DNA from: Paenarthrobacter ureafaciens
GTDB taxonomy: Bacteria > Actinomycetota > Actinomycetes > Actinomycetales > Micrococcaceae
Assembly (NCBI RefSeq): GCF_004028095.1
Contig: NZ_SBHM01000006.1
Coordinates: 124,001 to 188,000, forward strand
DNA: 64,000 bases
Direction of reading: 5' to 3'
The translations under genes and the position numbers were made by a program. The notes under the pieces are model-generated. The model was not told the origin of the DNA, ran no database searches, and worked only from the letters and a program-made list of their open reading frames with translations. Below, one piece after another: positions 1-64,000 of this stretch. How positions within the stretch are numbered: position 1 is the first letter of the stretch; the number at the start of each line of letters is the position of its first letter.

Positions 1-894
1 CTGCGCGGGCGGGCATTCCGGGCATCTTTCGGCAAGCCGAGCCGCCAAGGATTCCGCTTCCCCGGGGTTTCCGAAGTGATGCACCGCCAACCTGGCCTGA
101 CCGGTCGGCCGCGTGGCAATATCCGCGGCCACGATTTCCTCGAGCCGGGCTACAGCCCGGACCGCGGACCGCACCTTTTCCAGCGGAACGATCCTGCCGT
201 CGTCGACCGCCAGGATCGGTTTGATGGAGAAGACCGTCCCCAGCAGCGACGCCGCGGCCCCAATGCGGCCGCCACGCCGCAGTTGTTCGAGGCTGGGAAC
301 GTAGAAATAGACCCGTGTGCGCTCCAGGCGCCGTTCAGCGAACGCGCGCACCTCCCCGGCCGCCTGACCGGCAGCGGCAGCAACAACGGCACTTTGCACT
401 CCCATGCCCTGTGCCATGCCGACGGTCCGGGAGTCCAGCACCTCGACGGGGATGTCCACCCGTTCGGCCGCAAGCCGGGCGGCGTCAACAGTGCCGGAGA
501 GTTCGGCGGAGATGTGTACAGACACGACGGCTTCAAAGCCGCGTCGCTTGGCGGCCGCATAGGCTTGCTCAAACTGGCCGGGCGAAGGCCGGGATGTTTT
601 CACCGGGGATCCGGAGGCGAGGGCGACCGCGAGGGTCTGCATGATGTCGTCCTCTCCCTCACCGTAGATCTCCTCCCCCACCATCACCGGCATGGGGACC
701 ACGGCGAGGCGGCCATCGGCGGCAAACGCGGAAACCCAGTCGGCCGGCAGTGCCGCCGCGGAATCAGTCACCACTGCTGTGCGCACGACGGCGTCACCCG
801 GGTCCTGCGCGACCGGCACAGGCACAGTGGGCAGCCGCAAGCGGGAGAGGCGCTCCTTCAGCCACATCCAGGCGGGCGGTTCTCGATCCGGCAC
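1..894 (-). CDS. degV: DegV family fatty-acid-binding protein (3' end cut by the window)
   Basis: DegV proteins bind a fatty acid in a two-domain fold and, in some bacteria, hand it to fatty acid kinase. The 298 visible codons run without a stop to the window edge. They show the N-terminal VVTDSAA strand, a polar TSRPSPGQF loop, ISAELSGT, the DSRTVGMAQG segment and the FSIKPIL segment, all in the family's order. The start is a GTG at 894, a few bases after an AGGAGG ribosome-binding site; no ATG with a comparable site lies nearby. The full family length is about 280-330 residues, so only a short tail should be missing. It lies 77 bases downstream of leuS on the same strand, the usual actinobacterial order leuS-degV-comEA. 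The lipid ligand cannot be read from sequence. Confidence 0.9.
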   Translation of the reverse strand, partial: MPDREPPAWMWLKERLSRLRLPTVPVPVAQDPGDAVVRTAVVTDSAAALPADWVSAFAADGRLAVVPMPVMVGEEIYGEGEDDIMQTLAVALASGSPVKTSRPSPGQFEQAYAAAKRRGFEAVVSVHISAELSGTVDAARLAAERVDIPVEVLDSRTVGMAQGMGVQSAVVAAAAGQAAGEVRAFAERRLERTRVYFYVPSLEQLRRGGRIGAAASLLGTVFSIKPILAVDDGRIVPLEKVRSAVRAVARLEEIVAADIATRPTGQARLAVHHFGNPGEAESLAARLAERCPECPPAQ

Positions 895-916
895 CCGGAC
901 CTCCTTTTAACGGTGC

Positions 917-947
917 GCGGCCGCCGGCAATCGGAGCCGGCGGCCGC
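917..947 (-). terminator. Perfect 12-bp hairpin between leuS and degV
   Basis: GCGGCCGCCGGC at 917-928 is an exact inverted copy of 936-947 with a 7-base loop. It follows the leuS stop codon by 24 bases and ends just before the degV ribosome-binding site. No U-run follows, so it may be a weak terminator or an mRNA 3'-end stabiliser rather than a full stop. Confidence 0.5.
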
Positions 948-971
948 AATGTCCAAAAACCTGAACGATTG

Positions 972-3500
972 TCAGGCCGGAACGATGTTCACCAGTTTAG
1001 GCGCCCTGACGATGACCGTGCGGATGCCACGGCCGTCCATTGCACGCTGGACGTTTTCAGAAGCCAAGGCCAACTCCCGGAGTTCATCCTCGGAGATGTC
1101 CGGGGAAACTTCGAGGCGGTCGCGTACCTTGCCCTGGACCTGCACCACGGCAGTCACGGTTTCCTGGACGAGGAGCGCATCGTCATGCTTGGGCCATCCG
1201 GCGTTGGCCACCGAAGCGGCGTGCCCGAGGGCGCTCCACAGGTCCTCAGCCGTGTACGGGGCAAAGAGGCTCAGGATCACTGCCACCGCTTCCACGGCTT
1301 CGCGGACAGCCGGGTCGGCTCCGCCTGCGCCGGAGTCGATGGTCTTCCGCGTGGCGTTGACCAACTCCATGAGGCGGGCCACCACAACGTTGAATTTGTT
1401 GTTGTCCAGCAGCTCGGCAGCGTCAGCGATGGTCTTGTGCGTGACGGTGCGCAGGGCCCGGTCACCGGTGGCGGGATCCGTTCCGGGCTCGCTGGTGACG
1501 TCCTGGCCAAGGCGCCAGGCGCGTGCCAGGAACTTGCCCGAGCCGGACGGTGAAACGTCAGCCCAGTCGACGTCGTCTTCCGGTGGGGAGGCGAACACCA
1601 TGGTGAGCCGGACGGCGTCCACGCCGAACTTGTCCAGCTGTTCGCCCAGGTCCACGCCATTGCCGAGGGACTTGCTCATGGCTTTGCCGCCGTTGAGCAC
1701 CTGGCCCTGGTTCAGCAAGGCGCTGAATGGCTCGTTGGTTTCGATCAGGCCCATGTCCTTGATGACCTTGGTGAAGAAGCGGGCGTAGAGCAGGTGCAGG
1801 ATCGCGTGCTCCACGCCGCCCACATACTGACCGACGGGCATCCAGTCGTTGATCTTTGCGGGATCGAACGGACCTTCGGTGTAATCCGGAGAAACGAAAC
1901 GCAGGAAGTACCACGAGGAATCGACGAACGTGTCCATGGTGTCCGTATCCCGCTGGGCTGCGCGGCCGCAGTTGGGGCATTCGACGTTGACCCATTCGAC
2001 GGCGGCGGCCAAGGGCGAGGTGCCCTTCGGCGCCAGTGCCTCGCCGCGGAGATCCGAAGGCAGGGTGACGGGAAGCTGATCGTCCGGAACGGGCACCTCG
2101 CCGCACTCACCGCAATGGATGATCGGGATGGGCGTGCCCCAGAAACGCTGGCGGCTCAACAGCCAGTCACGCAGGCGGAAGTTGACGAATTTCTCGCCGG
2201 TACCCAGTTTTTCCAGGACCTCGATGGCCGCGGGAATTGCTTCGGCCTTGCTGAGGCCGTCAAGGTCGCCGGAGTTCTTCAGCGTCCCCTCGCCGGCCGT
2301 CGCGATGCCGGTTTCGGCAGGATCGTCCTCGCCGGTGTCCAGGACTGCGCGCACCGGCAGGTTGAAGGCCTTGGCGAAGTCGAGGTCGCGCTGGTCGTGG
2401 GCAGGGACGGCCATGATGGCACCGGTGCCGTAATCCGCCAGGACGTAGTCGGCGGCCCACACGGGAAGCTTTTCGCCGTTCAGCGGGTTGATCGCGTAAC
2501 GGCCCGTGAACACGCCGGTCTTTTCGCGCTCGGTGGACTGGCGTTCGATTTCCGAGAGCGCCTTGACTTTCTCGCGGTAAGCCATGAGTTCGTCGTGCTG
2601 CTCAGGGGTGACCAGGTCCAGGGCGAGGTGGGCGTCTGCAGCCACAACGAAGAACGTTGCCCCGTACAGGGTGTCCGGGCGGGTAGTGAAGACCGTGACT
2701 TCGCGTTCCGGGCGGCTGTCCGCAGCCTCAATGACGAAGCGGACGTGTGCGCCTTCGGAACGTCCGATCCAGTTGCGCTGCATCGCCAGGACGCGCTCGG
2801 GCCAGTGGCCTTGGAGCTGGTCCATGTCCTCGAGCAGGCGGTCCGCGTAGTCGGTGATCTTGAAGTACCACTGGTTCAGCGACTTCTTGGTCACGGCGGT
2901 ACCGCAGCGCTCACAGGCTCCGTTGACAACCTGTTCGTTCGCCAGGACGGTCAGGTCCTTCGGGCACCAGTTGACCGGCGAGTCCTTGCGGTAGGCCAGT
3001 CCACGCTCGTAGAAACGCTTGAACAGCCATTGCGTCCAGCGGTAGTACTCAGGATCGGAGGTGTGCAGGCGACGCGACCAGTCCGCGGAGATGGCGTACC
3101 TCTTGAAGGACGCGGCCTGGGTGTCGATGTTGGCGTAGGTCCACTCGCTGGGGTGGGCGTTCCGCTTGATGGCGGCGTTTTCCGCCGGCAGCCCGAAGGA
3201 GTCCCAGCCGATGGGGTGCAGGACGTCGAAGCCCTTTTGACGCAGGTAGCGGGCAACAACATCGCCCATCGCAAACGCCTCCGCATGCCCCATATGAAGG
3301 TCTCCGGAAGGGTACGGGAACATGTCCAGCACATAGCGGCGTTCCCGTGAGCCGTCATCGGCCGGAGTGAACACCTTGAGGTCTTCCCAGACCTGCGGCC
3401 ACTTGGCTTCCATCGCAGCGAAGCTGTAGACGCCTTCTTCAGGCGCCGCGGCTGCGGCTGACTGTGCTGTTCCGGTCTCTGTCTCCGGCTGAACGCTCAC
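972..3500 (-). CDS. leuS: Leucyl-tRNA synthetase
   Basis: Class I aminoacyl-tRNA synthetase that charges tRNA-Leu; cytoplasmic. About 842 residues, normal for bacteria. The HIGH-type signature HMGH is at residues 69-72, after the FPYPSGDL strand. The editing domain is visible in [12 protein letters not shown] and in the [17 protein letters not shown] segment. The KMSKS loop reads KAMSKS, followed by LGNGVDLGE. The frame is open 27 codons further upstream, but GTG at 3500 follows a purine-rich AGAAGAGGG and gives the usual N-terminus; the longer start would run into the upstream leader. The gene is probably controlled by the attenuator at 3582-3661. It sits downstream of the glpK terminator and upstream of degV. 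Confidence 0.97.
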
Positions 3501-3581
3501 TGCTGCCCTCTTCTGTTCTTGATGGCGGAATAGTCCCCTGCTGCTGTTACTCGCACCGTGACCAAAATGCCCCGGACACAC

Positions 3582-3606
3582 AAAAGCCCCTCAGCAAAGG
3601 AGGGGC
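3582..3606 (-). terminator. Intrinsic terminator in the leuS leader
   Basis: Minus-strand GCCCCTC (3606-3600) pairs with GAGGGGC (3592-3586) over 7 bp around a 7-base loop, followed by TTTTG. It lies 81 bases before the leuS start, so it stops leuS transcription prematurely rather than ending an upstream gene; glpK has its own hairpin at 3718-3772. Confidence 0.7.
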
Positions 3607-3634
3607 GGCCGCTCGGCTGGTAACTGCCGGGCGG

Positions 3635-3661
3635 CTAACTAAGCAGAAGGTTCGCACGCAT
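3635..3661 (-). CDS. leuS leader peptide MRANLLLS
   Basis: An 8-codon ORF, ATG CGT GCG AAC CTT CTG CTT AGT TAG, with three consecutive leucine codons just before its stop. An AAGG element lies 7 bases upstream of the ATG at 3661. An in-frame upstream ATG at 3667 would add Met-Cys. It is too short for routine gene callers. The run of Leu codons directly upstream of leuS, followed by a hairpin and a terminator, is what identifies it; the peptide itself probably has no function beyond sensing charged tRNA-Leu. Confidence 0.65.
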   Translation of the reverse strand: MRANLLLS

Positions 3662-3673
3662 ACACATACCTTA

Positions 3674-3701
3674 CCGCACCAAGCCACTGCGGTTGGTGCG
3701 G
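3674..3701. repeat. 9-bp perfect inverted repeat upstream of the leuS leader peptide
   Basis: CCGCACCAA at 3674-3682 is inverted exactly at 3693-3701 (TTGGTGCGG) with a 10-base spacer. It abuts the AAGG ribosome-binding element of the leader peptide. It may be an RNA hairpin at the 5' end of the leader or a DNA operator. I could not place a convincing -35/-10 pair here; a weak TAAGGT at 3668-3673 could be a -10 giving a leaderless leader peptide. Confidence 0.4.
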
Positions 3702-3717
3702 CGACGGCGGGCTCGCA

Positions 3718-3772
3718 GGAAAGGGGCCGGTGACTGCCGCCATGGTGTGGCGGTAGTTGCCGGCCCCTTTCC
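3718..3772 (-). terminator. Long terminator hairpin after glpK
   Basis: A 13-bp perfect outer stem (GGAAAGGGGCCGG with its complement at 3760-3772) encloses a second 9-bp stem. It begins 8 bases after the glpK stop codon. It is nearly symmetrical and lacks a long U-run, but its length and position make it the likely end of the glpDFK transcript. Confidence 0.65.
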
Positions 3773-3779
3773 GTACTAC

Positions 3780-5294
3780 TTACTTAACGTCCTCGTCGAC
3801 CCAATCCATGGACTTGGTGACTGCCTTCTTCCACAGCCGCAACTGCCTCTCCTGCTCAGCCTTGTCCATCTGCGGTTCCCAGCGCTTGTCCTCGCCCCAG
3901 TTGGCACTGAGCTCGCCGAGGTCGTTCCAGAAACCGACTGCCAGGCCGGCGGCGTAGGCAGCACCCAGGGCCGTAGTCTCGATGACCTTCGGCCGTACCA
4001 CGGGGACACCGAGGATATCCGCCTGGAACTGCATCAGGGCATCGTTGGCGACCATGCCGCCGTCGACCTTCAGCTCGGTGAGCGGTACGCCCGAGTCTGC
4101 GTTGACGGCGTCCAGCACCTCGCGGGTCTGGAAAGCCGTGGCCTCCAGCGCGGCCCGGGCGATGTGGCCCTTGTTGGCGTAGCGGGTCAGGCCCACGATG
4201 GCACCCCGGGCATCAGCACGCCAGTACGGCGCGAAGAGGCCCGAGAACGCAGGAACAATGTAGACGCCGCCGTTGTCCTCCACAGCGGCGGCCAGTTCCT
4301 CGACCTGCGGTGCGGAACTGATCATGCCGAGGTTGTCGCGCAGCCACTGGATCAGCGAACCGGTCACTGCAATGGAACCTTCCAGCGCATAGTGCGGCTT
4401 CTGGTCGCCAAGCTTGTAACCGAGCGTGGTGAGCAGCCCGTTCTTGGAGTGGACGATTTCCTCACCTGTGTTGAAGATGAGGAAGCAACCGGTGCCGTAG
4501 GTATTCTTCGCCTCGCCGGCCTGGAACGCCGCCTGGCCGAAGGTGGCCGCCTGCTGGTCACCGAGGATGCCGGCCACGGGAGTTTCGCGAAGCAACTGCG
4601 ACGTGTGGACGTGGCCGTAGACCTCGGAGGAGGACTTGATGGCCGGCATCATGGATGCCGGAACGCCGAAGATATCCAGGATTTCCTGGTCCCATTGCAG
4701 CGTTTCGAGGTCCATGAAAAGCGTGCGTGAAGCGTTGGTGACGTCCGTGACGTGCACGCCGCCGTCGGTGCCGCCGGTCAGGTTCCACAGGACCCATGCG
4801 TCCGTGTTGCCGAACAGCAGATCGCCGGCCTCAGCACGTTCGCGGGCTCCGTCGACGTTGTCCAGGATCCATTTGATCTTGGTGCCGGAGAAGTACGTTG
4901 CCAGGGGCAGGCCGACTTTCTGTTTGAAGCGGTCTCCCCCGCCGTCCTTGGCGAGCTCGTCCACGATCGGCTGCGTGCGGGTGTCCTGCCAGACGATGGC
5001 GTTGTAGACGGGCTCACCAGTGTTCTTATCCCAGACGACCGCGGTTTCGCGCTGGTTGGTGATGCCCACGGCCGCGATGTCGTGTCGGGTCAGGTTCGCC
5101 TTGGACAGGGCCGAGCCAATGACCTCGCGGGTGTTGTTCCAGATTTCAGCCGCGTCATGCTCCACCCAGCCGGCCTGCGGGAAAATCTGCTCGTGTTCCA
5201 TCTGCCCGGACGACACGATGCTGCCGGAGTGGTCGAAGACGATGGCGCGGGTGCTGGTGGTGCCCTGGTCAATGGCGATGACGTATTGGTTCAT
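3780..5294 (-). CDS. glpK: Glycerol kinase
   Basis: Phosphorylates glycerol to sn-glycerol 3-phosphate with ATP; FGGY-family sugar kinase, cytoplasmic. 504 residues, the usual length. The N-terminal [13 protein letters not shown] phosphate-binding strand is at about residues 9-21. The [10 protein letters not shown] segment, [12 protein letters not shown], the [14 protein letters not shown] loop and the C-terminal [10 protein letters not shown] segment follow in order. The ATG at 5294 is preceded by AAGGA at 7 bases. It is the third gene of a glpD-glpF-glpK run: GlpF brings glycerol in, GlpK traps it, GlpD oxidises it. The operon probably answers to the divergent SorC-type regulator at 8110-9096. 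Confidence 0.97.
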
Positions 5295-5356
5295 GGTGAC
5301 GTCCTTGTCTTGGTTCTTGTTGGATAGGGAGTTCTAGCCTTGTGTGGAACGGATTG

Positions 5357-6109
5357 CTAGCCGGCGATCGCGGGCATGATGTCGGGGACCCAGAGCGCCA
5401 CGAGCCCTGCCAGCCCGCCACCAACCAGCGGCCCGACGACGGGAATCCACGAATACGCCCAGTCGCTGGTGCCCTTGCCCTTGATCGGAAGGATTGCGTG
5501 CGCGATGCGGGGTCCAAGGTCACGGGCCGGGTTGATGGCGTAGCCCGTGGGACCACCGAGTGATACACCGATACCGACGACCAAAAGCGCTACGGCCAAC
5601 GGCCCCAGGCCGGACGGGGTACCGCCGAAGGTCAGGATGACGAAGACGAGGACGAACGTGCCGATGATCTCAGTGATCAGGTTCCACGGGGTGGAGCGGA
5701 TAGCCGGCCCGGTGGAGAAGGTGCCCAGCTTGTTGGCAGCCAGCGGTTCGGCATCGAAGTGCTGCTTGTAAGCCAGCCAGCACACAACAGCGCCGAGGAA
5801 GGCGCCCAGCAGTTCGCCGCCGAAGTAGGTCAGCGTGGAACCGAAGGTCACAGCGACGTCGGGCGCGTATTCGCCCTTCCCATTGACCAGCAGGCCGAGG
5901 GTGACTGCGGGGTTCAGGTGCGCGCCGGACTTTGCAGCCACGAAGACGCCCGCGAAGACCGCAATACCCCAGCCCCACGTCACCATCAAGAATCCAGCGT
6001 TGTTGCCCTTGGTGCCTTTGAGTGCAACGTTGGCCACGACGCCGCAACCCAGAAGGGTCAGCATCATGGTTCCGAATACTTCGGAAAGGAAAACAATTCC
6101 AAGAGACAT
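5357..6109 (-). CDS. glpF: Glycerol uptake facilitator (MIP/aquaglyceroporin)
   Basis: Membrane channel that lets glycerol diffuse into the cell. 250 residues with six hydrophobic segments and two half-helices. Both NPA boxes are intact: HLNPAVTLG in the first half and INPARDLGPR in the second. The Asp after the second NPA box (NPARD) is the feature that separates glycerol channels from water-only aquaporins. The ATG at 6109 has an AGGAG 6 bases upstream. It lies 92 bases after glpD and 62 bases before glpK, same strand, so it is probably co-transcribed. Confidence 0.95.
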   Translation of the reverse strand: MSLGIVFLSEVFGTMMLTLLGCGVVANVALKGTKGNNAGFLMVTWGWGIAVFAGVFVAAKSGAHLNPAVTLGLLVNGKGEYAPDVAVTFGSTLTYFGGELLGAFLGAVVCWLAYKQHFDAEPLAANKLGTFSTGPAIRSTPWNLITEIIGTFVLVFVILTFGGTPSGLGPLAVALLVVGIGVSLGGPTGYAINPARDLGPRIAHAILPIKGKGTSDWAYSWIPVVGPLVGGGLAGLVALWVPDIMPAIAG

Positions 6110-6136
6110 CTTTGACTCCTCATTTTTCTGTTGTCA

Positions 6137-6186
6137 GCCTCCTCGCGGGTTGAAGAGGCTGTTGGAATGGCACCGTCGCCGGTGCC
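6137..6186 (-). other. Two small hairpins between glpD and glpF
   Basis: A 7-bp stem with a 4-base loop lies at 6169-6186 (GGCACCG and its complement), and a 5-bp stem GCCTC/GAGGC at 6137-6159. They sit in the 92-base gap after the glpD stop. They could modulate read-through or the relative stability of glpD and glpFK messages. No U-run follows, so full termination is unlikely. Confidence 0.3.
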
Positions 6187-6201
6187 GTTCCGATGGTGGG
6201 T

Positions 6202-7989
6202 TTAGTCCACCAAGCTGTGTACGTTGACCCTGTGGTAACGCTGCAGGACCTCCTGTGCATGGCGTACTTCGCTTTGCCGGGCCGCTTCATCCCATCCCAT
6301 GGGGCCGGCCAGTACCGCGGCGAGCTCATTGAGCAGCTCACCCGTGACCAGCCCCCGGAACGCCAGGGAAGTACGTCGGATGAGCACATCCACCAAGTGG
6401 CCAACCTGCTCGTTCTGTGCCATGAATTCGAGTTCGCGGACGCTCAGCTCCCGGGTTGAACGCAGCGAAGCGTCATTTCCGGCCTTGAGGTAGGCGATGA
6501 CGTCCTCGGCACGGGTGCCGTAGCGGGTCAGCAGGCCTTCCACCCGGCCGGCGTCGAGCCCGGGTCCCATGTGCTTCTTGATCCACTCCTGCTCGCCTTC
6601 GGCCGTCGCCGGATAGCCGGCGCCACCGCCGATGGGGAGCTTCGCCGTCGAGACTTTGCGTGCCAGTCCCAGTTCGCGGAGGACGTCGTTGGTCATGTGT
6701 TCGGCCAGCGCGCGGAAGGTAGTCCACTTGCCGCCAACCAGGCTGAGTACGACGGCGGCCTTGCCGCCTGGCGTGGCCACTGCGGCATCGCCGGTGCGGA
6801 CGCTCCGTTCGATCCTGTAGTCCCTGGACACGAAGCCGGGCTGCGTTTCATCGTGCCGCGGTAGTGGCCGCACCCCCGAGAAGCTGTAGACGATGTGGTC
6901 GCGGTTCACGGAAATGGTCGGGAACACATGCCCCACCAGGTCGAAGAAGTAGTCCACCTCGGCGTCGGTGCATACTGCGTCTTCGCCCATGTCCGCGTCA
7001 ACGTCGGTGGTGCCTACCAGGACGCGGTCGCCCATGGGGTAGATCAAGACAATGCGGCCGTCGGTGTGCTCAAAGAAGATTTCCCGGCCGTTGCAGGCTT
7101 CCAGGAGCTCAGGATGGTCCAGGACGATGTGGGATCCCTTGGTACCGCCCATGAAACGGCTGGCAGCACCCATGGCCTGGTTGGTGAGGTCCACCCAAGC
7201 GCCGGTCGTGTTGACGATGACGTCAGCCTGGAAATCGAACTCTTCGCCGGAGAGCTCATCCCGGAGCCTGGCGCCGTGTGGGCCCATGCCTGCAAGCGAG
7301 ACGTAGTTGCTGGCCCTCGCTGTTCCGCCCTGCTGTTTGCCGGAGGAAAGGCCGGCCTTTTCGCCGTCCTGCAGCACGTCAAGGGTAAGGCGCTCCGGAT
7401 TGTGGACCGATGCGTCAAAGTAGGTGGCCGAGTACTTGATGTCCTGGCGGAGCCGCGGCAGCTCAGCCAGCGCCTTGTCACGGCCGAGGAACTGGTGGCG
7501 CGGTACAGTGCCGCCGTCACGGGAGAAGAAGTCGTACATGGTCAAGCCGAGCTTGATGAGGAAAGCACCGCGCTCCTTCGGCTTGCCCTGCTTGTGGCTG
7601 AGGAAGCGGACAGGTGCAGCCAGGATTCCGGAGAACGTGCTGAAGATGGGGATGGTGGTCTGCAAAGGCTTGACGTAGTGCGGCGCGATGCGAAGCAACC
7701 GGTTCCGCTCCACGACAGATTCCTTGACCAGCCGGAACTCACCGTTCTCGAGGTAGCGGATGCCGCCATGGATCATGTGCGACGAGGCGCCGCTGGCGCC
7801 CTGGCAGTAGTCGCCACGCTCCACGAGGGCCACATCCACGCCTTGGAGTGCCAGATCACGGAAAGTCCCGACGCCGTTGATCCCACCACCGATGATGAGG
7901 ACCTGCGCTGACGGCCGTTCCTGCAAGGCCGCCGCAGATCCACGTCGCTGCGTTCCAGCTGACTGTCCGGAATTCCTGTTGTGTCCCAA
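6202..7989 (-). CDS. glpD: Glycerol-3-phosphate dehydrogenase, FAD-dependent (aerobic type)
   Basis: Oxidises sn-glycerol 3-phosphate to dihydroxyacetone phosphate and passes electrons to the quinone pool; membrane-associated flavoprotein. The FAD-binding Rossmann motif reads LIIGGGINGVG, followed by VERGDYCQGASGASS and HGGIRYLE. A DAO-type domain and the C-terminal GlpD domain follow. I chose the TTG at 7989 (595 residues): an AAGGGAG ribosome-binding site lies just upstream, and the longer reading would extend into the divergent promoter region without similarity to the family N-terminus. First gene of glpD-glpF-glpK, divergent from a SorC-type regulator. Confidence 0.95.
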   Translation of the reverse strand: MGHNRNSGQSAGTQRRGSAAALQERPSAQVLIIGGGINGVGTFRDLALQGVDVALVERGDYCQGASGASSHMIHGGIRYLENGEFRLVKESVVERNRLLRIAPHYVKPLQTTIPIFSTFSGILAAPVRFLSHKQGKPKERGAFLIKLGLTMYDFFSRDGGTVPRHQFLGRDKALAELPRLRQDIKYSATYFDASVHNPERLTLDVLQDGEKAGLSSGKQQGGTARASNYVSLAGMGPHGARLRDELSGEEFDFQADVIVNTTGAWVDLTNQAMGAASRFMGGTKGSHIVLDHPELLEACNGREIFFEHTDGRIVLIYPMGDRVLVGTTDVDADMGEDAVCTDAEVDYFFDLVGHVFPTISVNRDHIVYSFSGVRPLPRHDETQPGFVSRDYRIERSVRTGDAAVATPGGKAAVVLSLVGGKWTTFRALAEHMTNDVLRELGLARKVSTAKLPIGGGAGYPATAEGEQEWIKKHMGPGLDAGRVEGLLTRYGTRAEDVIAYLKAGNDASLRSTRELSVRELEFMAQNEQVGHLVDVLIRRTSLAFRGLVTGELLNELAAVLAGPMGWDEAARQSEVRHAQEVLQRYHRVNVHSLVD

Positions 7990-8109
7990 AACTGCTCCCT
8001 TGGGCTCGGCTTGTGCGCAACTTTTTGTCACGGCACCTGTCACCACTAATCTGGCGAAGGTGGAAAATGGAGTCAAGCTATTTGCACAAACGTGCAGCAA
8101 GGAAATGAG
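7990..8109. promoter_or_regulatory. Divergent glpD / sorC promoter and operator region
   Basis: Toward glpD, a TTGACT box (8071-8076) stands 17 bases from CAGATT (8048-8053). Toward the regulator, TTGTCA (8025-8030) stands 16 bases from TAATCT (8047-8052), so the two -10 boxes overlap. TTGTGC cores occur on opposite strands at 8011-8020 and 8081-8090, flanking both promoters. An exact inverted repeat TGCAC-N4-GTGCA lies at 8083-8096. These are good candidates for the SorC-type regulator's operators. The boxes are read by eye; the assignment is inference. Confidence 0.45.
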
Positions 8110-9096
8110 ATGGGACGATCACGTCACTCGGATGCGCTTCGGGCCGCACAAATGTATTACTTGCAGGACCTGACCATGGACGCCATTGCCCGGGAGCTGA
8201 GAACCTCGCGGTCCACGGTCTCAAGGCTGCTGTCATCGGCACGCGAAACCGGGCTGGTACAGGTGCAGATCCGCAGCCCGTTCGATACGGCGCCGGAGTT
8301 GGAAGGCCAGATCCGGGACCGGTTCGGCGTCGATGTCCATGTGGTTCCCGTGCTGGACACGCTGAACGAAGCCGAAACCCTTGACCGGGTGGCAATGCAG
8401 GCCGCCAGGACGATCGGGCCGTTGGTGGATTCGAACGCGATCATCGGGGTGGCATGGGGTGCCACCCTCAGCGCGGTCAGCCGGCACTTGACCCGGAAAG
8501 TCACCCACGACAGCATCGTGGTCCAGTTGAACGGTGCGGGCAACATGCAGACCACCGGCATCACCTACGCGAGCGACATCATGCGCCGTTTCGGCAATGC
8601 CTACGGGGCGCGGGTGGAACAGTTTCCGGTTCCTGCCTTCTTCGACCACGCCGCCACCAAGACGGCCATGTGGAATGAACGTAGCGTCCAACGCATCCTG
8701 GACCTGCAGGCGAGGATGAGCATTGCCATCTTCGGCGTGGGATCCGTGGATTCGGATTATCCCAGTCACGTGTATGCCGGCGGCTACCTCGACGAACAAG
8801 ACCTTGCTGAACTGGCTGCTGATGACGTCGTGGGCGACGTGGCCACTGTCTTCTTCCGGAGCGATGGCTCCTCGGACGGCATCACCCTGAACGAGCGGTC
8901 AACAGGTCCTACCCACGACCAGCTTCGCCAAGTGCGTCGCCGGATCTGCGTGGTGTCCGGAGCTTCCAAGATCAACGGCCTCCAAGGCGCATTGGCCGCG
9001 GGCCTGGCCACGGACCTGATCCTTGACGAAGCCTCGGCCCGCCGCCTGGTCAGCTTTACCGGCCAGCCAGCGGGTATTCCTGCCGGTAATGGGTAG
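8110..9096 (+). CDS. SorC/DeoR-type sugar-binding transcriptional regulator
   Basis: DNA-binding regulator of the SorC class (COG2390). 328 residues. The N-terminal helix-turn-helix covers about residues 20-45 (DLTMDAIARELRTSRSTVSR). The rest is the large sugar-phosphate-binding domain, seen in GVAWGATLSAVSRHL and FFRSDGSSDG. The ATG at 8110 has AAGGA 6 bases upstream, so I prefer it to the GTG at 8092. It is divergent from glpD and shares the promoter region, so it probably controls glpDFK in response to glycerol 3-phosphate or a related metabolite; that ligand is inferred from position only. Activator or repressor cannot be decided. Confidence 0.9.
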   Translation: MGRSRHSDALRAAQMYYLQDLTMDAIARELRTSRSTVSRLLSSARETGLVQVQIRSPFDTAPELEGQIRDRFGVDVHVVPVLDTLNEAETLDRVAMQAARTIGPLVDSNAIIGVAWGATLSAVSRHLTRKVTHDSIVVQLNGAGNMQTTGITYASDIMRRFGNAYGARVEQFPVPAFFDHAATKTAMWNERSVQRILDLQARMSIAIFGVGSVDSDYPSHVYAGGYLDEQDLAELAADDVVGDVATVFFRSDGSSDGITLNERSTGPTHDQLRQVRRRICVVSGASKINGLQGALAAGLATDLILDEASARRLVSFTGQPAGIPAGNG

Positions 9097-9106
9097 AGTC
9101 GTTGTC

Positions 9107-9988
9107 ATGAGAATCCCGGCGCGGCAGAGCTTGAACAACGGCGTGATGATGGACTCCGTGGGGTACGGGTTGTACAAAGTTCCCCCGAAGGACGCCGAGT
9201 CCCTGGTCAGCACCGCACTGGGGGAAGGCTACCGTCGCTTCGACACCGCGGCCATGTACGGCAACGAAGTAGGCGTCGGACGCGCGATCGGCGGGGCCAT
9301 CGGCGATGCCAACGAGGCGAACGTCGGGACCGGTGGTTCCGGTGAGGCGGTTCATGCCCTGGCCCGGGAGGACGTCTTTGTTACCACCAAGGTCTGGAAC
9401 GATGACCAGGGCTACGACGCTACCCTGCGCGCCTTCGACACCTCCATCGCCAATCTGGGCCTTGACTACGTGGATCTCTACCTCATCCACTGGCCCTGCG
9501 CCCGCCGCGGACTTTTTACTGAAACCTACAAGGCGCTCGAGACCCTTTACCGCGAAGGAAAAGTCCGGGCAATCGGCGTTTCGAACTTCCAGCCGGAGCA
9601 CCTGGCACGGCTGATGGAATCAGCCGAGGTCGTTCCTGCGGTTAACCAGATCGAGCTTCACCCGTGGTTGCAGCAGGCCAGGCTCCGCACCCTGCATGAA
9701 CAGCTGGGAATCCGCACCGAGGCCTGGAGCCCCCTCGGCCGGGGACAGGTCCTGGCCGACCCGGCCATCGCAGAGCTGGCCGACAAGCACCGGCGCACCC
9801 CGGCGCAGGTCATCATCCGGTGGCACCTCCAGCTGGGTAACCTGGTGATCCCCAAGGCAAGTTCGGCCGGGCGCATCAAGGAGAACTTTGCAGTTTTCGA
9901 TTTCGAGTTGGACCAGGACGACATGGACGGCATGGCCGCCCTCGAAAGACATCACCGGACAGGCTCGCATCCGGACACCGTGAACTAG
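9107..9988 (+). CDS. Aldo/keto reductase
   Basis: NADPH-dependent carbonyl reductase of the AKR superfamily (2,5-diketo-gluconate reductase-like). 293 residues. The full catalytic tetrad is present: Asp46 and Tyr51 in FDTAAMYGNE, Lys95 in VTTKVW, His128 in YLIHWP. The C-terminal cofactor segment reads VIPKASSAGRIKEN. A Gly/Ala-rich insert at about residues 63-85 lengthens the loop before the Lys strand compared with typical members. Starts at ATG 9107, or possibly ATG 9089, which overlaps the sorC stop. First gene of a four-gene operon. Substrate unknown. Confidence 0.9.
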   Translation: MRIPARQSLNNGVMMDSVGYGLYKVPPKDAESLVSTALGEGYRRFDTAAMYGNEVGVGRAIGGAIGDANEANVGTGGSGEAVHALAREDVFVTTKVWNDDQGYDATLRAFDTSIANLGLDYVDLYLIHWPCARRGLFTETYKALETLYREGKVRAIGVSNFQPEHLARLMESAEVVPAVNQIELHPWLQQARLRTLHEQLGIRTEAWSPLGRGQVLADPAIAELADKHRRTPAQVIIRWHLQLGNLVIPKASSAGRIKENFAVFDFELDQDDMDGMAALERHHRTGSHPDTVN

Positions 9989-9998
9989 GAACAACTGA

Positions 9999-10943
9999 AT
10001 GGAAAATGTGGACACCGCGCACACCCCTGAAGGTGCACAGGCCCCGGTCGAATTCTTCAGCAAGTCCCTGCCGGGACGGACCTCTGCCTCAACCATCGAC
10101 GTCGATGGAAGCAACGTAGCGTACTGGACATACGAGCCTGTGGAGGCGAAGGAGAACGCGAGGACAATCCTTGTCATCCACGGCTTCCGCGGGGACCATC
10201 ACGGACTCCTGCGGGTGGCGGACCAACTTCCCGATATGAGGCTGATCATGCCGGACCTACCGGCATTCGGCAGCTCGGAGCCCGTTGTTGGCGATGAACA
10301 CTCCGTAGCGCGCTATGGGATGTTCATCAAGCACTTCATGGAGGCCCTCGGGCTGGGCCCGGACACCGTCCTCCTTGGCCACTCCTTCGGATCCATCGTG
10401 GCCAGCCACTTCGCAGCCGACTACCCGGGCGCCGTCAACCCGCTCATCCTGGTCAACCCCATAGCTTCGCCGGCACTGGAGGGTCCCAAAGGCTTGATGA
10501 CCAAGCTGGCGGTCTTCTACTACTGGGCTGCTGCACGCTTGCCCAAGGCTCCGGGACTCGCCCTCCTCCGCAACCGGGTGGTGGTGCGTGTCATGAGCGT
10601 GACCATGGCAAAGACTAAGGACAAACAACTCCGCCGCTTCATCCACGGCCAGCACGACGCCTACTTCAGTGCCTTCGCCAACCGGGAAAGCCTCCTGGAG
10701 TCATTCAAAGCATCGGTCTCCGGGACAGTCGGGGACGTCGCAGAGAGGCTCAACCTGCCGGTCCTCCTGATCGCCGGTGAGAAAGACGAAATCGCCACGC
10801 TGCCGGACCAATACAAACTGATGGCGCTCCTGCCGGATGCGAGGCTGGAAGTGATTCCCGGCGTCGGGCATCTTATCCACTACGAAACCCCCGCCCCGGC
10901 CGCCGCCGCCATCCGCGACTTCCTGAAGGACAATCCCGCGTGA
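9999..10943 (+). CDS. Alpha/beta hydrolase
   Basis: Serine hydrolase of the alpha/beta fold, 314 residues. The nucleophile elbow GHSFGS places Ser129; the oxyanion region is VIHGFRGDHH at about 59-68; Asp263 (AGEKDE) and His291 (GVGHLIHYE) complete the triad. A cap of roughly residues 155-245 separates the core halves. No signal peptide, so cytoplasmic. AGGAA lies 7 bases before the ATG. The stop overlaps the next start by 4 bases (GTGA), so it is translationally coupled to the glycosyltransferase. The substrate, perhaps a lipid or ester linked to that enzyme's product, is unknown. Confidence 0.9.
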   Translation: MENVDTAHTPEGAQAPVEFFSKSLPGRTSASTIDVDGSNVAYWTYEPVEAKENARTILVIHGFRGDHHGLLRVADQLPDMRLIMPDLPAFGSSEPVVGDEHSVARYGMFIKHFMEALGLGPDTVLLGHSFGSIVASHFAADYPGAVNPLILVNPIASPALEGPKGLMTKLAVFYYWAAARLPKAPGLALLRNRVVVRVMSVTMAKTKDKQLRRFIHGQHDAYFSAFANRESLLESFKASVSGTVGDVAERLNLPVLLIAGEKDEIATLPDQYKLMALLPDARLEVIPGVGHLIHYETPAPAAAAIRDFLKDNPA

Positions 10944-12049
10944 AAATCGTTTTTGATGCCCGCTTCACCAGGACAGAGCACCATGACGGCATCAGCCGGT
11001 ACGGCTCCAGCCTGATCGCCGCGGTCTCCAAAATCGCCGATGTCACCATGCTCATCAGCGACCAGCGGCAACTCGCGCTGCTTCCCGATGTTCCCTACGT
11101 CATGATCAACAGCCCGCTGTCCCCCATGGAGCTGTTCGTGGCGGGGAAGGTCAATCCCTTGGGCGCGGACGTCGTCGTGTGCCCCATGCAGACCATGGGC
11201 ACGTGGGGCAGGCGGTACGGCTTGATCCTGACGCTGCATGACCTGATCTACTACGAACACCCCGCTCCCCCGGGGTTCCTTCCCGCACCCGTGCGTCTGC
11301 TGTGGCGGCTCTACCACAAGGCGTTCTGGCCGCAGCGGATGCTGTTGAACCGCGCGGACGTCGTGGCGACCATCAGCCGCACCACCGAAGCGCTGATGGC
11401 AAAGTACCGGCTGACCAACAGGCCGGTCCGCATCGTGGCCAACGCCCCGCAGGGCGGCCAAACACCGCGGAATCCGGCGGACGGCGCTGAAAAATCGCTC
11501 GTGTACATGGGCTCCTTCATGCCGTATAAGAACGTGGAAACGATGATCCGCGGCATGGCCGGCCTGCCCGACTACACCCTGCATTTGTTGAGCCGCATTA
11601 CCCCCGGACGCCGGGCCGAACTGGAGGCCCTGATACCGGACGGCGCCAAGGTGGAATTCCACAACGGGGTCACCGACGACGAATACGAGGATCTGCTGAG
11701 GCGGTCCACGGCCCTCATCAGCCTGTCGCGGGCCGAAGGGTACGGGCTTCCCTTGGTGGAGGCGATGGCTGTGGGCACTCCGGTGATTGCCAGTGACATC
11801 CCGATCTTCCGCGAAGTGGGCGCCGACGCCGTGAGCTTCGTCCATCCGGAATCACCGTCGGAATTCGCGGCCGCCGTAACCGCTTTGGACGAGCCCGGAG
11901 CTTGGCAGCGGCGCTCACTCAGGTCCGTGGAACGTGCCGCCGACTTTGATTGGGACGCCTCTGCACGCCAGCTTCTGGCTGCAGCCGAAGAAGCCATTGC
12001 CCTGCGCTCCCGCAAACGCCGCACCTCCCCCAGGAAGGACGCCCGATGA
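10940..12049 (+). CDS. Glycosyltransferase family 4 (GT-B fold)
   Basis: Retaining GT-B glycosyltransferase that uses a nucleotide-sugar donor; cytoplasmic or membrane-associated. 369 residues. The C-terminal donor-binding domain is typical: VYMGSFMPYKNVETM at about 190-205, SLSRAEGYGLPLVEAMAVGTPVIASD with the EX7E glutamates. The N-terminal acceptor domain starts directly with KIVFDARF. GTG start at 10940 overlaps the hydrolase stop (GTGA); the stop overlaps the next gene (ATGA). Acceptor unknown; mannosyl transfer to a lipid or glycan is the commonest activity of this group in actinobacteria. Confidence 0.9.
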   Translation: MKIVFDARFTRTEHHDGISRYGSSLIAAVSKIADVTMLISDQRQLALLPDVPYVMINSPLSPMELFVAGKVNPLGADVVVCPMQTMGTWGRRYGLILTLHDLIYYEHPAPPGFLPAPVRLLWRLYHKAFWPQRMLLNRADVVATISRTTEALMAKYRLTNRPVRIVANAPQGGQTPRNPADGAEKSLVYMGSFMPYKNVETMIRGMAGLPDYTLHLLSRITPGRRAELEALIPDGAKVEFHNGVTDDEYEDLLRRSTALISLSRAEGYGLPLVEAMAVGTPVIASDIPIFREVGADAVSFVHPESPSEFAAAVTALDEPGAWQRRSLRSVERAADFDWDASARQLLAAAEEAIALRSRKRRTSPRKDAR

Positions 12050-12828
12050 TCGAGATCCTGAGCCCCTCAGAAGTTACCAAAGCCAGGGTAACCGGCGCCT
12101 TGGTGGCCGATATCCTCTACACCCTGAAGAGCCGGACCACGGTCGGCACCAACTTGCTGGACATCGACCGCTGGACCAAGGAGATGATCCTCAAGGCCGG
12201 CGCCGAATCGTGTTACGTCGACTACGCGCCCTCCTTTGGACGGGGTCCCTTTGGGCATTACATCTGCACGGGTGTCAACGATGCTGTGCTCCACGGCCTC
12301 CCCCACGATTACAAACTGGCGGACGGTGACCTGCTGACCCTGGACCTGGCCGTGCTGAAAGACGGAGTAGCCGCCGACTCCGCCATCAGCTTCGTGGTTG
12401 GCGAATCAGCTCCCCCGTCAGGGGTTGCCATGATTGAGGCCACCGAACGGGCACTCAGTGCCGGCATAGCTGCGGCGGTCCCCGGCGCCCGCATCGGAGA
12501 CATCTCCCATGCCATAGGTTCGGTCCTGGGTGCTGCCGGCTACCCGGTCAACGTGGAGTTCGGCGGGCACGGCATCGGTTCCACCATGCACCAGGACCCG
12601 CACGTTCCCAACACCGGCAGGCCCGGGCGCGGTTACGAACTCAGGCCAGGGCTGCTGCTCGCCCTGGAGCCCTGGGTCATGGAAGACACCGCCAAGCTGG
12701 TCACGGACGCAGACGGCTGGACGCTCCGGAGTGCTACCGGGTGCCTGACCGCCCACAGTGAACACACCATTGCCATCACGGATTCGGGTGCCGAGATACT
12801 GACGCTCCCCACGGGCACGCTGCTGTAG
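12046..12828 (+). CDS. map: Methionine aminopeptidase type I, last gene of the akr-hydrolase-GT4 operon
   Basis: Removes the initiator Met from nascent proteins; pita-bread fold with two metal ions. 260 residues. All five metal ligands are present: Asp100, Asp111, His175 (GGHGIG), Glu208 (LALEPW) and Glu239 (HSEHT). The substrate-contact His83 lies in VLHGLP. The ATG at 12046 overlaps the glycosyltransferase stop (ATGA). The usual actinobacterial map lies with adk and secY, and a second with ispG; this one, buried in a glycosyltransferase operon, is probably an extra paralog, but the rest of the genome is not visible. It ends 4 bases before the convergent priA stop. Confidence 0.93.
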   Translation: MIEILSPSEVTKARVTGALVADILYTLKSRTTVGTNLLDIDRWTKEMILKAGAESCYVDYAPSFGRGPFGHYICTGVNDAVLHGLPHDYKLADGDLLTLDLAVLKDGVAADSAISFVVGESAPPSGVAMIEATERALSAGIAAAVPGARIGDISHAIGSVLGAAGYPVNVEFGGHGIGSTMHQDPHVPNTGRPGRGYELRPGLLLALEPWVMEDTAKLVTDADGWTLRSATGCLTAHSEHTIAITDSGAEILTLPTGTLL

Positions 12829-12832
12829 GCAA

Positions 12833-14956
12833 TCAGAGAACGTCCACGCCGTCCAAACGCAGTTGGACCGGACCGGCCACCCGCTTGGCCGCGTTGGCCG
12901 CCTTCACGGCCCGCATGGCCTGGGTGGCGTTGGCGGCCTCGGCGTAGGGAATGAAGTACAGCGTACGGACGTCCCTGTCTTCCGCTGCAGGGCCGTCCTC
13001 CCTTGCGGGGCCGGCGGGCTGGCTCCCGGACATCGCCAAGGGGGCCGGGCCTACACTCCGCAGCTTTGGCTGGCCGGACTGGCCGAGGAACGCGTCCAAA
13101 GCATCGGAAAAGTGCCCGACGTCGGCCCGGGGACCCGTGACGGAAGCCACCCGGACCGCTGGTGGGAGCTGCAGTTCCTTCCGGAGTTCCAGTTCCCGCG
13201 AGGCGTAGCCGGGCGCATCCCACCGCACCAACGCTCCAGTAGCTGTGGTGTCGTCCGCCGTGACAACCACGAGGCCGCCCTCGCGGGCCGGCCTGACCAA
13301 CGCTGCGGCGTTGAACCAACGGCGCACAGTGTCTTCACCGGCACGCAGGTTCTCGCGGCGAAGCAAGGAGCTTCCGTCCAGCAGCAAACAGGCGGCATAA
13401 CCGCCGTCGGCCACTGGTTCGGCACCAACCGTGGCAACCACCAGTGCAGGAGCGTCCGGCACACCGGCCTTGACGTGCTCCCCCGACGAGGTGACCACAG
13501 CATGGCCGGGGAATGCCCGGCCCAATTCCTCGGCGGTCCTGATGACCCCGGTTGCACCACGCCGCAGCCGGGTCCCCGTGCAATGGCTGCAACGCCACTG
13601 GGGCGCTGGAGTGGAACACCACCGGCAAGCCGGCATCGCTGACCCGCCTGCCATGGCAAGGGGTCCCTGACAGGCATTGCACCTGGCAGGCTCACGGCAT
13701 GTTTCGCACACCAGTGACGGTGCGTACCCGGCCCGTGCCACCTGGACCAGGACCGGGCCCCGTTCCAGGCCCGCTTTGGCGGCACGCCAAGCAGCACCGG
13801 GCAAACGTGCAATACGTGCGAGCGGATCCCGTTCCTGTTCGAAGCTGTCCGCGGTGTTCACGACCCTGGGCACGGTTGACCGGACGACAGTGCGCGGGGC
13901 CTCGACGGCCACCGCCCAGCGCAGGTCCACCAGCCGTTGGAGTTCCGTGCTGCGCGTGTGCGATGCGAGCAGGCACGCGGCGCCCTCCTGCTCGCTGCGC
14001 AGAAGCAGGACTTCCCGGGAATGGGCGTAAGGGGCGCGCTGATCAATGTGGAGGTCGTCCCCGTCATCCCAGCAGACCACAAGGCCCAAGTTCGCCACCG
14101 GCGCATAGGCAGCGGAGCGGGTTCCAACGGCAACCCCCGCTTCACCCCGCAGCAGCCGCAGGAAATTACGGTAGCGCGGTGTCTGGCCGTCGTCGGCCGT
14201 CAGCCGGGCAACATCACCCTCAGGCAAGACAGCGGCAAGGGCAGCTTCCACCCGGTCCAGGTCCCGGTAGTCGGGCACCACCACGACTGCGCCCCGGCCT
14301 GAGCTGCGGACCGCAGCGACGGCCGCGGCCAGCATGGCGGGCCAACCGTGCCGGCCATATCCCTGCAGCGCTGTCAGGACGGCTTTGGGCGCACCGCCCC
14401 CGGCCAGGTGGTGGAGGAAGGCAGGGCCGTTGCTGTACGCGCTCCACTCCGGCCCGGGCCCAACATCGGGCCCAACGCCAGATGTGGAGACAGGCCCAGG
14501 CGAGGTGCCCGCCTGGGCTTCTTTCTCCACCTTTGCCACCCGTGGCGGAATGGCCGTGCGGAGTACATCACTCAAAGTTCCGGCGTACCGTGAAGCCACC
14601 GCGGCGGCCAAGGCGTGGACGGCCGGCGTCAGCACGGGCACCGGCGACACCACCTTGTGCAGGGTGCTGAGCTCCTGCCCGGCCTCGGAGGTTTGGCGTC
14701 GCTCCGTGATGTATCCGCTGAGTTCCTGCCCGTTGAACTTCACCTTCACCCGCACGCCGGGGAGGGCCTTGCCTTCAAGTTCAGCGGGCACGCTGTAGTC
14801 GAAAGGCCGGTCCAAATGCGGGAGCGGAGATTCGAGCACTACGCGGGCAACGGGATCCGCTGCTGCCAACGGCGGCCCCTTCACGGGGGCTTTTGCAGGG
14901 AAACCCTGCAACAACGAAGGTTGCACCAAGGCAGGCCGGGATTCATGCTCCGCCAT
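12833..14956 (-). CDS. priA: PriA-like primosomal protein N' lacking helicase motifs
   Basis: PriA restarts stalled replication forks. About 707 residues. Present: the N-terminal 3'-DNA-binding domain (LPHLDRPFDYSVP, GVRVKVKFNG) and the zinc region with paired cysteines (CETCREPARCNAC, CRWC, CSHC). Missing: a Walker A GxxGxGKT; the equivalent stretch reads LQGYGRHGWPAML. The DEAH box is replaced by CWDDGDD. This ATPase-dead form is known in actinobacteria and is annotated there as a probable primosomal protein without helicase activity. The ATG at 14956 follows a near-perfect AAGGAGGTGA, so the 14 extra upstream codons are not used. Downstream of metK, convergent with map. Confidence 0.92.
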   Translation of the reverse strand: MAEHESRPALVQPSLLQGFPAKAPVKGPPLAAADPVARVVLESPLPHLDRPFDYSVPAELEGKALPGVRVKVKFNGQELSGYITERRQTSEAGQELSTLHKVVSPVPVLTPAVHALAAAVASRYAGTLSDVLRTAIPPRVAKVEKEAQAGTSPGPVSTSGVGPDVGPGPEWSAYSNGPAFLHHLAGGGAPKAVLTALQGYGRHGWPAMLAAAVAAVRSSGRGAVVVVPDYRDLDRVEAALAAVLPEGDVARLTADDGQTPRYRNFLRLLRGEAGVAVGTRSAAYAPVANLGLVVCWDDGDDLHIDQRAPYAHSREVLLLRSEQEGAACLLASHTRSTELQRLVDLRWAVAVEAPRTVVRSTVPRVVNTADSFEQERDPLARIARLPGAAWRAAKAGLERGPVLVQVARAGYAPSLVCETCREPARCNACQGPLAMAGGSAMPACRWCSTPAPQWRCSHCTGTRLRRGATGVIRTAEELGRAFPGHAVVTSSGEHVKAGVPDAPALVVATVGAEPVADGGYAACLLLDGSSLLRRENLRAGEDTVRRWFNAAALVRPAREGGLVVVTADDTTATGALVRWDAPGYASRELELRKELQLPPAVRVASVTGPRADVGHFSDALDAFLGQSGQPKLRSVGPAPLAMSGSQPAGPAREDGPAAEDRDVRTLYFIPYAEAANATQAMRAVKAANAAKRVAGPVQLRLDGVDVL

Positions 14957-15024
14957 GCACTTCACCTCCTTCTTGGAACGCCACCACAGAGTGGACACTG
15001 GCTTTGAGCCCCGCCTGAACGACG

Positions 15025-15059
15025 GATGCCCGCAGCGGGATCAACCCGCCACGGGCATC
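15025..15059 (-). terminator. Hairpin between metK and priA
   Basis: GATGCCCG at 15025 pairs with CGGGCATC ending at 15059, continued inward by GCGGG/CCCGC. It lies about 65 bases after the metK stop and 70 before the priA start. No U-run follows on the minus strand, so termination may be partial. Confidence 0.45.
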
Positions 15060-15125
15060 TCTGGCTCAAGCCAATCATGAGCCGCTGACATTATGTGGAC
15101 CTGGCGGCACGTGCGCGGCCGGGTG

Positions 15126-16355
15126 TCAGGCGTTGAAGAACTCCTTGAGGTCGGCCACGCGGTCGAGGCGTTCCCACGTGAAGTCCGGCTCTTCCCTGCC
15201 GAAGTGACCATGTGCGGCCGTCTTGGCATAGATGGGCCGCTTGAGGTCGAGGGCATCGATGATGGCCCGGGGACGGAGGTCGAAGATTTCGTCGATTGCC
15301 TCCGCAATCCTGGCCGGATCAACGGTTTCCGTTCCAAACGTCTCAACGTACGTACCCACCGGGCGGGCCTGGCCGATCGCGTAGGCGATTTGGATCTCTG
15401 CCCGCTTGGCGAGGCCGGCCGCCACGACGTTCTTCGCTACCCAGCGCATCGCGTAGGCTGCCGAGCGGTCCACCTTGGACGGGTCCTTGCCGGAGAACGC
15501 GCCGCCGCCGTGGCGGGCGAATCCGCCGTAGGTGTCCACAATGATCTTGCGGCCGGTCAGGCCGGCATCTCCCACGGGTCCGCCGATGACAAAGGCTCCC
15601 GCGGGGTTGAGGATGTTAGTGGCCCGGGAAAGGTCCAGGTTGGAGGCTGCAAGCACAGGTTCGATCACGTGGCTGGCAAGGTCCGCACGCAACTGGTCCA
15701 GTCCTGTTTCCTCGGCGTGCTGGCTGGAGATCACCACGGTTTCGACCGAAACCGGCCGGTCGCCGTCGTACCCTACCGTCACCTGCGTCTTGCCGTCGGG
15801 CCGCAAGTACGCAAGTTCGCCGCTTTTCCGGACCTCGGTGAGGCGTTCGGACAGGCGGTGCGCAAGCCAGATGGGCGTGGGCATGTAGGACGCAGTTTCA
15901 TCACTGGCGTAGCCGAACATGATCCCCTGGTCACCGGCGCCCTGGAGGTCGTAATCATCTTCCTGCCGCCCCTCCCGGGCTTCCAGGGAGTTGAAAACGC
16001 CACCCGCGATGTCATTGGACTGCTGGCCGATGGAAACGGACACACCGCATCGGGCACCATCGAAACCGTTGGCCGAGGAATCGTAGCCGATGCCAAGGAT
16101 GGTCTCGCGGACAATCTGGGGAATTTCCACGTAGGCGTCGGTGGTGACCTCGCCGGCCACATGCACCAGTCCGGTGGTAGCCATGGTCTCCACTGCCACC
16201 CGGGATTCGGGATCGGCGGCCAGCAGCGCGTCAAGGATGGCGTCACTGATTTGGTCGCAGATTTTGTCCGGGTGCCCTTCAGTGACCGACTCTGAGGTGA
16301 AGAGCCGGAGCTTGGACGGGTGGCCATGCGTTTGGTGGTGCAGCGGTAAAGTCAC
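15126..16355 (-). CDS. metK: S-adenosylmethionine synthetase
   Basis: Makes S-adenosylmethionine from methionine and ATP; cytoplasmic tetramer. 409 residues. The N-terminal SVTEGHPDK (His28) binds [12 protein letters not shown], the [12 protein letters not shown] loop, the KIIVDTYGG segment and [17 protein letters not shown] follow in order. The GTG at 16355 has AAGG 7 bases upstream. It lies 87 bases after coaBC on the same strand. I looked for a SAM riboswitch in that gap and saw none; it is too short. Confidence 0.97.
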
Positions 16356-16442
16356 TCGACTACCTTACTGGGTTGCGGGACGACGGCATTTGCCGTGTGT
16401 CCCTTTGCTAAGAATTTCACAGCAGGGCTCGCCTGCAGGGAG

Positions 16443-17696
16443 CTATGGTGCGGGGAAGGCCGCGGACAGTTCGACGGCGGCACGGTCCACGACGGCGGCG
16501 GCGACGTCGGCCTTCGAGCCGGACGCCGTTTGCGGTTCGGCACCATGTCCGGAAAGGATGACCACGGAGTTGTCGTCCTGGCCGAATACCTTTCCAACGC
16601 CCACGTGGTTGACAACCAGAAGGTCACACCGTTTCCGCTTCAGTTTGGCGGTGGCATGTTGCAGCACATCGCCATGGGCGTCGCCTGTTTCGGCGGCAAA
16701 TCCGATGATCAGCTGCTGCCGGTCCGCGGCATTGCGGGCTTCTACGAGCTCCTGCAAAATGTCGGGGTTCCGGACCAGGCGGACGACCGGCGCTTCTTCG
16801 CCGTCGACCTTCTTGATTTTGGTGTCCGAGACATCCGCCGGCCGGAAGTCCGCTACCGCAGCAGCCATAATAACGACGTCGGAGTCCACTGCCGCTTTCA
16901 GGGCTGCCTCACGCAGCTCCAGGGCGGACTCAACGCGGACCAACTCGACGCCGGCCGGAGGTTCGATGTCCATGTGGGCCGCGAGGAACCGGACGGTTGC
17001 ACCTGCTGCCAGGGCTGCCGAGGCCAAGGCAGCTCCCTGCTTGCCCGAGGACCGGTTGCCCAGGAAGCGGACAGGGTCCAACGCTTCCCGTGTACCGCCC
17101 GCGGAGATGGTCACCACTTTTCCGGCCAACGGGCCAGGGCCGGCGCCGTACGCTGGACCAACGGGTGAACGGCTTCCCGCCAAGGCGATCGCGGCCTCGA
17201 AAATGACGTCGGGCTCAGGCAGGCGCCCCGGGCCGGAATCAGCGCCGGTGAGGCGGCCGACTGCGGGGTCCAGTACGGTCACCCCGCGGCTTCGCAGCGT
17301 CGCCACGTTGGCCTGGGTGGCCGCGTGCTGCCACATCTCCGTATGCATCGCCGGGGCAAACAGGACCGGACCGTGCGCCATGAGCAGCGTGTTGGTCAGG
17401 AGGTCGCCGGCTTGGCCCGTTGCTGCCTTCGCCAGGAGGTCCGCGGTGGCGGGGGCAATCACAATGAGGTCTGCCTCGTGGCCCAACCGCACATGGTTGA
17501 CCTTCTCGACGTCGTCGAAAACGCTGTTGCTCACAGGATTGCCGGACAACGCCTCCCACGTCGCGACACCTACGAACCGCAGGGCGGACTCGGTGGGAAT
17601 GACCGTGACTTGATGACCGGCTTCAGTAAAAAGCCGGAGGAGCGATGCAACCTTGTAGGCTGCGATCCCTCCCCCGACTCCGAGGACTATGCGCAC
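16443..17696 (-). CDS. coaBC: Bifunctional phosphopantothenoylcysteine decarboxylase/synthetase
   Basis: Catalyses two coenzyme A steps: ligation of cysteine to 4'-phosphopantothenate (CoaB, C-terminal) and decarboxylation (CoaC, N-terminal flavoprotein). 417 residues. CoaC is seen in LGVGGGIAAYK, the HVRLGHEADLIVIAPATA segment and APAMHTEMW, the PAMNxxMW site with His in place of Asn. CoaB is seen in TISAGGTREALDPVRF, NRSSGKQG and KLKRKRCDLLVVN. GTG start at 17696, 30 bases after rpoZ. The rpoZ-coaBC-metK-priA order is conserved in actinobacteria. Confidence 0.96.
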   Translation of the reverse strand: MRIVLGVGGGIAAYKVASLLRLFTEAGHQVTVIPTESALRFVGVATWEALSGNPVSNSVFDDVEKVNHVRLGHEADLIVIAPATADLLAKAATGQAGDLLTNTLLMAHGPVLFAPAMHTEMWQHAATQANVATLRSRGVTVLDPAVGRLTGADSGPGRLPEPDVIFEAAIALAGSRSPVGPAYGAGPGPLAGKVVTISAGGTREALDPVRFLGNRSSGKQGAALASAALAAGATVRFLAAHMDIEPPAGVELVRVESALELREAALKAAVDSDVVIMAAAVADFRPADVSDTKIKKVDGEEAPVVRLVRNPDILQELVEARNAADRQQLIIGFAAETGDAHGDVLQHATAKLKRKRCDLLVVNHVGVGKVFGQDDNSVVILSGHGAEPQTASGSKADVAAAVVDRAAVELSAAFPAP

Positions 17697-17726
17697 GTGA
17701 CCTCCGTCAACAGGCAGTCTGCTTGT

Positions 17727-17987
17727 TTATTCCGTGGGCTCGATGGGGGTCGAAACCAGGACGCCTTCATTGATCTCGCGCAGGGCGATGGAGAGCGACT
17801 TCTCGTTCAGCTTGGTGTCGACCAGCGGACCGACGTACTCGAACAGCCCCTCGTGCAGCTGGGCGTAGTAGGCGTTGATCTGGCGGGCACGCTTGGCGCC
17901 GAAGATGACCAGGCCGTACTTGGAATCGGCAGCCTCAAGCAGCGAATCGATCGGCGGGTTGATGATGCCTTCAAGGTTCGTGGACAC
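17727..17987 (-). CDS. rpoZ: RNA polymerase omega subunit
   Basis: Small assembly subunit that helps fold beta' into RNA polymerase. 86 residues, typical for actinobacteria. The conserved core is [28 protein letters not shown], residues 11-38, followed by an acidic tail. GTG start with GGAG 5 bases upstream. Lies 39 bases after gmk and 30 before coaBC, all co-directional. Confidence 0.94.
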
Positions 17988-18026
17988 GAAATCTCCAAAT
18001 TCTAGCGGGCCGACAAGTGCAAGCGC

Positions 18027-18599
18027 TTAGCGCTCGTGCGGGGTAAGCCCCATGAGTGAAACAAGCTCGTCCGCTGCCCGGCGAACGTCGTCATTAATGA
18101 CGGTGTGGTCAAACTCCGGTTCAGCAGCAAGTTCCAGTTTAGCGGTTTCCAGCCTGCGCTGCTGTTCCTCGGCCGTTTCAGTGCCCCGGCCCACAAGCCG
18201 GCGCACCATTTCGTCCCACGTCGGGGGCGCCAGGAAGACGAACTTTGCCTCCGGCACAGCCTTTTTGACCTGGCGGGCGCCCTGGAGATCGATCTCCAGC
18301 AGCACCGACCTGCCCTCGGCGATGGCGGCGTCCACGGTGCTGCGAAGGGTGCCGTACCGGTTCCGTCCGTGCACCACGGCCCATTCAAGGAACTCCCCGG
18401 CGGCCACCAGCGATTCAAACTCCTCGGCCGTCTTGAAGAAGTAGTGGACGCCGTCCTTCTCGCCCGGCCGTGGAGCACGGGTGGTGGCTGAAACAGACAG
18501 CCACACCTCTGGATAGTTGTCCCTGATATAGGTGGATACGGTTCCCTTGCCCACGGCAGTGGGTCCTGCAAGGACAGTCAGTCCAGGTTTCGTGCTCAC
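18027..18599 (-). CDS. gmk: Guanylate kinase
   Basis: Phosphorylates GMP to GDP with ATP. 190 residues. The P-loop [10 protein letters not shown] is at about residues 11-20; [19 protein letters not shown] is the GMP-binding region; [11 protein letters not shown] and [14 protein letters not shown] follow. GTG start. It sits 19 bases after mihF and 39 before rpoZ, the conserved actinobacterial trio mihF-gmk-rpoZ. Confidence 0.96.
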
Positions 18600-18618
18600 G
18601 GATTCCTTCGAAAGATGC

Positions 18619-18945
18619 TTAGACGCTTTGCTGGGTCTGAATAAAATCTACCAGCGCGCGGGCCTGGTGGATTCCCAGCCCCCTGATCCTCCGTGATCCG
18701 GCAATCCCGATCTCAGCCATGATGGCCGCGGCGCGGACCGGGCCGATGCCGGGAAGGGCTTCAAGGAGTTCGACCACCCGCATGCGTGCGATCGCCTCGT
18801 CGGTTGTCCCCGAGGAGATGAGCTCGGCGATGCTGACTTCACCCCGCTTGAGCCGCTCCTTGGCTGCCGCACGGGTGGCCCGCGCTTTGGCAGCCTTCTC
18901 CAAGGCGTCGGAACGCTCTTGTGGTGTCAGCTCTTTTAGGGCCAT
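18619..18945 (-). CDS. mihF: Actinobacterial integration host factor (mIHF)
   Basis: Nucleoid-associated DNA-binding protein of actinobacteria, unrelated to proteobacterial IHF. 108 residues. A Lys/Arg-rich helical N-terminal half is followed by the helix-hairpin-helix-like [21 protein letters not shown] at about 60-80 and [10 protein letters not shown] chose the ATG at 18945, with GGGAG upstream; the 11 extra codons do not match the family. Lies 70 bases after pyrF and 19 before gmk. Confidence 0.93.
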
Positions 18946-19015
18946 GGCCAAACTCCCGTCAAGTCGGAATTGTGACACCGATCACGCGGCTGATGCTGAA
19001 CCTACCTGCAGGGGG

Positions 19016-19849
19016 TCAGCCGCGCAAGCCATCCAGGGTTTCCCGGGTGGCTGCCTGCAGCGCGGCAATGTCCGGACCCGCAGCCAGGATGCCACGGCTG
19101 GACGTTGCCAGGACCATCGGGTAGGCCTGTCCAAAGGTCTCCCGCAGATCAGCCGGAGTGGCCCCCTGGGCCCCGAGCCCCGGGGCGAGGATCGGTCCCC
19201 GCACCGGGCCGAGGTCTATGTCCAAATCGCCAAGGGCCGAACCTATGGTCGCGCCGACCACCAAGCCCACCGAGCCCAAGGGCCCTTCGTAACGCTGGTT
19301 CTCCGCAGCAGCTGCAGCCACGATGCGGCGGGCCACCGAATCCCCGCCGCCGACGTGCTGGACGCTCCGGCCCTCAGGGTTGGACGTCAGCGCCAGGACA
19401 AAGACTCCCCTGCCGTGTTCGGCAGCGAGGTCCAAGGCCGGACGCAGGGACTCAAAACCGAGGTACGGGCTCAGCGTCACCGAGTCGGCGGCCAGGGAAG
19501 ATCCGTCACGAAGCCAGGCATCGGCGTAGGCCGCCATGGTGGATCCGATATCCCCGCGCTTGGCATCGGCGATGCTGAGCACGCCTGCTTCGGCTGCTGC
19601 GGCCAGGGTCCGCTCCAGGACGGCCATGCCGGCCGACCCGTGGCGCTCATAGAGCGCCACTTGGGGCTTGACCGCGGCAGCGAGGGAAGCCACCGCCTCC
19701 ACCACGGTGAGCGAGAAACGCTCCAGTCCTGCGGCGTCGTCGTTCAGTCCCCAGGAGCCCAGCAACTGCGGGTGCGGATCGATGCCGACGCACAGCGGCC
19801 CCCGGGCTTCCATGGCCGCAGACAGCCGGGAGCCGAACGACTCAGGCAT
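19016..19849 (-). CDS. pyrF: Orotidine 5'-phosphate decarboxylase (type 2)
   Basis: Last step of UMP synthesis: decarboxylates OMP. 277 residues, the longer type 2 form found in actinobacteria. The active-site motif [10 protein letters not shown] places Asp95, Lys97 and Asp100. [11 protein letters not shown] near residue 20 is the substrate strand. The ATG lies inside the carB end (8-base overlap), so translation is coupled. Seventh and last pyrimidine gene of the operon. Confidence 0.96.
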
Positions 19850-22800
19850 GTGCAGCTTCCAAAGAGGCGGTCAGGTTGGCGGCGTGCTCCTGCAGGCTGG
19901 TCACGGACCACTCGTAAGTACGGAGTGCTTCGATGGCCTGCACAGCGGCGTTGAACTCCGCCACCGTGGTGATGCACGGGATGCCGATGGACGTCGCGGC
20001 CGCACGGAGTTCGTAGCCGTCGCTGCGGGCTTCGCCGCCGGACGGGGTGTTGAACACCATGTCGATTTCACCCGCGATGACAAGGTCCGCGATGGTGCCT
20101 TCGCCCTCTGCGCTGCTTCCCTCGGCCACCTTGCGGACCGGCGTCGCCTGGATACCGTTGCGGCGCAGGACGTCCGCGGTGCCGCCGGTGGAGACGATTT
20201 CGAAGCCGAGGTCAGAGAGCCGCTTGACGCCCATGATCACCGAGCGCTTATCGCGGTTGGCTACCGACACGAAGATCTTGCCTTCGGTGGGCAGGGCGTT
20301 GTTGGCACCGGACTGGCTCTTCGCGAACGCGGTATCGAAGTGCTTGTCGATGCCCATGACTTCACCGGTCGAGCGCATTTCAGGGCCGAGCAGCGAATCA
20401 ACGACCTTGCCCTCGGGCGTACGGAAGCGGCTGAAGGGCAGCACGGCTTCCTTCACGGCTACCGGAGCATCCAGGGGCAGGGTGGAGCCATCGCCGGTTT
20501 CCGGCAGCATCTTGTAGGCGCTGCGGAGCTGGTTGATGGTCACGCCGGTGCCGATCAGCGCGGCAGCCTTGGCCATCTGCACGCCCGTCGCCTTGGAGAC
20601 GAACGGGACGGTGCGGGAGGCACGCGGGTTGGCTTCCAGGACGTACAGGACGTCGGAGGCCAGGGCGAACTGGATGTTGATGAGGCCGCGCACGCCGACG
20701 CCCTCGGCGATGGCGCGGGTAGCGGTCCGGACCCGCTCGATCACGTTGTTGCCCAGGGTGATCGGAGGCAGGACACAAGCGGAGTCACCGGAGTGGATAC
20801 CGGCTTCTTCGATGTGCTCCATGATGCCGCCAAGGTACATGTCCGTTCCATCGAAGAGCGCGTCGACGTCGATTTCGACGGCGTCCTCCAGGAAGCGGTC
20901 GATCAGCACGGGGTGGTCCGTGGTGATCTCCGTGGCGTTGGCGATGTAGCGGGAGAGGTTGGCCTCGTCGTAGACGATCTCCATGCCACGGCCGCCCAGG
21001 ACGTAGGACGGACGGACCAGCACCGGGTAGCCGATCTCGTCGGCGATCTTCTTGGCGTCCTCGAAGGAAACGGCGGTGCCGTTCTTGGGGGACGTCAGGC
21101 CGGCTTCGTCCAGGACGCGGGCGAAGGCACCGCGGTGCTCGGCAAGGTCAATCGCTTCCGGGGAAGTGCCCAGGATCGGCACGCCCGCGTCAGCAAGCTG
21201 CTGGGCAAGCTTCAGCGGGGTCTGGCCACCCAACTGGACAAAGACGCCCATGACGCCGCCGGTGCGTTCCTCGGCCGCGATGACCTCCAGCACGTCCTCG
21301 AGGGTCAGGGGTTCGAAGTAGAGGCGGGTGGAGATGTCATAGTCGGTGGAGACCGTCTCCGGGTTGCAGTTGACCATGACGGTCTCGTAGCCGGCCTTGC
21401 GCAGCGCCATGGAGGCGTGGACGCAGGAGTAGTCGAACTCGATGCCTTGGCCGATGCGGTTGGGCCCGGAACCGAGAATGATCACCGAGGGCTTGGCGTG
21501 CAGGCCCACTTCATCTTCCTCGTCATATGCCGAGTAGTGGTACGGCGTGTAGGCCGCGAATTCGGCTGCACAGGTGTCCACGGTCTTGTAGACGGGACGG
21601 ATGCCCAGAGCCTGGCGGACGCCGCGGACAACGGCCTCGGAGTTGTGCGTCAGGGCACCGATCTGCTCATCGGAGAAACCGTGGCGCTTGGCGTTGCGGA
21701 GCATGTCCTCGCTGAGGACACCGGCCTTGCGGATCCCGTGCGCGGTCTCGTTGAGCAGCTGCAGCTGGTCAAGGAACCAGGGGTCGATCTTGGTGGCTTC
21801 GTAGAGTTCCTCCACGGTGGCACCCCCGAGGAGCGCCCGCTGCACCTGGTACAGGCGTTCGGTGGTGGGACGCTTGGCCTTCTCAATGAGTTCGGCGACC
21901 TCATATTCGGGCACGGAGCTGAAGTCCAGCTGCGAACCCTTCTGTTCCAAGGAACGCAGGGCTTTCTGCAGGGCTTCTGTGAAGTTGCGGCCCATGGCCA
22001 TGGCCTCGCCCACGGACTTCATGGTGGTGGTCAGCGTGTTGTCGGCTGCCGGGAACTTTTCGAAAGCGAAACGCGGGACCTTGACGACGACGTAGTCCAG
22101 CGTCGGCTCGAACGACGCCGGGGTCTTCTGCGTGATGTCGTTGGGGATTTCGTCCAGCGTGTAGCCGAGGGAAAGCTTGGTGGCGATCTTGGCGATGGCA
22201 AAGCCGGTGGCCTTCGATGCCAGGGCCGAGGAACGCGACACGCGCGGGTTCATCTCGATGACGACGACGCGTCCGGTATCCGGGTTGATGGCGAACTGGA
22301 TGTTGCAGCCACCCGTGTCCACGCCCACCTCACGGATCACGGCAATGGCCACGTCGCGCAGCTTCTGGTACTCGCGGTCCGTCAGCGTGAGGGCCGGGGC
22401 CACCGTGATGGAATCGCCGGTGTGGACGCCCACGGGATCGAAGTTCTCGATGGAGCAGACAGCAACGACGTTGTCGTTCTTGTCCCGCATCATCTCAAGC
22501 TCGTATTCCTTCCAGCCAAGGATGCTCTCTTCGAGCAGCACCTCGGTGGTGGGGCTGTACTGCAGGCCCTGACCGACGATCCGGCGGAGGTCGTCCTCGT
22601 TGTACGCCAGTCCGGAACCCAGGCCGCCCATGGTGAAGGACGGGCGGACAACCATCGGGTAGCCGAGGTCCTCGGCGGCTTTGAAGGCCTCGTCCATGGT
22701 GTGGATGATGTGGCTGCGGGCGGACTCGGCGCCGCAGCGCTCAACAACGCCCTTGAACTTCTCGCGGTCTTCGCCGAGCTCGATCGCGGCGATGTTCGCA

Positions 22801-23150
22801 CCGATCAACTCCACGTTGTACTTCTCCAGTACACCGTTCTTATCCAAGGCGATGGCCGTGTTCAGGGCCGTCTGTCCACCAAGGGTGGGCAGGACGGCGT
22901 CGGGACGCTCCTTGGCAATGATCTTTTCGACCACCTCCGGCGTGATCGGCTCCACGTAGGTGGCATCGGCGAACTCGGGGTCCGTCATGATGGTGGCCGG
23001 GTTGGAGTTGACCAGGATGACCCGCAGCCCTTCGTCCTTCAGGACGCGCAGGGCCTGGGTACCGGAGTAATCGAACTCGGCCGCCTGGCCGATGACGATC
23101 GGCCCGGAACCGATGACAAGGACGCTCTTGAGATCTGTACGCTTCGGCAT
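19842..23150 (-). CDS. carB: Carbamoyl-phosphate synthase large subunit
   Basis: Makes carbamoyl phosphate from bicarbonate, ammonia delivered by CarA, and two ATP. 1102 residues. Two homologous ATP-grasp halves are visible: [23 protein letters not shown] with [13 protein letters not shown] in the first, and [21 protein letters not shown] with [17 protein letters not shown] in the second. The C-terminal MGS-like allosteric domain begins near [11 protein letters not shown]. Overlaps carA by one base (TAATG) and pyrF by eight. Feeds both arginine and pyrimidine synthesis. A long open frame on the other strand is a codon-bias shadow. Confidence 0.98.
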
Positions 23151-24373
23151 TACTTGTTGTCCTCAGTCTTGTTTTGGTTCTTGGTTGCGGTGGCGCCGCC
23201 GGCTTTCGTTTCAGCCATGAGGTCGATGAAGCGGTCGAAGAGGTACGCGGCATCGTGCGGCCCTGCGGCCGCTTCGGGGTGGTACTGGACCGAGAACGCA
23301 GGGATGTCGAGGCAGGCAAGTCCTTCAACGACGTCGTCGTTCAGCGAGACGTGGCTGACTTCCACCCGGCCGTAGCGCTCTTCGGGTGCCACGGTGGCGC
23401 CGTTCAAGGGCGCATCAACAGCGAAGCCGTGGTTCTGTGAGGTGATTTCCACCTTGCCCGTGCGGCGGTCCATCACCGGCTGGTTGATGCCGCGGTGGCC
23501 GTACCGCAGCTTGTAGGTTCCGAACCCAAGGGCGCGCCCCAGGATCTGGTTTCCGAAGCAGATGCCGAAGTACGGCAGCTTCTCGTCCAGGACGGAGCGC
23601 AGCAACTTGACCTGGTGGTCGGCAGTGGCGGGGTCCCCGGGGCCGTTGGACATGAAGAAACCGTCGGGGTTGAGGGCGTTGACGTCCTCGAGCGTGGCGG
23701 TTGCCGGCAGGACATGCACCCGCACGCCGCGCTCGGCGAACCGGACGGGGGTCATCGCCTTGATACCGAGGTCGACGGCGGCAATGGAGAACCGCGGTTC
23801 GCCTTCCCAACCGTGGTCCTTGGGGTCCACCACGTAGGCTTCGTCGATGCTTACCTCTTCGGCAAGCGCCGAGCCTTCCATGGGGGCGCTTGCCAGCACG
23901 GTATCCAGCAGTTCCTTGTCGGACGCGTTGGCGGCTTCGCCGGAAAAGATCCCGGCGCGCATGGTCTTGTGCTCGCGGAGATGCCGGGTGATCGCACGGG
24001 TGTCAACGCCCTGGATACCGACGATGCCTTGGGCGACGAGTTCTTCGTCGAGGCTCCGCTCGGACCTCCAGTTGGACGGGCGTCGTGCGGCGTCGCGGAC
24101 GACGTAGCCCTCAACCCAGATCTTGCGCGATTCGGCGTCCTCGCCGTTGACGCCGGTGTTCCCGATGTGCGGCGCAGTTTGCACCACGAGCTGGCGGGCG
24201 TAGGAGGGATCGGTGATGGTCTCCTGGTAACCGGTCATGCCGGTGGCGAAGACCGCTTCGCCGAGCGCGGTGCCCTGGGCGCCGTAGCTCCGGCCGCGGA
24301 AAATACGGCCGTCTTCCAGCACCAATACGGCTGCTGAGGGGGTTGGTGAGGTGGCTGCGTTACTGTCCGTCAC
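23150..24373 (-). CDS. carA: Carbamoyl-phosphate synthase small (glutaminase) subunit
   Basis: Hydrolyses glutamine and channels ammonia to CarB. 407 residues. The N-terminal CPSase domain ([37 protein letters not shown]) is followed by a class I glutaminase: nucleophile Cys in [25 protein letters not shown], and the His-Glu pair in QYHPEAA. I chose the GTG at 24373: GGAAAG lies 8 bases upstream, and the upstream gene's stop is 4 bases before it. The C-terminal tail is Lys/Asn/Thr-rich. Confidence 0.96.
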
Positions 24374-24377
24374 TTTA

Positions 24378-24899
24378 TTACTTTCCACTATCGGCATCTG
24401 CCTGAGGGGCTGCGGAGGTCAATTCTTGTATGGCTTGGCGGAGGCGGTCCTGGTCGGCGGAGTTCCTCGACCTGAATCCTGTGTCCAGTTCACGGCTGCC
24501 CAGTTTCCAGCTGATAACAAGGAGCCCGTCCTTTTCGACGAACTTCCCTGCCATCCCGGAGGCCGAGCGGCTGTCAGTCAGGGCTTCCCGCGGTATGAAC
24601 ACCGGGGCTGCTCCGGGGCGGTCGAACAACACGCCTTCGGCGTGAACGCTCAGTTCCGCGTTGGTCCGGATTCCAAGGCCTTGGACAGCGATGCGGTCCA
24701 GCCAGTCACCGGCCGTGGTGGTGCTGACGTACTGACCGTCGGCCACCACTGTGGCCGGCGTCAGTTGCCGTGGCACTTCCGGAAGGCGTTCGACGTCGGA
24801 TTGTCGTCGGAGGCGGTTCCGCCACCCCAGGCCGATCATGGCCAGGGCGACTGCGATCAAGCCTGCGGTGACGAGCGCCGAGAGCAGTTGGGTGTCCAC
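24378..24899 (-). CDS. Membrane-anchored PH-like domain protein
   Basis: Small membrane protein of unknown function found in actinobacterial pyrimidine operons between pyrC and carA. 173 residues: one N-terminal membrane segment at about 5-26, a basic stretch (RNRLRRQ), then a beta-rich region ([38 protein letters not shown]) that fits a PH-like fold. GTG start overlaps the pyrC stop by one base; carA starts 4 bases after its stop. The conserved position suggests a link to pyrimidine synthesis or merely operon hitchhiking; the sequence does not say which. Confidence 0.85.
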
Positions 24900-26254
24900 T
24901 AGGCGCCGCTGACTGCCCCGGTGGAATCCGGGGCCGGAACGGTTTCGGTGTAGCGGTACGGGGTGTTGAGCCGGCCGTTGAGGACGGTCGGGTGTCCTTT
25001 GAAGAAGGTTGCCACCACGGAACCGGGCAGTTCCCTGCCCTTGAACGGTGAATTGCGGCCCATGGTTGCCATCTTATGGGGATCAACGGTCCAGCGCGCA
25101 GCCGGGTCCACCAGGATGACGTTGGCCGGCTCCCCGGCCTCCAACGGACGGCCCTGGTCCGCCACCCTGCCGATGCGGGCCGGAGTGAAGGATGTGACCC
25201 TGGCAAAATCCGCCCACGTCATGAGGCCGGTTTCGATCATGGTCTCCTGGACCACGGACAGCGCAGTTTCCAGCCCGGTCATGCCCATGGCGGCCTGGGC
25301 CCACTCGCATTCCTTGTGCTCGCTGGGGTGCGGTGCGTGATCGGTGCCCACCACATCGATGGTCCCGTCGGCAAGGCCCTCCCGAAGTGCCTGCACATCC
25401 GCGTCCGTGCGCAGCGGCGGGTTCACCTTGTAGACGGGGTCGTAGCTGCGGACCAGTTCATCGGTCAGGATCAGGTGGTGCGGGGTGACCTCGGCAGTGA
25501 CATTGATGCCGCGGGCCTTGGCCCAGCGCACGATTTCAACGCTTCCCGCAGTGGAGACGTGGCAAATGTGCAGGCGGGAACCGACGTGCTGGGTCAGCAG
25601 TACATCGCGGGCAATGATGCTTTCCTCGGCTACCGCCGGCCAGCCGGCCAGCCCGAGAACGGCCGAAACGGCGCCTTCGTTCATTTGTGCCCCGGCGGTC
25701 AGGCGGGGTTCCTGCGCATGCTGGGCCACCACGCCGTCGAACGCCTTGACGTATTCCAGCGCGCGGCGCATCAGGACGGGATCATGCACGCAGATTCCGT
25801 CATCAGAGAACATGCGCACCTGGGCGCGGGAGTCGGCCATGGCACCGAGTTCGGCGAGTTGCTCCCCGGCGAGTCCCACCGTCACTGCGCCGACGGGCCG
25901 TACGTCCACCCAGCCCGATGCCCTTCCCAGGCTGTGGACCTGCTCCACCACACCGGCGGTGTCGGCCACCGGATTGCTGTTCGCCATGGCGTGGACGGCG
26001 GTGAAACCACCCAACGCGGCCGCACGGGTACCGGTTTCGACGGTCTCCGCATCTTCCCGGCCCGGTTCGCGAAGGTGGGTGTGGACATCAACCATACCGG
26101 GCAGCGCAATCAGGCCTGCGGCGTCGATGACCGTGGCATCCCCGGCAGCAAGTCCGTTGCCCCTGGCCGCGATGACGCCGTCCCGGATCAGGAGGTCCTC
26201 GGCTGCACCGCCCAGGATGGCGGCTCCGCGGATCAAGTACGTGTTCGCGGCCAT
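24899..26254 (-). CDS. pyrC: Dihydroorotase
   Basis: Zinc amidohydrolase that cyclises N-carbamoyl-aspartate to dihydroorotate. 451 residues, class I length. Metal ligands are seen in GMVDVHTHLREPG (HxH) and in the later HICHVSTAGS and GTDHAPHP segments. The conserved TAEVTPHHLILTD lies between. ATG overlaps the pyrB stop by one base (TGATG). Third gene of pyrR-pyrB-pyrC. Confidence 0.96.
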   Translation of the reverse strand: MAANTYLIRGAAILGGAAEDLLIRDGVIAARGNGLAAGDATVIDAAGLIALPGMVDVHTHLREPGREDAETVETGTRAAALGGFTAVHAMANSNPVADTAGVVEQVHSLGRASGWVDVRPVGAVTVGLAGEQLAELGAMADSRAQVRMFSDDGICVHDPVLMRRALEYVKAFDGVVAQHAQEPRLTAGAQMNEGAVSAVLGLAGWPAVAEESIIARDVLLTQHVGSRLHICHVSTAGSVEIVRWAKARGINVTAEVTPHHLILTDELVRSYDPVYKVNPPLRTDADVQALREGLADGTIDVVGTDHAPHPSEHKECEWAQAAMGMTGLETALSVVQETMIETGLMTWADFARVTSFTPARIGRVADQGRPLEAGEPANVILVDPAARWTVDPHKMATMGRNSPFKGRELPGSVVATFFKGHPTVLNGRLNTPYRYTETVPAPDSTGAVSGA

Positions 26255-27264
26255 CAGTTGTTCTCCTTGGTGGGCTGGTTGCTTACGGGGGCGGTCGCTT
26301 CACGGGAATCCCCCGAAAGCAACAAGTACAGGGCGGCCATGCGGACCGATACGCCGTTCCGGACCTGGGCGAGCACGGTGGAACGGGGTGAATCCGCCGC
26401 GGCGGACGAGATTTCCAGGCCGCGGTTCATGGGACCGGGGTGCATGATGATGGTGTCCTTCATGCCGAGGTCGTCCAGCGTCCGCAGGCGGGCGTCGTCA
26501 AAGCCCCAACGGCGGGAATATTCACGGGTGGACGGGAAGAAGGACGCATTCATCCTCTCCCCCTGGACCCTGAGCATCATCATCGCGTCGACACCTGCTT
26601 CAAGGGTCTCGTCCAGGTTGTAGCTGACCTTGCAGGGCCACTGTTCGACGCCGACCGGCAGCAGCGTGGGAGGTGCCACGAGGGTGACCTCCGCGCCGAG
26701 GGTTCGCAGGAGCCACACATTTGAACGCGCCACGCGGGAGTGCAGGACGTCTCCGGCGATCGCGACGCGCATGCCCTTGAGGTCGGCGCCGGTGGATGCG
26801 ACGCCCTTGATGCGCGACCAATGGCGGCGCATGGTGAAGGCGTCCAGCAGGGCCTGGGTGGGGTGTTCATGGGTGCCGTCACCGGCATTGACCACCGCCG
26901 CATCGATCCAGTCGGTGGCAGCCAGGCGGTGCGGCGCTCCGGAAGCCCAGTGCCGGATGACCACGGCGTCTGCACCCATCGCGGCCAAGGTCTGTGCGGT
27001 GTCCTTGAGGGACTCACCTTTGGAGACCGAGGAGCCCTTTGCCGCGAAGTTGATGACGTCGGCGGAGAGCCGCTTCGCCGCTGCTTCGAAGGAGATGCGG
27101 GTGCGGGTGGAATCTTCGAAGAAGAGGTTCACCACCGTCCTGCCGCGCAACGCGGGCAGCTTCTTGACTTCGCGCTCACCGACGGCAGACATTTCCTCGG
27201 CCGTATCAAGTATCCGGATTGCGTCGAAGCCGCTGAGGTTTTCCGTTGAGAGGAGATGCTTCAC
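26254..27264 (-). CDS. pyrB: Aspartate carbamoyltransferase catalytic subunit
   Basis: Condenses carbamoyl phosphate with aspartate, the first committed pyrimidine step. 336 residues. The carbamoyl-phosphate site is [13 protein letters not shown]; the 80s-loop segment [24 protein letters not shown] and [10 protein letters not shown] follow in the normal order. No pyrI is present nearby. GTG start overlaps the pyrR stop (GTGA). Confidence 0.97.
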
Positions 27265-27845
27265 TTGCCTGCCTCGATGACTACCTCGTTGACCGGAGTT
27301 CCGTTCACGGAGTCGGTCTCTTCAAGATGTACGCGGACCTTCTCCGAGGACGATGTAGGAAGGTTCTTTCCCACATGGTCTGCGCGGATGGGGAGTTCAC
27401 GGTGCCCCCTGTCCACCAGGACAGCCAGCCGGACGATGCGGGGGCGCCCGAGGTCCACCAAGGCGTCCAAAGCTGCGCGGATGGTCCGACCCGAGTAGAG
27501 GACGTCGTCAATAAGGACAACAACTTTGTTATCGATCCCGGACAGCGGCAGGCGTGTATGGTGCGGGGGTCGGGTGGGCTGGTGCGAGAGGTCGTCGCGG
27601 AACATAGTGACATCCAGTTGGCCCACTATTGTTTCGGCGTTGACGGCAGGATCAGCGGCGGCAATCTTATGGGCCAGCCGGACAGCCAGGGGATAACCAC
27701 GGCTTGGGATACCCAGCAGGACCAGGTCCCGGGATCCCTTGTTGGCTTCAAGGATCTCGTGGGCGATACGAGTGAGCGCACGATCGATATCCGCCTGGTT
27801 GAGGACAACCCTGGACGGAACCTGCGCTGAAGTAGCTTCAGTCAT
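27261..27845 (-). CDS. pyrR: PyrR bifunctional regulator / uracil phosphoribosyltransferase
   Basis: RNA-binding regulator of pyr operons that senses UMP/UTP; it also has phosphoribosyltransferase activity. 194 residues. The PRPP motif [14 protein letters not shown] is at 108-121. [13 protein letters not shown] and the flexible [12 protein letters not shown] loop are typical. The ATG at 27845 has GGGGAG 7 bases upstream; the 9 further in-frame codons would overlap that site. First gene of the pyr operon, preceded by its own candidate binding hairpin at 27864-27879. Confidence 0.95.
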
Positions 27846-27852
27846 CGCTCGT

Positions 27853-27914
27853 CTCCCCTTTCCCCGCCTCACAGGACGGAATTAAAAAAGGAATATTTGC
27901 CTTCCAAAACTATC
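27853..27914 (-). promoter_or_regulatory. pyr operon leader with PyrR-binding hairpin
   Basis: In the leader RNA, bases at 27879-27864 read CCGUCCUGUGAGGCGG: a short CCG/CGG stem around UCCUGUGAGG, which matches the known PyrR-binding consensus UCCNGNGAGG. It lies 5 bases upstream of the GGGGAG ribosome-binding site (27853-27858) of pyrR. No intrinsic terminator is visible between it and the start codon, so control is more likely at translation initiation, as described in mycobacteria, than by termination as in Bacillus. A possible extended -10 (TGT then GATAGT) is at 27909-27914. Confidence 0.65.
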
Positions 27915-27999
27915 ACAGCCACAGCGCCGGCCACCTGCCGCGTCCGCGGCCATGGGTGAGTTTAAGGTCACACCACAGGCGTGGCATAGGCTCGGACCC

Positions 28000-29253
28000 A
28001 TGAGCAGCAACCAACCAGGCCGCCATGATGGACAACGGCCCTATCCCCGGCCGTTCGTGGAGCCCGGGGCCAACCCCACCTGGATCGGCCACATCCAGCC
28101 CGGCAACTACCAGCCCGCTCCGGGCAACCCCGCACCGTTGGGAAACCAATCGTGGGCAGTCGCACCCCAAGGCATGCAGCGCCGTTCTGCCGGTTTGCTG
28201 CCACTGCTCCTTGTCGGCGGCATCCTGGCCTTCGGCAGCCTTCTCCTGGTTGTTCCGTTCCTCCTGGGCAACACCGGGTTGGCGGGCTTCATCATCGGCT
28301 TCATCGCATCGCTGATTCCGCTGTCCATAGTCCTGCTGACGGTCCGGTGGATCGACCGCTGGGAGCCGGAACCCAAACGGCTTCTGTGGTTTGCCTTCAC
28401 GTGGGGAGCGGCTGTCTCCATTGCGGCGACGCTCCTGATCCAACCGCTATTTGCCCTCGCGGCGCCCACCACCAGCGAGGACGCCTACAGCTACTTCATG
28501 GCCACCGTGCAGGCACCGATCGTCGAGGAGTTCAGTAAGTCGCTGGGACTCCTCCTGTTGATATTCGCCGCCCGGAAGTACTTCGACGGACCCGTTGACG
28601 GCGTCGTGTTCGCTTTCACCATCGCCGCGGGTTTCGCGTTCACCGAGAACATCCTCTATTTCGGACGGGAGATCGCTTCTTCGTCCGACCCCGGGACCGA
28701 CCTTGTCCGGATCTTCATCCTCCGCGGCGTGATGTCTCCTTTTGCGCACGCAATATTCACGGGAACCACCGGCTTGATCATGGGTTTCGCGGCGAGGAAG
28801 TGGCACTCGGGGTACGCGGTTCTGGCGTTCTTCGTGGGCCTGTTGCCTGCGATGTTCCTGCATAACCGCTGGAACAGCATGGGCCAGGGATTCCTGGTTG
28901 AATACTTCGTCGTCCAGGTCCCCATCTTCCTGGTGGCCGTCCTTGGAATAGTCTTCCTTCGCATGGCCGAAGGAAAACTGACCCGTCAACGGTTGCTGGA
29001 ATATGCCCGCGCCGGGTGGTTCACGCCGGCGGAGGTGGACATGCTGGCTACACCCCGGGGCAGGCGCCAGGCCCTTGGCTGGGCATCCTCACGCGGCCGG
29101 GCCGCACAGATGCGGGCGTTCATCAAGGCGGCGACGTCCCTCGCCTTCACCCGCCAGCGCATCCTCAGCGGCAGGGACGTCCATGTCCACCAACACGATG
29201 AACTTGAACAGCTGCGCCGGATACCCGGGCTACGGTCAGCGGTGCTCCTGTAA
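28000..29253 (+). CDS. PrsW-family intramembrane protease-like protein
   Basis: Polytopic membrane protein of the PrsW/Rce1-like glutamic protease group; PrsW cleaves an anti-sigma factor in Bacillus. 417 residues. A Pro/Gly-rich cytoplasmic N-terminus (about 1-60) precedes some seven or eight membrane segments. The likely catalytic residues are present: Glu176-Glu177 in QAPIVEEFSKSLG, the Glu in FAFTENILYFG, and His residues in SPFAHAIF and FLHNRWN. A soluble C-terminal tail of about 90 residues follows. Start ATG 28000, with TAGGCT at 27987-27992 fitting a -10 for a leaderless message. The substrate is unknown; no anti-sigma factor lies next to it. Confidence 0.88.
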   Translation: MSSNQPGRHDGQRPYPRPFVEPGANPTWIGHIQPGNYQPAPGNPAPLGNQSWAVAPQGMQRRSAGLLPLLLVGGILAFGSLLLVVPFLLGNTGLAGFIIGFIASLIPLSIVLLTVRWIDRWEPEPKRLLWFAFTWGAAVSIAATLLIQPLFALAAPTTSEDAYSYFMATVQAPIVEEFSKSLGLLLLIFAARKYFDGPVDGVVFAFTIAAGFAFTENILYFGREIASSSDPGTDLVRIFILRGVMSPFAHAIFTGTTGLIMGFAARKWHSGYAVLAFFVGLLPAMFLHNRWNSMGQGFLVEYFVVQVPIFLVAVLGIVFLRMAEGKLTRQRLLEYARAGWFTPAEVDMLATPRGRRQALGWASSRGRAAQMRAFIKAATSLAFTRQRILSGRDVHVHQHDELEQLRRIPGLRSAVLL

Positions 29254-29270
29254 CCGTTCATAACGCAGAA

Positions 29271-29309
29271 TGCCCCTTGGAGTCCGGACTGGCCGGATTC
29301 CAAGGGGCA
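29271..29309. terminator. Bidirectional terminator between the PrsW-like gene and nusB
   Basis: TGCCCCTTGG at 29271 pairs with its complement ending at 29309, with a GTCCGG/CCGGAT inner stem. It sits between two convergent genes and can end both transcripts. Confidence 0.7.
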
Positions 29310-29335
29310 CCAAGTATGCAGAAGTAAATCGGTTC

Positions 29336-29746
29336 TTACGCCAACAGCGACGGCTTGAGCTTCTGCAAGCGGCCCAGCAAACCGTTGATGAAGGCCGGGG
29401 ACTCGTCCGTGGACATGGTCTTCGCCAAGGCTACGGCCTCGCTCACAGCGACCCCATCGGGAACGTCGTCGTTGTAAAGAAGTTCCCACGTACCAATGCG
29501 GAGGATGATGCGATCCACCGCCGGCATGCGTTCAAGAGTCCAGCCCTGCGCATAGGTTTGCAGGAACTCGTCGATGGTGGGCTGCATGGAGACAACCCCC
29601 TCCACGATTTCGACCGTGTACGGATTCACAACAAGGTCAGTCTTCTCCCGACGCGCCTTGAGCGCATCAAAAGCTGAAACCGAGCGCTGCTCAGCCTCAA
29701 AAAGTACTTCAAGTGCCCTGTTACGGGCCTTACCGCGGGCACTCAC
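29336..29746 (-). CDS. nusB: Transcription antitermination factor NusB
   Basis: All-helical protein that binds boxA RNA with S10 (NusE) in rRNA antitermination. 136 residues. RGKARNRALEVLFEAEQR at 4-21, the IVEGV segment, MPAVDRIILRIGTWELLY, and PDGVAVSEAVALAKTMSTDESPAFINGLLG are all family signatures. GTG overlaps the efp stop by one base (TAGTG). Last gene of the aro-efp-nusB run. Confidence 0.96.
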   Translation of the reverse strand: MSARGKARNRALEVLFEAEQRSVSAFDALKARREKTDLVVNPYTVEIVEGVVSMQPTIDEFLQTYAQGWTLERMPAVDRIILRIGTWELLYNDDVPDGVAVSEAVALAKTMSTDESPAFINGLLGRLQKLKPSLLA

Positions 29747-30309
29747 TAGTCGTTGACCCTGCCCAGGTAGCTGCCATCACGGGTATCAACCTTGACCTTG
29801 GTGCCCTGCTCGACGAACAGCGGAACCTGGATCTCGTAACCGGTCTCCACAGTTGCAGGCTTGGTGCCTGCGGAGGAACGGTCACCCTGGAGACCCGGCT
29901 CGGTGTAGGTGATCTCCAGCACGACGCTCGGCGGAAGCTCGATGTAAAGCGGGGTGCCTTCGTGGATGGCGATGTTGACCATCTGGTTCTCAAGCATGAA
30001 GTTGGTGGCGTCACCGACTGTCGCGCCCGAAACGTGGATTTGGTCGTAATCGCTGGTGTCCATGAAGACGAAGTCTTCGCCGTCCTGGTACAGGTACTGG
30101 TAGTCGCGCCGGTCGACAGTTGCGGTTTCGATCTTGAGGCCGGCGTTGAACGTCTTGTCCACTACCTTGCCGGACATAACATTCCGCATCTTGGTTCGAA
30201 CGAAGGCGCCGCCCTTGCCCGGCTTGACGTGCTGGAACTCAATGACGTTCCAGAGCTGGCCCTCGAGCTTCAGTACGGTTCCGTTCTTGATGTCGTTTGT
30301 GGTTGCCAC
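29746..30309 (-). CDS. efp: Elongation factor P
   Basis: Rescues ribosomes stalled at polyproline. 187 residues, three beta-barrel domains. The domain I loop reads [10 protein letters not shown], with the functional Lys at 32. No EpmA/EpmB genes are nearby; many actinobacterial EF-Ps with a PGKG loop work with an unmodified lysine. The GTG at 30309 has AGAGGAT upstream and gives the standard N-terminus. Followed with one base overlap by nusB. Confidence 0.97.
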
Positions 30310-30473
30310 TCGTATCCTCTGGTTAATTTCACTGGTCCTGGCTGATGTCCAGCTTCCAGCCGTATGCCAAGCCGGCACGCCACTTTGGCCGGCCAGCGCG
30401 TATTTATCAAAAATCCATGAACCATTCTACCGGCAAACGGAGGGCGGCACGCGCGGGGTTTCCACAACGATGC
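30310..30473 (-). promoter_or_regulatory. 164-base gap upstream of efp
   Basis: No gene is seen here. A good -10 hexamer, TAGAAT, lies at 30424-30429 on the minus strand but without a clear -35 box. A GCCGG/CCGGC hairpin lies between it and efp. The gap suggests that efp-nusB can be transcribed from their own promoter. Confidence 0.3.
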
Positions 30474-32645
<2,172 letters not shown>

Positions 32646-32646
<1 letters not shown>

Positions 32647-33845
32647 TAGCGTCCGACCGAGTCCAAGGTTGCCGGGATGCTGTTCAGGTAGCCCTGGAGG
32701 TTGCGCGTGGTTTCCGCCACCGAGTCACCACCGAACTTTTCCATGACGGCTTCCGCGAGCACCAGGGCCACCATTGCTTCGGCTACGACGCCTGCAGCAG
32801 GCACGGCACAGACGTCAGAACGCTGGTGATGCGCCTTGGCCGGCTCGCCGGTGCTCACGTCGATGGTGCGCAGGGCACGAGGAACAGTCGCAATGGGCTT
32901 CATGGCCGCACGGACACGGAGTACCTCGCCGATGCTCATGCCACCTTCGATGCCACCTGCACGGTTCGTCCGGCGGACAATCTTGCCGTCTTCATCCTTG
33001 ACGATCTCGTCGTGCGCGGCGGAGCCCCGCCGGGCAGCGGTGAGGAAACCATCGCCCACTTCGACGCCCTTGATGGCCTGGATGCCCATCAGGGCGGCAG
33101 CCAACCGGGAATCGAGGCGGCGGTCCCAATGGACGTAGCTGCCCAACCCCGGCGGAAGTCCGTAGGCCAGTACTTCGACGACACCGCCAAGGGTCTCGCC
33201 TTCCTTATGGGCTGCGTCCACCTCGGCCACCATGGCGTCGGACGTCTCACGATCAAAGCAACGCAACGGATCCGCATCCAAAGCAATGACATCGGACGGC
33301 GACGGCAACGGACGGCCTTCAGGAACGGACACACTGGCGATGGAGACTGTGTGGCTGACCAGTTCAATTCCCAGTTGCTTCAGGAACTGGGCGGCGACGG
33401 TTCCAAGGGCTACGCGCGTGGCCGTTTCCCGGGCACTGGCTCGTTCCAAGACCGGACGGGCCTCATCGAAGCCGTACTTCTGCATGCCGGTGAAGTCAGC
33501 ATGCCCCGGACGGGGACGGGTCAGGGGCGCATTGCGTGCCTGGTCCGCCAGAAGCCCGGCGTCCACGGGGTCGGCCGACATGATCTGTTCCCATTTGGGC
33601 CATTCGGTATTGCCGACCTGGATGGCAACCGGACCGCCCTGGGTGATGCCGTGGCGGACACCGCCGACGATCGTTACTTCATCCTGCTCGAACTTCATGC
33701 GGGCACCGCGGCCGTAGCCAAGCCGACGGCGGGCCAAGGCGTCACGGATCTGCCCGCTGGTGAGCTCAACACCGGCCGGCACGCCTTCAACAATTCCGAT
33801 CAGAGCCGGACCGTGGGATTCACCGGCTGTCAACCAACGCAACAT
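32646..33845 (-). CDS. aroC: Chorismate synthase
   Basis: Final shikimate-pathway step: makes chorismate from EPSP with reduced FMN. 399 residues. [15 protein letters not shown] is the standard N-terminus, so I use the ATG at 33845 rather than the 21-codon extension. [42 protein letters not shown] and the [11 protein letters not shown] signature are present. Lies 26 bases after aroE. Confidence 0.97.
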
Positions 33846-33871
33846 ATAACCAATCCTGCCATGTAAGGCCT

Positions 33872-34726
33872 CTAGAAGACTCGTCGGGGAAGTCCGACTG
33901 AGTCGCACATCACATCTATGACGGCGCTATCCACCGTGCAGCCGCTGAAAAGCCGGATCTGCTCTGCCGCCTGGTACATCAGCATCTCCAGGCCCGGGAC
34001 CACGACTCCCCCATGCCGGTGCCATTGCTCGGCCAGCCGGCTGGGCCAGGGATCGTAGGCCACATCCAGCAACACCCCGCCCGAGGTTCCGGGCAGGGCG
34101 CCAAGTTCATCTGCCAGGCCATCCGCTGCCCGCGGCGGGAAGGTGGAAATCACCAGGTCCGAACCGGCTATGGCGGTTGCCGCCTGGACCAGCGGCCTGA
34201 CGGACAAGCCGATTCCGACGGCGGCAGCAGCGGCTTCGGCGTCGCTGGCCCGGGAGACATCGCGGACAAAGACGTCAACGTGGTCGGCCCCCAACCCGCG
34301 GAGTGCCGCAATCGCGGCTGCAGAGGTTCCACCGCCGCCAAGCACCGCGCCATGTGGGCTCGTCGCGACGCCGGCGTACCTGACCGCCTCCACGATCCCC
34401 GCAACGTCGGTGTTGTACCCGACCCGCCGGACCGAGCCGCCGTCGTTCTCGAAAGCAACGGTGTTGAGGACGCCCAGGTGGGCTGCCGCTCCCCTGACCT
34501 CGTCAACTTCCCTGACCATTGCGGTCTTCAACGGCATGGTGACCGAAAGGCCGCACCATGACTCGTCCGCCCGGACCGATTCCATGAATACCGGAAGCAT
34601 GTCCGCCGTCAGGTCTATTGCGGTGTAACCAATGTCCACGCCCAGCTTTGCGTAGGCCGCAGTATGCATCGCCGGGGATTTTGAATGTGAAATCGGATGC
34701 CCGAGGACTGCTGCCCGGCGGCTCAC
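33872..34726 (-). CDS. aroE: Shikimate dehydrogenase
   Basis: NADPH-dependent reduction of 3-dehydroshikimate. 284 residues. The shikimate site reads [18 protein letters not shown] near the N-terminus; [11 protein letters not shown] carries the catalytic Lys; [12 protein letters not shown] is the cofactor Rossmann loop. GTG at 34726 overlaps the mltG stop (GTGA). The upstream in-frame codons overlap mltG and are not needed. Confidence 0.94.
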
Positions 34727-36438
34727 ACGCACCGACCCGCGTTGGCCGCACACCATGCGTTGTACTGCTCAACGTAGGTGTTGTGCTCGGCCAGCGTCTT
34801 GGAGAACTTGGTCTCCTTGGTGTCCAGGTTGATGGTTACCCAGTAGAGGTAATCGTTGGGCGTGGGTTTGGCGGCCGCGTCGATGGCAGTCTTGCCCGGC
34901 GAACCGATCGGCCCGGCGGGCAGGCCCGTATTCGCATAGGTGTTGTACGTGTTGGACTTGTCCGCCTTCTCTTCCTCGGTGAGGTGGAAGGACTTCTTGC
35001 CCAGCCCATAAGTCACCGTGGCGTCCGACTGGATGAGGCCGTTCGTTTCCGTGTTATTGGGCTTCAAGCGGTTGTAGATGGCGCCGGCGACGTTTCCGTA
35101 GTCCGCCTGGCCACCCTCGGCCTGGACGATGCTGGCGATCGTCACAACGTCATACTGCTTGGCGGGATCGGTGATTCCTTGGGCCTTGAGCTCATCCAAC
35201 GTGGCAGTGACCAGCGTCTGGATGATGTCCTTGCCGGAGGTTCCCAGGGGGAATCGGTATTCACCGGGGGCCAGGAAGCCCTCAAGGTTCTTTGCCTTGG
35301 CAGGGAGCCCGAACTGGCTGGGCGCCTGGTTGAAACCGTTCAGCTGCTGAAGGGGAATTCCGGAGCCTTTGGAAATGGCCTCGAGGGACTCGTTGATACG
35401 CAGGCCCGCGCTCAAAGCAAAGTAGATGACTTTGGAAGCGTCCTTGTTGGACAGGACCGCCACGGCGTCGGAATTCTTCATTTCGGTGCGGAAGGTGAAC
35501 TCGCCCGGCGACAATTCGCCGCCTTCGCTGAGGAACGCTTTCACGAAGGTATCCGGGTCGGCAACCACCTTGTTCGCAGCGAGTTCCGCGGCCACCTGTT
35601 TGGGGCCGGCTCCCTCGGGAACGGTGATGGTGACGGAGCCGGTGCCCGGTCCGGGGTAGTCCGTCACCTTGTCCATACCCAGAAGCGGCTTGAGGAACTG
35701 CGCACCCACCACAATGGCGGTGACGAAGACAGCCAGCGTGATCAGCAGAGCCAGAACCCGACGGCGGCGGCGGGCCTTGCGGGCAGCGGCCTTGGAAACG
35801 GGGGTTTCCACCGTGGTGATGAGCTCATGCGCGTGGTCATCATGGGCGTGCGCGTCATGATGGTCGTCGTGGTGCTCTGCGTAACCGTGGTGGACTGCAC
35901 CGTCGTGGTGCTCTGCGTAACCGTGGTGGGCTGCGTCGTCGTGGTGGGCTGCGTCGTCGTGGTGGGCAGCATCCGCATGGTGGTCCGCGCCATCGTGGGC
36001 TGCGCCATCCTGATGCACAGGACCATCGTGCCCAGCGCGGTCCTGGCCCGGGGCTGCTTCGGGAACCGCCGGAAGGCTCGTAGTGGCCGCACCATGGGCC
36101 TGGGTCTCGTCGTGCGGCTCGGGCTCGCGCTCCGGGGCTGCTGGAGCGACCTTAGGTGCGGCTGCCGGGGCGGGAGGCACCACTGGCTCGCGCTGGGGCG
36201 CCGGCGCCGCCTGGACATCCCGTCGTACAGCTGCGGCATTGGGGACCGCAGGTACAGGACGGGGAAGGTCCGGCTCATCCGCAGCCGGGGCACCGGCCGC
36301 TCCTGGAGTCGCTTCCGGAACGGGTACGACGTTTTGGTTCTGCGTGGCGAGGAATCGCTCGCGTGCCCGCAGTTCTTTGCGGGTCAGCGGCATACTGCCG
36401 CCACCGGTGCTGGAGGGGTCGTTATTGACCGGGCTCAC
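34723..36438 (-). CDS. mltG: Endolytic transglycosylase MltG with a histidine-rich N-terminus
   Basis: Inner-membrane lytic transglycosylase that ends growing glycan strands. 571 residues. The catalytic Glu is in SIVQAEGGQADYGNVAGAIYNRLK (YceG motif; core IVQAEGG). One membrane segment lies at about 228-247. The cytoplasmic N-terminus is unusually long (about 226 residues): a Pro/Ala-rich stretch (40-130), then 23 His in residues 137-204, with His-His pairs every six residues. A basic RKARRRRR run precedes the membrane. GTG start with GAGGGG upstream; overlaps ruvX (GTGA) and aroE (GTGA). Confidence 0.94.
   Translation of the reverse strand: MSPVNNDPSSTGGGSMPLTRKELRARERFLATQNQNVVPVPEATPGAAGAPAADEPDLPRPVPAVPNAAAVRRDVQAAPAPQREPVVPPAPAAAPKVAPAAPEREPEPHDETQAHGAATTSLPAVPEAAPGQDRAGHDGPVHQDGAAHDGADHHADAAHHDDAAHHDDAAHHGYAEHHDGAVHHGYAEHHDDHHDAHAHDDHAHELITTVETPVSKAAARKARRRRRVLALLITLAVFVTAIVVGAQFLKPLLGMDKVTDYPGPGTGSVTITVPEGAGPKQVAAELAANKVVADPDTFVKAFLSEGGELSPGEFTFRTEMKNSDAVAVLSNKDASKVIYFALSAGLRINESLEAISKGSGIPLQQLNGFNQAPSQFGLPAKAKNLEGFLAPGEYRFPLGTSGKDIIQTLVTATLDELKAQGITDPAKQYDVVTIASIVQAEGGQADYGNVAGAIYNRLKPNNTETNGLIQSDATVTYGLGKKSFHLTEEEKADKSNTYNTYANTGLPAGPIGSPGKTAIDAAAKPTPNDYLYWVTINLDTKETKFSKTLAEHNTYVEQYNAWCAANAGRCV
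35827..36030 (-). repeat. Hexad His-His repeat within mltG
   Basis: Encodes residues 137-204 of MltG. His-His pairs fall at 153, 159, 165, 171, 177, 183 and 189, exactly six residues apart, separated by DDAA, GYAE, DGAV or similar. The 18-base DNA unit recurs imperfectly, so length variation between strains by slippage is likely. The complementary strand gives a repetitive Val/Cys-rich frame that is not a gene. Confidence 0.8.
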
Positions 36439-37025
36439 AGTTGCAGTCCCCTCGTAGAAGAATCAGGTTGGCTGCCTGAGGAGGCCGGCAGTGTTGGGGC
36501 ACCGCCTGATGCATCGGACTGCGACGGCGCCTGCACGCGGCGGCCAACGTCCGTTCCTCTGGCTTTTTGCATGTCGATCGCGTGCTGCAGTATTCCAGCA
36601 GCAGCAACCTGATCAACCACTTTACGGTGGTTCTTGCTGCTCATGCCAGCTTCACGCAGGTTGCGGTGCGCCGTCACGGTGGTCAAGCGCTCGTCGACCA
36701 AGTTGACCGGCACCCTCACACCCGCCTGGACCAACGCGTCCGCGAGCAGCTCGGCGTACTCCACAGCCATCTGAGCGGAGCCGCGCTCCTCGCCCTTCAT
36801 GGTCCGTGGCAGGCCCACGAAAACCTGGACTGCCTCCTGCTCGATGACATGCTTCACCAGGACCCGTACATCCGAGTTCTTCTTGAGGTCACGGCTGAGG
36901 GTCTTGAGCGGGGAGGCAAGGATTCCATCGGGATCGCACACGGCAACCCCAACCCTGACGGTGCCGACGTCCACCCCCAGCTTGGTGCCGCGGGGATAGA
37001 CGCCGGCATCGGTAGTGGAACTCAC
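36435..37025 (-). CDS. ruvX: RuvX/YqgF Holliday-junction-resolvase-like protein
   Basis: RNase H-fold nuclease, implicated in 16S rRNA 5'-end processing and Holliday junction cleavage. 196 residues. The catalytic Asp lies in KLGVDVGTVRVGVAVCD; VFVGLPRTMKGEE, VNLVDERLTTVTAHR and KVVDQVAAAGILQ are family motifs. The C-terminal 35 residues are a Ser/Gly-rich extension. GTG start 2 bases after alaS stop; overlaps mltG. Confidence 0.93.
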   Translation of the reverse strand: MSSTTDAGVYPRGTKLGVDVGTVRVGVAVCDPDGILASPLKTLSRDLKKNSDVRVLVKHVIEQEAVQVFVGLPRTMKGEERGSAQMAVEYAELLADALVQAGVRVPVNLVDERLTTVTAHRNLREAGMSSKNHRKVVDQVAAAGILQHAIDMQKARGTDVGRRVQAPSQSDASGGAPTLPASSGSQPDSSTRGLQL

Positions 37026-37027
37026 AA

Positions 37028-39706
37028 TCAGCGCTTGGCTATCGCGTCAAACACGGCTGCAAGGGCATCGGAGACCTTTGCAGCGTCGGTGCCGCCGCCT
37101 TGGGCAACGTCGTCCTTGCCGCCGCCGCCACCACCGAGGATCCCGGCGGCGAGGCGAACCAGCGCACCGGCTTTGACACCGGCTTCGCGGGCTGCCTCAT
37201 TGGTGGCAACGAGGATGATGGGACGATCGTTGCTCACGCCGGCCACGGCCACCGTTGAGGCTTCCGAACCCAGGCGGTTGCGAAGGTCAAGGGCCAGGTT
37301 GCGGAGGTCATCCGCGCCGCCGACCTGGCCGGCGTCGTGGGCAACCACGCGTACGCCTGCGGCGTCGCGGGCCGAACCCACCAAGTTGGCCGCTGCAGCC
37401 GCCAGCTGTTCCTTGCGGAGCCGGTCAAGTTCCTTCTCGGTCGCCTTCAACTTGTTCAGTGTGCTGGAGATACGGTCGGCCAGTTGTCCGGACGGTACCT
37501 TCAGCAGCTCGGTGAGCTCGGTGACGAGGGCGCGCTCGGCAGCCAGGTGCCGGAAGGCATCCAAGCCCACGAACGCCTCAACGCGGCGGTTTCCGGAACC
37601 GACAGACTGCTCGCCCAAGAGCGAGAGGCTGCCGATCAACGAGGTGTTGGAGACGTGGGTACCACCGCACAACTCGCGCGACCAGGCGCCGTCGATCTCC
37701 ACAACCCTGACTTCGCTGCCGTAGTTCTCGCCGAACAGCGCCATGGCGCCCAGCGCTTTTGCTTCGGCAAGGCCCATGACCTTGGTGTCGACGCGGAAGT
37801 TATTGCGGATCGCGATGTTGGAAACTTCCTCAATCTCCGAGCGCGTGGCAGCGCTCAGCCCTTCGCCCCAGGCGAAGTCAAAGCGGAGGTAGCCGGCCTT
37901 GTTGAACGAACCGCGCTGGGTTGCTTCCGGCCCCAGGATCTGATGCAGGGCGGCGTGCACAATATGCGTTCCAGTGTGTGCCTGCTCAGCGGCGTGGCGG
38001 CGTTCACGGTCGACGGCGGCACGAACCACGGCGTCGCCGGCAATTTCACCTTCACGAACAATCGCCTTATGGACGCTCAGTCCCTTGACGGGACGCTGGA
38101 CATCGAGGACCTCGACGACGAAGCCGTCGCCGGTGATCAGGCCCGTATCCGCTGCCTGCCCGCCGGCCTCGGCGTAGAACGGCGTTTCGTTGAGGACCAG
38201 CTCGATCTCGTCCCCGGTGGAGGCATGGGCAACCCGCTGGCCACCGGTGACTATGCCCCGGACCTTCGACTCACCTTCCAGTTCTTCGTACCCGGTGAAG
38301 ACCGTTTCACCTTCACCCAGCATTTCCTGGTAAGCGCTGAGGTCGGCGTGGCCGCCCTTCTTGCCTTTGGCATCTGCCTGGGCACGCTGGCGCTGCTCGA
38401 GCATGAGGGCACGGAATCCGGCCTCATCAACCTTCAGGCCCGCTTCCTCGGCCATCTCCAAGGTCAGGTCGATCGGGAAGCCGTACGTGTCATGGAGGGT
38501 AAAGGCTTCGGCGCCGGACAGCGGAACGCCGGCAGCCTTGGATTCCGCTACGGCATCTTCCAGCCGTGCGGTACCTGAGGCGATGGTGCGGAGGAATGCC
38601 TTTTCTTCGGCGTAGGCGATGCGGCTGATCCGGGCGAAGTCCGTCTCGACCACGGGGTAGACACCCTTCATGGCATCGCGGGAGACCGGGAGCAACTCGG
38701 GGAGGCAGGCGGACTCCACACCCAGCAGGCGCATGGCCCGGACGGCGCGGCGGATCAAACGACGAAGAACGTAGCCACGGCCTTCATTCGACGGGGCAAC
38801 CCCGTCGGCAATGAGCATCAGGGCGGAACGGATGTGGTCTGCAACAACACGCATACGGACGTCGTCGGTGTGGTGCGGATCTTCATCCGTTTCGGCGGAA
38901 GTGTATTCCTTGCCGGAGAGTTCGGCTGCCTTGTCAATCACGGGCCGGACCTGGTCGGTCTCGTACATGTTCTCGACGCCCTGGAGGATCATCGCAAGAC
39001 GCTCCATGCCCAGGCCGGTGTCGATGTTCTTGTTGGGCAGTTCGCCAACGATGTCGAAGTCCACCTTGGAGCGGACGTTCTCGATCTGGTACTGCATGAA
39101 AACGAGGTTCCAGATCTCGATGTACCGGTTCTCGTCGGCAACAGGGCCGCCCTCGACACCGTAATCCGGACCACGGTCGTAGTAGATTTCCGAGCAGGGA
39201 CCTGCAGGACCGGGCTGGCCGGTGTGCCAGTAGTTATCCGACTTGCCCATCTTCTGGATGCGCTCAGCAGGGATGGCCGTGTTCTTGAGCCACAGCTCCT
39301 TGGCTTCGTCGTCTTCCTCGTAGACAGTCACCCAGAGGCGTTCGGCCGGAAGTCCGTAGCCGCCGTCGTCGACGCTCTTGGTGAGCAGCTCGAAAGCGAA
39401 CTTGATGGCGTCTTCCTTGAAGTAGTCGCCGAAGGAGAAGTTGCCGCACATCTGGAAGAACGTGCCGTGGCGGGCGGTCTTGCCGACTTCTTCGATGTCG
39501 CCTGTGCGGATGCACTTCTGGACACTCGTTGCCCGGCTGTAGGGCGGCTCTTCGCGCGCGGTGAGGTAAGGGATGAACGGCACCATTCCGGCCACAGTGA
39601 AGAGAAGTGACGGGTCGCTGGAAACGAGCGACGCGGAGGGAACGGCTGTGTGACCCTTGCTGACAAAAAAGTCCACCCAGCGCTTGGTGATCTCCTGCGA
39701 CTTCAT
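37028..39706 (-). CDS. alaS: Alanyl-tRNA synthetase
   Basis: Class II synthetase that charges tRNA-Ala and edits Ser/Gly mischarging. 892 residues. The catalytic core shows FVSKGHTAVPSASLVSSDPSLLFTVAGM (in two strands), RTGDIEEVG and FFQMCGNFSFGDYF. The editing domain has the zinc ligands HTGTHIVHAALH and CGGTHVSNT. The C-Ala domain is at the C-terminus, ending in a Gly-rich ILGGGGGG tract. MKSQEITKRWVDFF is the standard N-terminus, so ATG 39706 is used. alaS-ruvX-mltG-aroE is a conserved order. Confidence 0.97.
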   Translation of the reverse strand: MKSQEITKRWVDFFVSKGHTAVPSASLVSSDPSLLFTVAGMVPFIPYLTAREEPPYSRATSVQKCIRTGDIEEVGKTARHGTFFQMCGNFSFGDYFKEDAIKFAFELLTKSVDDGGYGLPAERLWVTVYEEDDEAKELWLKNTAIPAERIQKMGKSDNYWHTGQPGPAGPCSEIYYDRGPDYGVEGGPVADENRYIEIWNLVFMQYQIENVRSKVDFDIVGELPNKNIDTGLGMERLAMILQGVENMYETDQVRPVIDKAAELSGKEYTSAETDEDPHHTDDVRMRVVADHIRSALMLIADGVAPSNEGRGYVLRRLIRRAVRAMRLLGVESACLPELLPVSRDAMKGVYPVVETDFARISRIAYAEEKAFLRTIASGTARLEDAVAESKAAGVPLSGAEAFTLHDTYGFPIDLTLEMAEEAGLKVDEAGFRALMLEQRQRAQADAKGKKGGHADLSAYQEMLGEGETVFTGYEELEGESKVRGIVTGGQRVAHASTGDEIELVLNETPFYAEAGGQAADTGLITGDGFVVEVLDVQRPVKGLSVHKAIVREGEIAGDAVVRAAVDRERRHAAEQAHTGTHIVHAALHQILGPEATQRGSFNKAGYLRFDFAWGEGLSAATRSEIEEVSNIAIRNNFRVDTKVMGLAEAKALGAMALFGENYGSEVRVVEIDGAWSRELCGGTHVSNTSLIGSLSLLGEQSVGSGNRRVEAFVGLDAFRHLAAERALVTELTELLKVPSGQLADRISSTLNKLKATEKELDRLRKEQLAAAAANLVGSARDAAGVRVVAHDAGQVGGADDLRNLALDLRNRLGSEASTVAVAGVSNDRPIILVATNEAAREAGVKAGALVRLAAGILGGGGGGKDDVAQGGGTDAAKVSDALAAVFDAIAKR

Positions 39707-39819
39707 TGGCTGATTACTTACCCTTCTCAATTCACTGCACATGTTGTGCGCGGTTCCGGCCGGTGCCGTTCCGCAGCTATCCATTCTGCCCTGTTGCGGG
39801 CCCGCGTGCGAACCTGCCG

Positions 39820-40050
39820 CTACCGCTTGCCGGAGTCCGGGGCGTCGATACCCAGGGCCGACCTCAGGTCCGCCTCCCGTTCGTGCATGCCTGCACGGAC
39901 AGCATCGGCGAAATCGAACAAGCCATCGGCCAAGCGTCCGACAGCCCGGTTCAGCCCGTCAGGACCGATGTTCGCCTGCGCTTCGGTGACCTTCCGGAAG
40001 GCAATGACACCGATGGCAACGCCGATTCCCATCCAAACAATTCTCTTCAC
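39820..40050 (-). CDS. Small conserved membrane-anchored protein (DUF6167-like)
   Basis: 76 residues from the GTG at 40050, which has GGGAG upstream. A hydrophobic N-terminus (RIVWMGIGVAIGVIAF, about 3-18) looks like a membrane anchor; the rest is a helical segment (GLNRAVGRLADGLFDFADAVRAGM). Found next to a DUF948 protein and alaS in many actinobacteria. Function unknown. The longer open frame upstream overlaps the neighbouring gene and lacks a ribosome-binding site. Confidence 0.75.
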   Translation of the reverse strand: MKRIVWMGIGVAIGVIAFRKVTEAQANIGPDGLNRAVGRLADGLFDFADAVRAGMHEREADLRSALGIDAPDSGKR

Positions 40051-40099
40051 GACGTGTCTCCCTTGAGTATTCAGGCTGCAGTCAAGCGGCCGTGCGGAT

Positions 40100-40474
40100 T
40101 CAGCGGCTGCGGCGGCCGGAGGACGTTGTGCGCTTGGATGCGAGAGCAGAGCGCACGCCATAACTGAAAGCGGCTACCTTGATCAGCGGAGAACCCACAG
40201 TGGCCGCAACCAGCGACGACAAGGCAGAGATGTTCGCGGAGGCGTCCGAGACGTTCGACGCGATGCCATCAACCTTCTTCAGTTGCTGGTTGGTGGTGGA
40301 AACGGTCGCTGTCACCTCGTCCATGAGGGGCGTCGCGCCGTCGCTGATGGAACGGATGGACGTACGGACTTCGTCAAAGACGCCGCCCAGCTTCAGGATA
40401 GGCACTGCCAGCAACAGAACCAGGAGCGCAAAAACCCCTGCTGCAATCAGGCCGGCGATGTCGCCACCAGACAT
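40100..40474 (-). CDS. DUF948 domain protein
   Basis: About 124 residues. One N-terminal membrane helix (IAGLIAAGVFALLVLLLAVPIL, in two halves near 5-27), then a coiled-coil-like helical region (LMDEVTATVSTTNQQLKKVDGIASNV) resembling methyl-accepting stalks, and a basic Ser/Arg tail. I prefer the ATG at 40474 because AGGAG stands 9 bases from it; the ATG at 40483 touches that site. Precedes the DUF6167-like gene and alaS. Function unknown. Confidence 0.85.
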   Translation of the reverse strand: MSGGDIAGLIAAGVFALLVLLLAVPILKLGGVFDEVRTSIRSISDGATPLMDEVTATVSTTNQQLKKVDGIASNVSDASANISALSSLVAATVGSPLIKVAAFSYGVRSALASKRTTSSGRRSR

Positions 40475-40596
40475 AGAACTCATCTCCTAGGATCGTTGCA
40501 CTGCCTCAACCCGCCTTCGCGGCGGCCAAGGCCTCCCCCAGTACATTACAGACAAAGGAAGCCTCGCCTCACCTGCGAAGCATGGAGTTCAAAGAC

Positions 40597-40630
40597 AAAG
40601 AAGCCCGCGGCTTGGCCACGGGCTTCTTTG
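40597..40630 (-). terminator. rpsD terminator
   Basis: AAAGAAGCCCG at 40597 pairs with its complement ending in CTTCTTT at 40629, followed by TTTG on the minus strand. It lies 16 bases after the rpsD stop and separates it from the DUF948 gene. Confidence 0.8.
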
Positions 40631-40646
40631 GATACGCTGCTGAAAT

Positions 40647-41267
40647 TTAGCGTGCGTAGAATTCGACGACGAGCTGCTCTTCGCAGATCACGGGGACCTC
40701 AGAGCGCTTCGGGCGGCGAACCAGGCGTGCCTGCAGGGCGTCGATCTTGACGTCCAGGTACGGCGGGGTGGTGGCCAGGACGTGGGCACCGGCAGCTGCT
40801 GCCTGGAACGGAGCCATGACCTCGGAGCGGCTGTGGACGTGGATGAGCTGGCCTTCGCCGACGCGGAAGGACGGGCGGTCAACGCGGACGCCGTCAACCA
40901 GGATGTGGCGGTGCACAACCAGCTGGCGGGCCTGTGCGATGGTGCGGGCGAAGCCTGCACGGAGCACGAGGGCGTCGAGGCGCATTTCCAGCAGCTCAAC
41001 GAGGTTTTCACCGGTCAGGCCCTTGGTGCGGCGTGCTTCTTCGAAGGCACGGGTCATTTGGGCTTCGCGGATGCCGTACTGGGCGCGCAGGCGCTGCTTT
41101 TCGCGCAGACGAACGGCGTAGTCGGAATCCTGCTTCTTGCGGGCACGGCCATGCTCACCGGGGCCGTACGGGCGGCGCTCCATGTACTTGGCGGCCTTGG
41201 GGGTCAGAGCGATGCCGAGTGCACGCGAAAGGCGTGCGGTACGGCGAGCACGAGTGTTGTTAGCCAC
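40647..41267 (-). CDS. rpsD: 30S ribosomal protein S4
   Basis: Primary 16S rRNA-binding protein that nucleates 30S assembly. 206 residues. RRPYGPGEHGRARKKQDSDYAVRLREKQRLR, LEMRLDALVLRAGFARTIAQARQLV (the S4 RNA-binding fold) and HRHILVDGVRVDRPS are all typical; the long runs here are given as separate motifs near residues 30-60 and 95-135. The zinc-type N-terminal cysteines are absent (C-minus form). GTG start with AAGGA 5 bases upstream. A single-gene unit with its own terminator. Confidence 0.97.
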   Translation of the reverse strand: MANNTRARRTARLSRALGIALTPKAAKYMERRPYGPGEHGRARKKQDSDYAVRLREKQRLRAQYGIREAQMTRAFEEARRTKGLTGENLVELLEMRLDALVLRAGFARTIAQARQLVVHRHILVDGVRVDRPSFRVGEGQLIHVHSRSEVMAPFQAAAAGAHVLATTPPYLDVKIDALQARLVRRPKRSEVPVICEEQLVVEFYAR

Positions 41268-41480
41268 TTGTGTCCTTCCAAATTACTGCGGTGTGTTGGT
41301 GTTACTGGCCTCCATCAGGGAGAGCATCGGCCAACCGCTGCCACTTGCTACTGGCCCACGGCACAGCACCATCGAAGAAATCTTCAGGGATTTGTGCGTC
41401 GGGTCATGCCAGACAAAGAAATATCCTACCACGCAGCGCCTACCCCGCAGGAACCCGGAGCCGGCGCCGGGCCTTGGGGG
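41268..41480 (-). promoter_or_regulatory. rpsD upstream region
   Basis: 213 bases between rarA and rpsD with no gene. A TGG-TAGGAT extended -10 is seen at about 41421-41429 on the minus strand, giving an untranslated leader of roughly 145 bases. S4 represses its own synthesis through leader RNA in several phyla. I could not fold the leader by hand into a known S4 element, so autoregulation is only a possibility. Confidence 0.35.
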
Positions 41481-42980
41481 TTATTGCCCCCGCACTATCC
41501 GGCGCAAGCGTTCCAGCCTCGCGGCGATGTCCCGCTCAGCCCCGTTGGCCGTGGGCTGGTAGTAGTCCTTGCCGACGAGGTCGTCCGGCGGGTACTGCTG
41601 CGTTGCCACGCCGTGCGGCTCATCATGGGCGTACTTGTAGCTCTTGCCATGGCCGAGTTGCTTGGCGCCCGGGTAGTGGGCATCCCGCAAATGCATGGGG
41701 ATGCTTCCACCGTATCCTGCCCGGACATCGGCTATGGCCTTGTTGATGCCCATATACGCCGCATTGGATTTGGGCGCGGTTGCCAGGTGGACCACCGCTT
41801 CGGCCAGGATGATCCGGCCCTCCGGCATGCCGATCAACTGAACCGCCTGGGCTGCTGCCACAGCCGTCTGCAGCGCGGTGGGATCCGCCATGCCGATGTC
41901 TTCCGCTGCCGAGATCACAATGCGGCGCGCCACGAAGCGCGCGTCCTCCCCCGCTTCGAGCATGCGGGCCAGGTAATGCAGCGAAGCATCGACGTCCGAG
42001 CCCCGGATGGACTTGATGAATGCGCTGGCGACGTCATAGTGCTGGTCACCGGCACGGTCATAACGGACCGCTGCGGCGTCAAGGGCCCGCTCCGTGTGGC
42101 GCAGTTCCACCAGCACGGGAGCATCCGGTGCGCCGTCGCCGGCGAGGCCGGGTTCGCCCTCGCCGGGTTCGCCGACCCCACGTTCGCCGTCGTCGGTGGC
42201 GGACATCTCAGGCCCGACGGCGTCAGCGTCACCGAACGCTACTCCCGCGGCCGCCTCCAAAGCGGTCAGGGCCCTGCGGGCGTCGCCGCCGGACAGGCGG
42301 ACCAAATGCTCCAAGGCTTCTTCGCTGAGTTCCACGCGGCCTGCAAGTCCGCGGGCGTCCGCGACTGCACGCTGCAGCAAACCTGAAATGTCGTCATCCG
42401 TCAGGGGTTTCAGGGTCAGAAGGAGCGACCGGGAGAGCAGCGGCGAAACAACTGAAAAGGATGGGTTCTCCGTAGTTGCGGCCACGAGGACTACCCAGCG
42501 GTTCTCGACGCCGGGCAACAAGGCGTCCTGCTGCGCTTTGTTGAACCGGTGGATTTCGTCAAGGAACAGGACGGTCGTCTTCTTGTAGAGGTCCCTTGCG
42601 GTCAAAGCCTCGTCCATCACGCGCCGGACGTCCTTGACGCCGGCAGTGATCGCGGACAGCTCAACAAATTTCCGCCCGGGCCCCCTGGCGATCACGTGCG
42701 CCAAGGTGGTCTTTCCTGTTCCGGGAGGTCCCCACAAGATGACCGAACTGGGGCCGGCGGGACCTGAGGCCTCGGCTCCGGCCGCCAACTGCCGCAGCGG
42801 CGATCCGTGACCCAGCAAATGTTGCTGGCCCACGACGTCGTCCAAGGTCCGCGGCCGCATCCGCACGGCAAGGGGGCTACGCTGCGAAGCCATCCAGCCG
42901 GCGTCGGTGAGAGGTCCCGCGGCGGCGGAGTCCTCTGACTCGTCATCACTGGCAGCGCCGGAACCAAAGAGATCTTCCAC
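41481..42980 (-). CDS. rarA: Replication-associated recombination protein A (RarA/MgsA)
   Basis: AAA+ ATPase related to clamp loaders; acts at stalled forks. 499 residues. Walker A GPPGTGKT is at 84-91, Walker B FLDEIHRF at about 139-146, sensor 1 AATTENPSF, and arginine-finger region LLSRS. After [13 protein letters not shown], a low-complexity insert of about 38 residues (250-287; rich in Gly, Glu, Asp, Pro) precedes [19 protein letters not shown]. The C-terminal tetramerisation domain is intact. Confidence 0.95.
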
Positions 42981-43022
42981 ATGGATAGGCTACTCATAGT
43001 TCCAATAAAGGAGACATTTCGC

Positions 43023-43703
43023 GTGGAGCCCCAAACCCCCGGCCCGCAACGCAGGGATTCCCAAACCACCATCCGCACCGCCCTGGTACCCGCATCCCGA
43101 CTCCACGGTTGGGTGGAACGCTTTTCCGCCAGCCACGGCCAGGTGGAGGAGGATTTCGACGACGACGGCCTCCTTCTGCGCGCAGCCGATGGAGCCGAGG
43201 CGTTGCTCAGGGCCCCGTGGCCGGTGGACGGACGCCCGGGCCGCGGCGCCACGGACCTCGATCGGCTGGCGGCTTTGGCCAGCCAGGAACGCGGGCTCGG
43301 GATTGTGCTTATCCGGCGGGGCGGTTTCGCCGTCGCCGCGGCATCGGGGTCACGGATCCTCGCGTCAAAAAGCGGTAACCGCTATGTGCAGTCACGCACG
43401 TCTGCCGGCGGACAGTCCCAGCAACGCTTTGCCCGTCGCCGGTCCAACCAGGCAGATGCCCTGGTTGAAGCGGCAGCACTCCACATCGGCGCGATCTTCG
43501 CAGCCCACCGCATCGAATACATCGTCCCGGGGGGCGACAAGACCCTGGTGGACCAGGTCCTGAATCAAGGGCCGGCCAAGCCATTCGCCACCAGGACGCG
43601 CCTTGCCCTGCTGGACGTGCAGGAACCCAAGACCGCTGTTCTGGCGAAGGCGGCCACCGATGCCTGCTCGATACGGATCACCGTAACTGATCCCCCGCGT
43701 TAG
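43023..43703 (+). CDS. acVLRF1-family peptidyl-tRNA hydrolase
   Basis: Actinobacterial relative of the eukaryotic Vms1/ANKZF1 and of eRF1 domain 2, thought to release nascent chains from stalled ribosomes. 226 residues. An RNase-H/eRF1-like fold with the catalytic-loop motif AGGQSQQRFARRR at about 128-140, after SGNRYVQSRTS. A helical segment and C-terminal strand (FAAHRIEYIVPGG) follow. The GTG at 43023 has AAGGAG 9 bases upstream; the frame upstream overlaps the rarA start and is not used. Divergent from rarA, convergent with a GNAT gene. Biochemical role is inferred from the family. Confidence 0.82.
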   Translation: MEPQTPGPQRRDSQTTIRTALVPASRLHGWVERFSASHGQVEEDFDDDGLLLRAADGAEALLRAPWPVDGRPGRGATDLDRLAALASQERGLGIVLIRRGGFAVAAASGSRILASKSGNRYVQSRTSAGGQSQQRFARRRSNQADALVEAAALHIGAIFAAHRIEYIVPGGDKTLVDQVLNQGPAKPFATRTRLALLDVQEPKTAVLAKAATDACSIRITVTDPPR

Positions 43704-43708
43704 CCCAC

Positions 43709-44524
43709 TCAGCAACCGCCGGGAGCGCGCCGCAAGGGTGCCTGACGGTAAAGATAGCTGCCTTGCCGGAGAAAGCCCGCCGTTTCGTAGAGGCGCCGGG
43801 CGCCTGTGTTTGCCGACGTCACCAGAAGCCAAAACCCGTCCAGGCCCACTCTGGTCCCCTCCTCGAGCAAAGCGGCAAGCACTATCGAACCAAGACCTTG
43901 CCTGCGCCGGCCCGCCGCCGTGGCCATGCAGTAGATACCGCCCCGACCGCCAACCAAGGCAAGGCGTCCGACGGCGGCCGGGTTGCCGTCGTCGTCCCTC
44001 GCCAAAGCGTAAATGGACGGGCAACCGGAAAGGATTTCCCGGGCAACGGCGAGTTCCCGTTCCCCGCCCCGGCCATCCACGGCCCACCACAGCCGAAGCC
44101 AATCCTCCGTCGGTACCCCGGACAACTCTACGCCGGGCCGGGCCGGACCTTGCTGGGCCGGACTTTGCGGCACCGGGGCCAAGGGCTCCGCACCCCGGAC
44201 CATGATCAGCGTTTCCGATTGCCGCGTAAACCGCTGCGTATCCAGGACGTCGTGAAGGGCTTCGCTGCGGGCGTCATCGAAGGTCTGGAGGATCAACGGG
44301 AGCTTTCGCCGCCGATACCAGTCGGCGGCGCTGCGGAGCGCGTCCGCGACCTCCCCGGTATGGGCGACTGCACCGCGGGGCCACACGGAGTTGGCCCGCT
44401 GGGTCACCCCTTCCGATGCCCGCAAGATCCACGGCCCTGCTTCGGCATGTTCCAAAGCCGGCCACGCCGCATCCATGAGTTCTTCCAGGGACTCCTGGTC
44501 TATTGGCTCTCCGGCCTTGAGCAT
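43709..44524 (-). CDS. GNAT-family N-acetyltransferase
   Basis: 271 residues. The C-terminal GNAT domain shows the acetyl-CoA loop ATAAGRRRQGLGSIVLAALLEEG at about 198-220 (Q/RxxGxG core RRQGLG) and the downstream NTGARRLYETAGF strand. The N-terminal half (PWILRASEGVTQRANSVWP) is a second, degenerate GNAT-like fold, as in many two-domain actinobacterial acetyltransferases. Substrate unknown. Convergent with the acVLRF1 gene, 5 bases between stops. Confidence 0.9.
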   Translation of the reverse strand: MLKAGEPIDQESLEELMDAAWPALEHAEAGPWILRASEGVTQRANSVWPRGAVAHTGEVADALRSAADWYRRRKLPLILQTFDDARSEALHDVLDTQRFTRQSETLIMVRGAEPLAPVPQSPAQQGPARPGVELSGVPTEDWLRLWWAVDGRGGERELAVAREILSGCPSIYALARDDDGNPAAVGRLALVGGRGGIYCMATAAGRRRQGLGSIVLAALLEEGTRVGLDGFWLLVTSANTGARRLYETAGFLRQGSYLYRQAPLRRAPGGC

Positions 44525-44604
44525 GGTGGCCCGCTCTTCCTGGTTACTGTCTGTCTGGTGGGGTCCGCCTGGTTACGGTCTGCCTGATGAGGGTGGCGGA
44601 AATG

Positions 44605-44639
44605 CCGCAGGCCCCCTGCACGTGACAGGGGGCCTGCGG
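44605..44639. terminator. Strong terminator after aspS
   Basis: CCGCAGGCCCCCTG at 44605-44618 is perfectly inverted at 44626-44639 with a 7-base loop, 18 bases after the aspS stop. It ends the hisS-aspS run. Confidence 0.75.
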
Positions 44640-44657
44640 AGTCGTCCGGGCTTTTGC

Positions 44658-46451
44658 TTACTCGGACGGGGTAGCCGGCTTGGAAACGGGCTTGGCTTCG
44701 GGCTTGAAGTCCACGCCGGCTTCCTTGCGCTGCTGCGCGGTGATCGGTGCCGGAGCCGCCGTCAGGGGGTCGAAGCCGTTGCCGGTCTTGGGGAAGGCGA
44801 TGACGTCGCGGATCGACTCCACGCCGGCCAGCAAGGCCACAACGCGGTCCCAGCCGAAGGCGATTCCACCGTGCGGAGGTGCTCCGAACTTGAAGCCTTC
44901 CAGCAGGAAGCCGAACTTGGTTTCAGCGTCTTCCTTGTCCAGTCCCATGAGCTGGAAGACCCTCTCCTGGACTTCACGCTCGTGGATACGGATGGAACCG
45001 CCGCCGATCTCGTTGCCGTTGCACACGATGTCGTAGGCGTAGGACAAGGCCGACTCGGGGTCCTTGTCGAAGGTCTCCATGAACTCCGGCTTCGGCGAGG
45101 TAAAGGCGTGGTGGACCGCAGTCCACTGGCCGGCGCCCACGGCTACGTCACCGGAGGCGACGGCGGCCGCGGCCGGCTCGAACATCGGAGCGTCCACGAT
45201 CCACACGAAAGCCCAATCGTTCGGATCGATCAGGCCGGTGCGGTGACCGATCTCCACGCGCGCGGCACCCAGCAGGGACCGGGAAGCGCCCTTCTCGCCG
45301 GCAGCGAAGAAGATGCAGTCGCCGGGCTTGGCACCGACGGCGTCCGCCAGTCCGGCGCGTTCCTGCTCCGTGAGGTTCTTGGCGACGGGACCTGCAAGCT
45401 CACCGTCCTCCTTGTACAGGACGTAGGCCAGCCCCTTGGCGCCGCGCTGCTTGGCCCATTCCTGCCAGGCGTCCAGGGCGCGTCGGGCCTGGGAAGCACC
45501 GCCGGGCATGACCACGGCGCCAACGTAAGGGGCCTTGAACACGCCGAAGTTGGTGTCCTTGAAGAACTCGGTCAGCTCCGTCAGCTCCAGGCCGAAACGA
45601 AGGTCCGGCTTGTCGGAGCCGTACTTGGCCATGGCGTCCAGGTAGGTCATGCGGCGGATGGGCGTGGGAACCTCGACGTCGATCAGCTGCCACAGGGACT
45701 TAACGATCGCTTCGCCCAAGGCAATGATGTCGTCCTGGTCGACGAAGCTGGCTTCGATGTCCAGCTGCGTGAACTCAGGCTGACGGTCGGCACGGAAATC
45801 TTCATCGCGGTAGCAGCGCGCGATCTGGTAGTACTTCTCGAAACCGCCGACCTGGAGGAGCTGCTTGAACAGCTGCGGGGACTGCGGCAGCGCGTACCAG
45901 GATCCGGGAGCCAGGCGTGCCGGCACCACGAAGTCGCGCGCACCTTCAGGGGTCGAACGCGTCAGGGTGGGCGTCTCGATTTCAACGTAGCCCTGTTCGT
46001 GGAGGATTCCGCGGGCCACGCGGTTGGCCTCGGAACGCAGCCGCAGGTTGCGGGCGGGACCGGGACGGCGGAGGTCCAGGTAACGGTGCTTCAGGCGGGC
46101 TTCTTCACCGACCTCCACGTGCTCGTCAATCTGGAACGGCAAGGGATCGGAGGTGTTAAGAATCACCACCTTGTCCGCGATGACTTCGATCTCTCCCGTG
46201 GCCAGCGCAGGGTTCTCATTGCCCTCCGGACGCTTGCTGACGGTACCCGTCACCTGCAGGACGTATTCGTTCCGGAGCCCGTGGAACACTTCTTCCTCGC
46301 GGACAACCACCTGGGCCACGCCGGACGCGTCACGGAGGTCGACGAATGCAACACCACCGTGATCACGGCGGCGGCCCACCCAGCCGGCCAGGGTAACGGT
46401 TTGTCCAATGTGCTCGGAACGAAGTGATCCGAGGTCATGTGTGCGCAGCAC
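44658..46451 (-). CDS. aspS: Aspartyl-tRNA synthetase
   Basis: Class II synthetase for tRNA-Asp. 597 residues, the bacterial length with GAD domain. N-terminal OB fold ([21 protein letters not shown]), motif 2 ([19 protein letters not shown]), and motif 3 ([14 protein letters not shown]) are present. The GTG at 46451 has AAAGGAA upstream; the 15 extra codons are outside the family. In actinobacteria the enzyme is often non-discriminating and feeds GatCAB for Asn-tRNA; no asnS is visible here. Lies 104 bases after hisS. Confidence 0.97.
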
Positions 46452-46555
46452 AGCATTCCTTTCGCATGAATTTTTGATGGATGTCCGCAAAGACAATCCC
46501 GTCCGAGTTTACCCGCCCCCGGCAGCGCTGCTCCCTGAGGGACGTCAGAGGGAAA

Positions 46556-47902
46556 TCAGGCGGTAACCACCCGAACGTACAAATCTTCTTCCGACGGCGT
46601 CCAGGTCGCAGGGTCCGCGTCCACCTGCTCGCCCGAACGGATGTCCTTGACTTGGTGCTTGCCGTCGTCGTCGGTGAACCACACAAAGGGAATGCCGCGG
46701 CGGTCGGCAAACTTGATTTGCTTTCCGAATTTCTCTGCCTTGGCAGCCACCTCGGTGGCGATGCCGCGGCTGCGCAGCTGGGCTGCCACATCCTGGGCAG
46801 CGGACCAGCTGTCATCGTGGTTCAGAGCCACCAGGACTGCCGTGGGCACCGATCGCGAGGCCGTGGCCAGCTCCTGGCTCAGGATCCGGGAGACGAGGCG
46901 GGTAACACCAATGGAGAGTCCGACGCCGGGGAACTTCCGGTTGCCTTTGCTGGCGAGGGCATCGTACCGGCCGCCCGAACAGATGGACCCCAGCTGCTCG
47001 TGTCCTACAAGGACCGTCTCCACTACTGTCCCGGTGTAGTAATCCAGCCCGCGGGCAATGCTGAGGTCCGCCGCGACCTTCCCGGGAGCGCGCTGAATCG
47101 CCGCTTCGATCACTTGCTCCAGCTCATTGAGGCCCTCATCGAGCAGCTCATCCTTGACGCCCAATGCGCGTACCTGCTCGACGAACGAGGTGTCCTCGGC
47201 CCGGATGGTGGCGAGTTGCAGGGCGAGGCCGGCTTGTTCGTCCGTGGCGCCGAGCTCGCTCTTGAGCAACCCGGCCACCTTCCCGGCCCCGATTTTCTCG
47301 AGCTTGTCGATGCTTCGCAGGACACCGGCAGTATCCGTCAATCCGATGCCGCGGTAGAAACCTTCGGCCAGCTTCCGGTTGTTGATCCGCAGCCGGAAAT
47401 CCGGGATGGGCAGGGCGCTCAGCGCCTCTGCGATCACCAGTGCGATTTCGACGTCGTAACGGAACGGCAGCTCGCCGTCTCCCACGACGTCGATGTCGGC
47501 CTGGGTGAACTCACGGGCACGGCCTTCCTGCGGCCGTTCCCCCCGCCAGACTTTTTGGATCTGGTAACGGCGGAACGGGAACGCCAGGTAGCCGGCGTTC
47601 TCCACCACGTAGCGCGCAAAGGGAACGGTCAGGTCAAAGTGCAGCGCCAAGGCGTTCGGATCAGTCTTGCCTGTTTTTGCAGTCTCTTCGTCGTCGTCCT
47701 GCAGGCGGCTCAGGCCGTAGACTTCCTTGTCGATCTCTCCCTTGCGCAGCAGCTGCCCCACCGTCTCCACCGCACGGGTCTCAATGGAGGAGAACCCGTG
47801 CAGTTCGAAGGTCTTGCGCAGCGTATCGAGCACATGCAACTCCACCAACCGTTCCTGGGGAAGCCACTCGGGGAATCCGGACAGGGAGGCGGTACGTGCC
47901 AT
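46556..47902 (-). CDS. hisS: Histidyl-tRNA synthetase
   Basis: Class II synthetase for tRNA-His. 448 residues. RPQEGRAREFTQADIDVVG carries motif 2, and the His-specific motif ARGLDYYTGTVVE is present. The C-terminal anticodon-binding domain ends the protein. ATG 47902 is preceded by GAGGAGA at 10 bases; the 18-codon extension lacks support. hisS-aspS are co-directional. Confidence 0.97.
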   Translation of the reverse strand: MARTASLSGFPEWLPQERLVELHVLDTLRKTFELHGFSSIETRAVETVGQLLRKGEIDKEVYGLSRLQDDDEETAKTGKTDPNALALHFDLTVPFARYVVENAGYLAFPFRRYQIQKVWRGERPQEGRAREFTQADIDVVGDGELPFRYDVEIALVIAEALSALPIPDFRLRINNRKLAEGFYRGIGLTDTAGVLRSIDKLEKIGAGKVAGLLKSELGATDEQAGLALQLATIRAEDTSFVEQVRALGVKDELLDEGLNELEQVIEAAIQRAPGKVAADLSIARGLDYYTGTVVETVLVGHEQLGSICSGGRYDALASKGNRKFPGVGLSIGVTRLVSRILSQELATASRSVPTAVLVALNHDDSWSAAQDVAAQLRSRGIATEVAAKAEKFGKQIKFADRRGIPFVWFTDDDGKHQVKDIRSGEQVDADPATWTPSEEDLYVRVVTA

Positions 47903-48001
47903 GGTGGAAGAGTCTCCTCGAAGAAGGCTGACCGCGGGAAGCCCGCGCCACTGCAATTAAGATGCATTCAGCGTTTATTGGGCAGGAGTCCGGACGGTCA
48001 T

Positions 48002-48032
48002 GCATAAACTATGTGCGGCAGCCAGTTTATGC
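48002..48032. repeat. 9-bp perfect inverted repeat in the hisS/cyclophilin divergent region
   Basis: GCATAAACT at 48002-48010 is exactly inverted at 48024-48032 (AGTTTATGC) with a 13-base spacer. It is AT-rich against its surroundings and lies 100 bases upstream of hisS and 76 upstream of the cyclophilin gene. Each arm contains a TATAAT-like core, so it may be paired promoters or a regulator's operator. Confidence 0.45.
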
Positions 48033-48108
48033 TCTCCCCGCGCGCAGTTCTAATGCAGCACGCCCGGGTGCATGACTGCCGTTGACGTGGACACCATCAG
48101 GAGGACTC

Positions 48109-48903
48109 TTGGCAACAAGATCGCGGGACGACCGCGAAGCCCGGCGACGCATCCGGCAAATGGAGGCCAAGCGTGCCCTGCGGCAGCAACAGACCAAAAG
48201 GCGCAGGCGGGACAACATCGTGGCGGTGGGCGCCGGAGCCTCGGCTTTGGTCCTGGCGGCGGTGCTCCAATTAACGGTCTTCAGTTCCAACCCCACCGAG
48301 GCAGAGTACGCCGCGGCCCAGGCCGGGCTGAGTTCGCCGTCCGCGTCACCGCAGGCATCCAACAGCGCCGACGTTCCGGCTGCGGACACTGCTGCGGGCA
48401 AGACCTTCACAGGCGAGCTTGCCCTGAACGGCGGCGTACTTGGTGTCCGGATTGACGGAACAACCGCCCCGCAGGCCGCGGCCGTCATCAAATCCCTGAG
48501 CGACTCGGGCTACTACGACGGCACCTTCTGCCACCGGCTGACAACCTCCGAAACCTTCGGCCTGCTGCAATGCGGCGCCAAGTCGGAAGACGGAGCGGAC
48601 GACGCAAACTACAGATGGGGTCCGCTGGAAAACACCCCGTCAAACAACACGTATCCTGCCGGAACCATTGCTGTAGCCCGGACCGGCAACAACGCCTACG
48701 GGAACGGGCACCAGTTCTTCATCGTCTACAAGGACACAACCATCCCGGCAGACTCGGCCGGGGGCTACACGGTGGTCGGCCAGGTCACCAGTGGCCTGGA
48801 TGTCGTGTCCAAGATCGCCGCGGCGGGGCTGAAGGCAGACGCCACCAACAACGACGGCGCCCCTGTGGCACCTGTCACGATAGACTCGTTTTCACTGAAG
48901 TAA
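48109..48903 (+). CDS. Membrane-anchored cyclophilin-type peptidyl-prolyl isomerase
   Basis: Speeds proline isomerisation in exported proteins. 264 residues. A very basic N-terminus (REARRRIRQ, KRRRRDN) is followed by one membrane helix at about 37-55, a Ser/Ala/Pro linker, then the cyclophilin domain (GYYDGTFCHRL, AYGNGHQFFIVY, TVVGQVTSGLDVV). Topology puts the isomerase outside. TTG at 48109 is close behind AGGAGG; an upstream TTG at 48082 has no such site. The active-site arginine and Phe are diverged in part. Confidence 0.9.
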   Translation: MATRSRDDREARRRIRQMEAKRALRQQQTKRRRRDNIVAVGAGASALVLAAVLQLTVFSSNPTEAEYAAAQAGLSSPSASPQASNSADVPAADTAAGKTFTGELALNGGVLGVRIDGTTAPQAAAVIKSLSDSGYYDGTFCHRLTTSETFGLLQCGAKSEDGADDANYRWGPLENTPSNNTYPAGTIAVARTGNNAYGNGHQFFIVYKDTTIPADSAGGYTVVGQVTSGLDVVSKIAAAGLKADATNNDGAPVAPVTIDSFSLK

Positions 48904-48968
48904 CCAACTCCAGGCCCCGCCTAGGGTGCATTACCTGAGCAGTCCCTCCAAGCGAAAGACTTTTAGCG

Positions 48969-50459
48969 GTGACAGACAGTCAGAAATCCGACGAAACAGC
49001 AGCAGTAAGCAACCAGGAAGCCGTCGAGGCTGCCGAGCCAAAGGCCGGCGAAACCGCCGCCCCGGAGGCGGCACCCGCCGTCGAACCTTCCCCGGCAGCT
49101 GAACAGCCTGCTGCGCCCCGTCCGGCCCCGTCCCCCGCGGCTTTCGCTGCCCGCCCCAAGGCGCCCGCCGCCGTCGTGCCCGCCGCTCCTGCGGTTTCCG
49201 CGGCGTCCTTGGCTGAAGCGGCCAAATGGGGGCGCGCGGAAGGGGACGGCCACGTCTTCCTGACGCTGGACGGCGAGGAAATTCCCGTGGGCCAGTACCC
49301 GGGCGTCAGCCCCGACGAGGCCTTGGGCTACTTCGCCAGGAAGTTCGACGACGTCATTGCCCAGGTAGTCCTGCTGGAACACCGGGTGGCATCAAAGGCC
49401 CCGGCCACGGACATGCAGAAAACCGTCGCGCACCTGCGTGAGCAGCTGGCCGAACGCAACATGGTGGGTGACATCCGCTCCGCCGAGGCCCGTTTGGACA
49501 CCCTCTCAGCGCAGATCGCTGAACTCGAACAGTCTGAGAAGGCCGCCCACGAGGCAGTGCGGGCCAACGAGCTCGCTGCACGCGAGGCGATTGTTGCAGA
49601 GGCCGAAGCGATTGCGGGGCAGGATCCGGCCCAGATCCAGTGGAAGACCTCCAGCGCACGCATGAACGAGTTGTTCGAGTCGTGGAAGACCGCACAAAAG
49701 AGCGGCGTCCGGCTCGGCCGTAGCAATGAGGATGCGCTCTGGAAGCGGTTCCGTTCCGCGCGCACGGTCTTCGACCGTCACCGTCGGGCCTACTTCTCCC
49801 AGCTGGACAGCAACAACTCCGCTGCCAAGGCCGCGAAGGAGGCCTTGATTGCCGAGGCCGAAGCGCTGTCTTCCTCAACTGACTGGGGCTATGCCGCAGG
49901 CGAGTACCGCCGGCTCATGGACCAGTGGAAGGCGACGCCTCGGGCCAGCCGTAAGGACGACGACGCTCTCTGGGGCCGTTTCCGCGCTGCGCAGGATGTC
50001 TTCTTCAGCAACCGGCAGGCCGCCAACGAGCAAATCGACCAGGAGTACACCGCCAACCTCGCCGTCAAGGAACAGCTGGTTGCCGAGGCCCAGGCCCTCC
50101 TTCCCATCAATGACCTCAACCTGGCCAAGAAGGCGCTCCAGTCCATCCGTGACCGTTGGGAGGAGGCCGGCAAGGTTCCGCGCGCCGACATGGGCCGCAT
50201 CGAAGCCGGACTCCGCAAGGTTGAAGATGCCGTGCGTGAAGCCGAAGAGGAAAAGTGGCGCCGCAGCAATCCTGAAACGAAGGCGCGCACCAACAGCGCC
50301 CTGAGCCAACTGGAGTCGGCCATCGCCAACCTGAAGGATGATCTGGAAAAGGCAGAAATAGCCGGAGACCAGCGTCGCATCAAGGAAGCGCGGGAAGCCC
50401 TTGACGCCCGTCAGTCCTGGCTGGACCAGATCCAGCGGTCCGCGAGCGACCTCGCGTAG
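48969..50459 (+). CDS. DUF349 repeat protein
   Basis: 496 residues. The Ala/Pro/Glu-rich N-terminus (about 1-85) looks disordered. The C-terminal two-thirds are helical with repeated DUF349 units: WKTAQKSGVRLGRSNEDALWKRFRSARTVFD near 240-270, MDQWKATPRASRKDDDALWGRFRAAQDVFF near 315-345, and IRDRWEEAGKVPRADMGRI near 395-412. Members are common in actinobacteria near relA; function unknown, perhaps nucleic-acid binding. GTG start. Followed by its own terminator. Confidence 0.9.
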   Translation: MTDSQKSDETAAVSNQEAVEAAEPKAGETAAPEAAPAVEPSPAAEQPAAPRPAPSPAAFAARPKAPAAVVPAAPAVSAASLAEAAKWGRAEGDGHVFLTLDGEEIPVGQYPGVSPDEALGYFARKFDDVIAQVVLLEHRVASKAPATDMQKTVAHLREQLAERNMVGDIRSAEARLDTLSAQIAELEQSEKAAHEAVRANELAAREAIVAEAEAIAGQDPAQIQWKTSSARMNELFESWKTAQKSGVRLGRSNEDALWKRFRSARTVFDRHRRAYFSQLDSNNSAAKAAKEALIAEAEALSSSTDWGYAAGEYRRLMDQWKATPRASRKDDDALWGRFRAAQDVFFSNRQAANEQIDQEYTANLAVKEQLVAEAQALLPINDLNLAKKALQSIRDRWEEAGKVPRADMGRIEAGLRKVEDAVREAEEEKWRRSNPETKARTNSALSQLESAIANLKDDLEKAEIAGDQRRIKEAREALDARQSWLDQIQRSASDLA

Positions 50460-50479
50460 GCAGACTTACCGCGTGGCTG

Positions 50480-50521
50480 CAGGCCCCGGTTTGGTTATCC
50501 ACATAACCGAACCGGGGCCTG
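50480..50521 (+). terminator. Terminator after the DUF349 gene
   Basis: CAGGCCCCGGTTTGGTTAT at 50480 pairs with its near-complement ending at 50521 (TAACCGAACCGGGGCCTG), around a CCACA loop. It lies 20 bases after the stop codon. Confidence 0.75.
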
Positions 50522-50555
50522 TGCGCATTTAAGGGCTGCGGGAAATGATCAGAGC

Positions 50556-51155
50556 ATGCACTCCTTCGATCCCGCCGCGCACCTGCAGGAGCCCGCCCTC
50601 CAAGAGTTGTACTCCCCCAGCCGGATATTCACGTGGCCGGAGCTTCAAAGCATGGCACTGGACGGGATCCTGCGCCCGCTCTACGGAAAGAGTTACGCAG
50701 CCCCTGGAGTGGCAACAACCCCGAGGCTGCGCGCACGTGCGGCGGCCCTCACAGTTCCCGCCAGGATGCGCACCAAGGTCGTGGCGGGGCGCCTGACAGC
50801 AGCCTGGATCTACGGTTGCGCGGCTCCTCCGGAGCGGCTGTCACTCCTGGTCGACGCGAAGCACCGTATCTCAAGTCTCCGCGGCGCCCGGGACTGCAGC
50901 CTCCACGAAGTCAGGCTGGGCCAAATGGACGTCGTGAGCCTCGGCGGCATGCTCGTCAGCAGTCCCTTGCGGACGGCAGCGGACATCGCACTGCATATCG
51001 AGGAAGAACGGGCACTGCCGGCCTTGTTCTCGCTGCTGGCACGTCCGGACCTGGGCGTTCGCCTGCGGTTACTCACACTGGCCGTCGAGGCCGCACCGCG
51101 CGTTCCCCACAAGAAACGGGCCTTGACGACACTCGCCGCGCTGGCTGAACGCTAG
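50556..51155 (+). CDS. AbiEi-antitoxin-like protein
   Basis: 199 residues, no signal peptide. Layout resembles type IV AbiEi-like antitoxins or transcriptional regulators common in Arthrobacter: an N-terminal winged-helix-like part ([24 protein letters not shown]), then a middle beta-rich part ([40 protein letters not shown]). No AbiEii-type nucleotidyltransferase toxin is adjacent, so it is an orphan if it belongs to that family. Convergent with rel; the two stop codons share the tetranucleotide CTAG. The assignment is by pattern only. Confidence 0.7.
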
Positions 51156-53542
51156 GTGCGGCGACGGTTGCCGGTAGTTCTGTACACGTCGAACACACCG
51201 TCAATGCGACGAACAGCGCTTAGGACATGGTGGAGATACTTCGGATCCCCCATCTCGAAGGCAAACTTCGAGATGGCTACCCTGTCGCTGGACGTATGCA
51301 CCGAAGCAGCCAGGATGTTTACGTGGTTTTCCGAAAGTACACGGGTGACGTCGGAGAGGAGCGACTTCCGGTCCAATGCCTCGACCTGGATCTCCACGAG
51401 GAACACGCTCGACTGCGTCGGCGCCCACTCGACCTCGACGATCCTGTCCGGCTGGTCCCGGAGCCCGGAAACGTTGGTGCAGTCCGTCCGGTGGACAGAG
51501 ACTCCCGAACCACGCGTCACGAAGCCAAGGATCGGATCCGGCGGCACCGGAGTGCAACACCGGGCGAGTTTCACCCAGACATCCCCGACCCCACGCACGA
51601 TCACACCTGAATCGGAGAACTTGGACTTGGCCACCTGGGTGGGGATGCTGACCTCGTCAAGGTCCTCGTCCGGCGTCTCTTGGCCGCCCAGGTGCTCGAC
51701 GAGTTTCTCCATGACCGACTGGGCGGACGTGTGTCCGTCGCCCACGCCCGCGTAGAGCCCGGAGATATCGACGTAGTGGAACTCCTCGGCCACAGCAGAC
51801 AGCGCGTCGTGGGTCATGAGCCGCTGCAAGGGAAGGTTTTGCTTCCGCATGGCCCGCGTCAGCATGTCCTTGCCGCGGTCAATTGCTTCCTCGCGGCGTT
51901 CCTTGGTGAACCACTGGCGGATTTTGTTGCGGGCACGGGCCGATTTGACGAAGTGCTGCCAGTCCTGGCTGGGACCTGCACCTTCGGCCTTGGAGGTGAA
52001 GATTTCGACCCAGTCGCCGTGGTTCAGTTCGCTGTTAAGCGGAACGAGCTTGCCGTTAACGCGGGCACCAATGGTCCTGTGGCCCACTTCCGTGTGCACG
52101 GCATAGGCGAAGTCAACGGGAGTAGAGCCTGCGGGCAAAGCCATGACTTCACCCTTGGGGGTAAAGACGAACACCTCACGGGCGTTGATCTCGTACCGCA
52201 AAGAGTCCAGGAACTCGCCCGGATCCGATGTTTCCTGCTGCCAGTCCACCAGCGACCTCAGCCAGCCCATGTCTCCGTCCCGGGGGCTGCCGGGGCCGAC
52301 AGCGGTACGGTTGGGCTGATCCTTGTACTTCCAGTGCGCGGCCACACCGTATTCGGCCCTGCGATGCATCTCATGCGTACGGATCTGGATCTCCACCGGT
52401 TTGCCGCCCGGACCGATCACGGTGGTGTGCAGGGACTGGTACATGTTGAACTTCGGCATGGCGATGTAGTCCTTGAAACGCCCGGGCAAGGGGTTCCACC
52501 GCGAATGCAGTGTGCCCAGCGCGGCGTAACAGTCGCGGACCGAATCAACCAGCACGCGCACGCCCATGAGGTCGTTGATGTCGTCGAAGTCCTTATCCCG
52601 GACGATCATCTTTTGGTAGATCGAGTAGTAGTGCTTGGGACGGCCGGTAATGGTGGCCTTGATGCGCGCCGTCCGAAGATCGTCGGCGATCTGGTTGCGG
52701 ATGACGCTGAGGCTCTTCTCCCGCTCGGGGGTCCTGTCCCCCACCATCCGGACGATTTCCTCGTACACCTTGGGATACAGGGCTGCAAAGGAGAGATCCT
52801 CGAGCTCCCACTTGATGGTGTTCATGCCAAGGCGGTGCGCCAGCGGGGCAAAGATTTCCAGGGTCTCCCGAGCCTTGCGGGAGGAAGATTCCGCAGAGAC
52901 GAAACGCCACGTCCTGGCGTTATGCAGACGGTCCGCGAGCTTGATCATGAGGACCCGGATGTCCTTTGCCATGGCCACGACCATTTTGCGGACGGTCTCG
53001 GACTGGGCAGCCTCACCGAAGCTGACCTTGTCCAGCTTGGTCACCCCGTCCACGAGCATGGCCACTTCGGGCCCGAAGTCACGGGTCAGGTCTGCCAGCG
53101 TGTACGGCGTATCCTCCACGGTGTCGTGGAGCAGCGCCGCAGCCAAGGTGGTGCCGGTCATGCCCAGTTCGGCCAGGATCGTGGCGACGGCGACGGGATG
53201 GGTGATGTAGGGGTCGCCGCTCTTGCGCTTCTGCCCCTGGTGGCTCTGCTCGGCCACTGCGAAGGCGCGCTGGATGAGGTCGAAATCCTCTTTGGGGTTG
53301 TTGGCCCTGACAGTGCGGAGGAGCGGCTCCAGGATGGGCGAATACGGAGCTACCCCACGTCCGGTAAGCCGGGCAAGCCGCGAACGGGTCCTTTCCCGCC
53401 GTCCGGGGAAGGTTGGACGCGCCCCCGGGGCGTCAACCGGCACAGCAGCAGACCGCCCAGCCACGCTTGTTGCTGGAACCGCCACACCGCTGTGACCGTC
53501 TTCTCCGCCCGCCGGTGGTGCCGACGTCGCACGCTCTTCCAC
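51152..53542 (-). CDS. rel: Bifunctional (p)ppGpp synthetase/hydrolase
   Basis: Controls the stringent response. 796 residues. The hydrolase HD domain ([21 protein letters not shown]) is intact, followed by the synthetase ([37 protein letters not shown]), TGS ([15 protein letters not shown]), the zinc-finger-like [22 protein letters not shown] and a C-terminal ACT domain. GTG 53542 has GAGGGG 7 bases upstream, so I prefer it to the GTG at 53557. A TAGACT -10 candidate lies at 53576-53581. No apt gene lies between secF and rel. Confidence 0.97.
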
Positions 53543-53640
53543 AGAAGTACCCCTCACGACCGATTTAATTCTTCCAGTCTATTCCCGCCAACGAATGCTT
53601 CCGCAACCGCGACGCACATGACGCGAACAGCGGCAAGTCA

Positions 53641-53679
53641 AAGAGCCGGCCCCTGCATCCTGGCAGGGGCCGGCTCTTT
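53641..53679. terminator. Strong terminator between secF and rel
   Basis: AAGAGCCGGCCCCTGC at 53641 is matched exactly by its complement ending at 53678, with a 6-base loop and T-runs on both sides. It ends secDF and works in either direction. Confidence 0.85.
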
Positions 53680-53699
53680 CCGTTGTTCAGGCGCCTTCG

Positions 53700-54689
53700 T
53701 CAGGCAGCGGCTTCAGCCCTCCGGTGGGCCACCTTCTTCGCCTGCTTCACGAGTTCCGGTTCGCCCTGGCGGAGCCAGGCGTACAGCGGAGCGGCAATGA
53801 AGATGGTGGCTGCGGTACCGATGAGGATCCCGACGAACAGCGCCAGGGACAGGTCGCGGAGGGTTCCGGCCCCCAGGAGTCCGGCACCAATGAAGAGGAT
53901 CGCTGCCACGGGGAGGACAGCAACCATCATGGTGTTGATCGAGCGCACCAAGGTCTGGTTGACCGCGAGGTTCACCTCTTCGCCGAACGTCCGGCGGGTG
54001 GAAGTGGAAATGTCCGAGGTGTTCTCCCGGATCTTGTCGAAGACCACCACGGTGTCGTACAGCGAATAGCTAAGGACCGTCAGGAAGCCAATGATGGCCG
54101 ACGGGGTTACTTCAAAATCACTCAGGGCGTACACACCCGCCGTGACGAACATCGTCACCAGCATGCCCACCAGGGCGGACAGGGACATCTTCCACGTCCT
54201 GAAGTACAGCGCCATGAGGACAGCAGCCAGGCCGACGAACACCACCAGGCCGATCAATGCCTGCCGGGTCACGTCCTGGCCCCACGTGGGGCCGACGAAG
54301 TTGGATGTCACTTCGTTGTCGGTGACCCCGTAGGCGCTGGTGAGGCCTTCCTTGATGCGGTTGGTCTCATCATCGGTCAACTGGTCCGTCTGGATTCGCA
54401 TGGTGTTGCCGGCAACGTTGGCAACGCGCGGCACGGCACCGGGAACGACGTCGTGGACCGCTTTCTCTCCGAGTCCGGCATCCGTGGTGGACACATTGGA
54501 CACGGTGAACTCAGAACCGCCGCGGAACTCGATGCCCAGGTTGAAGCCGCCCTTGAGCACCGGGATGAGGATGGACAACGCCACTGCCACGGCAGCGATG
54601 ATGAACCAGATCTTCTTCGAGTCCACAAAATTGTAGGACCGCTTGCCCGTGTAGAGCTCATAGCCGAAGGTCGCGAAGCTGGTAGTCAT
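53700..54689 (-). CDS. secF: Protein translocase subunit SecF
   Basis: Membrane partner of SecD that uses proton motive force to help pull proteins through SecYEG. 329 residues, six membrane helices. NLGIEFRGGSEF and the periplasmic P1 domain are followed by the C-terminal DEKIRE-like VVFDKIREN, GFLTVLSYSLYDT and NQTLVRSINT. ATG overlaps the secD stop (TAATG), with GGAG upstream. Confidence 0.96.
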   Translation of the reverse strand: MTTSFATFGYELYTGKRSYNFVDSKKIWFIIAAVAVALSILIPVLKGGFNLGIEFRGGSEFTVSNVSTTDAGLGEKAVHDVVPGAVPRVANVAGNTMRIQTDQLTDDETNRIKEGLTSAYGVTDNEVTSNFVGPTWGQDVTRQALIGLVVFVGLAAVLMALYFRTWKMSLSALVGMLVTMFVTAGVYALSDFEVTPSAIIGFLTVLSYSLYDTVVVFDKIRENTSDISTSTRRTFGEEVNLAVNQTLVRSINTMMVAVLPVAAILFIGAGLLGAGTLRDLSLALFVGILIGTAATIFIAAPLYAWLRQGEPELVKQAKKVAHRRAEAAA

Positions 54690-56458
54690 TACTTCTCCTC
54701 GCTGGTGGCGTTGGATGACTTGTTGCCGTTGGACGAGCCGGTGAGCTGCCCCTTCTCGGCAAGGCGTCGTTCGGCGATGGTCATGCGCCGTTCGGCTTCC
54801 GCCACGGCACCGGCGTTGCGGGGCCTGACGTTGGCGGGCTTCTCCTCGGCTGTCCGGATCCGGCCGGCACCCCGGTACAACGGCACCGCTCCAAGGCGGT
54901 CAGGAGACAGTCCGGAGAAGCGGTGGCCTTCTCCGAAGAACTTGGTGCGGGCCAGGACCTGCAGCATGGGGTGGGTGAACATGAACACGACGATGAGGTC
55001 GGCCACAGCGGTCAGGCCCAGCGTGAAGGCAAAGCCACGGACGTTCCCGACGGCGACGAAGTACAGCACCACGGCTGCAAGGAGGTTGACTGCCTTGGAG
55101 GCCAGAACGGTGCGCTTGGCGCGCTTCCAGCCGTTCTCGACGGCGGACACCAGGCCCCTGCCTTCGCGCAGCTCGTCACGGATACGTTCGAAGTACACGA
55201 TGAAGGAGTCCGCAGTCTGGCCAATGGCCACGATGAGGCCCGCGACACCGGCCAGCGACAGGCGGTAGTTTTCGGTCCAGCCAAGGATGGCGATCGCGAG
55301 ATAGGTCAGCGCGCCGGCGACAAGGAGTGAAGCGATGGTGACGAACCCGAGGGCGCGGTACTGGAAGAGCGAGTAGACCACCACGAGGACGAGGCCGATG
55401 ATGCCGGCCAGGAGACCCAGGCGCAGCTGGTCGCCACCCAGGGTGGCGGAAATCTGTTCCTGTGACTGGATCTCAAAGGAGATCGGAAGCGCGCCGTAGC
55501 GGAGCTGCTCGGAAAGTGCCTTGGCGGATGCTTGCGTGAAGTTGCCCGTGATCTGCGGCTTGCCGTCAGTGATGACCGCCAGTGCCCGGGGGGCGGAAAT
55601 GACCTGGTCGTCCAGGACAATGGCGAACTGTGCCTTGGGATCGTTGCCGCCCTGCGCCAGGGAGGCGTTGTAGAACTGGTTGAGCCGTTCGGTAACCTTC
55701 TTGAACTTCTCCGTAGCGTCACCGTTGAACTCGATGTTGACGCCCCAGGAGTTGGTGACGGAACCCTGGGCTCCCTGGACCTGGGAGAAGGAAGAATCGG
55801 CAATGTCCTGGCCCTTGACCTCTACGGGACCAAGGATGTACTTGATGGCGGGGGTCTTGTCCGTAGCGGGTTCGCAGGTTACCAACGGCTTGGCCGGGTC
55901 TGAACGCTCGCGCTTCTCCGCAGCCGGATTGACGCAATCCAGAGCCTCGAATTCCTTTTGGACTTCCGGGGTGATCCAGTTGGTGTCGCTGGCATTCGTC
56001 GGCTCGGCCGTGGGCTTGTTCAGCTGGTCATCCGGAGTGCGGGACTCGGCAGGAATTGCCGCCGGGTCAGCCGCGGCAATTACGGGGCGGAAGTTCATAT
56101 CCGCCGAAGCCTGGATGAGGTCGCGGGTTTCCTTCGACGGTGTTCCCGGAAGGCTGACCACGACGTTGCGGCCGGACTGCGTGCTGATCTCGGCTTCTGC
56201 TACGCCGGAACCATCAACGCGCTGGCGAATGATCGCCACGGCCTGGTTGAGCTGTTCTTCGTTGATCTCGCTGGAGCCCTCGACGCGTGGCGCCAGGATC
56301 ATCTGGGTTCCGCCCTCAAGGTCCAGCGCAAGCTTGGGAGCCCACGTGGCGTTGCCGGTGATGACACCCCCGGCCAGAACTGCGGTTAGTACGACGAATA
56401 TTGCTCCAAGCCAAGTCAGCACTCTGCGCGCTGAATTCCTAGGGCCGGTCCGTGCCAT
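54689..56458 (-). CDS. secD: Protein translocase subunit SecD
   Basis: Sec translocon accessory with a large extracytoplasmic P1 domain. 589 residues. KLALDLEGGTQMIL (D1 motif) near residue 40, the periplasmic domain at about 60-330, then six-helix RND-like C-terminus with AGLIVAIGQTADSFIVYFERIRDELREG (D5 and D6 motifs). The C-terminal tail is charged and Ser/Asn-rich. Preceded by yajC, followed by secF. Confidence 0.97.
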   Translation of the reverse strand: MARTGPRNSARRVLTWLGAIFVVLTAVLAGGVITGNATWAPKLALDLEGGTQMILAPRVEGSSEINEEQLNQAVAIIRQRVDGSGVAEAEISTQSGRNVVVSLPGTPSKETRDLIQASADMNFRPVIAAADPAAIPAESRTPDDQLNKPTAEPTNASDTNWITPEVQKEFEALDCVNPAAEKRERSDPAKPLVTCEPATDKTPAIKYILGPVEVKGQDIADSSFSQVQGAQGSVTNSWGVNIEFNGDATEKFKKVTERLNQFYNASLAQGGNDPKAQFAIVLDDQVISAPRALAVITDGKPQITGNFTQASAKALSEQLRYGALPISFEIQSQEQISATLGGDQLRLGLLAGIIGLVLVVVYSLFQYRALGFVTIASLLVAGALTYLAIAILGWTENYRLSLAGVAGLIVAIGQTADSFIVYFERIRDELREGRGLVSAVENGWKRAKRTVLASKAVNLLAAVVLYFVAVGNVRGFAFTLGLTAVADLIVVFMFTHPMLQVLARTKFFGEGHRFSGLSPDRLGAVPLYRGAGRIRTAEEKPANVRPRNAGAVAEAERRMTIAERRLAEKGQLTGSSNGNKSSNATSEEK

Positions 56459-56484
56459 TATCGATCTTCCTGTTATCGCCGGAC

Positions 56485-56522
56485 AGCCGCCGGCCGACGC
56501 CGGTGGGCGTCCGCCGGCGGCT
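56485..56522 (-). other. Intercistronic hairpin between yajC and secD
   Basis: AGCCGCCGG at 56485 pairs with CCGGCGGCT ending at 56522, with an inner GACGCC/GGCGTC stem. It may set the ratio of YajC to SecDF by partial termination or mRNA protection. No U-run follows. Confidence 0.4.
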
Positions 56523-56572
56523 CTCCGCTGCCGTAGAAGTTATCTTGCGCGGTGGTACCGCGGCTGACAGTG

Positions 56573-57001
56573 CTAGTTGTCCTTCTTGTCCTCTTTGTTG
56601 AGGCGCGCAATGGTTTCCTCGGGAGTCTCCGGAGCAGCCGGGGCCTCCGTGCCGGTTACGGTGAGCGAGGACGCATCATCCGGAACAACCGGGGTTTCCT
56701 CTGCCGGCTGGTCGATGACCTTGGTTACTGCCTGGCGGTGCACCGTGGCTTCGTTGCCCGGGGAAAGCTCCAAAACTACCTTGTTCTCGGCCTCGTCGAT
56801 GGAGACAATGCGGCCGAACAGGCCAAAGCTGGTCATGACGTCAACGCCCGGAGCAAACTTCGACTGCATTTCAGCCTGCTGCTGCTGGGTCTTCTTGTTG
56901 CGGCGGAACATCATGAAGACAAAGAGTCCCAGCATGACGAAGAGCAATATGGTCATTGGATCCACAGGGAAGTTCCGTTCTGTACTTACGTTTGCGTTCA
57001 C
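56573..57001 (-). CDS. yajC: Preprotein translocase subunit YajC
   Basis: Small bitopic membrane protein of the SecDF-YajC complex. 142 residues. One membrane helix at about 17-34 (TILLFVMLGLFVFMMF), then RRNKKTQQQQAEMQSKFAPG and the KxGDxVxT-like VDVMTSFGLFGRIVSID. The tail from about 100 on is a Glu/Pro/Ala-rich extension typical of actinobacteria. GTG at 57001 with AGGA 7 bases upstream. Confidence 0.95.
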   Translation of the reverse strand: MNANVSTERNFPVDPMTILLFVMLGLFVFMMFRRNKKTQQQQAEMQSKFAPGVDVMTSFGLFGRIVSIDEAENKVVLELSPGNEATVHRQAVTKVIDQPAEETPVVPDDASSLTVTGTEAPAAPETPEETIARLNKEDKKDN

Positions 57002-57059
57002 GGCAGCGTCCTGTGCCGAGCGTCATACCAGTCTAGTGGGAAATTCCGGGTGCAGCGTG

Positions 57060-58136
57060 TTAACCGATGCTGTCTACGCTCTCAGCGTGGTTTTCATCCT
57101 CTTCGAACAAGGGAAAGGCTTCCTGGCCAAACACCCCGGCAGGGACGGCATACCCCAGGTGGGTCCAGGCTGACGCCATGGCGATGCGGCCCCGCGGCGT
57201 GCGTCCCATCAGGCCTTCACGGACCAGGTACGGCTCTGCCACGGTCTCCACTGTCTCCGGCTCTTCGCCGACGGCGATGGCCAGCGTGGAAAGACCCACC
57301 GGGCCACCGTTGAACTTGGTGATCAGGGCCTCCAGGACAGCGCGGTCCAGGCGGTCGAGCCCGCGGGCGTCTACCTCGTACATATCCAGGGCTGCGGCGG
57401 CTGACCGCGCGTCGATCTGCTCGATGCCGTGTACCAGGGCCCAGTCGCGGACACGGCGAAGCAAGCGGTTGGCGATACGCGGCGTGCCGCGTGAACGGCC
57501 CGCAATCTCCGTAAAGCCGGCCGAATTGACCTTCAGGTCCAACAGGCCTGCGGAACGGCGGAGGACGAGTTCAAGTTCTTCGACCGAATAGAACTCCAAG
57601 TGGCCCGTGAAGCCGAAGCGGTCCCTCAGGGGCCCGGGAAGGAGCCCGGCACGGGTTGTGGCACCAACCAAGGTGAACGGCGGGAGCTCCAGTGGAATGG
57701 CGGTGGCTCCGGCGCCCTTGCCCACCACGATGTCCACGCGGAAGTCTTCCATGGCCATGTACAGCATTTCTTCGGCGGGCCGGGACATGCGGTGGATTTC
57801 GTCCAGGAACAGGACTTCGCCCTCCGACAAGGAGGAGAGGATGGCAGCCAAATCCCCGGCGTGCTGGATGGCCGGGCCACTGCTGATTCGCAGGGGGGCA
57901 TTCATCTCGGCAGCGATGATCATGGCAAGGGTGGTCTTGCCGAGTCCCGGAGGCCCTGACAAAAGAACGTGGTCGGCGCTCCGATCACGCATGCGTGAGG
58001 CTTCCAGGACCAGCGAAAGCTGCTTCCGGACCCTGTGCTGGCCCACGAAGTCGTGAAGGTTTTTGGGCCGGAGGGCGGCCTCGATGACACGCTCTTCCGG
58101 TTCCTCGCCCCCGGCGACCAGGGATTGCTCAGCCAC
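57060..58136 (-). CDS. ruvB: Holliday junction DNA helicase RuvB
   Basis: Hexameric AAA+ motor for branch migration with RuvA. 358 residues. Walker [10 protein letters not shown], Walker [10 protein letters not shown], sensor 1 GATTRAG, and the winged-helix C-terminus ([15 protein letters not shown]) are intact. GTG start overlaps ruvA by 8 bases. Confidence 0.97.
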
Positions 58137-58773
58137 GGCTGCCTACGCGGTTGCCCGCACGGGCCCCGTCCTGGCCCAGCCAGCGAAGGGTCGCGCGAAG
58201 GATCTGGGCGACGTTGCCCGAGTCCACGAGCTCGGGTGAGTCGGCCATGGCTTTGTCGATGCTGCCCGTAGCGTCTTTTTCCGACCATCCCAGGCTGGTC
58301 ATGGCCGCAACTACCTGTGGCTTCCACTCAGCGGTTACCTGTGCGGCAGGGGCGCTGGCGGTGCCTGTGCCATGGGGAACCAGCTTGCCTGCCAACTCCA
58401 GGACGATCCGGCCAGCGACCTTCGGCCCGATGCCCGGCACCTTGGTGAACGCCTTGCCGTCTCCGGTGTGCGCGGCCACGCGGATGGCCTCCGGCTCATG
58501 GACGGCAAGGACGGCCAACGCCAGCCGCGGCCCTACTCCGCTGACGCTGAGAAGGACATCGAAGACCTCACGTTCGTCGTCATCGGCAAAGCCAAACAGC
58601 GTCAGCGAATCCTCACGGACGATCATGGACGTAAAGAGCTTGGCTTCATCGCCGGGCTTCAGGTGGCTCAGCGTCTGTGGTGTGGCGTAGACGCTCATGC
58701 CTGCACCGTTGAGGTCGATCACTGCCGTCGACAACCCGACGTGGGCAACCGTGCCACGAAGAAAACTGATCAA
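58129..58773 (-). CDS. ruvA: Holliday junction DNA helicase RuvA
   Basis: Binds the four-way junction and loads RuvB. 214 residues. N-terminal OB fold ([13 protein letters not shown]), tandem helix-hairpin-helix ([16 protein letters not shown] and [19 protein letters not shown]), and a C-terminal RuvB-contact domain. TTG start at 58773, with AGGAG 7 bases upstream. Confidence 0.96.
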
Positions 58774-58834
58774 GACCGGGCTCCTGTAACTATCCGAACA
58801 TATCTACGAATACCCTAGCAAGCGCAGCCGGCAT

Positions 58835-59410
58835 TCAGCGCGCGCGCCGCGCCTTCGCTTCAGCTTCTGCCCATGCTTTCTGGGCGGGCGTCAGGGCAGA
58901 GCTGCCCTTTGCACCGGGAGCTCCCGTCCCGTTTCCCGCCCGCCAGGCGTGGGTGAGCGCCAAGGCGAGGGCGTCGGCGGCATCGGCCGGCTTGGGCGGG
59001 GCGTCCAGGCGAAGGATCTTGGTGACCAGCTTGGTGACGGCGTCCTTGTTGGCACTTCCGCTGCCCGTGACCGCCGCCTTGACTTCGGATGGCGTGTGCA
59101 GTGCCACCGGTATGTCCCGCCGGGCGGCAGCCGCAATCACCACTCCCGACGCCTGCGCCACGCCCATGACGGTACTGACGTTCATTTGGGAGAAGACGCG
59201 CTCCACGGCCACCACATCGGGTTGATGAAGGTCCAGCCACTCATCGATTGCCTGGGCGATGACCAGCAGGCGCCTGTCCAGGGTGAGTTCCGCCGAGGTA
59301 CCGACGACGCCGACAGCCACCATGGTTGCGCGGCGGTTCCGTTCGATATCCACGACGCCGATCCCGCAACGGGTAAGGCCCGGATCGACTCCCAATACGC
59401 GAAGAGTCAA
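58835..59410 (-). CDS. ruvC: Crossover junction endodeoxyribonuclease RuvC
   Basis: Resolves Holliday junctions. 191 residues. All catalytic acids are visible: Asp in [12 protein letters not shown], Glu in [10 protein letters not shown], and the [14 protein letters not shown] pair. TTG start at 59410 with AAGG 7 bases upstream. ruvC-ruvA-ruvB is the conserved order; yebC lies 64 bases upstream. Confidence 0.97.
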
Positions 59411-59474
59411 ATCCGGGCCTTTCTCAGTGAATGTAACGCCTCAGCGGATGTGAGGCTGCCGGCGTGAACGGCTG

Positions 59475-60230
59475 TTAGTCGGCGTCGAGGGCTGCTTGGA
59501 CCTCGTCGCTGAAGTCGGCGTTGCTGTAGACGTTCTGGACATCGTCCAGGTCTTCCAACGCGTCCACCAACTTCATGAACTTCTTGGCACCATCGACATC
59601 GAGGTCCACCTGCATGGACGGCACAAACTCTGCCTCATCCGACTCGTACTCGATTCCGGCTTCCTTCAGGGCATCGCGGATGGCCTGAAGGTCCGAAGGC
59701 TCGGAGTGGATTTCCCAGTTGTCGCCGCTGTCCTTGACCTCTTCGGCGCCGGCGTCGAGGACGGCCATAAGGATGTCGTCCTCGGACAATCCATTCTTGG
59801 GCAGGACCACGACACCCTTGCGGGTGAACAGGTAGCTCACGGATCCGGGATCGGCAATGGTGCCGCCGTTGCGCGAAATCGCCAACCGGACCTCGGAGGC
59901 TGCACGGTTCTTGTTGTCCGTCAAACATTCGATGAGCAACGCCGAACCCTGCGGACCGCGGGCTTCGTACATGATCTCGGTGTAGTCCACCACTTCACCG
60001 GTGAGGCCGGCGCCGCGCTTGATGGCGCGGTCGATGTTGTCGTTGGGCACCGAGGTCTTCTTGGCCTTGGTGACTGCCAGTTCCAGGCCAGGGTTGCCGG
60101 CGAGGTCCGGACCACCCATGCGGGCGGCAACTTCGATGTTCTTGATCAGTTTGGCGAACGACTTTGCACGGCGGGCGTCAATGACGGCTTTCTTGTGCTT
60201 GGTGGTCGCCCATTTGGAGTGGCCTGACAT
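59475..60230 (-). CDS. YebC/TACO1-family regulator
   Basis: Broadly conserved protein, long called a transcriptional regulator; recent work links the family to ribosomal translation of proline stretches. 251 residues. [24 protein letters not shown]-terminus (motif [12 protein letters not shown]), [22 protein letters not shown] and the acidic C-terminus are standard. Between pdxT and ruvC, same strand. Confidence 0.95.
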
Positions 60231-60233
60231 GCT

Positions 60234-60935
60234 TTACGCTTCTCCTCTGATCATTCGAATAAAGAGTTCATGCACGCGCTTCTCCCCTGTTACCTCCGGA
60301 TGGAAGGAAGTGGCCAGCAAACGGCCGGAGCGCACTGCAACAATTCTAGCCATCCCGTGCAGGGTGGCCGTGTGGCTGGCGTGGTCGGGATCCACCTGCG
60401 CCAGGATCTCAACGTCCGGACCAACCCGTTCCACCCACGGTCCGCGGATGAATACCGCGTGCACCGGGTCCACGCCGGACTCGCCGGCACTGAAATCAAG
60501 GCCCTTGAAGTCCAGGTCCGTTTCAAATGATTCCCGTTGGCGCCCAAAGGCGTTGCGGCGGACCGTGATGTCAAGCCCACCGAAGGTCTGCTGGGGGTTT
60601 CCGGCCAAGTCTGTGGCGGGGTCCGCGATGTCGTTGGCGAGCAGGATCATGCCTGCACACGAACCGTAGACGGGAAGTCCGTCGGCGATCCGTTGGCGCA
60701 AGGGATCAGCTACGTCGAATATCCTGGCGAGCTTGTCGATTGCCGTTGACTCGCCGCCAGGGATGATCAGGCCGTCAATGTCATCGAGTTCCCCGGCCCT
60801 GCGGATCCCGACACCGGTGGCGCCTGCAGCTTCCACCGCGTGGATGTGCTCGCGGAAGTCGCCTTGGAGCGCCAGCACGCCGATCCGGAGTCCGGCACCA
60901 ACGCGCGACGAAGCGTCGGAAAGGGTTTTGGTCAT
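60234..60935 (-). CDS. pdxT: Pyridoxal 5'-phosphate synthase glutaminase subunit PdxT
   Basis: Class I glutaminase that gives ammonia to PdxS for PLP synthesis. 233 residues. [13 protein letters not shown], the nucleophile Cys in [12 protein letters not shown], and the His-Glu pair in [12 protein letters not shown] at 60935 ([10 protein letters not shown]); a TATGAT -10 stands 6 bases upstream, so the message may be leaderless. pdxS is not adjacent and must lie outside the window. Confidence 0.95.
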
Positions 60936-60941
60936 TGGACC

Positions 60942-61008
60942 ATCATAGTGTCCGCAGACCCCACGGGCGGCAACGGGACAAGGCTCCATGCCGCAACTGG
61001 GATATATT
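60942..61008. promoter_or_regulatory. Divergent pdxT / murT promoters, both apparently leaderless
   Basis: On the minus strand TATGAT (60942-60947) is 6 bases before the pdxT ATG. On the plus strand TATATT (61003-61008) is 7 bases before the murT ATG. At these distances transcription should begin at or next to the start codon. Neither gene has a Shine-Dalgarno sequence. No good -35 boxes are seen. Confidence 0.5.
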
Positions 61009-61015
61009 ACAGAGC

Positions 61016-62335
61016 ATGTTTTCCTTCAGCGTCCCCCTCGGCAAGCTGGTCCGCGGCCTGTCCCGGCTCCGCGGCGGAGGCTCGGCATTTCCCGGCCTCG
61101 TAGTGGAAAAAATCGACCCCGGCTTCATGGAACGGACCCTGGCTTCCCTGCCCCATGGGGTGGCCGTTGTCAGTGGGACGAACGGCAAGACAACCACAAC
61201 CAAAATGGTGGTGGAACTGCTCGAAAGCCAAGGCCTGAAGGTGTTCACCAACCGCAGCGGCAGCAACTTCACCCGCGGCGTGGCTGCGTCCCTATTGGGG
61301 GATGTGGACTGGCGCGGAAAACTCGACGCCGACGTGGCGGTGCTGGAACTGGATGAGGCGCACGCCGTGCACTTCGTCAACAAGGTCTCGCCGCGCTTCA
61401 GCCTGCTGCTGAATGTGCTGCGTGACCAACTGGACAGGTTCGGCGAAATCGACAAGACCGCCCGCCTCCTGGAACACATCGCCATGAAGACCACGGACAC
61501 CGTGGTGTTGAACCGGGAAGATCCGCGGGTAGCCCGGATTGCCGGCAGCGTGCAGGGACTCGGGTCCGTCCACCATGCCGCGGTCCGCTACTTCGGCCTC
61601 GATGAGTCGCTGCGGAGTACTTTCCCCAACGACGACGAAATGCGCACGGCTACCGGAACCGCTTCCCCCGGCACCACCCCCGCAGGCGAGCTGCCTGCGG
61701 CACCGGAGGCCGACGTCGTACTGCGCCGCGTAGGTGCCCGCGACGCCGACTTTGAGTTCGACGGCGAAACGGTGACCACCCCCATGAAGCTCCGTGGCGT
61801 CTATAACATCTTCAATGCTGCTGCAGCGTTGTCGCTGGCCCGCGCAATCCTGGGAACCGGCGCTGTGGACACCCCCAAGCTGGTCAAGGCCCTGGGTGAA
61901 GTAGCGCCGGCCTTCGGCCGCGGTGAGAGCCTCACGGTTGACGGCCAGCCGCTGGAACTGGTGCTGGTGAAGAACCCCAGCGGATTCCGGCTGGGCCTTA
62001 AGTCATTCCCGGCGGGCGGGTACGCAACCATGATCGCCATCAACGACAACTACGCGGACGGCAGGGATATGTCGTGGCTGTGGGACGTTGAATTCGAATC
62101 GCTGCGCGAAGACGGCGTGGAAGTCCTCACGGGCGTCCGCGCCTACGACATGGCGCTTCGCCTCCAGTACGACGAGGTGCCCTTCGGCGCCGTCGAAACT
62201 GACATCACGGCTGCGCTGCGCAAGTTCATTGACGGATCCCGCGGCAAACCCAAGAGGATCTTCTGCACCTACACGGCCATGCTCGCCATCCGCCGCGAAC
62301 TGGCCAAAATCACCATTGTTGAGGTGGTCTCATGA
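61016..62335 (+). CDS. murT: Lipid II isoglutaminyl synthase subunit MurT
   Basis: With GatD amidates the D-Glu of the lipid II stem peptide. 439 residues. Mur-ligase ATP loop [12 protein letters not shown] near 55-65, [31 protein letters not shown], and the DUF1727 C-terminal domain with [20 protein letters not shown]. The Cys4 zinc ribbon of the Staphylococcus and Streptococcus enzymes is absent; the matching stretch (about 205-240) is a Thr/Ala/Pro-rich linker without cysteine. Start ATG 61016. Stop overlaps gatD (ATGA). Confidence 0.94.
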
Positions 62336-63063
62336 CATCGGAATCAAAAGGAACCCTTCGGGTCCTCCAGCTCTATCCGAAGGACATGAACATCTACGGG
62401 GACTGGGGCAACGCACTGGTTCTCCAACAAAGAATCAAGTGGCACGGCTATACCCCGGAACTCCTTGAATACAACGTCGGCGACGAGTTCCCCGACGACG
62501 TGGACCTTATTGTGGGCGGAGGCGGCCAGGACAGCGGCCAGGTAGTCATCCAGGAGGATCTTCAGGCCCGGGCCGCACAATTGCGCGCCGTGGCCGAGGA
62601 CGGCGCGCCCATGCTGGTTATCTGCGGCCTGTACCAGTTGTTCGGCAAATTCTTCAAGACCAGCGCCGGTCCCGTCATTCCGGGAATCGGCATCCTTGAC
62701 GTCGAGACCCAGGGCACCGATGAACGCCTGATCGGCAACGTGACCCTGAAGTCCCCCGAATTCGGCGAAATCCTTGGGTACGAGAACCACAGCGGGCAGA
62801 CCACCCTGGGACCCGGCGTCGAACCTCTTGGCACGGTGACCAAAGGCGCCGGCAACAACAGCAAGGACGGCCACGAGGGGGCGCGCTACCGGAACGTGGT
62901 GGCCAGCTACCTCCACGGCTCGCTGCTGCCCAAGAACCCTGCCATCGCCGACTTCCTGATCAAGACCGCCGCGGAACGCAAGTTCGGTGAGTTTGTTCCG
63001 GGAAAGCCCGACGACGGATACGCCCGCCTCGCCCGCGAACACGCTGCCCGCCGCCCGCGGTAA
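62332..63063 (+). CDS. gatD: Lipid II isoglutaminyl synthase glutaminase subunit GatD
   Basis: Glutaminase partner of MurT. 243 residues. The nucleophile Cys98 is in MLVICGLYQLFGK, and the catalytic His195 in VASYLHGSLLPKNP; LYPKDMNIYGDWGN is the typical N-terminus. ATG overlaps the murT stop by 4 bases. Together with MurT makes the isoglutamine form needed for efficient D,D-transpeptidation. Ends 4 bases before the convergent CapA gene. Confidence 0.95.
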   Translation: MTSESKGTLRVLQLYPKDMNIYGDWGNALVLQQRIKWHGYTPELLEYNVGDEFPDDVDLIVGGGGQDSGQVVIQEDLQARAAQLRAVAEDGAPMLVICGLYQLFGKFFKTSAGPVIPGIGILDVETQGTDERLIGNVTLKSPEFGEILGYENHSGQTTLGPGVEPLGTVTKGAGNNSKDGHEGARYRNVVASYLHGSLLPKNPAIADFLIKTAAERKFGEFVPGKPDDGYARLAREHAARRPR

Positions 63064-63067
63064 GGCG

Positions 63068-64000
63068 CTACTTCTCCTGGGTGACCAGCAGCTCGCGGGC
63101 TCCCGCGGCCGCTGCACCCATGGACTCGACTACCGTCCGGGTACGTAGGCGGGTTTCGGCGTCGGCAGCCGGCGACGCACAGACACCTTGGGGCGCGTCA
63201 CTGGCCACGGAGCACCAGCGGTAGGGGTCGCGGACGATCACCGAGGGCGCCCAGGCAAGATCGGATGCGGTCCACTGACCGGCCTCGTTCTGGCTGAACT
63301 GGGCGCGTACCAGCAGTCCTTCATTGTTGACCACGTACCACGGTGACAACTCGGTGACGCCGTTGCCCAGGCCATAGACAATCCAGGTGCCCTTGTAATT
63401 CTCGATCGGCAGCACGGAATGGGTGTGGTGGCCGTAGATCATGGTGAACTGCCCGCTGTCCACCAGCGCATGGGCAGTCTCCTGCTGCTGCGCGTTCGGC
63501 TCATTGGCGTATTCGTCTCCTGCGTGCATGACGCCCAGCACAATATCCGCTCCCGAGGCGCGCGCCTGTTTGGCCTTGGCAATCATCACGGCCGGGTCAA
63601 GCTCGTCGACCAGCCACGGATACTCGGGGATCTGGCCGTTGTGGCCATAGGTGCCTTCGATGACGGCCACGGTGGCTGCAGGGGTCTTGAGCAGCAGGAT
63701 TTCTTTTGAGGCCGCCTCGGTACGGTAGGAGCCTGTGTGCTTCAGGCCGGCCGCATCCAGGGCATCCAAGGTCCGCAAGAGACCTTCGGTTCCGCGGTCG
63801 ATGGTGTGGTTGCTTGCTGTTGTGCAGGCTTGGTATCCCACGTCTTTCGAGGCCGCGATGATCTGCGGCGGCACGTTGAACGACGGGTAAGCGGAGAACG
63901 GACCCTCAGAGGTGGCCACCGGAGTTTCCTGATGGCAGATCGCAAGGTCGCTGGCACTGATGTAGCGGCGCTGGCCCTCCAGGAGCGGGACGAAGTTGTA
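63068..64000 (-). CDS. CapA-family metallophosphatase-like protein (5' end cut by the window)
   Basis: CapA/PgsA-type calcineurin-like protein; family members make or anchor capsular poly-gamma-glutamate. At least 310 residues are open to the window edge without reaching the true start. SDLAICHQETP, the metal-site motif ASNHTIDRGTEGLLRTLD, LGVMHAGDEYANEPNAQQQ, and IYGHHTHSVLPIE with VYGLGN follow in order. The C-terminal part has two cysteines (RWCSVA, GVCASP), consistent with an exported domain. Partner genes are outside the window. Confidence 0.88.
   Translation of the reverse strand, partial: YNFVPLLEGQRRYISASDLAICHQETPVATSEGPFSAYPSFNVPPQIIAASKDVGYQACTTASNHTIDRGTEGLLRTLDALDAAGLKHTGSYRTEAASKEILLLKTPAATVAVIEGTYGHNGQIPEYPWLVDELDPAVMIAKAKQARASGADIVLGVMHAGDEYANEPNAQQQETAHALVDSGQFTMIYGHHTHSVLPIENYKGTWIVYGLGNGVTELSPWYVVNNEGLLVRAQFSQNEAGQWTASDLAWAPSVIVRDPYRWCSVASDAPQGVCASPAADAETRLRTRTVVESMGAAAAGARELLVTQEK

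Follow-up and report, generated by a model that had tools for sequence, protein, structure and literature searches.

The window, i.e., the whole stretch of 64,000 nucleotides that was analysed, carries on its minus strand the gene leuS, whose deduced leucyl-tRNA synthetase clears the NCBIfam leuS_bact cut-off (960 vs. 548 bits) and finds its closest named matches in Paenarthrobacter nitroguajacolicus, at 95 % identity, which puts the genome of the window in the Arthrobacter/Paenarthrobacter group. This gene is preceded by an element of 86 bases, counted from the AUG of a short ORF to the end of a U-rich tract (3661–3576), which comprises a leader peptide with three consecutive Leu codons, a first hairpin (hairpin 1) and a terminator (Table 1). 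The ORF reads AUG CGU GCG AAC CUU CUG CUU AGU UAG, from its start codon (3661–3659, 161 nt from the GTG of leuS) to its stop codon (3637–3635). Hairpin 1, GCCGCCCGGC-loop-GCCGAGCGGC, pairs in nine of ten positions, with one C·A mismatch, and its first G is the final base of the stop codon. All the letters of a preliminary description of this locus, that is, the MRANLLLS ORF, the hairpin of 9/10 pairs and the 7-bp terminator with its U-run, are thus present on the minus strand.

Table 1. Features of the leuS leader region and the basis for each; coordinates are those of the window.
Feature	Position	Strand	Basis or remark
leuS (leucyl-tRNA synthetase), GTG start at 3500	972..3500	-	TIGR00396, 960 bits
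Predicted -10 box, TAAGGT	3668..3673	-	6 nt 5′ of the leader AUG; putative function
Leader ORF, MRANLLLS and stop UAG	3635..3661	-	Sequence; predicted to be translated from the mRNA 5′ end
Sensor codons CUU CUG CUU (Leu5–Leu7)	3641..3649	-	Leu conservation; putative sensing
Hairpin 1	3608..3635	-	Begins with the last base of the UAG stop; covariation
Gap between hairpin 1 and terminator, 1 nt	3607..3607	-	Sequence
Terminator hairpin, GCCCCUC / GAGGGGC, 7 bp	3586..3606	-	Sequence, fold
U-rich tract, UUUUGUGUGU	3576..3585	-	GGGGCTTTTGTG in 85/98 parsed leaders
AGAGGG, likely Shine-Dalgarno of leuS	3506..3511	-	Sequence alone

The folding energy of the leader is unremarkable (z of -1.36; 16 of 200 shuffles fold equally well), so that the case for it depends on comparison. 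The tail GGGGCTTTTGTG (3579–3590), frequent among the leaders parsed in the family (see below) and present in 13 of their 19 genera, occurs only once in the window's own genome, indicating that this genome does not simply use the G-interrupted U tract as its standard terminator tail. An Rfam scan of the window gave no family match at gathering score, T-box riboswitch included; at a relaxed threshold, the families matched were of the microRNA, sRNA, antisense and lncRNA types, all below that score. The microRNA matches at ca. 3710–3777 were dismissed, as they correspond to a long inverted repeat (3715–3777) situated between glpK and the leuS leader and probably functioning as a two-way terminator; related palindromes (CCCGCCCGCTTCGCGGTGCCCACCACACC...) occur 5′ of the leader in several relatives from the genus.

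Occurrence of the leader and identity of its putative sensor codons

We gathered by protein search, that is, without using the RNA, a family set of 119 leuS upstream regions, 57 from the genus of the window and 62 from 30 other genera. The leader is present in 102 of them: a pattern parse recovered 98 (56/57 from the own genus and 42/62 from the others), and a covariance model, R1, built from 23 family leaders including that of the window, rescued another four (L031, L054, L079 and L095) from the 21 parse failures. With R1 added, leader and terminator are found in 57/57 regions from the own genus, which is the conservation among close relatives that the preliminary description had proposed to examine; its central proposal, a Leu-codon leader peptide and a terminator 5′ of leuS, is likewise supported by the family comparison. 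Among the remaining regions, in L094 the leader is visible by eye and gives a weak model match (E of 0.023), and the other 16 gave no model match at E up to 1. By genus, 20 of the 31 have the leader (two of these weakly) and 11 are without it. Of the 66 loci on which it was run, R1 misses L077 (genus g23) and L080 (genus g27), both of which passed the parse; with a second model, R2, built from 64 leaders, L077 matches weakly (E of 0.31) and L080 and L096 do not match. Genera g23 and g27 are therefore counted from the parse, their model scores being weak or absent. Weak scores were also obtained for three single-hairpin leaders (L039, E of 0.006; L044, E of 0.01; L040, E of 0.1). When R1 was run on 80 named leuS loci, 57 matched with E ≤ 0.0012 and three weakly, the weak ones (L189, L193 and L194) being Glutamicibacter-like in appearance; at E up to 1 there was no match in the loci from Kocuria (seven), Rothia (two), Micrococcus, Nesterenkonia, Yaniella and Auritidibacter (one each), nor in another three Glutamicibacter-like loci (L187, L190 and L192).

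Across the order, R1 identified the leader in 77 of 297 genomes, in single copy in each, and with R2 it was found in 145 of 394 genomes at class level and 18 of 246 at phylum level. The own genome contains no second copy at E up to 5 with R1 or up to 10 with R2. Five genomes of the class do have two copies, preceding LeuS and citramalate synthase genes in three of them, LeuS and acetolactate synthase genes in another, and two different LeuS genes in genome G804, one copy per gene. The leader element is real and widespread. In a group of loci (L133, L142, L145–L148, L235 and L236) the same leader precedes a LeuS only ca. 40 % identical to that of the window, and G804 has both kinds; the maintenance of the leader with a divergent LeuS suggests either gene replacement in place or a mobile leader-gene pair.

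The leader peptide has eight codons in 83 of the 98 parsed leaders. Among leaders of 8 or 17 codons, Leu occupies codon 5 in 83/87, codon 6 in 79/87 and codon 7 in 87/87, and codons 2–4 vary from genus to genus. In the final Leu position CUU predominates, a codon that represents 19 of the 207 Leu codons in four ORFs from the window.

Genomic surroundings were inspected for a part of the model matches, gene names being checked on ten proteins and assigned to the rest by tblastn to these. The 30 best-scoring R1 loci that were kept, 14 of them from the family of the window, precede LeuS (28) or citramalate synthase (two) genes. A batch of 59 chosen loci from the order and class comprised 40 before LeuS, 14 before citramalate synthase, three before acetolactate synthase (one of which, L257, was named by its likeness to L234), one at a contig end (L268, which ends before any gene) and one apparently false. 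Five loci from outside the class were situated before LeuS (two), LeuA (one) and IlvB (one), the fifth being false; the apparent false matches are L283 and L295.

The run of sensor codons follows the downstream gene. At least two consecutive Leu codons occur in 40/40 leuS leaders of the 59-locus batch; the run ends in Ile in 16/16 leaders of the citramalate synthase gene, cimA, the start codon being uncertain in a few; and the leaders of the acetolactate synthase gene, ilvB, have Ile-Leu-Val-Val in 3/3 cases within the order and class. Outside the class, the single ilvB leader has Val-Leu-Leu-Ile and the single leuA leader Leu-Leu-Leu. The cimA leaders with Ile codons (L144, L149, L231, L238, L240, L262, L264–L266, L273, L279, L280, L282 and L286–L288) share the same scaffold, and the literature matches listed included no earlier report of such leaders for citramalate synthase. 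The end of the peptide varies as well: in five loci (L037, L084, L107, L111 and L118) CAG stands in place of the UAG and the reading frame ends at a stop within hairpin 1, and many other families likewise have a sense codon at position 9, the peptides ending in EPR, GPR or RPR before the stop.

Hairpin structure and predicted start of the transcript

When 23 leaders are aligned with plain MAFFT, six of eight pairs of hairpin 1 show two-sided changes and the covariation score of the whole structure was reached by none of 500 shuffles; the number of further pair types was not above that of the shuffles, 118/500 of which reach it. An alignment of 64 model-fitted leaders, which leans towards structure, shows two-sided changes in 12/16 pairs over both hairpins. 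Of the two hairpins for which the preliminary description had suggested this check, the first covaries; the terminator stem barely varies and hence gains little support from covariation. The distance between the hairpins is short: it is 0–2 nt in 123/123 model-aligned leaders (1 nt in 98), a constancy that is partly built in because a short gap at this place is part of the model, and it is also 0–2 nt in 91/95 two-stem leaders folded without the model. The loop of hairpin 1 beyond the eight pairs ranges from 3 to 46 nt, yet this gap is maintained. In genus g28, three of five leaders (L039, L040 and L044) have no separate hairpin 1, and show instead a single fused hairpin that begins at the stop codon, together with a six-codon peptide, MAYFLG.

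The leuS leader mRNA is predicted to be leaderless, with its transcript starting at or beside position 3661, because a -10-like box is found immediately before the AUG. The preliminary description had assigned a ribosome-binding element to the leader ORF, but its AAGG (3672–3669) sits within the TAAGGT (3673–3668) of this box, and the ribosome-binding site was abandoned in favour of the promoter element. A start at the in-frame AUG at 3667, producing MCMRANLLLS, was also discarded, as it would lie 5′ of the predicted transcript start. A TANNNT box is placed 6 nt (89 leaders) or 7 nt (nine leaders) 5′ of the start codon in 98/98 parsed leaders, the parse itself requiring this motif at 5–8 nt. 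Among the 123 leaders found by the models, which do not contain the promoter, TANNNT occurs at 6–7 nt in 103, against a background of 36 in 12300 positions, and another 18, including 15 from cimA, have the looser NANNNT; for this count the script preferred a start codon with a box where several fitted. The two others are the false match L283, without a box, and a leader near a contig end, whose ORF was not found. Within the own genus, clearly distinct types of DNA precede the AUG, and the leader is closely similar from the AUG onwards. As an example, among L001–L030 either TATTGT-AGATCT-ATG or TAAGGT-ATTGGT-ATG precedes a near-identical leader, as if promoters had been swapped up to the AUG.

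Ribosome position and a proposed mechanism of attenuation

The footprint of the E. coli ribosome ends 15 nt beyond the first base in the P site, and this value was used to compute ribosome positions on the leaders, the first sensor codon being defined as the earliest codon for Leu, Ile or Val at or after codon 4. Of the 123 aligned leaders, 23 were excluded from the test of hairpin 1 freedom and 25 from that of the antiterminator, because model position 1 held no AUG or GUG, because a stop or a sensor residue was missing, or because aligned pairs or space were insufficient. A ribosome at the first sensor codon leaves hairpin 1 free, by 1–7 nt, in 92/100 leaders, whereas at the stop it covers at least 7 nt of the start of hairpin 1 in 100/100 and extends at most up to the terminator in 99; accordingly, the median probability of hairpin 1 is 0.999 in the first state (n = 100) and 0 in the second (n = 98). 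In the leader of the window, hairpin 1 is free by 1 nt in the stall and is covered over 11 nt at the stop. This geometry identifies hairpin 1 as the structure that starvation would allow.

A classical attenuator would need an antiterminator pairing with the 5′ arm of the terminator, and the preliminary description had named none. We measured the occupancy of this arm at the stage when the 3′ arm is still to be transcribed, with the ribosome stalled minus with the ribosome at the stop. None of 98 leaders exceeded +0.5, with a median of -0.01; four were above +0.3, in the classical direction, and ten below -0.3. The controls from E. coli gave +0.82 (trp), +0.98 (thr) and +0.82 (leu), and the his leader was not discriminated (0.65 vs. 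0.65), which indicates that the test can miss real antiterminators. The equilibrium probability of the terminator was rejected as a readout for being uninformative, with a median of 0.99 in each state and values of 0.85–0.995 for E. coli trp.

The reading that we favour, and consider fairly probable from these computations, is that the leader would be a leucine attenuator in which a stalled ribosome frees hairpin 1, which in turn likely blocks closure of the terminator. Transcription would begin at the AUG, and a 70S ribosome would load onto the predicted leaderless mRNA. With ample Leu-tRNA, the ribosome would proceed to the stop codon, where, by its computed footprint, it would mask the 5′ arm of hairpin 1 and not the terminator, and transcription would presumably terminate. 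A shortage of Leu-tRNA would stall the ribosome at codons 5–7, and a stall at the first Leu codon, ending by computation 1 nt short of hairpin 1, would allow this hairpin to fold. In the final and least certain step, a helix 0–2 nt from the terminator stem would crowd the exit channel of the RNA polymerase so that the terminator could not zip, and the polymerase would read through into leuS; we infer, then, that it is the position of hairpin 1 at the base of the terminator stem that hinders closure. It is conceivable, though we hold this extension with more doubt than conviction, that such an attenuator, with a leaderless transcript, about three sensor codons matched to the gene (leuS, cimA, ilvB or leuA), an abutting hairpin at 0–2 nt and no competing pairs, operates throughout the Actinomycetota.

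The main alternative is a classical mechanism in which the stall frees a segment pairing with the 5′ arm of the terminator, our test having missed the antiterminator because it is, for instance, a pseudoknot. The Streptomyces leuS element was termed classical, with antiterminator and terminator hairpins, in PMC1262725, and both the four leaders leaning that way and the behaviour of the his control agree with such an oversight. We nevertheless regard it as unlikely, since no leader reaches the range of E. coli trp, thr and leu and since hairpin 1 and the terminator have no bases in common in the 123 aligned leaders. A stalled ribosome could also block the terminator by itself, hairpin 1 being a mere pause or spacer element, as might be imagined for the single-hairpin leaders of genus g28, whose terminator begins at the stop and is within reach of a ribosome on a Leu codon. 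For the two-hairpin form this is improbable, because even the ribosome at the stop codon extends at most up to the terminator in nearly all leaders and upstream stalls are farther off, and because the covariation of hairpin 1 and its fixed phase on both sides would be left unexplained.

It is very improbable, in turn, that the element is an ordinary terminator or a decayed leader without regulation: the unremarkable folding energy and the 11 of 31 genera without the leader would fit this explanation, whereas compensatory changes, the correspondence of codon identity with the downstream gene and the presence of branched-chain genes after the model matches at nearly all inspected loci argue against it. 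Translational control of the type of the leuA LEU element, in which the Leu codons would pair with the Shine-Dalgarno region of leuS and a stall would release it, appears scarcely credible. The CUUCUG of the leader can pair with a CAGAAG beside the Shine-Dalgarno, and does so in the minimum-energy fold of the leader from the window; however, with one leader from each of 19 genera, native pairings (-10.9 kcal/mol) were no stronger than swapped ones (-11.3 kcal/mol) and 80 % of the permutations were as good, so this pairing was rejected.

Relation to known attenuators

The stalling at cognate codons predicted here as the sensor is shared with the trp, thr and leu attenuators of E. coli, which differ in that they score positive for a base-paired antiterminator, none being detectable in leaders of the type found in the window. 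The leaders from E. coli also have ribosome-binding sites, whereas the mRNA of the window is predicted to be leaderless.

Attenuators of leuS are a kind already known, having been predicted earlier in Streptomyces coelicolor and S. avermitilis (Seliverstov 2005, PMC1262725), and leuL2 of S. lividans TK24, with the peptide MRAVRLLLSEPR, was described in 2021 as leaderless by RNA-seq (PMC8079986); the precedent invoked in the preliminary description is correct. Our models find exactly MRAVRLLLSEPR followed by a stop, identical to leuL2, before leuS in both fetched genomes of genus g132 (L247 and L248), from which we infer that this genus is Streptomyces. The Streptomyces element and that of the window coincide in the gene, the peptide with a Leu run, the hairpin and the terminator with its U tract. 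Nevertheless, the peptide of the window stops at hairpin 1 (MRANLLLS) and leuL2 continues as EPR before its stop; and where an antiterminator was claimed in 2005, the window has hairpin 1, for which no pairing competition with the terminator was found. PMC1262725 also cites work on S. coelicolor in which the leader codons of ilvB were changed without effect.

The ilvB1 attenuator of Mycobacterium tuberculosis (PMC13236596) resembles the leader of the window: its uORF contains branched-chain codons, and it likewise has a hairpin and a Rho-independent terminator. It differs in being described as two mutually exclusive hairpins; replacing the branched-chain codons by Ala codons keeps its reporter low. 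The mycobacterial poly-Cys uORFs (Canestrari 2020, as mentioned in PMC13236596) share the leaderless peptide and the cognate codons, although they are ascribed to translation attenuation and the leader of the window has an intrinsic terminator. The actinobacterial leuA LEU element (PMC1262725) likewise has a leader peptide with a Leu run and includes a conserved pseudoknot among its features, but its Leu codons pair with the Shine-Dalgarno, a pairing that is unsupported in leaders of the present type. No report of the leader in Micrococcaceae was found in the literature searched, although Lopatovskaya 2010 may list one. The present analysis adds the extent of the leader in the family and class, the swap of codons between genes, the leaderless reading for the family and the negative outcome of the antiterminator test.

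These results join scattered predictions for leuS from Streptomyces into one alignable RNA scaffold that includes the leaders of leuS, cimA, ilvB and leuA, and the matching of leaders to genes amounts to a codon-swap experiment made by nature. If the step of the abutting hairpin is true, antitermination would be possible without alternative pairing, and searches that require mutually exclusive stems would overlook attenuators of this kind.
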